36,241 bases of DNA from Betaproteobacteria bacterium (GTDB lineage: Bacteria; Pseudomonadota; Gammaproteobacteria; Burkholderiales; Burkholderiaceae_C), in the NCBI GenBank assembly GCA_009919175.1, contig RGCL01000024.1, positions 1 to 36,241 of the forward strand. The letters are read 5' to 3'. The translations under genes were made by a program, and so were the position numbers. This document shows positions 1 to 36,241 of the stretch, piece by piece (the stretch's first letter is position 1; each line of letters starts with the position of its first letter). Below the pieces are notes generated by a model, which was given only the letters and a program-made list of their open reading frames with translations, did no database searches and had not been told where the DNA came from.

Positions 1-988
1 CCACAATGCCGGGTTCGGCAGTCATGGTCATGAAGTCACTGATGCCTTCTTCTGCGGCAACGTTAGCCACACCTTCGGGCATGCCGATTCCCAGATTAAC
101 AATCGAACCGGGGCGGAGCGCCAGTGCTGCCCGGCGGGCGATGATTTTGCGCTCTGTGAGGGCCATTGGTTGCACGGCATCGAGGGCGACGCGCTCGTGG
201 CCGGCAAAGGCCGGATTAAACTGCTCGGCAAACGTCTGTTGGTGGTAGGCCGGGTTTTCTGCAACCACCACATGATCGACCAGCATCCCGGGAATACGAA
301 CATCTTTAGGCTTCAGTGTGCCGCGTTCGGCGAGTCGTTCTACCTGAACGATCACTTTGCCGCCCGAATTGTGCGTTGCCATGGCCACCGCTAGGGATTC
401 AAGCGTTAGGGCTTCGTTTTCCATGGTGATGTTGCCTGCACCATCGGCGGTCGTGCCGCGTAAGAAGGCCACATTAATCGGAAATGTTTTGTAGCGGAGA
501 TATTCCTTGCCGTCGATTTCTGTCAGAAAGACGTAGTCTTCCGTGGTGCGCTCATTGATTTTGCCGCCACCATGGCGCGGGTCGACAAAGGTATGCAGAC
601 CCACATGGGTTGTTAAGCAGGGTTTACCCGATGCGATGTCTCGATATAACTGAGATAGTACCCCTTGGGGCAGGTTGTAGGCCTCGATCTGGTTGCTGGT
701 GGCCAGCGCACCCACTTTAGGAATCAGCCCCCAATGCCCGCCAATCACCCGCTTGACCAGACCTTGGTGGGCAAAGCAGTTCATGCCCTTGGTCTTCTTG
801 TCGCCAATGCCCAGGGCATGGACCACGGTGAGCTGGCGCGGCAGTTGGGTGTTCACAAAGCGACGCTCCACCGCCTCGAACACATGGGTGGCTTCCATGA
901 GACCGCCGCCCCCGCCCATGAGGCCCACCGTGTCGTTGTCGCGGATGAGTTGCACGGCCTCATCCGCCGTCATGAATTTGCGCTGCAT
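1..988 (-). CDS. Acyl-CoA:carboxylate CoA-transferase, YdiF/propionate-CoA-transferase type (3' end off the window)
   Basis: The reverse strand reads an uninterrupted frame from an ATG at 988 to the window edge, about 329 residues of a family that is usually 520 or more. It matches the single-chain family I CoA-transferases, which move CoA between acyl groups and carboxylates through a Glu-thioester. Visible marks are an N-terminal glycine cluster (LMGGGGGLMEATHVFEA), a HVGLHTFVDPRHGGGK segment, NVAFLRGTTADGAGNIT and the conserved NLGIGMPEGVANVAAEEGI. The catalytic glutamate region probably begins right at the edge (MTAEPGIV). The start sits 9 nt after the stop of the acyl-CoA dehydrogenase reading, so the two are probably cotranscribed. 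Codon use changes near 660: from there to the edge TTA, CTA, CGA, GTA and ACA codons are common, while 661-988 uses almost only GC-rich codons. Confidence 0.85.
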   Translation of the reverse strand, partial: MQRKFMTADEAVQLIRDNDTVGLMGGGGGLMEATHVFEAVERRFVNTQLPRQLTVVHALGIGDKKTKGMNCFAHQGLVKRVIGGHWGLIPKVGALATSNQIEAYNLPQGVLSQLYRDIASGKPCLTTHVGLHTFVDPRHGGGKINERTTEDYVFLTEIDGKEYLRYKTFPINVAFLRGTTADGAGNITMENEALTLESLAVAMATHNSGGKVIVQVERLAERGTLKPKDVRIPGMLVDHVVVAENPAYHQQTFAEQFNPAFAGHERVALDAVQPMALTERKIIARRAALALRPGSIVNLGIGMPEGVANVAAEEGISDFMTMTAEPGIV

Positions 989-997
989 GTTCGGGCC

Positions 998-2066
998 TCA
1001 GCGGTGAAGTTCAAACAGGGCCGCACCTTTTTTCATCACACTCTTGGCAATCACGCCGCGATGGATTTCGCTGGTGCCGTCAAAGATGCGGTAGATGCGG
1101 TAGTAGCGCTCGATGGGCAGCTCCTTGCAAAAGCCCATGCCGCCAAACACCTGCACAGCACGGTCCACCACCCGCCCCAGGGTTTCGGCGGCATGCACCT
1201 TGACCATGGCGATGTGCTCGCGTGCATCCAGGCCCTGGTCCAGCATCCAGGCCGAGTGGTAGACCATCCAGCGTGCGGCATTGATCTCGATCACCGAGTC
1301 GGCCAGCATCTGCTGGATCATTTGAAAGTCGCCAATGCGGGTGTTGAACTGCTTGCGGTCGTTGGCCCACTGCACCATGCGCTCGCACACATGCGAGGCC
1401 TTGCCTACAGCTCGCGCGCCCACTTGCGCCAAGCGCACCACGTTGAGTGCGCCCATGGCCAGCTTGAAGCCCTGGCCCTGCTCGCCCAGCAAGGCGGCGT
1501 TCTCAAGGGGCACGTTATCGAAAAACAATTCCATGTGGGGCGTGCCGCGCAAGCCCATCATCTTCTGGTCCTTGCCCACGGTGAAACCCGGCAAGCCCTT
1601 GTCCACCATGAACATGGAAATTTCTTTTTCTCCCGTGCGCGCTGAGACCAGGAAGAAGTCGCTCCACTCGGCATCGCTGATGAAGTGCTTGGCCCCGTTG
1701 AGCACCCAGCCAGTGGCGGTTTTCTCGGCGCGGGTCTTGATGCCTGCCGCATCCGAGCCCGCTCCCGGCTCGGTGATGGCAATGGCGCAGGTGCGCTCGC
1801 CAGCCACGGCGGGTTTGAGCCAGCGCGTGATTTGCTCACCCTGGCAATGCAGCAAGGGCTCGTACACATTGCCAAAGGCACGGCGGATGAGGATGTCGCT
1901 GGTGTGGCCAAACTGTTCCTCGCACAGGATGCGGTCCAGGTTGGACAAGCCCCCGCCGCCCAGGGACTCGGGCATGTTCATGGCATACAAGCCCAAGGCT
2001 TTCCTGAATGAAACGGCGCACCGTTTCCATGAGCATTTTTTGTTCGTCGCTGAGTTCAAAGTTCAT
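998..2066 (-). pseudogene. Acyl-CoA dehydrogenase, frameshifted and internally deleted
   Basis: The body (about 1000-2000) reads as a flavin acyl-CoA dehydrogenase, which oxidises acyl-CoA at the alpha-beta bond and passes electrons to ETF. Landmarks are AIAITEPGAGSDAAGIKT, GWVLNGAKHFISDAEWSDF, FGGMGFCKELPIERYYR and RIFDGTSEIHRG. The natural start is the ATG at 2066 (MNFELSDEQKMLMETVRRF), but this frame leaves the family after residue 22. The rest (KALGLYAMNMPESLGGGG) is in another frame, so an out-of-frame deletion of roughly 30 codons sits near 2000. A second loss lies in the C-terminal domain: the usual YRDARIYRIFDG is YRIYRIFDG, lacking three residues. The longest open frame, from a TTG at 2059, gives a nonsense first 19 residues. 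The gene is either a decayed copy or carries sequence errors. It lies between the isomerase-like gene and the CoA-transferase gene. Confidence 0.8.
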
Positions 2067-2132
2067 GATGGTCTTGTTGTCCGTGAAAAGGGAGTGAAGC
2101 AGGGGTTGGTGGGCTCAGGGCGCGTTGCGCTC

Positions 2133-2936
2133 TCACACAAAAGAAGCACTGGCCTGAAAGCAGGTGGTGGCCCAGGCCAGTGGGTCGTATTGCGACTCGC
2201 GCCGTTTGGAGATCACCTCCACGCTCACGGGCAAGTCAGCGGGCAAGGCCTTGAAGATGCCGGCCACATCGATGGTGCCTTCGCCTGGCAGTGAGCGTTC
2301 TTCGCGCGCGGTGAAGATGAGGGCCTCGGTGTCAAAGTGCGTGCCCGCCTCGGCATCGCAAATTTGCGCGTAATGCAGCCACTGGCGCGGGATGGCGCGC
2401 ACATCGTCCAGCGAAGTGTGCGAGCGACCCACGTGCAAGGCATCGACCAGGATGCCGGCGTTGGCCGGTTCTCCCGCGCGTTGCAGCACGTCCACCGCGT
2501 CGCGGGCGCAGGCCACCGGGGTCCAGGGCATGAATTCCAGATCGGCCGTGAGCCCATGGCGCGCGAGGTGTTCGCACAAGGCCGCATAGTGATCGGCCAG
2601 GCGGCTGCGCACGGGGTCGTCGCCCGCCACCAGCACGGCACGCGCGCCCAAGGCCTGGCCTGCGGCCAGCAGGGCATCCCAGGTGTGCAACTCAAAGCCT
2701 TCGCCGATGCGGATGATTTCCAGATCGAGCACGCCCATGCCCGTGTCGCGCTGAACTGCGAGGGCTTCGCGCAGCAAGGCGGCGTCACCCAGCAAAGGCT
2801 GGCACGGACCACCTGGCGCATTCGGATGGAGGCGAAGGCCAACGGCCTGGTAACCCGCTTCATGCGCCACCCGAAAGGATTGCGCCACGTTGCAGCGATG
2901 CGAGGTGAGGTAGGCCAAAGACATCAGGCGGTTCAT
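2133..2936 (-). CDS. TIM-barrel sugar phosphate isomerase/epimerase family protein
   Basis: This 267-residue protein has the xylose-isomerase-like (AP endonuclease 2) TIM-barrel fold. The family holds sugar isomerases, inosose dehydratases and 3-dehydroshikimate dehydratases. Candidate metal-ligand positions appear on successive strands: Glu in ADLEFMPWTPV, Asp/His in GILVDALHVGRSHTS, the HYAQICDAEAG strand and Glu in PVSVEVISKRR. The ATG at 2936 begins MNRLMSLAYLTSHRC. The gene lies 7 nt downstream of the flavoprotein-NIPSNAP reading frame, so it belongs to the same leftward operon. Because a shikimate-dehydrogenase-like gene lies across the divergent promoter, a dehydroshikimate-dehydratase-like or hydroaromatic isomerase role is possible. 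The exact substrate cannot be read from the sequence. Confidence 0.75.
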   Translation of the reverse strand: MNRLMSLAYLTSHRCNVAQSFRVAHEAGYQAVGLRLHPNAPGGPCQPLLGDAALLREALAVQRDTGMGVLDLEIIRIGEGFELHTWDALLAAGQALGARAVLVAGDDPVRSRLADHYAALCEHLARHGLTADLEFMPWTPVACARDAVDVLQRAGEPANAGILVDALHVGRSHTSLDDVRAIPRQWLHYAQICDAEAGTHFDTEALIFTAREERSLPGEGTIDVAGIFKALPADLPVSVEVISKRRESQYDPLAWATTCFQASASFV

Positions 2937-2943
2937 GGTGGGC

Positions 2944-5334
2944 TCACTTCAGGGGGGAGTTGGCGGTGGGCATGGCGATGGTGGACACCATGTCGGTGCT
3001 GAGGTGGGCAGGGCCACCTTTGGGCGGCCATATGCCATCGGCCACGGCTTGCGCGCGGATGCTGGCGCGGTCATTGAGCGAGGCATAAGCCCAGATGTTG
3101 GTAAAGCGCAGGGGACCGTCGAGCGCCACCATGGCGATCACACACGGCGAGCGTTTGGCGCGTTCGGGCACAGCCTCTTCCCACAAGTCGATGGTGGGCT
3201 GCAAGCCACCGGGCTTGATGCCGTAGGTGCGGATTTCGTAGACCGGGCCTTGAATGCCCGACTCAGCCGAAGGCCGCACGGGGGGCATCCAGCCAAAGCC
3301 TTCGTAGCCGGTTTGGCTCAGGGCAGTGAACCACTCGGCGCAACCAAAGGGGTTGGCACTCTGACGGGTGCGGGCTTGCTCTGCGCGCAACTGCGCGAGG
3401 TCATCAAAGCCGCGCAGTACCCACATCTGGTTGAGTGTGCCGATGTCGCTGAACCAGATGCCCAGCAGTTGGCCCTGGTGTTGAGCCGTCTGGCAAAACT
3501 GCTCAATGGCCTGAGCGGCCTTGCCCGCTGTGCCCAGGCCCAGGGTGAGGGTGGCGAGTTCGTAATGCATGCGTTTCTCCGTGGTCGCTAAAGCTTGGCC
3601 GCCCAGGTGGTGGGCAGCGATGTATCCAAAGGTCATGGCGGGTCCCAGTGTGATGCCGCCGGCGGGGTAGTGGCCGCCCATCATGCTGGACTGGTCGTTG
3701 CCACAGGCATAGAGCCCGGCGATGGCCTGGTCGTGGGCATCGAGCACCTGTGCTTGTGCATTCACGCGCAGGCCAGCAAAACTGCCCAGGCTGCCCATGA
3801 CGATCTTGACCGCATAAAACGGTCCTTGCTCGAGGGGACCCATGCAGGGATTGGGCCAGCCCTGTGCCTTGGCCCAGTCGGCATCGCCCTGGATGCGGTT
3901 GTAGGGCGTCTGGCCTTTGCCAAAGTCGGTATCGTCGCCGCTCAAGGCCTGGGCGTTGTATCGCGCCACGGTGGTTGTCAAGGCCTGTGCATCGATGCCG
4001 CAAGCCTGGGCGAGTTCGTCGAGGGTGCGTGCGCGCCGCAAATAGCCATTGGCCAGCCAGGGTCCCAGCGCAAAGGGAAAGGGCTTGACCGCCCCCAGCC
4101 CATAGCGGCGCACAAAGCGGTGGTCTGCCATGAGCCAGGCCTCGTGTGCGCCAGCGGGCGTGGCGCGCAAGAGGTCTTGCATGACGTCGTGATAGGCATT
4201 GGCCTCGTTGGTGAAGCGCAGGCCTTGTGCGGTCACGGCGATGAGGCCGGGCTTGGCGCGTTCGATCAAATGGGGAAAGTGGTGAAACCCGCCCCCGGCC
4301 TTGGGCACCAGCGACACCGGCGCCAAGGCCATGGGCTGATGCAGGTCACGGCTCACGGTGCCACCCACCGATTCGCCCAGGCGCAGTCCATCGCCCGTGT
4401 TGTGCGTGAAGCCAGCCGACCAGTGTTCGCGCCCCGTGGGCGCATGGGGCACGAGCTCGCGCAGGCGCGCCACGTCGCGCGGGAAGCCCCCACAGGACAA
4501 AACCACACCGCGCTCAGCACGCACGATGAGGCGGCCATTGGGTCCCAGCAGCTCGGCGCCCACCACACGCTCAGCGCCCGCTTGGGTGTCGGTGAGCAGG
4601 CCCACTCCCGCATGCTGGGTCCACAGCTGCACCTGGGCTGCCGTTGCAGACTTCACCAGGGCACCCACCAGAGCGTGGCCGTTGACCATGTGCGTGCCCT
4701 GGCCATGCACCAGGCGATCGATGGCATGGCGGGTGAGACGTCGTGCCACATGCTTGAACGAAGCCCAGCTGTGCAAGGCGTTGATGAAATGGCGCAAGTC
4801 GCTGCCCGCTGCGATGCCCATGCCCCACAGCGTGTTGGGCGGCAGGGGCGGTTCGATGCGGGCAAGGTCGGCGCCCAGCGCCCGGCCATCAAAGGGGGCT
4901 GCGCACACCGAGCGCCCACCCAAGCCCGCATGCGGGCGCTGACCGTGGAAGTCGGGAATGGCGTTGCCATCGATGAACTGCAAGGCAGTGTGACGGCGAA
5001 AGAAATCCACCATGGCCGGGCCATGACGCAGGAGGGCTTGCACGCGCGCGGCTTGCGGCTGCCCCCACGGTGTGCCCAATTCCTCTTGAAGGTAGGACCA
5101 CGGCGCTTGCGGGTCTTCGTGCACACCCGCCTCGCGCGCGAGCGGGTTGCGCGGGATCCACATCCAGCCGCCCGACCAAGCCGTGGTGCCACCCAGTCGC
5201 TGGGCTTTCTCGGCCACGATGACCTTCATGCCCAGGTGGGCAGCGGTCACCGCCGCCGACAAGCCGCCCGCACCCGAGCCCAGCACCAGCACATCGGTGT
5301 GGACGGTTTGAGGGGCTTGGGTCGGCTGGGTCAT
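2944..5334 (-). CDS. KSTD-like FAD-dependent dehydrogenase joined to a tandem NIPSNAP module
   Basis: This is a 796-residue frame. Residues 1-585 form an FAD-binding dehydrogenase of the 3-ketosteroid delta-1-dehydrogenase/fumarate-reductase flavoprotein group: Rossmann GSGAGGLSAA at 19-28, GGTTAWSGGWMWIP near 48, and a C-terminal GLYACGNDQSSMMGGHYPAGGITLG FAD-contact stretch. Residues 589-796 are a separate-looking protein with two NIPSNAP-type ferredoxin-like repeats (MHYELATLTLGLG and VYEIRTYGIKPGG). The join looks accidental. Codon 589 is an ATG at 3570 with GGAGA five bases before it. If one G is removed from the run at 3602-3604, the flavoprotein would end ...HHLAAKL at a TAG (3590-3588), 17 nt before that ATG. 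The start at 5334 lies 2 nt after the IclR stop. The flavoprotein probably introduces a double bond next to a ring ketone; the substrate is unknown. Confidence 0.8.
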   Translation of the reverse strand: MTQPTQAPQTVHTDVLVLGSGAGGLSAAVTAAHLGMKVIVAEKAQRLGGTTAWSGGWMWIPRNPLAREAGVHEDPQAPWSYLQEELGTPWGQPQAARVQALLRHGPAMVDFFRRHTALQFIDGNAIPDFHGQRPHAGLGGRSVCAAPFDGRALGADLARIEPPLPPNTLWGMGIAAGSDLRHFINALHSWASFKHVARRLTRHAIDRLVHGQGTHMVNGHALVGALVKSATAAQVQLWTQHAGVGLLTDTQAGAERVVGAELLGPNGRLIVRAERGVVLSCGGFPRDVARLRELVPHAPTGREHWSAGFTHNTGDGLRLGESVGGTVSRDLHQPMALAPVSLVPKAGGGFHHFPHLIERAKPGLIAVTAQGLRFTNEANAYHDVMQDLLRATPAGAHEAWLMADHRFVRRYGLGAVKPFPFALGPWLANGYLRRARTLDELAQACGIDAQALTTTVARYNAQALSGDDTDFGKGQTPYNRIQGDADWAKAQGWPNPCMGPLEQGPFYAVKIVMGSLGSFAGLRVNAQAQVLDAHDQAIAGLYACGNDQSSMMGGHYPAGGITLGPAMTFGYIAAHHLGGQALATTEKRMHYELATLTLGLGTAGKAAQAIEQFCQTAQHQGQLLGIWFSDIGTLNQMWVLRGFDDLAQLRAEQARTRQSANPFGCAEWFTALSQTGYEGFGWMPPVRPSAESGIQGPVYEIRTYGIKPGGLQPTIDLWEEAVPERAKRSPCVIAMVALDGPLRFTNIWAYASLNDRASIRAQAVADGIWPPKGGPAHLSTDMVSTIAMPTANSPLK

Positions 5335-5336
5335 CC

Positions 5337-6176
5337 TCAGGGCGCGTAGATGGGGCGCTTGTCATTGCCCGCTGCCCCGGCTTGTGCGCTGGGGCTGGCG
5401 GTGAGCTGGAAGAAAGGCGATGCGCCGCTGGCGGCGGCCAGCTGCTGGGCGCAAGCCATGAGATCGGGTGCCAGCTCGGCCATGCGCGGTGCATCGAGTC
5501 GCACCGAGGGACCTGCAATCGTCACCACCCCAAACGCGGCCTGACCGGCAAAGCGCACCGGAGCCGAGATCGCAGACAAGCCCAGGGTGTAGGTGTCGAC
5601 CGTGATGCTGTAGCCGCGCTCGCGCGTGGCCTGCACCTCGGCCATGACGGCTTGCAAGCTGGTGGGCGCATTGGGGCCAAAGTCGCTGGGGCTGCCCAGC
5701 CCCTGATGCGCCAGCAAGGCCAAGGCCTGGTTGTCGTCCAGGGTGGACAGCCAGGCCCAGCCCGACGATGAGCACGACAGGCGGGCATCGCTGCCCATGT
5801 CCGGGTCGTAGCGCAGACCCTGGCGGGCGCCTTGCGCACGCGCCACCCAGGTGAGGCGTTCGCCATCGACCACCGACAGCCTGACCAGCTCGCCCGAGCG
5901 CTCGGCCAACTGGTTGAGCAGGGGTTGAGCCACATCGACGATGCCAGATTGGCTCAGGTAGGAAAGCCCCATTGATACCAGTTTGGTGGTGAGCAAGTAC
6001 TGGCCGTGGCCTTTGACCTGGCGCACATAGCCAGTGTGCATCAGGCTGGCCAGCAACCGGTGAACCGCGCTTTTGGGGATGCCCAGGCGGTCGGCCACCT
6101 GGACCAGTTCCAGCCCCTCGCCGTGCTGAGCCAGCAATTCCAGGATGGCCAAGGTGCGTTCAAGAATGCCGTTCAT
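5337..6176 (-). CDS. IclR-family transcriptional regulator
   Basis: This 279-residue protein has the IclR layout. A winged helix-turn-helix covers about residues 1-65 (ILERTLAILELLAQHGEGL...IPKSAVHRLLASLMHTGYV). A GAF-like effector domain runs to about 255 (HTH linker GLSYLSQSG, SCSSSGWAWLSTL, RERGYSITVDTYTLGLSAISAPV). The last ~25 residues are Ala/Ser-rich and poorly conserved. It is the promoter-proximal gene of the leftward operon and faces a rightward operon across 58 bp. That gap holds a perfect inverted repeat of IclR-box type (6199-6213), so it likely controls both operons and itself in response to a pathway intermediate. Confidence 0.93.
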   Translation of the reverse strand: MNGILERTLAILELLAQHGEGLELVQVADRLGIPKSAVHRLLASLMHTGYVRQVKGHGQYLLTTKLVSMGLSYLSQSGIVDVAQPLLNQLAERSGELVRLSVVDGERLTWVARAQGARQGLRYDPDMGSDARLSCSSSGWAWLSTLDDNQALALLAHQGLGSPSDFGPNAPTSLQAVMAEVQATRERGYSITVDTYTLGLSAISAPVRFAGQAAFGVVTIAGPSVRLDAPRMAELAPDLMACAQQLAAASGASPFFQLTASPSAQAGAAGNDKRPIYAP

Positions 6177-6198
6177 GCGATGAAATTAAATTCAAAAA

Positions 6199-6213
6199 TG
6201 GAATGAAGTTCCA
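6199..6213. promoter_or_regulatory. Candidate IclR-family operator
   Basis: TGGAATGAAGTTCCA is a perfect 5-bp inverted repeat (TGGAA/TTCCA) with a 5-base spacer. The half-sites and spacing match the known E. coli IclR box (TGGAAATNATTTCCA). It sits in the 58-bp space between the divergent IclR and shikimate-dehydrogenase-like genes, 23 bp from the IclR start codon. Assignment to this regulator is inferred from motif and position. Confidence 0.65.
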
Positions 6214-6234
6214 GTTTAGCGGTTTTCGGTTAGC

Positions 6235-7071
6235 ATGACCACCTATCGCAAAAGAATTTCATGGCCAGACATGCTTGACGCGCTCAGCGGGGCGACCCGC
6301 ATCCATTTCATCGTGGGCGACCCCATTGCCCAGGTCAAATCCCCTTGGGGCATGACCCAGGCCTTTGAAGCCCAGGGGCGCAACGCCGTGTGCATCCCCG
6401 CCCATGTCCGGCCCCAAGCGTTGACCCAGTGGTTTGAGGGCGTGAGCACCATGCACAACCTGGACGGCCTCATCGTCACCGTGCCCCACAAGTTTTCGGC
6501 CTATGCCTTGTGTGCCTCCGCCACCGAGCGGGCTCAATTCGTTCAGGCCGCCAACACCTTGCGCCGTCGCCCCGACGGGCGCTGGCATGGCGACATGTGC
6601 GACGGCCTGGGCTATGTGCAAGCCCTCATCGAGCAAGGCGCCGACCCCAGGGGCAAGTCGGTGCTGGTGGTGGGTTCGGGTGGCGCGGGCTCGGCCATTG
6701 CGCATGCGGTGGTGGTGGCGGGCGCGCGTCACGTGCACATTCACGATGCCGATGTGCGCCGCCGTGATGCGCTCATCGCCCGCTTGCAAAGCCTCGCGCC
6801 AGATCGCGTGAGCGCGGGCAAGCCCCAGGCGATGGGGCATGACATCCTCATCAACGCCACGCCCACGGGCATGCAAGCCCACGACCCGCTGCCCCTGGAC
6901 CTCACCGGCCTCAGGCCGCAGCAGACCGTGGGGTGTGTCATCACCTCGCCTGCGGTGACCCCGCTGATCGCCCGCGCCAGGGAGCAGGGTTGTCCCACCG
7001 TGACAGGCGCTGACATGTTTGGCAAAGTGCGCGAGGCCATGGTGGCTTTTTTACTGGAGACCGCGGCATGA
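6235..7071 (+). CDS. Shikimate/quinate dehydrogenase-like protein (AroE family)
   Basis: This 278-residue NAD(P)-dependent oxidoreductase has the AroE fold. Visible are the substrate-site segment FIVGDPIAQVKSP, catalytic Lys86 in TVPHKFS, catalytic Asp123 in GDMCDGLGY, the nucleotide loop GSGGAGSAIA at 147-156, NATPTGM, and a C-terminal GADMFGKVREAM where biosynthetic enzymes usually have GxxMLxxQ. The usual NTD motif is replaced by CDG, which favours a catabolic or substrate-shifted paralogue over the biosynthetic enzyme. No Shine-Dalgarno precedes the ATG at 6235. The in-frame ATG at 6271 (MLDALSGATRIHF) would give a family-typical N-terminus and is a real alternative start. The stop overlaps the next gene by 4 nt (ATGA), indicating translational coupling to the second flavoprotein. 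Confidence 0.85.
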   Translation: MTTYRKRISWPDMLDALSGATRIHFIVGDPIAQVKSPWGMTQAFEAQGRNAVCIPAHVRPQALTQWFEGVSTMHNLDGLIVTVPHKFSAYALCASATERAQFVQAANTLRRRPDGRWHGDMCDGLGYVQALIEQGADPRGKSVLVVGSGGAGSAIAHAVVVAGARHVHIHDADVRRRDALIARLQSLAPDRVSAGKPQAMGHDILINATPTGMQAHDPLPLDLTGLRPQQTVGCVITSPAVTPLIARAREQGCPTVTGADMFGKVREAMVAFLLETAA

Positions 7072-8789
7072 AGGTGTTGCGCAATGGCCCTGAGGGTCTG
7101 GCATCGGAATACGACGTGGTGATCGTGGGCGCTGGCGGCGCGGGTTTGTCGGCCGCCCTCTTTGCGGCGCTCGAGGGCGCTTCGGTGCTGATCGTCGAGC
7201 GCACCTCGCATGTGGGCGGCACCACCGCCTGGTCGGCGGGGACGAGTTGGGTGCCCGGCAATCCGCACAGCGCCAAGGTCAACCCCAGCGACACGCTGGA
7301 GGCTGCCCGCACCTACCTCAACACCGTGGTGGGATCCCGCTCCGATGCTGCAGTGCGCGAGGCCTTTCTTGCCCATGGCCAAGAAGCCGTCTCCCGCCTG
7401 GAGCGCGACACCCACGTCCACTACCGCCCCTACCCCAAACATCCCGACTATGAATCCGACCAGCCCGGTGCCGTGCTGGCAGGGCGGGCCATCGAGCCCT
7501 TGCCCTTTGATGCGCGGGTGCTGGGAGAGCACATGGACTTGGTGCGCGAGCCCATTCCCGAGTTCACGGTGCTGGGCGGCATGATGGTGGACCGCACCGA
7601 CATCAACCACTTGCTGGGCATGCGCCACAGTTGGGCTTCGTTGCGCCATGCTGTGCGCATCCTCTTGCGCCATGCCTGGGATCGGTTGCGCCATCCGCGC
7701 GGCACGCGCTGGGTCATGGGCAATGCTTTGGTGGGGCGCTTGCTGCATTCGCTCATGTCCCATGCGCGGGTGACCCTGGTCTTGCAGACCGAGGTGACGG
7801 GCTTGCAGGCGCTCGCTCAGGGACCGGCGCACCAGTTGCACCTGCGCGGCGTGGAGGGTGGGGCTGAGCTCAGTGTGCGCGCCAGCAAGGCGGTGATGAC
7901 AGCCACGGGCGGCTTTAACCGCCACCCCCTGCGGCGGCACCGCCTCTTGGGTGAGTTGCCCCTGGATTGGTGTCCCGGTGCGCCCGGCCACACCGGGGCT
8001 TTTCACGATGTGTTCGAGTCCACTGGCGCAAGCTATGGGCAAGGCGCGGCCTCGCATGCGTTTTGGGCACCGGTGTCCCTGCGCGACCGAGCCGATGGCA
8101 CGCAGGCCGTGTTCCCACACTTTGTGATGGACCGTGCCAAGCCTGGCACCCTGGTTGTCGATGGGGAGGGTCACCGCTTTCTCAATGAAAGCATGTCCTA
8201 TCACCGCTTTGGCCTGGCCATGCGGGCTGCGCAGAAAGACCGACCCAGCATCCCGGCGTTTTTGCTGGCCGATGCGCGCGCCATCAAGGCCTATGGCCTG
8301 GGCATGGTGCGCCCTGGGGGTCATGGGCTGCAAGCGTTCATCGATGACGATTACCTGATCCAGGCGCACAGCCTGGACGACTTGGCGCGACAACTGCAAA
8401 TGGATCCGAACGTCTTGCGCAACACGGTGCGCCAGTTCAATGCCCATGCCGTGGCGGGGCATGACCCGGACTTTCACCGGGGCGAGACGGCCTACCAGCA
8501 AAACCTGGGCGATGCCAGCTGGAGCGGCCCCAACCCGTGCCTGGGCGAACTGGCGCAAGCGCCGTTTTATGCCGTGCGCCTGTATCCGGGCGACATCGGG
8601 GCGGCCACTGGGTGGTCCACCAATGCCCACGCGCAAGTGCTGGGTGCAGATCGCCAGCCGCTGGCGGGCTTGTATGCGCTGGGCAATGACATGCAGTCCA
8701 TCATGGGTGGGGTGTATCCTGCGCCGGGCATCACGCTTGGGCCGGGCATGGTGTTCGCCCATCTGGCCGTGCGACACGCCTTGGCTTGA
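7068..8789 (+). CDS. KSTD-like FAD-dependent dehydrogenase (second paralogue)
   Basis: This 573-residue flavoprotein is of the same family as the 2944-5334 gene. It has the Rossmann VGAGGAGLSAA at 20-30, GGTTAWSAGTSWVPGN near 51-66, a GMVRPGG segment, and a C-terminal GLYALGNDMQSIMGGVYPAPGITLGPG FAD-binding stretch. It lacks the NIPSNAP module. The family performs alpha-beta desaturation beside a keto group on steroid or cyclohexanone-type rings. It is translationally coupled to the shikimate-dehydrogenase-like gene upstream. Two such desaturases under one regulator would suit two consecutive ring-desaturation steps. The substrate is not identifiable from sequence. Confidence 0.85.
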   Translation: MKVLRNGPEGLASEYDVVIVGAGGAGLSAALFAALEGASVLIVERTSHVGGTTAWSAGTSWVPGNPHSAKVNPSDTLEAARTYLNTVVGSRSDAAVREAFLAHGQEAVSRLERDTHVHYRPYPKHPDYESDQPGAVLAGRAIEPLPFDARVLGEHMDLVREPIPEFTVLGGMMVDRTDINHLLGMRHSWASLRHAVRILLRHAWDRLRHPRGTRWVMGNALVGRLLHSLMSHARVTLVLQTEVTGLQALAQGPAHQLHLRGVEGGAELSVRASKAVMTATGGFNRHPLRRHRLLGELPLDWCPGAPGHTGAFHDVFESTGASYGQGAASHAFWAPVSLRDRADGTQAVFPHFVMDRAKPGTLVVDGEGHRFLNESMSYHRFGLAMRAAQKDRPSIPAFLLADARAIKAYGLGMVRPGGHGLQAFIDDDYLIQAHSLDDLARQLQMDPNVLRNTVRQFNAHAVAGHDPDFHRGETAYQQNLGDASWSGPNPCLGELAQAPFYAVRLYPGDIGAATGWSTNAHAQVLGADRQPLAGLYALGNDMQSIMGGVYPAPGITLGPGMVFAHLAVRHALA

Positions 8790-8872
8790 TGCACATCAGC
8801 GCCTGGTCAGATCAGACCCGCGGCGCACTTTGTCTGGGCAGCGTGAACCAGGCCTTGAGGTAAAACCTCGCC

Positions 8873-10474
8873 ATGAACACGCCACACCCCCATTCGCAGT
8901 CACGGGGACGCTGGGTCGACCATGCGCATCGCCTGCTGTTTGACCCCCATGCCCGACATGGGTACGCCCAAACCTTTGAGAACCTCATCGCCTGGGTCAT
9001 CATCTTCAGCATGGTGGCCATCTTCGCCGAGCATGTCGAGGCGATTGAACTCGCGCATGCCGATTTCCTGCAAGGCTTTGACCGGGTCTGCGTGACCATC
9101 TTCACGGTGGAATACCTGCTGCGCGTGTGGGTGGCGCCGCTCGATCCCAGGTATCACGGCAAGTCCTTTGCCCGGCTGCGCTATATGGCCAGCCCCTATG
9201 CGCTCATCGATTTCATTGCCATCTTTCCGTTCTACCTCACGGCGCTGGTCGGGGTGGACTTGGCCAGCTTGCAGCTGCTGCGAATGGTTCGTCTGCTGCG
9301 CATCCTCAAGCTCACCCGCAATGTGGTGCCGGCCTGGCGCGAGTTCCAGGCGCTCAACCAGGGGCGCACGTTTCGCGCCAAGCTCTACGCCCTGATGGAG
9401 CCCACGGGGCATTCGGGCCAGCTGCGCGTCTATGTGGACAACTTCATCGTGTTCTGGGTGCTGCTCTCCATCGTTTGCGTGGTGCTCGAGTCGGTGCAAT
9501 CGGTGCACAACATCTTGTCGCTGCAGTTCATCCTGATCGACACCGTGGCGTTTGGGGTCTTCACGGTGGAGTATTTGATTCGCCTCTACATCGCACCTGA
9601 AAACCCGCGCTTCAAGCGTGCTTTTGCGCCGCACGGGGCCTATGTGTTGAGCCCCCAGGCGTTGATCGACCTGCTCGCCATCCTGCCCTTTTTGCTCGAA
9701 ACCATCTGGCCCAATCAGGTGGACTTGCGCTTCTTGCGCGTGTTCCGGCTCGCGCGCTTGCTCAAGCTCACCCGATACACCACGGCCACGGTCACGCTCT
9801 ACAAGGTGTTGCGACGCGAGTGGCAGGTGATCTTTGCTTCGGTGTTCATCATGCTCTTGCTCATTGTGCTGGCCGCCAGCCTGGGCTATTTGCTCGAGCA
9901 TGAATCCCAGCCCGACAAGTTCGAAAACATCCCGCAAGCCATTTATTGGGCGGTCATCACCCTGGCCTCGGTGGGCTATGGCGACATCTCGCCCGTGACC
10001 CCTTGGGGGCGCACGCTCACGGTGGTGTTGTCGCTGGTGGGGGTGGGCATCTTTGCCATTCCTGCGGGCTTGCTGGCGTCGGCCTTCACCGACCAGTTGC
10101 GCATCGACCGTGACGAATTCAAGCGCCAGTTGCTCGAAGACCTGCAAGCCGGTGACAACCTGCCCACGCGCAAAGCCGCGATCGCCGAAGAAGCCGAGCG
10201 CTTGCACTTGTCCCCCGAGGACATTGCGCGCCTGCAAAAAGAGGCGCAGGAGGAATTTGAGGAGCGCCAGCGCGAGCAAGGGCTCTCTGGTCTGGTGATC
10301 CTGGATCCTCAGCACCACCCTGAACTGGTGGCCATGCAGGCCTCGGTGTTGTGCCATCAATTGAGTCTGCTGGCCGAGCACATCGATCCCCAAGTCCTGC
10401 GCGAACGCAAGACGGGTGCATCGGTTTTACATCCCCGGCTCGATGAGGTGATGACGGTCTTGAAGCGCCCTTGA
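8873..10474 (+). CDS. Voltage-gated potassium-channel-like protein with two voltage-sensor domains and one pore
   Basis: This is a 533-residue membrane protein. Sensor 1 has S1 about 37-56, S2 66-88 (FTVEYLLR, Glu80), S3 108-126 (ALIDFIAIFPF, Asp113) and S4 132-150 with R137, R140, R143, K146 and R149 at every third position. Sensor 2 repeats this at a ~153-residue offset: S1 188-207, S2 219-241 (FTVEYLIR, Glu233), S3 260-277 (ALIDLLAILPF, Asp266) and S4 283-301 with R286, R289, R292, R295, K298 and R301. One pore follows: S5 about 315-340, pore helix and potassium filter TLASVGYGD (363-371), and S6 about 381-405. A charged, probably coiled-coil tail (about 410-470) and a 60-residue C-terminal region complete it. 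Ordinary bacterial Kv channels have one sensor per pore. The gene stands alone, with 83 bp before it and 66 bp before pyrC. Confidence 0.88.
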   Translation: MNTPHPHSQSRGRWVDHAHRLLFDPHARHGYAQTFENLIAWVIIFSMVAIFAEHVEAIELAHADFLQGFDRVCVTIFTVEYLLRVWVAPLDPRYHGKSFARLRYMASPYALIDFIAIFPFYLTALVGVDLASLQLLRMVRLLRILKLTRNVVPAWREFQALNQGRTFRAKLYALMEPTGHSGQLRVYVDNFIVFWVLLSIVCVVLESVQSVHNILSLQFILIDTVAFGVFTVEYLIRLYIAPENPRFKRAFAPHGAYVLSPQALIDLLAILPFLLETIWPNQVDLRFLRVFRLARLLKLTRYTTATVTLYKVLRREWQVIFASVFIMLLLIVLAASLGYLLEHESQPDKFENIPQAIYWAVITLASVGYGDISPVTPWGRTLTVVLSLVGVGIFAIPAGLLASAFTDQLRIDRDEFKRQLLEDLQAGDNLPTRKAAIAEEAERLHLSPEDIARLQKEAQEEFEERQREQGLSGLVILDPQHHPELVAMQASVLCHQLSLLAEHIDPQVLRERKTGASVLHPRLDEVMTVLKRP

Positions 10475-10540
10475 TCTGCCCATGATCCCCCGGCCTTGCG
10501 GGCTTTGAGAGAATCCACCTTTCTTTGAAAGCCCAAGCCC

Positions 10541-11572
10541 ATGGATCGCCTCACCCTCACCCAACCCGACGACTGGCATTTGCATGTGCGCGATGGCGCG
10601 GCCCTGGCAACGGTGGTGCCCCACACCAGCGCGCAATTTGCACGCGCCATCATCATGCCCAACCTCAAGCCGCCGGTGACCACCGCCGAGCAGGCAATGG
10701 CTTATCGCGACCGCATCCTCGCCGCTGTGCCTGCCGCTCATGCCTTTGAGCCCTTGATGACGCTCTACCTCACCGACCGCACACCAGCCTCCGAAATCGC
10801 CAAGGCCAAGGCAGCAGGCGTGGTGGCCTTGAAGCTCTATCCGGCGGGTGCCACCACCAACAGCGACTCGGGCGTGACCGATTTGCAGCATGTGCGCGCC
10901 ACGCTCGAGGCCATGCAACGCGAGGGCTTGCTGCTGCTCATCCATGCCGAGGTCACCGACCCAGCGGTGGATGTGTTTGACCGCGAGGCGGTGTTCATCG
11001 AACGTCATCTGATGGGCTTGCGGCGCGATTTCCCCGAACTCAAGATCGTGGTGGAGCACATCACCACCAAGGATGCCGCCCAATATGTGGAGTCAGCAGA
11101 CCGCTTCACGGCCGCGACCCTCACCGCACACCATTTGCTCTTCAACCGCAATGCATTGTTCACGGGCGGCTTGCGCCCGGACTACTATTGCCTGCCCGTG
11201 CTCAAGCGTGAGGTGCACCGGCTTGAACTCCTGCGCGTGGCCACCAGCGGCAACCCGCGTTTCTTCCTGGGCACCGACAGTGCCCCCCACCCCAGCCACC
11301 TCAAAGCCCACGCCCTGGCCTGTGCAGGCTGCTACACGGCCTTGAGTGCCATGCCCTTGTATGCCCAGGCCTTCGAGCAGGCGGGCGCACTCGATCGCCT
11401 GGAGGCCTTTGCCAGTTTCCATGGCGCTGACTTTTACGGACTGCCCCGCAACACGGGACAACTCACCCTCAAACGCGAGCCCTGGACCTTGCCGCAGACC
11501 CTGAGCTTTGGCGATGGCCAGCTCACCCCCTTGTGCGCGGGCGACACCTTGTCCTGGCAGGTTGAGCATTGA
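10541..11572 (+). CDS. pyrC: Dihydroorotase
   Basis: This 343-residue protein is a class II (PyrC) dihydroorotase, a zinc amidohydrolase that cyclises carbamoyl aspartate to dihydroorotate in pyrimidine synthesis. It shows the metal-binding His13-Leu-His15 (DDWHLHVRDG), Lys98 in ALKLYPAGATTNSDSG as the carboxylated metal-bridging lysine, further histidines in LLIHAEV and VVEHITT, and the FFLGTDSAPHP segment carrying the catalytic Asp. Length is normal for the type. It overlaps the TTG start of the DUF3025 gene by 4 nt. Confidence 0.96.
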   Translation: MDRLTLTQPDDWHLHVRDGAALATVVPHTSAQFARAIIMPNLKPPVTTAEQAMAYRDRILAAVPAAHAFEPLMTLYLTDRTPASEIAKAKAAGVVALKLYPAGATTNSDSGVTDLQHVRATLEAMQREGLLLLIHAEVTDPAVDVFDREAVFIERHLMGLRRDFPELKIVVEHITTKDAAQYVESADRFTAATLTAHHLLFNRNALFTGGLRPDYYCLPVLKREVHRLELLRVATSGNPRFFLGTDSAPHPSHLKAHALACAGCYTALSAMPLYAQAFEQAGALDRLEAFASFHGADFYGLPRNTGQLTLKREPWTLPQTLSFGDGQLTPLCAGDTLSWQVEH

Positions 11573-12369
11573 CCGACTGGGGTGCGCAACCAGATTGGCG
11601 GCATCCTGGCTTGCAAGCCTATGCGGCCTGGGGCGAGGCGGTGCAGGACCACTTGGCCTTGGGTTTGAGCATGGCCCAAGCCATGAACCGGTTGACGGCC
11701 AGCTTGAGTCACGAGTCGGCATCGGCTCATTCTGGCCTGCCGCGATTCATTCCCGGTGACGCATTGCCCCCCGACTTGCCCTATGAAGTTTTCATCCACC
11801 AGCAGCGCGCAGTGCCCACGCGCGACAACTGGCACGATGGCTTCAACGCCCTGTGCTGGTTGCGCCTGCCTGTGCTCAAGTGGCATTTCAATCGATTGCA
11901 AGCTGAGGTCATTTCGCGCGAGGGCATTCGCGCGCAGCGCGGCCCCGTGCGCGATGCCATCACCGTGTTTGACGAGAACGGCTTGCTGTTGCAGGCACCC
12001 GATGCCTTGTGGCAGGCCATTGCGCAACGGCAGTGGCAGCGTGCCTTTGTCGATTTGCGATCGGCCTGGGCGCAATGCCGCTGGGTGATCGTGGGTCACG
12101 CCTTGCTCGATCACCTCAGGCGACCTTTCAAGGGCATCACCGCGCATGTGTTGCGTTGGCCCACGGACTGGGGCACTGAGGAAACCACGCTGGCGCACGG
12201 CATGGCCAGTCAACTCAGCGCCGAGGTCTTGGCCCGCAAACCCTTTACCCCTTTGCCTGTGATGGGCATGCCAGGCTGGATGCTGGGTCAGGATGAGGCC
12301 GACTTTTTCGCTGACCACACCGTGTTTCGTCCGGCCCGCCGCGATCCGGGCTTGACCCAGGGCGCATGA
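11569..12369 (+). CDS. DUF3025 family protein
   Basis: This 266-residue protein matches the DUF3025 family by overall wording: LPYEVFIHQQRAVPTRDNWHDGFNALCWLRLPVLK, ITVFDENGLLLQAPDAL, VIVGHALLDHL and FTPLPVMGMPGW. Its molecular function is not known. No signal peptide or membrane segment is evident. The start is a TTG at 11569 whose bases overlap the pyrC stop (ATTGA). It gives MTDWGAQPDWRHPGLQAY, a plausible family N-terminus, and no better start lies nearby. Coupling to pyrC suggests coexpression. Confidence 0.8.
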   Translation: MTDWGAQPDWRHPGLQAYAAWGEAVQDHLALGLSMAQAMNRLTASLSHESASAHSGLPRFIPGDALPPDLPYEVFIHQQRAVPTRDNWHDGFNALCWLRLPVLKWHFNRLQAEVISREGIRAQRGPVRDAITVFDENGLLLQAPDALWQAIAQRQWQRAFVDLRSAWAQCRWVIVGHALLDHLRRPFKGITAHVLRWPTDWGTEETTLAHGMASQLSAEVLARKPFTPLPVMGMPGWMLGQDEADFFADHTVFRPARRDPGLTQGA

Positions 12370-12408
12370 GCGAAAGGTGTAGAGGCGTGTAGGGGTTTTC
12401 AGCGCCCC

Positions 12409-12438
12409 CTTGAATTGGGAGACATGAGCCCTAACATC
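12409..12438 (+). promoter_or_regulatory. Candidate heat-shock (sigma-32 type) promoter of htpX
   Basis: CTTGAAT at 12409-12415 and CCCTAACATC at 12429-12438 are separated by 13 bases. They resemble the sigma-32 pattern CTTGAA / CCCCATnT. The position, about 43 bp before the htpX start, and the known heat-shock nature of htpX support the call. It is a pattern match only. Confidence 0.5.
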
Positions 12439-12447
12439 TGGTCTCAA

Positions 12448-12465
12448 CGACCTCCTTCGAGGTCG
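12448..12465 (+). other. 5'-leader hairpin of htpX
   Basis: CGACCTC and GAGGTCG form a perfect 7-bp stem around the tetraloop CTTC. The heptamer GGTCTCA flanks the stem on both sides (12440-12446 and 12465-12471). The stem ends 6 nt before the Shine-Dalgarno AAGGA (12472-12476) and does not cover it. It could stabilise the leader or be a protein site; no role is shown. Confidence 0.5.
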
Positions 12466-12480
12466 GTCTCAAAGGAAACC

Positions 12481-13353
12481 ATGAAACGCATTGTTCTGTT
12501 CGTCTTGACCAACCTGGCCGTGGTGCTGGTGTTGGGCATAGTGGCCAGCTTACTGGGGGTGAACCGTTACCTCACGGCCAACGGATTGGACCTCTCCGCC
12601 CTGCTGGGCTTTGCCCTCATCATGGGCTTTGGCGGCGCATTCATTTCGTTGTTGATGAGCAAGCCCATTGCCAAGTGGAGCACGGGAGCGCAGGTCATCA
12701 CCCAACCCCAATCGCCGGATGAAACCTGGCTGGTGGACACCGTCTCTCGCCTGGCGCAGCGTGCGGGCATTGCCATGCCCGAGGTGGCGATCTATGAAGG
12801 CGAACCCAACGCTTTTGCCACCGGCGCATTCAAGAATTCGTCCCTGGTGGCGGTCTCCACGGGTTTGCTTGAGGGCATGACCCGCGAGGAAATCGAAGCC
12901 GTGCTGGGTCACGAGGTGGCCCACATTGCCAATGGCGACATGGTGACCCTGACCCTGATCCAGGGCGTGCTCAACACCTTTGTGATCTTCCTCAGCCGAG
13001 TGGTCGGATATGCGGTGGACAGCTTCTTGCGCAAGAACGATGAAGAGTCCTCGGGTCCTGGCATTGCCTATTACGTCACCAGCTTTGTGCTCGATCTGGT
13101 GTTTGGCATCGTGGCCAGCATGATCGTGGCCTGGTTCAGCCGTCAGCGTGAATTCCGCGCCGATGAAGGCTCAGCCGACTTGCTTGGCCGCAAGCAACCC
13201 ATGATCAATGCCTTGCATCGACTGGGCGCCATGCAACCGGGTGCCTTGCCCCAAAGCGTGGCTGCCTTTGGCATCGTCAGTGGTGTGGGCAAACTCTTTG
13301 CCAGCCACCCGCCGCTGGAAGAGCGCATCGCAGCCCTGGAGTCGCGCGGCTGA
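12481..13353 (+). CDS. htpX: Membrane zinc metalloprotease HtpX
   Basis: This 290-residue M48-family protease degrades misfolded inner-membrane proteins under heat or envelope stress. It has two N-terminal membrane segments (about 4-26 and 37-58), the zinc-binding HEVAH at 144-148, two further hydrophobic segments in the 155-225 region and the downstream zinc-ligand region [12 protein letters not shown]. The ATG at 12481 is chosen because AAGGA lies just upstream and [14 protein letters not shown] is the family N-terminus. A heat-shock-type promoter and a leader hairpin precede it. Its TGA abuts the stop codon of the convergent gene with no base between (TGATCA). Confidence 0.97.
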
Positions 13354-15135
13354 TCAATCGGGCTGGTGCAAGGCCAGCCATTGTGTGGCGAGGTGTTCGG
13401 CGGCCTTGATGCCGTCCACACCCGCCGACAAGATCCCCCCTGCAAAGCCCGCGCCTTCACCGGCCGGATACAAGCCCCGCCAGCCGGGGCTTTGTCCTTG
13501 GGCGTCGCGATGGATGCGAACAGGCGAGGACGTTCGCGTCTCCACGCCCGTCATCCAGGTGTCGGGGGCATCAAAGCCGCGCAGCTTGCGACCAAACACC
13601 GGCAAGGCTTCCCGCATGGCTTCGATGGCGTAGCCGGGCAAAACCGTGGAGAGGTCGCAAGGCGTGACCCCTGGCTTGTAAGACGGGGTGACTTCGCCCA
13701 CATGGTCCGAGGCCTGGCCTGCGAGGAAATCTTCCACACGCTGACCCGGTGCCGAGTAATTGCGGCCACCCGCCTCAAAAGCCAGCCGCTCGAGCTGGCG
13801 TTGCAAGACCACGCCGCCCAGGGCCAGGGGCGGACCCTGCACCCACTGCTCGGGGGGCAACTCGGGCAAATGCGCGGCCAGCACCTCGGGGTCGGTGGGA
13901 AAGTCTGAGGGCTCGATGCCCACCACCAGGCCTGCATTGGCATTGCGCTCGGCGCGGGAATATTGGCTCATGCCATTGGTCACCACATGGCCCAGCTCCG
14001 ATGTGGCGGCCACCACCGTGCCACCAGGACACATGCAAAAGCTGTAGACGCTGCGCCCATTGCGTGCATGGTGAACCAGCTTGTAGTCGGCGGCACCCAG
14101 CATGGGGTGGCCTGCATGCGGACCCCAGCGCGCGCGGTCGATCACCGACTGCGGGTGTTCGATGCGAACCCCAATGGAAAACGGCTTGGCGGCCATGGGC
14201 ACACCCAGCCGCCAAAGCAGGGCAAACACATCGCGCGCGCTGTGACCCACGGCCAGCAGCAGGTGCTCAGTGGCCAGCTCGGTCACCTCGCCAGTGTCCA
14301 TGTGCGTGAGGGCAATGCCTTGCACCGCGCGCCCGCCATCGGCCAAGGTCTTGACCATCACCTCACTGAGCCGGTGCTCGAAGCGGATCTCGCCCCCCAG
14401 GGCGATGATGCGCTCGCGCAGCCCCTCGACCACCTTGACCAGTTTGAAGGTGCCAATGTGCGGGTGGGCGGCATAAAGGATGTCGTCAGGGGCGCCGGCC
14501 TGCACCATGTCTTGCATGACCTTGCGACCCAGGTGGCGCGGGTCCTTGATCTGGCTGTAGAGCTTGCCGTCGGAAAACGTGCCGGCTCCGCCTTCGCCAA
14601 ACTGCACATTGCTGTTGGGATGCAACTGACGCTTGCGCCACAGCGCCCAGGTGTCCTGCGTGCGCTGACGCACGGATTTGCCGCGCTCCACCACGATGGG
14701 GCGCAGACCCATTTCGGCCAGCGCCAGGGCTGCAAAAATCCCGCAGGGACCAAAGCCCACCACCACCGGGCGCTCACCTGCAGCCCAGGTGCGCGCGCGC
14801 AACTGGCTGGCACGCTGTGTGTCGATGGGAGGATGCCAGCGCATGTCGGGCGTGGCTTGCACATGCGGGTGGCTGCCCAGGCCTTGCAGGCATTGGGCTT
14901 CAGCCTCTGGCGAGGCCAGGCCCACATCGACGATGTAGACCACATGCAAGGGCTTGGTGCGGGCATCAAAGCTGCGCTTGAACACCGAGCGCTGCACCAG
15001 TTCACTGACGGGTCGCCCCAGAACCTGGGCGGCGCGCTCCCACACCGCTTCGATCACCACCGGCGGATCAGCCGCTGGCTCTGGGGGATCAAAGCGTGCA
15101 TCGAGGGGGAATTTGAGTTCGCTGATTCGGATCAT
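13354..15135 (-). CDS. NAD(P)/FAD-dependent dehydrogenase (COG2509-like)
   Basis: This 593-residue flavoprotein belongs to the uncharacterised FAD-dependent dehydrogenase group with an N-terminal ~100-residue ferredoxin-like domain (ELKFPLDARF...LVQRSVFKRSFDARTKP). After it come the Rossmann motif VVVGFGPCGIFAALALAEMG, the family-typical NSNVQFGEGGAGTFSDGKL, CMCPGGTVVAATSE and the C-terminal GLYPAGEGAGFAGGILSAGVDGIKAAE. The ATG at 15135 is preferred because GGGGA lies just upstream and MIRISELKFP fits the family. The frame stays open further upstream, but that part runs through the RNase P RNA gene. The physiological substrate is unknown. It is convergent with htpX and divergent from rnpB. 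Confidence 0.88.
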   Translation of the reverse strand: MIRISELKFPLDARFDPPEPAADPPVVIEAVWERAAQVLGRPVSELVQRSVFKRSFDARTKPLHVVYIVDVGLASPEAEAQCLQGLGSHPHVQATPDMRWHPPIDTQRASQLRARTWAAGERPVVVGFGPCGIFAALALAEMGLRPIVVERGKSVRQRTQDTWALWRKRQLHPNSNVQFGEGGAGTFSDGKLYSQIKDPRHLGRKVMQDMVQAGAPDDILYAAHPHIGTFKLVKVVEGLRERIIALGGEIRFEHRLSEVMVKTLADGGRAVQGIALTHMDTGEVTELATEHLLLAVGHSARDVFALLWRLGVPMAAKPFSIGVRIEHPQSVIDRARWGPHAGHPMLGAADYKLVHHARNGRSVYSFCMCPGGTVVAATSELGHVVTNGMSQYSRAERNANAGLVVGIEPSDFPTDPEVLAAHLPELPPEQWVQGPPLALGGVVLQRQLERLAFEAGGRNYSAPGQRVEDFLAGQASDHVGEVTPSYKPGVTPCDLSTVLPGYAIEAMREALPVFGRKLRGFDAPDTWMTGVETRTSSPVRIHRDAQGQSPGWRGLYPAGEGAGFAGGILSAGVDGIKAAEHLATQWLALHQPD

Positions 15136-15167
15136 GGAGTCCCCAAGCATACGAGATGCGCGTGCCC

Positions 15168-15173
15168 CATAAT
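15168..15173 (+). promoter_or_regulatory. Candidate -10 element of rnpB
   Basis: CATAAT lies 7 bases upstream of the predicted 5' end of the RNase P RNA, as expected for a sigma-70 promoter. No convincing -35 hexamer is visible at the usual distance. Confidence 0.5.
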
Positions 15174-15180
15174 CCGGGCG

Positions 15181-15486
15181 TGAAGTTCGCCAGGCCGTCG
15201 CTGGTGCAACGGTGGAAACACCGCACTGGAGGAACGTCCGGACGCGCAGGAGGTAACACCTCTCCACCGTGAGGTGAGGATCAGAGCAACAGAGACGAGC
15301 CGATTGAGTTCGGGTGAAACGGGCAATCTCTGCGCGCAGCAATGCCAAGTAGGCCAGCGTTGATGTGGCTCCGCGGAGCTGGCGGGTCGGCAGCACCGAG
15401 CCGAGTGGGTGACCCTCGGCCAAGATGAATGACGGTCACAAGGGGGCAACCCCTTGCACAGAATCCGGCGTATCGGCGAACTTCAC
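15181..15486 (+). ncRNA. rnpB: RNase P RNA (bacterial type A)
   Basis: This is the catalytic RNA of RNase P, which trims the 5' leader from pre-tRNAs. The ends pair perfectly (P1: TGAAGTTCGCC at 15181 with GGCGAACTTCA ending at 15485). Conserved blocks appear in order: GGAGGAACGTCCGGAC, ACAGAGACGAG, GGGTGAAACGG, GCAATGCCAAGTAGGC, AAGATGAATGACGGTCAC and ACAGAATCCGGCGTATCGG. Length is about 305 nt, normal for type A. The usual GAGGAAAGTCCGG is GAGGAACGTCCGG here, and the facing strand CCGGCTT is CCGGCGT. The A-U pair of helix P4 therefore appears replaced by C-G. A short T run follows the 3' end. The convergent acyltransferase gene stops about 5 nt further on. Confidence 0.95.
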
Positions 15487-15490
15487 TTTT

Positions 15491-17500
15491 TCATTCAACC
15501 AGCAAAGCCCAGCGCGCACGCAGGCGTGCGAGCAAGTCCCGCGCGACCAGCGAGCTGGCGTGATCCGAGAGGTGGTCGCCATAGCTATAGAGGAATTGGC
15601 CATTGCGTGACATGGGGCACAGGTCGCTGGCCTCGTCGCACAGCAGGGGCACGGGGTTGTAGACCAGCACCTGGGGGTTGTCGGCCTGCAGCCGCCGGGC
15701 GAACTCGGTGTAGGGTGCGGTCCAGAGGCGGTGATCGCTGTAGCGTTGTGTGCACAAGGGGTTGGGCTTGCGGTGCAGCAAGTCGCCCAGCAAGGGCCAA
15801 TCGGACATGCGGCCTGAGATGCAATCGTTGGGGTCGGGCAAGGTGGGGTTGTCCATCACAAAGACCACATGGCGCCCGCTGCGCTGCAAGCGATCGAACA
15901 GGGCGCGATACGTGGTCAGCCAGCTGGTCATGGCTTCTTCGGTGGGCGGGGTGAGCACGCGTCCCGTTCCGTGTTCAAGCGGCATCATGCCGCGCAAGGC
16001 GTTGTGCAAGACCACCACCTTGACCTTGGGGTCGCGTTCGATGCGTGCCAAGGCCAGGTCGTTGTCGCTGCCTGTGCCCAGGAAATTGGTGCCCCCCAGA
16101 ATGGCCCAGGACTGCGTGGCAGCAGACTCGCGCGCCAAACCATAGAACAAGGCCTCGGCCTTGCTGTCGCCCAGGATGACGAACTGCGAATCCACCGCTG
16201 GGTTGCTTTGCATGCAAAAGCCAATGCCTGGCATGTCCTCTTCGGTGAGCCCGCAGCGCTTAGCCCAGCGCCCCCGGTCTGCACCAATCACCATCGAGGC
16301 AAGGTCGGCCTCCAGGCGGTGTTCATAGCGCCACTTCATGCCGTGACCGATGCTCACCCAGTGACCCAGGCCAAAGAGCACGGCCATGCCCACAAGCAAG
16401 CCCGTCATCCTCAGGCGGCTGGGTGGGCCAAAGCGGATGGGACGCTCGATGAAGTGGTGGGTGAGCGCAGCCAGCACAAAGCTGGCCACGACCAGGCTCA
16501 GGCGCTTTTCCACGCTGGGGGTGTGACCGTCGAGGATGCGGGCAAAGGACAGCAACGGCCAGTGCCACAGGTAAAGCGGGTAACTGATGAGCCCCACCCA
16601 CACCAGCCAGGGATGTTGCAAGACATGCTGGTGCCAACCGGGATGACGACCCGCAGCAATCAGCGCGACTGCCCCCACCACGGGCAACAAGGCCCAGGCA
16701 CCAGGGAACAGGCGTTGCGGATCAATCAGCACCCAGCCCGCGATGAGCAAGCCAAAACCCAGCACCGCCATGGGGGCAGCCCAGGGGGTGGGGGTGCCCA
16801 GACGCGCCACGAAACGCTGCCGCTCCCACACCACATAAGCCGCGCCCGCGAGCAATTCCCAAAAGCGGGTGAGTGGGGAATAAAACGCGCCCACCGGGTC
16901 CAGGGGCGTTTTCCAGAAGGTGTACATGAGAGAGGCCAGCAGCAGCGTCCACAGCACCGCCCCCAGGCGCTGGAAGAGCTTGAGGCTCAGGGCAATCAGC
17001 AAGGGCCAGGCCAGGTAGAACTGTTCTTCCACGCCCAAGGACCACAAGTGCAGCAAGGGCTTGGTGTCGGGTTGGCTGTCGAAGTAGCCTGCATCGCGCC
17101 AGAACATGAAGTTGTCCAGGAACACCGCGCCCCCGGCCATGTACTTGCCGTATTTGCTGTATTCATTGGAGGACAAGGCCAGCCAGCCCACGATCCAGCC
17201 CAGACCCAGGATGAGCATGAGCGCGGGAAAGATGCGCCGGGTGCGCCGCGCATAAAAGCGGGCGAAGCCAAATCGCCCCTCATCGTGTTCACGCAGGATG
17301 AGGCCGGTGATGAGGTAGCCGCTGATGACAAAAAACACATCCACCCCAATGAAGCCGCCTGGCAGCAGGGTGGGAAAGGCATGAAAGACCAGCACACTCA
17401 AGACCGCTAGGGCGCGCAGGCCATCCACATCCGGGCGGTAGCCATTGAGATGAGATTGCGCATGGCGTTGCGCTGCGCTGGGGTGCACGAGGTCGGTCAT
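15491..17500 (-). CDS. Acyltransferase 3 / SGNH-domain surface O-acyltransferase (OafA-like)
   Basis: This 669-residue membrane protein combines an acyltransferase-3 domain and a C-terminal SGNH hydrolase-like domain, the layout of OafA-type enzymes that O-acetylate surface polysaccharides. The first domain (about 20-385) has YRPDVDGLRALAVLSVLVFH with Arg29 and His40, FIGVDVFFVISGYLI, RRTRRIFPAL, LWSLGVEEQFYLAWP and about ten membrane segments. The second domain (about 400-669) opens its catalytic block with VILGDSKAEALFYG (GDS at 444-446) and ends with a YGDHLSDHAS stretch that could supply the Asp-His pair. Which polymer it modifies is not shown. It starts 9 nt after the stop of the Nudix-MBL gene, so the two may share a transcript. 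Confidence 0.92.
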   Translation of the reverse strand: MTDLVHPSAAQRHAQSHLNGYRPDVDGLRALAVLSVLVFHAFPTLLPGGFIGVDVFFVISGYLITGLILREHDEGRFGFARFYARRTRRIFPALMLILGLGWIVGWLALSSNEYSKYGKYMAGGAVFLDNFMFWRDAGYFDSQPDTKPLLHLWSLGVEEQFYLAWPLLIALSLKLFQRLGAVLWTLLLASLMYTFWKTPLDPVGAFYSPLTRFWELLAGAAYVVWERQRFVARLGTPTPWAAPMAVLGFGLLIAGWVLIDPQRLFPGAWALLPVVGAVALIAAGRHPGWHQHVLQHPWLVWVGLISYPLYLWHWPLLSFARILDGHTPSVEKRLSLVVASFVLAALTHHFIERPIRFGPPSRLRMTGLLVGMAVLFGLGHWVSIGHGMKWRYEHRLEADLASMVIGADRGRWAKRCGLTEEDMPGIGFCMQSNPAVDSQFVILGDSKAEALFYGLARESAATQSWAILGGTNFLGTGSDNDLALARIERDPKVKVVVLHNALRGMMPLEHGTGRVLTPPTEEAMTSWLTTYRALFDRLQRSGRHVVFVMDNPTLPDPNDCISGRMSDWPLLGDLLHRKPNPLCTQRYSDHRLWTAPYTEFARRLQADNPQVLVYNPVPLLCDEASDLCPMSRNGQFLYSYGDHLSDHASSLVARDLLARLRARWALLVE

Positions 17501-17509
17501 GGCGGGGGC

Positions 17510-19165
17510 TCAGCGGCGTTGTTGCAGGCGTTCGACATGGGCTTGCAGCGACAAGCGGGCAACGGGCCAGATGGCCGCGGGCACGTCGTCATAAGCCATG
17601 GGTAACCAGTCGTCGAGGTCGCCCTCGGGCATAGCCTGCATCACCTGGGCAATCTTGGCTTCGCGCGCCAGCCGGTGGTGCTTGAGCGCTTGCACGCGCT
17701 CGTGCGCATCGTGAGGCTGATGCGGCCAATTGCCCAGCACATGGCCGTGGGCGGGCAGGATGAAGCCCACCCGATGCGCCTGGATGAGGGCCAGGAGCTT
17801 GTCCAGCGAATCGAGGTAGTCGCTCATGCTGCCGTCGCGTGGTGGCACCACCGTGGTGGAGCCATTGAGCACGTGGTCGCCGCTAAAGAGCAGGGCATCT
17901 TCTTTGAGCAAAAAGCACAGGTGGTTGGCCGTGTGCCCTGGCGTGTGAATGGCCACCAGGGTGTGCTCGATGCCATGGGCGTGCACCGAGAGTTCATCGC
18001 CGTCGCCCAGCACGCGGTCGGGTTGCCACACGCTGTCGGCTCGGGCATGGGGACCCGAGGGCATGCCCCAGGTGGCCACCTCAAGGCCAGCAGCCTGGGC
18101 TTTGGCTTGCAACAGCGCAGCCGCGGGCGAGTGGTCGGGGTGGGAGTGGGTGCACACGATGTGACGCAAGCGGGCGCCCGTGAGTTGCCACAGGCGCTCC
18201 ACATGGGTGACATCGGCGGGACCGGGGTCGATCACGATGTAGCCCGTCTGGTCATCGCCCACAAGATAGGTGTTGGTGCCCGGTCCGGTCATCACGCTGG
18301 CGTTGGGAGCGGTGAGCCGTTTGACATGCGCGAGCAAGTCCACGGCCTGTTCACTTTGCCAGTCCAGGCTGTGCACGATTTGCCCATCGGGGCAGGTGAG
18401 GGCGACTTCGCCAAAGGGCGAGTCCGATTCCATGAAGCGCGCGATTTCGCCAGCGCGCTTGCCCGCACGTGGGCAACTCACAAAGAGGGGCTGCTCGCTC
18501 ACAAAGGCGTCAAAGAGGGCGTCCACCGAGGCAAAGCCGCGAAGGCGCTCGAGGGTGCGCAGCGTGGGAAAGATCATGAAGAACTGACCCTCTGCATGGC
18601 GTTGCACCGCATCCTCGGGACGAATCCAGATGGGCTCGAATTGTTCGCGCTCGTCGGCCACGGGAATTTGCCCTTGCGGCATGCGCGCCGCGAGAAAGGG
18701 CACATCAAAGCGTTTGGGCATGTCGCGGTCGGTGATCCAGTGCGCCAGCACCCAGACCTGGTCTGCCCTCAGGCGCCAGCCCAGGGCTTTGACCTGATCG
18801 TAAAAAGGCGCTTGGCGGTCCAGCCTGGCAATGTCTTGCGCCGTCACGGGTTGGCCATCGGCTTGGTCGGCGATGACGATGCCCAGCTCCTCAAAGCTTT
18901 CCCGGATGGCGGCCAAAGCCTGGGTGAGGCGCAAGTCCGATTGCGTGCTGCGCCGCAGGCTGAGCGCGTGCGCGGCGGTGTCGCTGTCATCGATGCCGCC
19001 GCCGGGGAAGACGAAGGCGCCAGGTGCAAAACTCGCCTGCATGGAGCGGCGGGTCATGAGCACCTCGGGGCCTTGGGGGCCATCGCGCCACATCAGCACG
19101 GTGGCGGCATTGAGCAGGGGCGAGGGCTCGCGTTGGGGATGGAGGAATTGAGTGGGTCTGACCAT
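17510..19165 (-). CDS. Nudix hydrolase - metallo-beta-lactamase-fold fusion protein
   Basis: This 551-residue protein carries two hydrolase domains. The N-terminal ~220 residues are Nudix-like: AATVLMWRDGPQGPEVLMTRR, FPGGGIDD and a near-complete Nudix helix RESFEELGI at 88-95. From about 285 on it is an MBL-fold hydrolase of the LACTB2/glyoxalase-II type: GPGTNTYLVG, IDPGPADVTH, the metal motif HSHPDH at 340-345, HTPGHTANH, LLFSGDHVLNG and a C-terminal helical region. The LACTB2-like part suggests nuclease or thioester hydrolase activity, and the Nudix part a CoA or nucleotide diphosphate substrate. Neither is proven. The ATG at 19165 gives MVRPTQFLHPQREPSPLLNA. Confidence 0.88.
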   Translation of the reverse strand: MVRPTQFLHPQREPSPLLNAATVLMWRDGPQGPEVLMTRRSMQASFAPGAFVFPGGGIDDSDTAAHALSLRRSTQSDLRLTQALAAIRESFEELGIVIADQADGQPVTAQDIARLDRQAPFYDQVKALGWRLRADQVWVLAHWITDRDMPKRFDVPFLAARMPQGQIPVADEREQFEPIWIRPEDAVQRHAEGQFFMIFPTLRTLERLRGFASVDALFDAFVSEQPLFVSCPRAGKRAGEIARFMESDSPFGEVALTCPDGQIVHSLDWQSEQAVDLLAHVKRLTAPNASVMTGPGTNTYLVGDDQTGYIVIDPGPADVTHVERLWQLTGARLRHIVCTHSHPDHSPAAALLQAKAQAAGLEVATWGMPSGPHARADSVWQPDRVLGDGDELSVHAHGIEHTLVAIHTPGHTANHLCFLLKEDALLFSGDHVLNGSTTVVPPRDGSMSDYLDSLDKLLALIQAHRVGFILPAHGHVLGNWPHQPHDAHERVQALKHHRLAREAKIAQVMQAMPEGDLDDWLPMAYDDVPAAIWPVARLSLQAHVERLQQRR

Positions 19166-19189
19166 GACGGCATTCTCTCAGGCAGCAGC

Positions 19190-19735
19190 TCAGGTTTCGG
19201 GGCTCACGCCCAGGGCGACCAAAAAGCGCGCCACCATGTTGTAGCTGGCAATCGCCGCCGTGATCTCCACCAGCTCGGTGGTCGTGAACTGCTGCTGCAT
19301 GCGGGCAAACACGCTGTCGTCCACCCGCACTTGCACCGTCATCTGTGCGGCGTACTGGATGATGAGGCGTTCAACGGCGCCCAGCTCGGGCTGATCGACC
19401 GCCTTGAGGGGCTGCGCCTGCACCGCACGGCCAAGGGCATCGAGTTCGGCCTGCGTGCCACCAGCGGCCAGGAAATCAGGCGCATGGTGGTGGTATTCAT
19501 ACTGCGCACCGGTGAGCAAGGCCACGGTGCAAATGCCCAGCTCGCGCCATTTGCGCGATGCCCCCAGGCCTGTTCGCACATGACCCATGTAGACATTCCA
19601 GCCGCGTGCCAGCGGTTCGCTCCAAAGCAAAGCCTTGTCCAGGTTGATCAATTCGCCGCCCCGGCGCTTGAGGATGGCTTGCACCAGGTCATCGGGCTGG
19701 GGATGGGCGGATGGGGTCCATTCGGGAATGCGCAT
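19190..19735 (-). CDS. Carboxymuconolactone decarboxylase/AhpD-like protein
   Basis: This 181-residue helical protein is of the carboxymuconolactone-decarboxylase family. The conserved segment ELGICTVALLTGAQYEYHHHAPDFLAAGGTQAEL carries the Glu/His pattern (family form ExxHH), followed by IIQYAAQM and LVEITAAIASYNMVARFL. There is no CxxC, so a peroxidase function like AhpD is unlikely. The ATG at 19735 has GGAG a few bases upstream and gives MRIPEWTPSAHPQPDDL. The frame stays open far upstream, but that part is antisense to dapF. It lies 24 nt downstream of the Nudix-MBL start on the opposite side of that gene and reads toward it, so it is probably the first gene of the leftward group. Substrate unknown. 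Confidence 0.85.
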   Translation of the reverse strand: MRIPEWTPSAHPQPDDLVQAILKRRGGELINLDKALLWSEPLARGWNVYMGHVRTGLGASRKWRELGICTVALLTGAQYEYHHHAPDFLAAGGTQAELDALGRAVQAQPLKAVDQPELGAVERLIIQYAAQMTVQVRVDDSVFARMQQQFTTTELVEITAAIASYNMVARFLVALGVSPET

Positions 19736-19813
19736 GGGGTCTCCTGAGCTGCAACAGGGTTGATCGATGGGGCAAGTTAGCACAGCATGGCGCGCTGGCC
19801 TGTCGCGATTGCA

Positions 19814-19819
19814 GATAAT
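19814..19819 (+). promoter_or_regulatory. Candidate -10 element of dapF
   Basis: GATAAT lies six bases before the dapF ATG at 19826, and no Shine-Dalgarno is present. If used, transcription would start at or near the A of the start codon and give a leaderless mRNA. No clear -35 hexamer is seen. Confidence 0.4.
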
Positions 19820-19825
19820 GCAGCC

Positions 19826-20698
19826 ATGCGGATTCACTTCACCAAAATGCATGGAGCGGGCAACGACTTCGTTGTCCTCGACGAAACCCGTGCCCCCCTG
19901 AACCTGAATGCCGCTCAATACCGCTGGCTGGCGGACCGCCACTTTGGCGTGGGGGCAGACCAGATCCTGAGTGTTCGCCCACCCCGTCGCGCCGATGCCG
20001 ATTTTGAATACGTGATCCACAACGCCGATGGCGCACAGGTGGAAAACTGTGGCAATGGTGCGCGCTGCTTTGTGCGCTTTGTGCAGCAGCAGGGCTTGAC
20101 CGATCGCGACACGGTGCGCGCGCAAGTCGGGCATGGGCTCATGATCTTGCAGACCTTGCCCAATGGCGCGGTGCGGGTGGACATGGGCTCGCCCTGGTTT
20201 CACCCCGACCGTTTGCCCTTTGCCCCCCAGCACGCCAGCGCCCAGCCCGGGCCGCCCGGCCTGTGCTGGCAGCTCCAGGTGCAGGGGCATGACCCGGTGG
20301 ACTTTGCGTTGGTCTCCATGGGCAACCCGCATGCGGTGCTCAGGGTGGCCGATGTGGACACAGCACCGGTGACCACCCTGGGTCCCCTGGTGGAGCACCA
20401 CCCGGCGTTTCCCGAGCGGGTCAATGTGGGCTTCATGCACGTGGTGGATGCGCACACGATTCGTCTGCGCGTGTTCGAGCGCGGTGCAGGCGAGACCCTC
20501 GCGTGTGGGACTGGCGCGTGCGCGGCTGTGGTGGCCGGCTTGCGCCAGGGCTGGCTTGAAGGCGAGGTCACGGTCCATGCACGAGGGGGCGTTTTGCACA
20601 TTGCCTGGCCAGATCCCGCAGGTTCGGTGTTCATGACCGGACCGGCACAAACAGTGTTCACTGGCGACATTGATATTCCTGAGGAGTTGGCTCCATGA
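19826..20698 (+). CDS. dapF: Diaminopimelate epimerase
   Basis: This 290-residue epimerase converts LL- to meso-diaminopimelate for lysine and peptidoglycan synthesis by a two-cysteine mechanism. Both catalytic cysteines are present: Cys75 in ENCGNGARC and Cys227 in LACGTGACA. Other family segments are [25 protein letters not shown] and SMGNPHAV. Length is a little above the usual ~275 because of an insert near residues 132-146. The start at 19826 ([10 protein letters not shown]) is the family start. The stop overlaps the DUF484 gene by 4 nt. The meso-diaminopimelate product is the substrate expected for the MurE encoded later in the window. Confidence 0.97.
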
Positions 20699-21393
20699 GC
20701 GGTTCACCCCTGTCCACCGTCACCGAAGACGACATCGTCGAATTCTTGGTGAGTACCCCTGATTTCTTTGCCCGTCATGCCGAGGTGCTGGCAGCCGTGC
20801 GCTTGACCAGCCCCCATGGCAACCGGGCGGTGAGCCTGAGCGAGCGACAGACCGAAATGCTGCGCGAAAAAATCCGCGTGCTTGAGTTGCGACTCATGGA
20901 GTTGATCCGCCATGGCGGTGAAAACGATGTCTTGCATCAACGCCTGATGTCCTGGGCTGAAGGCCTCATGCGCGCGGGTGCGGCCACGGGGCTGCCGCAA
21001 CGCGTGACCGAGACGCTGGCTCACCGCTTCATGGTGCCCCAGGTGAGTTTGCGCCTGTGGAACCTCTCCAAGGTCTACGAGGCTGAGCCCTTTGTGCAAG
21101 GCGTCTCGCCCGATGTGTCGGCCTGGGCTCAGGGTCTGGATAAGCCCTTGTGCGGTCCTGTGCCCATGACGGGTTTGCTCGAATGGATGTCGCATCCCGA
21201 CGAGATCGAATCCATGGCGGTCATCCCCTTGCGTGCCAACGCCGCAAGCGAAGCCCCTTTGGCACCTGTGTTTGGTTTGCTGGTCCTGGCCTCGCCCGAT
21301 CCCCAGCGCTTTCACGCCAACATGGGCACGGAGTTGCTGCAGCAACTGGGCAACCTGGCTGGGGCGTGCCTGGCGCGCTTGCAGCAAGGTTGA
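20695..21393 (+). CDS. DUF484 family protein
   Basis: This 232-residue protein is a DUF484 member, the conserved partner between dapF and xerC in many proteobacteria (YigA position in E. coli). The N-terminal [23 protein letters not shown] and the adjoining helix [22 protein letters not shown] are typical. The C-terminal half is GAF-like ([23 protein letters not shown]). Function is not established. It is translationally coupled to dapF through an ATGA overlap and followed 6 nt later by xerC. Confidence 0.92.
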
Positions 21394-21399
21394 GGCCAC

Positions 21400-22341
21400 A
21401 TGGGTGAGGCGCCTGGCTGGCCAAACTGGGTTGATCAGCACCTGGACCATTTGCGGCATGAAAAAAGACTTTCACCGCGCACCCTGGCCATTCATGCCTT
21501 TGAGTTGCAGCGCTTGCGCACCTTGCTCGACGAGCGCGGCCTGAACCTGGATCAGGTCGATGCCCACTGGGCGCGCGCGGCCGTGGCGCGTTTGCATGCC
21601 CAGGGTCTGTCCCCCAAGAGCCTGGCGTTGACGCTGTCGTGCTGGCGCAGTCTTTTTTCGCATGGCGTGCAACAGGGCTTCCTGCGTCACCATCCCCTGG
21701 TGGGCATCAAGGCGCCCAAGGCGGCCAAACCCTTGCCCAAGGCCTTGTCGGTGGACGATGCCGTGGCGCTGGCTCAGCACCAAGACCCTGATGCAGACCC
21801 GTGGTCCCGCGCGCGCGACCATGCGGCGATTGAATTGCTCTACGGCTGCGGCCTGCGGGTGTCTGAATTGGTGGGTCTGGATGTGCAAGCCAGCCCCAAG
21901 GCGGCGGGCTGGATCGATGTGCCAGGGCGCGAGGTCCATGTGCTGGGCAAAGGCGGCAAGCGCCGCAGCGTCCCCCTGGGACAGGCGGCGCTCGATGCCG
22001 TCGAGGCCTGGATGTCGATCCGGGCTCAGGGGCTGGATGCCGCCCATCCCACCCCGGCCTTGTTCCTGGGCAGAAGAGGCCAGCGCCTCACCCCTCATGT
22101 CTTGCGCCAGTCGCTCAAGCGATGGGCTTTGGGTGCGGGCTTGCCCACCTCGGTTCATCCGCACATGCTGCGCCACTCGTTTGCCAGTCATGTCTTGCAG
22201 TCCAGCGGTGATTTGCGTGGCGTGCAAGAGTTACTCGGACATGCCAGCATCCAGGCCACTCAGGTTTACACCCGACTGGATTTCCAGCATTTGGCCCAAA
22301 CCTACGACTCGGCTCACCCCCGTGCCAAGCGCAACACCTGA
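21400..22341 (+). CDS. xerC: Tyrosine recombinase XerC
   Basis: This 313-residue tyrosine recombinase acts with XerD at dif to resolve chromosome dimers. All catalytic residues are visible: Arg153 in YGCGLRVSEL, Lys184 in LGKGGKRRSVP, His255 and Arg258 in HPHMLRHSFASH, His281 in LLGHASIQ and the nucleophile Tyr290 in TQVYTRLDF. The N-terminal SAM-like core-binding domain covers about 8-105. Context (dapF, DUF484, xerC) points to XerC rather than a phage integrase. GAGG lies 7 nt before the ATG. Confidence 0.95.
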   Translation: MGEAPGWPNWVDQHLDHLRHEKRLSPRTLAIHAFELQRLRTLLDERGLNLDQVDAHWARAAVARLHAQGLSPKSLALTLSCWRSLFSHGVQQGFLRHHPLVGIKAPKAAKPLPKALSVDDAVALAQHQDPDADPWSRARDHAAIELLYGCGLRVSELVGLDVQASPKAAGWIDVPGREVHVLGKGGKRRSVPLGQAALDAVEAWMSIRAQGLDAAHPTPALFLGRRGQRLTPHVLRQSLKRWALGAGLPTSVHPHMLRHSFASHVLQSSGDLRGVQELLGHASIQATQVYTRLDFQHLAQTYDSAHPRAKRNT

Positions 22342-22359
22342 GCCTTTGACCCCACCCCC

Positions 22360-23577
22360 ATGAAGACCATCCAACTCAAACCCGGCAAGGAGCGCTCGGC
22401 GCTCAGAGGACACCCCTGGGTGTTTGACACGGCCATTGCCAAAGGCCGTGCCGACTCTGGCGAGACCGTGCGTGTGGTGGCCAGCGATGACCGCTTTTTG
22501 GGCTGGGGCGCCTACAGCCCCAGCTCCAAGATCCGCGTGCGCATCTGGAGTTTTGATGAAGCCCAGCGCATCGATGAATTGTTTCTGGCCGAGCGGCTGC
22601 GCACCGCCTGGACCATGCGCGAGCGACTGGGCATTGCCAGCAATGCCTGGCGCTGGGTGCATGCCGAGGCCGATGGCCTGCCCGGTCTCATCGTTGACCG
22701 CTATGACGACACCTTGTGCGCCCAGTTCCTCTCCAGTGGTGCCGAGCGTTTCAAACCCGTGCTGGCGGAGTTGATGCTGCAAGTCAGTGGCCTGTCCCGC
22801 ATCCACGAGCGATCCGACTCGGGGGTGAGGCAGCTCGAAGGCCTCACGCCCGTCAAAGGCTGGCTGCGCAAACCCGATGCCGACGAGGGGCGCACCGAGT
22901 TGTCCATCACCGAACACCAGATGAAGCTGACCCTGGACGTGGCCGAAGGTCACAAGACCGGCTATTACCTGGATCAGCGCGATGCGCGTTGGCGCTTTGG
23001 TCAGGTGGTGGCGCAGCGGCGATGCCAGCGTGTGCTCAACTGCTATGGCTACACCGGTGGATTCACCGTGGCCGCGTTGTTGGGCATGCAGGCCAGTGGC
23101 CTCTTGAATGATCAGGCTCAGGTCATCACCATTGATTCGTCGGCGCCGGCGCTGGAGCGCGCGCGCTCGCATGTGGCGCTCAATGGCGTGCAGGGCGAGC
23201 ATGCGCAGTTCTGGGATGCCGATGTCAATGCCAGCTTGCGCCGCCTGATCCAGGAAGGCCAAAGCTTTGATGCCATCGTGCTGGATCCGCCCAAATTTGC
23301 CCCCACCGCCGCCCACGCCGAGCGCGCGGCGCGCGCCTACAAGGACATCAACCGCCTGGCGTTCAAATTGCTCGCGCCAGGTGGCGTGCTCTTCACCTAC
23401 AGTTGCTCGGGCGGCATTGGCGCCGAGCTCTTTCATAAAATCGTGGCCTCAGCGGGCACGGACGCGCGCGTCGATGGCTACATCACCGAGCGATTTTTTG
23501 CAGCCCCGGATCACCCCATGACCCTGTGCTTCCCCGAAGGCGAATACCTCAAGGGGCTCATGGTGATCAAAAAATGA
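22360..23577 (+). CDS. rlmI: RlmI-like 23S rRNA (cytosine-5) methyltransferase
   Basis: This 405-residue class I SAM-dependent methyltransferase has an N-terminal PUA-like domain (IQLKPGKERSALRGHPWVFDTAI), the EEHI-like middle segment (ADGLPGLIVDRYDD, EGHKTGYYLDQRDAR) and a Rossmann domain with NCYGYTGGFTVAAL, the acidic SAM-ribose site TIDSSAPAL, the catalytic VLDPPKFAP and FTYSCSGGI. The cysteine in the last block fits m5C methyltransferases. E. coli RlmI makes m5C1962 in 23S rRNA. Orthology here is inferred from domain order and motifs. It begins 18 nt after xerC. Confidence 0.88.
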   Translation: MKTIQLKPGKERSALRGHPWVFDTAIAKGRADSGETVRVVASDDRFLGWGAYSPSSKIRVRIWSFDEAQRIDELFLAERLRTAWTMRERLGIASNAWRWVHAEADGLPGLIVDRYDDTLCAQFLSSGAERFKPVLAELMLQVSGLSRIHERSDSGVRQLEGLTPVKGWLRKPDADEGRTELSITEHQMKLTLDVAEGHKTGYYLDQRDARWRFGQVVAQRRCQRVLNCYGYTGGFTVAALLGMQASGLLNDQAQVITIDSSAPALERARSHVALNGVQGEHAQFWDADVNASLRRLIQEGQSFDAIVLDPPKFAPTAAHAERAARAYKDINRLAFKLLAPGGVLFTYSCSGGIGAELFHKIVASAGTDARVDGYITERFFAAPDHPMTLCFPEGEYLKGLMVIKK

Positions 23578-23587
23578 AAGGCCTTTT

Positions 23588-24649
23588 GTGATACCTGCCA
23601 CCGTCCTCACCGGATTCCTGGGATCCGGCAAAACCACCTTGCTCAAGCGCTTGCTCAGCGAAGCCCACGGCATGAAGATCGCTGTCATCGAAAACGAATT
23701 CGGTGAAGAAAACATCGACAACGACATCCTGGTGTCCGAGACCACCGAGAACATCATCCAGATGAGCAACGGCTGCGTGTGCTGCACCATCCGCGAGGAT
23801 TTGCGAACCACCTTGCGCGATTTGGCCGAGCGCCGTCGCAAGAAGGAAATTGCCTTTGACCGGGTGGTGATCGAGACCACTGGCCTGGCCGATCCCGGAC
23901 CCGTGGCGCAGACCTTTTTCATGGACGACGAAGTCGCCGAGTCGTTCTTGCTCGACGCCATCGTCACCCTGGTCGACGCCAAGCATGCCGCCCAGCAACT
24001 CAACGACCGCCAGGAGGTGCGTCGACAGATTGGGTTTGCCGATCAGATCTTCATCACCAAATCCGATCTGGTGAGCCCCGCCGAGCTCGATGCCCTGCAA
24101 CACCGCATCAAGCACATGAACCCGCGTGCGCCACAGCATGTGGTGCATTTCGGGCAGGTGCCGCTCAAGGAAGTGTTTGACCTGCGGGGCTTTAACCTCA
24201 ATGCCAAGCTCGACATCGATCCGGATTTCCTCAGCGAGGGCAGCGACCACGGCCACCACCATCATCATGACCATGACCACGAGCACGGTGAGCACTGCGA
24301 CCATCCCTCGCATGCACACGACCACGCCCATGGCCACCACCATCACCACGATGACGATGTCAAAAGCTTTGTATTTCGCACCAATCGCTCACTGGACCCG
24401 GCCAAGCTGGAGGATTTCCTGGGGGCCATCGTGGACGTCTACGGACCCCGCATGCTGCGCTACAAAGGTGTATTGCACATGAAAGGCACCGATCACAAGG
24501 TCATTTTTCAGGGCGTCCACCAACTCATGGGCAGCGATTTGGGACCCAAATGGGCACCTGGCGAGCAGCGAGTGAGCAAAATGGTGTTCATCGGGATCGA
24601 TTTGCCGAAAGATCTCTTCCTTCAGGGTCTGTCCCAGTGTCATGCGTGA
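23588..24649 (+). CDS. COG0523 (CobW/ZNG1-like) metal-chaperone GTPase
   Basis: This 353-residue GTPase is of the COG0523 family, whose members insert or traffic metals (zinc, cobalt, nitrile hydratase metal). It has Walker A GFLGSGKTT at 9-17, the diagnostic metal site GCVCC at 62-66, ETTGLADPGP as switch/Walker B, ITKSD at 156-160 and a C-terminal CobW domain after about 255. Residues 219-257 are extremely His/Asp-rich (more than 20 histidines), suiting metal buffering. The start is GTG at 23588, with AAAGG 7 nt upstream. The gene lies 10 nt after the methyltransferase stop and just before a zinc-finger-less DksA gene. That pairing recalls zinc-limitation gene sets, but no Zur box was recognised. 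Confidence 0.9.
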   Translation: MIPATVLTGFLGSGKTTLLKRLLSEAHGMKIAVIENEFGEENIDNDILVSETTENIIQMSNGCVCCTIREDLRTTLRDLAERRRKKEIAFDRVVIETTGLADPGPVAQTFFMDDEVAESFLLDAIVTLVDAKHAAQQLNDRQEVRRQIGFADQIFITKSDLVSPAELDALQHRIKHMNPRAPQHVVHFGQVPLKEVFDLRGFNLNAKLDIDPDFLSEGSDHGHHHHHDHDHEHGEHCDHPSHAHDHAHGHHHHHDDDVKSFVFRTNRSLDPAKLEDFLGAIVDVYGPRMLRYKGVLHMKGTDHKVIFQGVHQLMGSDLGPKWAPGEQRVSKMVFIGIDLPKDLFLQGLSQCHA

Positions 24650-24671
24650 TTACAATCCCGGCGCACTGACG

Positions 24672-24699
24672 CCCAGCTCCGGGTTGCGAATTCGCTGGG
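24672..24699 (+). other. Leader hairpin upstream of the dksA-like gene
   Basis: CCCAGC (24672-24677) pairs with GCTGGG (24694-24699) around a 16-base loop in the 95-bp gap before the dksA-like gene. No T run follows, so it is not a classical terminator. It may be a leader structure. Confidence 0.3.
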
Positions 24700-24744
24700 G
24701 TTGGGCAACACCTACGCCCTAGTCGTATTCAATGGGAGAGTGAA

Positions 24745-25914
24745 ATGAAAGCCGCTGCCAAGAAAAAGGCCAAGCCTGTCGCCAAAGCCGTGACCCGATC
24801 ACCTTCCCGTTTGGTCGCCAAAAAACCAGTGGCCAAAAAACCAGTGGCCAAGAAACCGGCGGCCAAGAAACCGGCGGTGAAGAAAGTGGTGGCCAAAAAG
24901 CCCGCTGCCAAAAAGCCCGTCGCCAAAAAGCCTGCTGCCAAGAAAGTGGTGGCCAAAAAACCTGCTGCCAAGAAAGTGGTGGCCAAAAAACCTGCCGCCA
25001 AAAAACCAGCAGCCAAACCAAGCCGCGTGAACACAGCGCCCGTCAAAAAATCCTCCTCCAAGCCAGTGGTCAAGACATCCTCCGGCAAACCTGCAACCCC
25101 CGCCGCGTCCAAAAAGGGGGCTTCCAGCCCCGCCAAGGCCGCCAAGCCAACCACTCGCAACACAGTGACAGCAACGAAAACTCCTGCGGCCAAAAAGGCC
25201 ACCTCGCACAGCAAGGCGCCTGCGCCTGCCAAAACCACTTCCAAAACCAAAACCGCTGCGACGGCTGCAGCGGTCCCTGCGGTCGCTTCGCCTGCTGCCG
25301 CACCCACCCATGCCGATGGCCGCAAGGTCTCTGCCCGCGCGGCCAAAGCCATGTCGCTGGTGCCGCCGCCTCCGGGGCAATCGGTGGCTTCGACCACGGC
25401 CAAGGCCTCGTATTCCCGCGCGGAATCCTTGCCGCCTCCTGTGGTGCCTGCTGCCGTGAAAAAGAATCCTCAATTGGCCAACAACTGGAAATCCAAACCC
25501 GTCCATGCCCTCAGCGACGAAGAGGTTCTGGCCATGCCCGACGACGCCTACATGAACGATGTCCAGTTGGCTTTTTTCAAACTGCGTTTGCAACAACTCA
25601 AGCAAGACATCCTCAACAACGCGGGTGAGACCACCGAGCATTTGCGTGAAGACACGGTCATCGTGCCCGACCCCGCTGATCGCGCCACCATCGAGGAAGA
25701 GCATGCGCTGGAGCTGCGCACCCGCGATCGCGAGCGCAAATTGCTCAAGAAGATCGAGCAGTCCATTGCCCTCATCGACTCGGGCGACTATGGCTACTGC
25801 GACGAAACGGGTGAGCCCATTGGCGTGGGGCGTTTGCTCGCCAGACCCACCGCCACTTTGTCGTTGGAGGCCCAGCAGCGCCGCGAACTCAAGCAAAAAA
25901 TGTTTGGCGACTGA
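24745..25914 (+). CDS. DksA/TraR-family RNA polymerase regulator, zinc-finger-deficient, with a histone-H1-like N-terminal tail
   Basis: This is a 389-residue protein, whereas E. coli DksA has 151 residues. Residues 1-240 are a low-complexity basic tail. Its core (24-91) is pentapeptide repeats of the AAKKP/VAKKP type, followed by a Ser/Thr/Ala/Lys/Pro-rich stretch. Residues about 255-389 are a DksA domain. The coiled-coil tip DPADRA keeps the two functional tip residues (Asp312 and Ala314, corresponding to E. coli D74 and A76), and LRTRDRERKLLKKIE and RLLARPTATLS also match. Of the four zinc cysteines only Cys352 remains: the others are Thr355, Ser373 and Ala376. That resembles the zinc-independent DksA2 of Pseudomonas aeruginosa. 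The ATG at 24745 has GGGAGAG just upstream. A strong terminator follows at 25939. The tail probably binds nucleic acid. Confidence 0.92.
   Translation: MKAAAKKKAKPVAKAVTRSPSRLVAKKPVAKKPVAKKPAAKKPAVKKVVAKKPAAKKPVAKKPAAKKVVAKKPAAKKVVAKKPAAKKPAAKPSRVNTAPVKKSSSKPVVKTSSGKPATPAASKKGASSPAKAAKPTTRNTVTATKTPAAKKATSHSKAPAPAKTTSKTKTAATAAAVPAVASPAAAPTHADGRKVSARAAKAMSLVPPPPGQSVASTTAKASYSRAESLPPPVVPAAVKKNPQLANNWKSKPVHALSDEEVLAMPDDAYMNDVQLAFFKLRLQQLKQDILNNAGETTEHLREDTVIVPDPADRATIEEEHALELRTRDRERKLLKKIEQSIALIDSGDYGYCDETGEPIGVGRLLARPTATLSLEAQQRRELKQKMFGD
24814..25017 (+). repeat. Degenerate 15-bp coding repeat (AAKKP/VAKKP units)
   Basis: About 13 tandem units of 15 bp encode alternating VAKKP, AAKKP and VAKKV-type pentapeptides, with units such as GTGGCCAAAAAACC and GCTGCCAAGAAA recurring. 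Such tracts change length by slippage, so copy number may vary between strains or be misassembled. Confidence 0.8.
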
Positions 25915-25938
25915 GAATCTCGCCCTTTGCCCCACTCC

Positions 25939-25964
25939 AGCAGGCCCCAGGCCTGCTTTTTTTT
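25939..25964 (+). terminator. Rho-independent terminator of the dksA-like gene
   Basis: AGCAGGCC and GGCCTGCT form a perfect 8-bp stem with the loop CCA, followed directly by eight T residues. It lies 25 bp after the dksA-like stop codon. Confidence 0.95.
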
Positions 25965-26097
25965 GCCTGTTTGAGCCGGAGTCACTTTTAATGCTGCTTG
26001 TAAGTCGTTTATTTTGAAGGGTTTTATTTTTTGCTTCGGTAGATTTTTCTTGCAAGCATAAGTAATTGATTTAATTGAAAAAAAGTGCCTCTTGCAG

Positions 26098-26125
26098 TTG
26101 CTTGAAAAGAAAGAATCCTGATAAA
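26098..26125 (+). promoter_or_regulatory. Candidate promoter of the dcw operon (mraZ promoter)
   Basis: TTGCTT (26098-26103) and GATAAA (26120-26125), with a 16-base spacer, form a plausible sigma-70 promoter at the end of an AT-rich stretch (about 25980-26125). Transcription would begin inside the repeats at 26125-26164. The rest of the 25965-26097 gap shows no gene. Confidence 0.45.
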
Positions 26126-26164
26126 GTGGGGTTTCGTGCAACTTAGTGCAAAAAAGAGGGATCA
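26125..26164 (+). promoter_or_regulatory. Candidate MraZ operator: 10-bp-spaced direct repeats
   Basis: Four consecutive decamers AGTGGGGTTT, CGTGCAACTT, AGTGCAAAAA and AGAGGGATCA share a GTG-like core (GAG in the last) at exact 10-bp spacing. MraZ is known to bind direct repeats with such cores (TGGGN with 5-base spacers in E. coli, AAAGTG-type in mollicutes) upstream of its own operon. The location, overlapping the predicted transcription start, fits autorepression. Confidence 0.6.
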
Positions 26165-26205
26165 AAACCCATTTTTGCAGCTGGATCGACAAGCAAGGGT
26201 TCATC

Positions 26206-26634
26206 GTGTTTCAAGGGGCTTCTTCACTCCATCTCGACGGAAAAGGGCGTTTGTCCGTTCCGACTCGCTATCGCGAGGTCTTGGGTGCTTTGGCCAATTC
26301 GCAGCTCACGATCACGCGCCACCCGCACGGTTGTTTGTTGGTCTTTCCTCGCCCCGAGTGGGAAAAATTCAGAGCGCGCATTGCGGCCTTGCCCATGGAT
26401 GCGCAGTGGTGGAAGCGCATCTTTTTGGGCAATGCCATGGACGTGGACATGGATGTCACTGGCCGGGTGCTGATTTCGCCTGAGTTGCGCGAGGCCTCCG
26501 GCATTCAGAAGGAAGTCATGTTGCTGGGCATGGGCCAACACCTCGAGTTGTGGGACAAGGCCACCTACGTCGCTCACGAAGCTCAGGCTATGCAAGCGGG
26601 CATGCCTGACGCCTTCAAGGATTTTTCTTTCTGA
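26206..26634 (+). CDS. mraZ: Transcriptional regulator MraZ
   Basis: This 142-residue double SpoVT/AbrB-like protein is the first gene of the dcw cluster and represses its own operon. Each half carries the family motif: [14 protein letters not shown] near the start and [17 protein letters not shown] in the second half. The start is GTG at 26206, giving (M)[14 protein letters not shown], the family N-terminus, with AAGGG 6 nt upstream. An in-frame ATG at 26146 would add 20 unrelated residues and lies inside the operator repeats. The rsmH gene begins 7 nt later. Confidence 0.95.
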
Positions 26635-26641
26635 GGACGAG

Positions 26642-27568
26642 GTGACGACCGAATGGACACACACCACCGTCATGCTTCACGAGGCCATCGAGGCCTTGGA
26701 CGTGAAGCCCGATGGCACTTATGTGGACGCGACCTTCGGTCGGGGCGGTCACACCCGTTTGCTTTTATCCCGGCTCGGACCCAAGGGGCGAGTGATTGCC
26801 TTCGATCGGGATCCCGAGGCAGTGCAGGTGGCTGCCTCGATTCAGGATGCCCGTCTGGAAATTCGGCACGACGCCTTTGTGGCCCTGGGCGAGTTGCCCG
26901 CGCACAGTGTGGAGGGCGTGCTCATGGATTTGGGTGTGTCCTCTCCGCAGATCGACGATCCGGCACGCGGGTTTTCGTTTCGCAACGACGGACCTCTGGA
27001 CATGCGCATGGACCCCACGCGGGGTCAGGCGCTCAGCGAATGGCTGGCCACGGCCACGGTGGCGCACATGGCGGAGGTGATTCGTGAATATGGCGAGGAA
27101 CGGTTTGCTCTACCCATTGCAAAAGCGATTGCAGCACGCAGGCAAGAGAGGGGTCCCCTTGACCGCACCCTTGAGTTGGCCCAGCTCGTGGCTGACACGG
27201 TCAAAACCCGCGAGCCGGGCCAGAACCCTGCAACGCGCACATTTCAGGCTTTTCGGATTCACATCAACGGTGAGCTTGCGCAGCTCGAACAAGCGCTTGA
27301 AGGGAGTCTGCACATCTTGAAACCAGGGGGGCGATTGGCCGTGATCAGTTTTCACTCGCTGGAGGACCGGCGCGTCAAGCAATTCATCCAACGCCATGCC
27401 AAGGCGGTGGTGGATCGACGCGTGCCTTTTGCACCCGAGCGGCCCATGCCCTTGCGCGCCGTGGGGCGCTTCAAGGCCAGCGAGGCCGAGATCGCTGCCA
27501 ACCCACGCAGCCGCAGCGCCATCTTGCGCGTGGCTGAACGCACGCACGCACTCAAGGGGCACGCATGA
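26642..27568 (+). CDS. rsmH: 16S rRNA (cytosine-1402 N4) methyltransferase RsmH (MraW)
   Basis: This 308-residue SAM-dependent methyltransferase modifies C1402 in the decoding centre of 16S rRNA. Family segments are [28 protein letters not shown] (SAM loop), [51 protein letters not shown] and the C-terminal [15 protein letters not shown]. The start is a GTG at 26642 with AGGACGAG just upstream. It overlaps ftsL by 4 nt. Confidence 0.97.
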
Positions 27569-27891
27569 CCCGCCTGAACGTGCTGCTCTTCCTCGCGGTG
27601 ATGGTCACCGCCCTGGTGTTGGTGCGGGTGCAGTATGAATCGCGCCGATTGGTCACAGAAATCGAACGCAGCCGCCAGGAAGCGCACCGCCTTGAAATCG
27701 AACTCGATCGCCTCGAAGCCGAACGCCGTGCACAGGCCACGCCCCAGCGTGTGGAGCGACAGGCGCGTGAGCGCCTGGGCATGCAAGGCATCACCCCCGC
27801 CATCACGCAGTTTGTGAAGGTCGATGCCGAAGGCCGCGCACACGTGGTGAGCGCTGCGCCTGCCACCGAATCCAGGGGGGGCAAGCCATGA
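27565..27891 (+). CDS. ftsL: Cell division protein FtsL
   Basis: This small 108-residue bitopic protein has a short cytoplasmic start, one membrane helix (about 4-20, [17 protein letters not shown]) and a periplasmic leucine-zipper-like coiled coil (about 25-60, with a Glu/Arg/Leu pattern), as in FtsL of the FtsQLB divisome complex. Sequence conservation is low in this family. The call rests on topology, length and its place between rsmH and ftsI, with ATGA overlaps on both sides. Confidence 0.93.
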
Positions 27892-29624
27892 GTGGCAAAG
27901 GCGTGGGCTTGTCCAGCAGCCCTTTGCTCAACACCGACATTCCCACATGGCGCAGCAAGTTCATTGTGGCGGTGATCGCACTGGGCTTTTTGGGTCTGGC
28001 GGTGCGTGCCTTGCACGTGCAGGTTTTGCACAACGCCTTCTATCAAAAGAAGGGCGAGGTGCGCTTTGTGCGCCAACTCGAATTGCCAGCCAGCCGAGGC
28101 CGGATCCTGGATCGCAACGGTGTGGTGCTGGCCTCCAGTGTCCCCGTGCCCAGTGTGTGGGCAAGCCCGGAATCCATTGATCGCAGCCCCGAGCAACTCA
28201 AGCAGCTCGCTTCCTTGCTGGGCTTGTCCATGGCCGAGCTGGAAGACAAGCTCAAGGACGAAGACAAGGGCTTTGTCTGGCTCAAGCGGCAGGTGAGCGA
28301 GCCGGTGGCCAAAGCCATTTCAGACCTGAAGATCAGGGGGGTGTTCATGCGCACCGAGTACAAGCGCATGTATGCCGAGGGCGAGGCTGCTGCGCACGTG
28401 GTGGGCTTTACCAATGTGGAGAACATCGGGCAAGAAGGTATCGAGCTGGCGTTCAATGCCGATCTGGGCGGCAAGTCGGGTTTGCGCCGGGTGATCAAGA
28501 ACCGCCTCGGTGAGGTGGTGGAAGATTTGGGCGGCATGGTCCCGCCAGTAGACGGGCGCGATGTGCAGCTCACCATCGACAGCAAGGTCCAGTACTTTGC
28601 CTACCAGCGTTTGCTCGAGGCCGTGCGGCAACATCAGGCCGAGGCGGGCAGTGTGGTGGTGGCCGATGCCAAAACTGGCGAAGTCCTCGCCCTGGCCAAC
28701 TACCCCAGCTACAACCCCGAGGACCGGCGTTTGCTCACGGGTGCCAACCTGCGCAACCGTGCCTTGACCGACACCTTTGAACCTGGCTCGACCATGAAGC
28801 CCTTTGTGGTGGGCCTGGCCCTCGACAAAGGCATCATCAGACCCGACACGATGATTGATACCGCCCCCGGCAAGATCAACATGGCGGGCTTCACCATCTC
28901 TGACACCCATCCGCATGGCAGTCTGAATGTGGAGCAGGTGATTGAAAAATCCTCCAACGTGGGCACAGTCAAGATCTCGCTGCGCATGCCGCCCAAGGAT
29001 GTGTGGGAACTCTTCTCCCAGGTCGGCATCGGGCAGCGCCCTCAGGTGCCGTTTCCCGGTGCAGTGGCCGGCCGCTTGAAGCCTTACGCCACCTGGCGCC
29101 CCATTGAGCAGGCCACCATGAGTTATGGCTATGGCCTGTCCACCAGCCTCTTCCAACTTGTTCAGGCCTACACCTTGTTTGCCCACGACGGGGTGGTGAT
29201 GCCGCTCTCGCTCATGAGCCAAAAAGAGCCCCCCAGTGGCACGCGCGCGATGAAGCCCGAGGTGGCCCAGCGCATGCGAGGCATGTTGGCCATGGCCACC
29301 TCCGAGCGTGGCACAGCACCCAAAGCCCAGACCATTGGGTATTCGGTGGGCGGCAAGACGGGCACAGCACGCAAGCTCGAGGGCAAAACCTATTCCACCT
29401 CCAAGTACCGCGGCGTTTTTGTGGGTCTGGCTCCGATTGAGGAACCCCGCCTGGTGGTGGGGGTGATGATCGACAACCCGCGGGGCGTTTACTTTGGCGG
29501 TGACACGGCTGCGCCGGTGTTCAGTCATGTGGTGCAGCAGACGCTCAGGTTGATGGGTGTGGCGCCCGACAAGGCCATTCAACCCATGCTGATCACGCAA
29601 AAGTCAACCGGAGCTGTGGAATGA
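27888..29624 (+). CDS. ftsI: Peptidoglycan transpeptidase FtsI (PBP3)
   Basis: This 578-residue class B penicillin-binding protein is the septal transpeptidase. It has one N-terminal membrane helix (about 23-43), a pedestal domain with ASRGRILDRNG at 68-78, and a transpeptidase domain from about 225. The active-site motifs are intact: Ser301-Thr-Met-Lys304 (GSTMKPF), Ser355-Ser-Asn357 (KSSNVGT) and Lys490-Thr-Gly (GGKTGTA). Length is normal for betaproteobacteria. It overlaps ftsL and murE by 4 nt each. Confidence 0.97.
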   Translation: MSGKGVGLSSSPLLNTDIPTWRSKFIVAVIALGFLGLAVRALHVQVLHNAFYQKKGEVRFVRQLELPASRGRILDRNGVVLASSVPVPSVWASPESIDRSPEQLKQLASLLGLSMAELEDKLKDEDKGFVWLKRQVSEPVAKAISDLKIRGVFMRTEYKRMYAEGEAAAHVVGFTNVENIGQEGIELAFNADLGGKSGLRRVIKNRLGEVVEDLGGMVPPVDGRDVQLTIDSKVQYFAYQRLLEAVRQHQAEAGSVVVADAKTGEVLALANYPSYNPEDRRLLTGANLRNRALTDTFEPGSTMKPFVVGLALDKGIIRPDTMIDTAPGKINMAGFTISDTHPHGSLNVEQVIEKSSNVGTVKISLRMPPKDVWELFSQVGIGQRPQVPFPGAVAGRLKPYATWRPIEQATMSYGYGLSTSLFQLVQAYTLFAHDGVVMPLSLMSQKEPPSGTRAMKPEVAQRMRGMLAMATSERGTAPKAQTIGYSVGGKTGTARKLEGKTYSTSKYRGVFVGLAPIEEPRLVVGVMIDNPRGVYFGGDTAAPVFSHVVQQTLRLMGVAPDKAIQPMLITQKSTGAVE

Positions 29625-31183
29625 CAACGCCCGTGTTGCACACCCCATTGCAAGCCGCCGACTGGCTGCGCGCGCGCGTGCATGGTGATTTACAGGGCGA
29701 CAGCCGACGCGTTCAGGCGGGCGACGGCTTTTTGGCCTGGCCGGGGCGCCGGCACGATGCCCGTCTGGATGTGCCGCTGGTGCTGGACCAGGGCGCTGCC
29801 GCTTGCATGGTCGACAACGAGGGTTTGGAACACCTGGGTCTGGACAGCATGGACACCGACAAGGTGGTCTCGTATGCGCAGCTCAAATCCGCCAGTGGCT
29901 GGATTGCCGATGCGTTTTACGGGCAACCCAGCCGTGAGCTGGCCATGGTGGCCATCACTGGCACCAACGGCAAGACCTCCAGCTCCTGGTGGCTCAGTCA
30001 TGTGCTTCAACAATTGGATCAGCCTTGTTCGGTGGTGGGCACGCTGGGGATGGGGCATGTGCAAGCCGATGAAGCCCAAGCTCAGTTGCAGTTGCAGGCC
30101 GAGCCTGGGCACGATGGCCTGACCACGCCCGATGCGATTGCCTTGCACCGCCAGTTGCGCCGCTGGGTGGATGCCGGCTTCAAGGCCTGCGTGATGGAGG
30201 CCTCGTCGATTGGCTTGGTGGAGCACCGCTTGGCAGGATTGCAACTGCACACGGCCGTCTTCACCAACCTGACGCCGGATCACCTGGACTATCACGGCTC
30301 CTGGCAAGCCTATGGTGAGGCCAAGGCCAGCCTGTTTGAATGGGTGGGCCTCAAGGTGGCGGTGATCCATGTGGATGACCCCTTTGGTGAGGCGCTGGCC
30401 AAGCGCTTGCAACAACAACGTCCCGAGCTCGATGTGTGGACCGTGAGCTCGCGCGAGGGCGTGGACGAAGGGGCATCGCCCACTGCGCGCGTGCAACTCA
30501 CGGGCTTGCGTGATCTGCCCCATGGTCAGGGACAGGCGATGGAGGTGCGCTGGCCGGGTGGCAAGCAAAGCCTCACCACCTCTTTGCTGGGTCGCTTCAA
30601 TGTGGACAACCTCTTGCTGGTCTGGTCTGTGCTCATGGCCTGGGGCTTGCCGCCAGCGCGCGTGGCGCAAGCCATCCAGCGCCTCTTGCCTGTGCCGGGT
30701 CGAATGCAGCGTCTGGGTGGAAACGGTGTGCCCCATGTGGTGGTGGACTATGCCCACACGCCCGATGCCGTGAGCAAAGTGCTAACCCAGGTGCGTCGCC
30801 TCGCGCAGGCCACACAAGGCCATGTCATCACGGTGCTGGGGTGTGGCGGCGACCGCGACGCAGCCAAGCGCCCCCTCATGGCGCGCGAAGCCCAAACCCT
30901 CAGTCACCAGTTCTGGCTCACCAGCGACAACCCGCGCAGCGAAGACCCCATGGCGATTGCTCGCGACATGCAGCGTGGGCTGAGTGAACCCGGCGCGAGT
31001 GTGACCGTGGAGTTGCGCCGCGATCTGGCCATTGCCCAGGCGATTGCCCAGGCCAGAGCCCAGGACTGGGTGGTGATTGCTGGCAAGGGCAATGAGGCCT
31101 ACCAAGAGATTCAAGGCGTGCGCCATCCCTTCCTGGATGCCAGTCATGCCCAGGCCGCCTTGCGCGACTGGAGGGCGGCATGA
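29621..31183 (+). CDS. murE: UDP-MurNAc-tripeptide ligase MurE (meso-diaminopimelate adding)
   Basis: This 520-residue Mur ligase adds meso-diaminopimelate to UDP-MurNAc-L-Ala-D-Glu in the cytoplasm. It shows the P-loop TGTNGKTS at 113-120, FTNLTPDHLDYHGSW carrying the metal and carbamyl-lysine region, VVDYAHTPDAV, and the DNPR motif (SDNPRSEDP) that marks diaminopimelate rather than lysine specificity. That agrees with dapF in the same window. It overlaps ftsI and murF by 4 nt each. Confidence 0.97.
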   Translation: MTTPVLHTPLQAADWLRARVHGDLQGDSRRVQAGDGFLAWPGRRHDARLDVPLVLDQGAAACMVDNEGLEHLGLDSMDTDKVVSYAQLKSASGWIADAFYGQPSRELAMVAITGTNGKTSSSWWLSHVLQQLDQPCSVVGTLGMGHVQADEAQAQLQLQAEPGHDGLTTPDAIALHRQLRRWVDAGFKACVMEASSIGLVEHRLAGLQLHTAVFTNLTPDHLDYHGSWQAYGEAKASLFEWVGLKVAVIHVDDPFGEALAKRLQQQRPELDVWTVSSREGVDEGASPTARVQLTGLRDLPHGQGQAMEVRWPGGKQSLTTSLLGRFNVDNLLLVWSVLMAWGLPPARVAQAIQRLLPVPGRMQRLGGNGVPHVVVDYAHTPDAVSKVLTQVRRLAQATQGHVITVLGCGGDRDAAKRPLMAREAQTLSHQFWLTSDNPRSEDPMAIARDMQRGLSEPGASVTVELRRDLAIAQAIAQARAQDWVVIAGKGNEAYQEIQGVRHPFLDASHAQAALRDWRAA

Positions 31184-32592
31184 GCCAGACCCTGTCCTGG
31201 ACCTTGACCGACGTGCAGGCCTTGTTGCCTGAGGCCAGGGTTCAAAGCGGCACGCCCTGGCGCAACATCGAGCGGGTGTGCACCGACAGTCGTCAGGTCC
31301 AGGCGGGAGACTGTTTTGTGGCTTTGCGCGGTGAGCGCTTTGATGGACACGATCACCTCGAGCAGGCCGTGCAGGCTGGTGCAGTGGCGGTGATGGTGGA
31401 CTGCGCACCAGACCGCTTGCGTTCGCTCGACCCTGCGGTGACGGTGATTCGGGTCGAGGACACGCGCGCTGCCTTGGGTGAGTGCGCAGCCGCCTGGCGT
31501 CAGCGCTGGGGCAAGACCTTGCTGGCCGTCACGGGCTCCAATGGCAAGACCACGGTCACCCAAATGGTGGCGGCCATTTTGCGCGCGCACTGGGGCCAGG
31601 ATGCCTTGGCCACCGAAGGCAATTTCAACAACGACATTGGTCTGCCATTGACCCTGCTGCGGCTGCGAGACCACCACCAGGTCGCGGTGGTGGAGCTGGG
31701 CATGAATCACCCCGGCGAAATTGCCCAGATCGCCCAGTGGGCACGACCCCAGGCGGTGCTGGTCAACAACGCCCAGCGCGAACACCAGGAATTCATGAAG
31801 TCGGTCGAGGCCGTGGCGCGTGAGAATGCCAGCGCTTTTGACCATCTGGCCGACCAGGGCTTGGCCGTGTTCCCGGCTGACGATGTGCACACGCCGCTGT
31901 GGCAGTCCCTGGCGGGGCGCCACGACACCCGCACCTTTGGCCGTGGCGGGCAGGTGGACCTGGTCCGTCACCGCTGGATGGACGATCACTGGCGCCTGAG
32001 CATGGTCACCCCCTTGGGTCCCTTGACGCTGCAATTGCACATGGCGGGCGAACACAACCTGAAGAATGCCCAGGCAGCGGTGGCACTGGCCTTGGCAGCT
32101 GGCGTGCATCTGGTGGACATCGCTCAAGGTCTCAATGCCTTTAGGCCTGTTCGTGGTCGCTCGGAGCTGATGCAGCTCGATTGGCAGGGCCATGCGGTCC
32201 AGCTTTTCAATGACACCTACAACGCCAACCCCGACTCGGTGTGCGCGGCCATCGACACCCTGGCCGCCTTGCCCGGTCCGCGCCTCATGGTGCTGGGCGA
32301 CATGGGCGAGGTGGGCGACCAGGGGCCAGCCTTCCATGCCGAGGTGGGTGCCCATGCCGCCACGCGCGGCATCGATCACCTCTTTACCCTGGGCGAATTG
32401 AGCCGCCACGCCAGCGCGGCCATGCCCCATGGCCAGCATTTTGACGACATGGCCGCTTTGCAACACGCGGTCGTGCAGCACATGGGCAACCTGGGCGCGG
32501 TGGCCATCAAGGGCTCGCGCTTCATGCGCATGGAACAACTGGTGGAACAGGTGCTGACCCTTGCCGGTCGCAAGGAGGCCTCATGCTGCTGA
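31180..32592 (+). CDS. murF: UDP-MurNAc-tripeptide:D-Ala-D-Ala ligase MurF
   Basis: This 470-residue Mur ligase adds D-Ala-D-Ala to finish the UDP-MurNAc-pentapeptide. Domains in order are: N-terminal substrate-binding domain with [28 protein letters not shown]-binding domain with [13 protein letters not shown] at 117-129, [15 protein letters not shown] and [10 protein letters not shown], and a C-terminal domain with [11 protein letters not shown] and [11 protein letters not shown]. It overlaps murE by 4 nt and mraY by 10 nt. Confidence 0.97.
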
Positions 32593-33761
32593 ACCTCGCG
32601 CAATGGTTGCAAACCCTCCATGAAGACCTGAGTTTTTTGCGTGTCTTCCAGTACCTGACCTTCCGTGCCGTCATGGCTGCCCTCACGGCCTTGCTCATTG
32701 GCCTCATTGCCGGGCCTTGGGTGATTCGCAAATTGACCGAATTGAAAGTGGGTCAACCGATTCGCGAATATGGCGTGAGCGCGCACTTGGCCAAGGCAGG
32801 CACGCCCACCATGGGCGGTGTGCTCATCCTGATTGCCATCACCACCTCGACGCTGTTGTGGTTTGATCTCTCCAACCGCTTTGTGTGGATTGTGCTGATC
32901 GTCACCTGGGGCATGGGCGCAATTGGCTGGGTCGATGACTGGCGCAAGGTCGTGCGCAAGGACCCCGAAGGCATGCGCTCGCGCGAGAAGTACACCTGGC
33001 AATCCCTCATCGGGTTGCTGGCAGCGCTGTATCTGGTGTTCAGCATTTCGGAAAACAGCAACTGGCGCGTGATGGAGTTGTTCTTCTCGTGGGTGAGCTC
33101 GGGTTTTGATGTGAACCTGCCGCCCAAAGCCAACCTGATGGTGCCGTTTTTCAAGCAAGTGAGTTATCCGCTGGGCGTGCTGGGCTTTGTGATCCTGACT
33201 TATTTGGTGATTGTGGGCTCGAGCAACGCCGTCAACCTCACCGATGGCCTTGATGGCCTGGCCATCATGCCGGTGATCATGGTGGGCTCGGCTCTGGGCG
33301 TGTTTGCCTACGTGAGCGGCAATGCGGTGTATTCCAAGTACTTGTTCCTGCCCCACATCCCGGGGGCTGGCGAGTTGCTGATCTTTTGCGCGGCCATGGC
33401 GGGCGCAGGTCTGGCCTTTTTGTGGTTCAACACCCATCCGGCGCAAGTCTTCATGGGCGATGTGGGCGCGTTGGCGCTGGGCGGCGCATTGGGCACCATC
33501 GCCGTGATCGTTCGACAGGAAATTGTGCTGGCCGTCATGGGGGGCATTTTTGTGGTGGAAGCCTTGTCGGTGATGCTGCAAGTGAGTTACTTCAAATACA
33601 CCAAGCGCCGCTTTGGCGAAGGTCGGCGCATCCTCAAGATGGCGCCCTTGCACCACCACTTTGAAAAGAGTGGGTGGAAGGAAACCCAGGTGGTGGTTCG
33701 CTTCTGGATCATCACCATGCTCTTGTGCCTGGTGGGCTTGTCCACCCTCAAGCTCAGATGA
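32583..33761 (+). CDS. mraY: Phospho-MurNAc-pentapeptide transferase MraY
   Basis: This 392-residue polytopic inner-membrane enzyme transfers phospho-MurNAc-pentapeptide to undecaprenyl phosphate to make lipid I. It has about ten membrane segments and the conserved cytoplasmic loops [29 protein letters not shown] (DD motif), [32 protein letters not shown] and [19 protein letters not shown]. The length of about 390 is usual in betaproteobacteria. The ATG at 32583 lies inside the end of murF, so translation is probably coupled. The stop overlaps the first murD start codon by 2 nt. Confidence 0.98.
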
Positions 33762-35272
33762 TGCAAGCCCATACCCACGTTCTCATCCTTGGCCTGGGCG
33801 ACTCGGGTTTGTCCATGGTGCGCTGGTGCGTGAGCCAGGGCGCGCGCGTCACCGTGGTGGACGACAGGCCCCAGCCTCCCCATGCCAGCGAACTCGCGCA
33901 ATGGGCAGACCAGGTGACCTTGGTGCACAGCGAATTCAACGCCAGCCTGGTGCAAGGCAGCGATGTGCGGGCGGTGTTCAAGAGCCCGGGTCTGACACCA
34001 AACAAGGTGCAAGCCGTGTGGCAAGCCGCCAAAGCCCAGGGCTTGTGGGTGGGCACCGAGCTCACCTTGTTCCAGTCGGAGTTGGATCAATTGCACCAAG
34101 CGCAGGGCTATGCGCCCAAGATCCTCGCCATCACCGGCACCAATGGCAAGACCACCGTGACGCAACTCACCACCCACCTCATCGAGCGCAGTGGCGCGAG
34201 CGTGGCCATGGCGGGCAATGTGGGGCCATGTCTGATGGACACCTTACTCAAGCTCAAGGAATCGCTGCCTGACATCTGGGTGCTGGAGTTGTCGAGTTTC
34301 CAGCTCGACGAGGTCAATGACTTCAAGCCCACGGCCGCCACCGTGCTCAACATCACCCAGGACCATCTGGATTGGCACGGCGACATGGCCACCTATGCCC
34401 GCGCCAAGTTCAATGTGTTTGGCCCTGTGCCGGCCGCGACCACGCCCGCGCTGGCTGTGGTGCCGCGCCACGACCCCACGATCATGGCTTGGCTAAACGG
34501 TGCGCAAGAGGCATGCAAAAAGGCCAAGCAGACCCTGAGCTGGCAGAGCTTTGGTCCTGATCTGCCGCAACGCCCTGGTGACTGGGGTCTGGAAGAGGTG
34601 CATGGCATGACCTGGCTGGTGCGCGCGCATCCCGCCGACGAAACCCAAAAGCGCCGCAAGAACGACGAAGAACCCGAAATCCATGTGCAGCGGCTCATGC
34701 CTGCGGACGCCTTGCGCATCCGGGGGCGGCACAATGCCCTCAATGCCCTGGCTGCGTTGGCCCTGGCCACCGCCGCAGGACGCAGCATGGCCAGCTTGCT
34801 CTATGGCTTGCGCGAATACGCTGGCGAGCCGCATCGCACCCAATCGGTGGCCATCATCGATGAGGTGCATTACATCGACGACTCCAAGGGCACGAATGTG
34901 GGCGCCACCGTCGCCGCCCTCGAAGGCCTTGGCGCGCAGCAGCGCCTGGTGGTGATCCTGGGCGGTGAGGGCAAGGGACAAGACTTTTCACCCTTGCTCG
35001 AACCCATTCGCCAGCATGCCCGCGCCGTGGTGCTCATGGGCCAGGATGCCCCCCTCATCGAAGCCGCCATCCAAGCTTCAGGCGTGGACATCCACCATGC
35101 GGTGGACATGACCGAGGCGGTTCGCCGTGCAGCGCGTTGCGCCGTGGCGGGCGACGCCGTGTTGCTCTCGCCGGCTTGCGCGAGCCTGGACATGTACAGG
35201 AACTATGTCCATCGTGCCCAGGTCTTTGTGCAGGCTGTTCAGGAGTTGGGCGAGGAGGCAGGCACACCATGA
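33758..35272 (+). CDS. murD: UDP-MurNAc-L-alanine:D-glutamate ligase MurD
   Basis: This 504-residue Mur ligase adds D-glutamate to UDP-MurNAc-L-Ala. It shows the N-terminal Rossmann-like [24 protein letters not shown], the P-loop [12 protein letters not shown] at 125-136, [32 protein letters not shown] and, in the C-terminal domain, [11 protein letters not shown] and [11 protein letters not shown]. It is about 65 residues longer than E. coli MurD, partly through a charged insert near 289-310 ([17 protein letters not shown]). Two ATG codons in a row (33758 and 33761) can serve as start. It overlaps ftsW by 4 nt. Confidence 0.96.
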
Positions 35273-36141
35273 ATGCACTGGTGAGTCGACTGCGCCAATG
35301 GTGGCCCAAGGCCGACCAGGAACCCACCGTGGACGAGTTGCCCGTTCGCTTGCATGGCCAGGAATTTGCCAGGACCAAGGCCGCGCCGGTGACCATTCGC
35401 AGTTTTGATCCGGCGTTGCTGATGGCCTTGCTGTCTTTGCTGGCGCTGGGTTTGGTCATGGTGTATTCGGCATCGATTGCCATGGCCGACAACCCCCGCT
35501 TTGGTGGACGCTACACCCCCTCGTTTTTTCTGGTGCGGCACACCCTGTCTTTGGGTCTGGCCTTTTTGGCCGCTTTGTTGGTGTTTCAAATTCCCATGAC
35601 GGCCTGGGAGCGTTGGGCGCCCTGGGTCTTCATTGCTTCCCTGGTGTTGCTCATCCTGGTGCTGGTGCCTTTCATCGGCAAAGGGGTCAATGGTGCTCGC
35701 CGTTGGCTGTCGCTGGGCATCATGAATTTCCAGCCGTCCGAATTCGCCAAGCTGGGCGTGCTCATGTATACCGCCAACTACATGGTGCGCAAGCTCGACG
35801 TCAAAGAGCGCTTCTTCCGCGCGGTGTTGCCGATTGCGGCAGCCATTGGGGTGGTGGGCTTTTTGCTGCTGGCTGAGCCCGACATGGGCGCCTTCATGGT
35901 GATTGCCGTGATCGCCATGGGCATCTTGTTCCTGGGCGGCGTCAACGCCACCATGTTCTTCCTGAACGCGATTTTGCTGATCGTGGCCTTTGTGATCATG
36001 ATCGTGTCCTCGTCGTGGCGACGCGAGCGCATCTTTGCCTACCTCGATCCCTGGAGCGAAGACAACGCCATCGGCAAGGGCTACCAGCTCTCGCATGCCC
36101 TGATTGCACTGGGTCGTGGTGAATTCACCGGCGTGGGGCTG
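35269..36141 (+). CDS. ftsW: Lipid II polymerase FtsW (SEDS family), truncated at the junction near the window edge
   Basis: About 291 residues are recognisable as the SEDS-family septal glycosyltransferase that works with FtsI. After a ~45-residue cytoplasmic N-terminus come membrane segments with [60 protein letters not shown] and [24 protein letters not shown]. An intact FtsW would go on as GxSVEKLHYLPEAHTDF, but from about 36139 the same frame reads an unrelated P-type ATPase sequence. The first ~870 bp are normal and overlap murD by 4 nt. The end is either a chimeric assembly join or a rearrangement. Confidence 0.92.
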
Positions 36142-36241
36142 GTCACGGGAGAATCGGTGGCCGTGCGCAAAGACGTAGATGACTGCGCGCCGGAAGATGC
36201 CAAGCAAGTCTATTCGGGTACGTTTGTGGTGCGCGGTCAAG
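36139..36241 (+). other. P-type cation-ATPase actuator-domain fragment fused in frame to ftsW
   Basis: The last ~34 codons read [16 protein letters not shown] and then [12 protein letters not shown]. The TGES motif followed by V-P/A-V-x-K and, about 20 residues on, SGT-x-V-x-RG is the signature of the actuator domain of P-type cation-transporting ATPases. It has no counterpart in FtsW. The join lies at or just after CTGG (36139-36142), a tetramer that both genes could share. Confidence 0.75.

Follow-up and report, generated by a model that had tools for sequence, protein, structure and literature searches.

Potassium channels with two tandem voltage-sensor domains before a single pore in Burkholderiales

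Voltage-gated channels, to our knowledge, have one sensor per pore unit. A gene in a 36,241-nucleotide stretch of DNA from a Betaproteobacteria bacterium (contig RGCL01000024.1; the whole stretch is referred to as the window) raised the question whether two complete voltage-sensor domains (VSDs) can precede one potassium pore and, if so, what role the first of them has.

Architecture of the window channel

The stop-free reading frame at positions 8873-10474 (forward strand, as are all features of this gene) encodes a VSD-VSD-pore potassium channel of 533 amino acids, which belongs to clade A of the family described below. A sequence-only reading of this DNA had proposed two tandem S1-S4 sensors and a single pore with the filter TLASVGYGD, and both Pfam and the sequence bore this out. 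In the full protein, Pfam Ion_trans matched in two stretches (the second at residues 187-407) and Ion_trans_2 in one (residues 326-406). The first 178 residues alone matched Ion_trans far beyond chance (E 1.3e-17; score 64.3 bits, cut-off 25); the matched part of the 241-position profile, 2-111, is its sensor half.

VSD1 (S1-S4, residues 31-158; 8963-9346) was recognized by Pfam Ion_trans, AlphaFold2, and Foldseek, the latter through VSDs of Kv, KCNQ, and NavAb channels. It is followed by a linker (residues 159-183, EFQALNQGRTFRAKLYALMEP; 9347-9421) and by VSD2 (S1-S4, residues 184-310; 9422-9802), which was delimited by Pfam, AlphaFold2, and an alignment of 75 double-sensor proteins. The S4-S5 linker, S5, pore loop, and S6 (residues 311-412; 9803-10108; Ion_trans_2, E 1.8e-17) contain the K+ selectivity filter TLASVGYGD (residues 363-371; 9959-9985), whose GYGD was present in all 72 sequences that reach the filter. 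The remainder (residues 413-533; 10109-10471) is a cytoplasmic C-terminus, helical in the AlphaFold2 model, and a profile search of this part returned no family above cut-off. The protein is thus predicted to have 10 membrane segments, arranged as S1-S4, S1-S4, S5-P-S6. It shows the charged-S4 VSD followed by S5-P-S6 and the T-V/L-x-x-GYGD filter that characterize the Kv superfamily, but has two VSDs per pore unit where that superfamily has one.

Equivalent S2 motifs are found at residues 77-84 (FTVEYLLR, with the charge-transfer residues Phe77, Glu80, and Arg84; 9101-9124) and 230-237 (FTVEYLIR), and the S3 aspartates are residues 113 and 266. The spacing of about 153 residues noted earlier is therefore exactly 153 for both pairs. 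Across a 129-residue alignment (E 1e-21), the two sensors share 35% of their residues. S4 of VSD2 (residues 286-301; 9728-9775) has six charges (R286, R289, R292, R295, K298, and R301). In S4 of VSD1 (residues 134-149; 9272-9319) the count is five (R137, R140, R143, K146, and R149), since the first position, where Arg was expected, is Gln134. The S2 glutamate, S3 aspartate, and five or six S4 charges previously ascribed to the two sensors were accordingly all found.

Structure prediction returned a VSD for the first region, as the sequence-only reading had supposed. Modeled alone (AlphaFold2, 23 sequences), VSD1 formed four long helices with a pLDDT of 85.4 and a pTM of 0.74. A Foldseek search of this model against the PDB listed KCNQ1, Kv4.3, KCNQ4, Kv4.2, and NavAb, with TM-scores by query length of 0.52-0.69 among the best 50 of 225 matches and E ≤ 0.001 in only 3 of the 225; the VSD1 sequence profile matched Kv4.2 at E 1.7e-13 among PDB sequences. 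The full-length monomer, predicted from an alignment of 24 double-sensor proteins, had a mean pLDDT of 77.3 and a pTM of 0.64, and its top structural match was Kv4.3 (E 2.1e-7). In ten-residue blocks, pLDDT was 72-93 in VSD1 (residues 31-160), 69-96 in VSD2 (residues 181-310), and down to 40 in the pore, where a monomer model may well score poorly; nor does the model give a reliable docking position for VSD1. Since the number of membrane segments contributed by VSD1 is even, S1 of VSD2 would lie on the same side of the membrane as in Kv channels.

The VSD2-pore half resembles Kv channels (best PDB matches Kv4.3, Kv4.2, Kv2.1, and KCNQ2) in its S1-S6 order, charged S4, and TVGYGD-type filter. 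Compared with these, a complete VSD is added in front and no match to a T1 domain was obtained. Prokaryotic single-sensor Kv proteins, annotated 'ion transporter', align with VSD2, the pore, and the C-terminal helix (query residues from about 150-233 to 413-495) and are without VSD1. The nearest named model, NCBIfam K_channel_Meth (NF040645), scored 53 bits, well under its cut-off of 300. Two-pore channels (TPCs) also hold two VSDs in one chain, in the order VSD-pore-VSD-pore. In contrast to TPCs, a single pore (one Ion_trans_2 stretch) follows the two VSDs here, and the two VSD-pore repeats are absent. Bacterial sodium channels (BacNav; NavMs and NavAb) match in VSD fold, and a BacNav gene adjoins some clade A loci; they are nevertheless different proteins, with one VSD and the Na+ filter TLESW instead of TLASVGYGD. 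Pairwise working of VSDs is described for the dimeric Hv1 proton channel (PMC4568520). Hv1 and other VSD-only proteins are without a pore domain, whereas here both VSDs share one chain with a K+ pore. In the literature searched, which took in few subscription journals and preprints, no channel was found in which a single pore follows two VSDs. The double-sensor architecture thus appears to be a novel design for a voltage-gated channel.

Conservation of both sensors

A search for homologues, as the sequence-only reading had envisaged, yielded 80 non-redundant double-sensor ORFs from Burkholderiales, some of them cut or broken, and one plasmid protein of Gemmobacter aquarius. Conservation was counted over 75 aligned non-redundant doubles. 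In VSD1, the S2 Phe, Glu, and Arg were kept in 74, 74, and 75 and the S3 Asp in 75, with Arg or Lys at the six S4 positions in 73, 74, 75, 74, 75, and 75 sequences. The corresponding numbers for VSD2 were 74, 75, 75, and 75, and 75 at the first five S4 positions; at the sixth, 74 sequences had Arg and one Lys, the value for this position being recorded as 74 of 75. The expectation that homologues would retain the S4-1 charges was thereby confirmed at each of the six positions.

Purifying selection acts on both sensors. Pooled Nei-Gojobori dN/dS, calculated from the 18 close pairs in range out of 2346, which share sequences and are non-independent, was 0.051 for VSD1, 0.056 for VSD2, 0.020 for the pore, and 0.084 for the C-terminus. 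Mean pairwise identity among the 69 uncut doubles was 0.52 in VSD1, 0.57 in VSD2, 0.77 in the S4-S5 linker and pore, and 0.32 in the C-terminus. That VSD1 could be a passive, functionless leftover of a recent duplication is suggested by one protein (L041) with a degenerate VSD1 that has lost several key residues, and by the single-sensor type C relatives, which are without VSD1. The near-complete retention of charges, a dN/dS like that of VSD2, and the old split between clades A and B (see below) speak against such decay, which was rejected for most of the family; conservation leaves this reading scarcely credible.

The earlier suggestion that VSD1 forms a permeation path of its own, either an Hv1-like proton channel or an omega current, draws on the ability of VSDs to conduct and on Gln134 at the first S4 position of the window protein; in Shaker, loss of the first S4 Arg gives omega currents. 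This residue is unique to the window protein among the 75 aligned doubles and marks it as an outlier. Such a path is disfavored for the family because the first S4-1 position is Arg in 73 of 75 doubles. Moreover, the acidic residues in S1 of the window VSD1, by reading, lie only near its ends (E36 and E53), whereas S1 of Hv1 is acidic in mid-segment, and no Hv1 entry occurred among the best 60 of 110 PDB matches to the VSD1 profile. A conducting VSD1 was therefore considered improbable.

Occurrence and history of the family

The genome from which the window derives contains a second double-sensor gene, of clade B, at 50% identity. By hand count, 53 of 61 genomes of its genus had a match spanning both sensors, defined as starting at residue 47 or earlier and ending at residue 361 or later. 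The other eight had type C only (G210 and G229), partial matches (G254 and G251), single-sensor channels only (G241 and G257), or no match (G221 and G228). Among 200 genomes sampled from the family, intact doubles occurred only in three of the same genus, and in one genome of another genus (G177) the double-sensor gene lies in two frames. Sampling of 300 genomes of the order added one double-bearing genome (G468, family f18). At a threshold of E 1e-45, at which divergent doubles could be missed, 369 genomes of the class held no double besides the window's own and 398 genomes of the phylum held one more (G1250). In the genus of the latter, doubles were found in 18 of 121 genomes (in G1308 with two internal stops) and type C in six; many of these assemblies consist of one contig of 1.9-2.2 Mb.

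A scan of GTDB contigs gave 66 loci, whose doubles were labeled Comamonadaceae, Oxalobacteraceae, Burkholderiaceae, Limnohabitans, Burkholderiales, and, in one case, Methylococcaceae; most are taken to be from fresh water, since lakes are named in several records. On one IMG/VR contig, a clade B-like gene is truncated where the contig ends. A plasmid search identified a double-sensor gene (NZ_CP028919.1, L249:5884-7359) in Gemmobacter aquarius HYN0069, from fresh water in Korea. Its product (WP_159082572.1, 491 aa, annotated 'ion transporter') shared 39% identity with the window protein over 408 residues across both sensors and has lost several S4 charges in both; its first 179 residues alone matched Ion_trans at E 2.6e-8. 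The recurrence of the VSD-VSD-pore order across many independent assemblies, several of them of one contig, led us to reject an assembly artefact, a risk that the sequence-only reading had raised. Further long frames (L160, L161, L057, L014, L178, L185, and L250-L257) contained no second VSD and were not accepted as independent doubles: their upstream stretch is poorly hydrophobic or Arg/Pro-rich and thus looks like read-through of upstream DNA, with one extra hydrophobic stretch far upstream in L254. Plasmid matches in Natrinema and Natronosalvus were likewise discarded, as their wide query cover arose from the double matching of a single VSD, with records spanning 768-852 bases.

All VSD1s formed one clade (100/99, two trees). 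The division into clades A and B was repeated in VSD2, and its presence in both trees indicates that the split is old. In the VSD2-pore tree, single-sensor types C and C2 fell among the doubles. A single clade of doubles was rejected (p-AU 0.0064, or 0.0054 without L221), and B plus C as a single clade was not (p 0.153); the placement of type C varied by tree, being outside the doubles in two and beside clade B in another. The N-terminus of type C channels (L146-L155, L213, L215, and L217-L220) corresponds to the VSD1-VSD2 linker of the doubles, which makes them natural candidates for loss of the first sensor. From these sequence comparisons, VSD1 was probably gained once and later lost in single-sensor relatives; alternatively, one or two gains by recombination could have taken the place of the losses. 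As to its source, the grouping of VSD1 with VSD2 and type C had support of only 87/91, and the alternative placement beside other, unrelated single-sensor channels survived the AU test (p-AU 0.53), so that VSD1 may have arisen by the internal duplication proposed earlier or by fusion.

Gene neighborhood, candidate partner protein, and proposed role of the first sensor

Among the loci of the 80 ORFs (some cut) with at least 400 bases upstream, 48 of 54 clade B genes are directly preceded on the same strand, often with a one-base overlap, by a gene for a protein of 170-300 residues. Four Cys and a single hydrophobic helix are common to 50 of 50 sequences of this protein (for example L224:8619-9176, reverse strand; also before clade B genes in L212, L214, L216, L225, L157, L159, L156, L162, and others). 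In contrast, such a gene lies directly upstream in 0 of 25 clade A loci (Fisher 3e-15, over loci related to one another) and directly before none of the single-sensor channels in the loci retrieved. It had no match in Pfam or NCBIfam (both at E 0.01), and its profile reached a best E of 0.15 against the PDB. An N-inside orientation had been expected from charge, but Lys/Arg were more numerous on the N-terminal side of the helix in only 12 of 50 sequences, and the cysteine domain may lie on either side of the membrane. Within the genus of the window, the four-Cys gene was present in 49 of 61 genomes: in G221 and in all but five of the 53 genomes that have a double. We infer that this undescribed protein is a candidate auxiliary subunit of clade B channels.

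This association speaks in favor of VSD1 being chiefly a docking or assembly module, its fold kept to bind a partner (the one-helix protein, neighboring single-sensor Kv subunits, or a BacNav channel) and not to sense voltage for the pore. Further points are the four-Cys gene in only 2 of 300 genomes of the order, both with a clade B double, and channel arrays in which single-sensor genes stand back to back. However, clade A keeps its S4-1 charges without the partner, and docking alone leaves the joint retention of six S4 charges, S2 Glu, and S3 Asp unexplained. We regard a purely docking role as possible but rather doubtful, although VSD conservation as such could also reflect docking or packing.

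The reading that we prefer, with a probability of roughly 0.6, is that of a K+-selective, voltage-gated six-transmembrane (Kv) channel in which the second complete, N-terminal VSD is a working allosteric sensor, VSD2 gates, and clade B operates with the partner. Four subunits would form one pore, surrounded, by analogy with Kv tetramers, by eight sensors. As in Kv channels, VSD2 would drive the gate via the S4-S5 linker that follows it. VSD1, held on the conserved 25-residue linker, would also move in the field and, as an allosteric second sensor, shift or steepen the opening that VSD2 sets. Joint action with the upstream one-helix four-Cys protein is probable for clade B, and clade A, including the window channel, would act without it. 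Gln134 in the window protein counts against this reading, and VSD1 is not always needed, given the degenerate VSD1 of L041, the fewer S4 charges of the Gemmobacter protein, and type C channels without VSD1.

In 5 of 25 clade A loci (L023, L094, L095, L157, and L159), the start of the channel gene overlaps a BacNav stop codon, forming a Na+/K+ channel pair (BacNav genes at L159:7861-8673, L157:5766-6623, and L023:4189-5001). The BacNav protein has the filter TLESW and matched PDB 5hvx (E 2.9e-71; 'Ion transport protein' according to the depositors), which we take to be NavMs. Of the 61 genomes in the window's genus, 32 have BacNav; in G250, two BacNav genes flank a divergent double on the same strand (L238:9552-12639). 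Arrays of two doubles, two or three single-sensor genes, a BacNav gene, and the four-Cys gene within 9 kb were found at L157:4177-13019 and L159:2777-10262. For genome G184, the tally over 9 kb is two double-sensor and three single-sensor genes, one BacNav gene, and the four-Cys gene. A DUF4337 gene (E 7.2e-46) lies inside one array (L159:7221-7790).

More tentatively, the two sensors of each subunit may be independent, respond over different voltages, and control a single pore together, helped in clade B by a dedicated, previously undescribed auxiliary subunit; in some genomes, the channel behind a Na+ channel and beside single-sensor K+ channels might then constitute an excitable-signaling cassette. 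A natural two-sensor family, with relatives that seem to have lost the extra sensor, bears on the number of sensors that a single pore can employ, on the coupling between sensors, and on the modular addition of gating charge. Whether bacteria use Na+ and K+ channels together becomes directly testable through the candidate auxiliary protein and through the link to BacNav seen in some genomes.

No BacNav gene directly precedes the channel at the window locus, and none was found in the window's genome. The neighbors there are a FAD-binding enzyme gene upstream and an amidohydrolase (Pfam) gene downstream, presumably pyrC; they were not common to the clade A loci inspected and, therefore, no conclusion was drawn from them. 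Upstream of the channel, at 6235-8789, a shikimate dehydrogenase-like gene overlaps the FAD_binding_2 enzyme gene.
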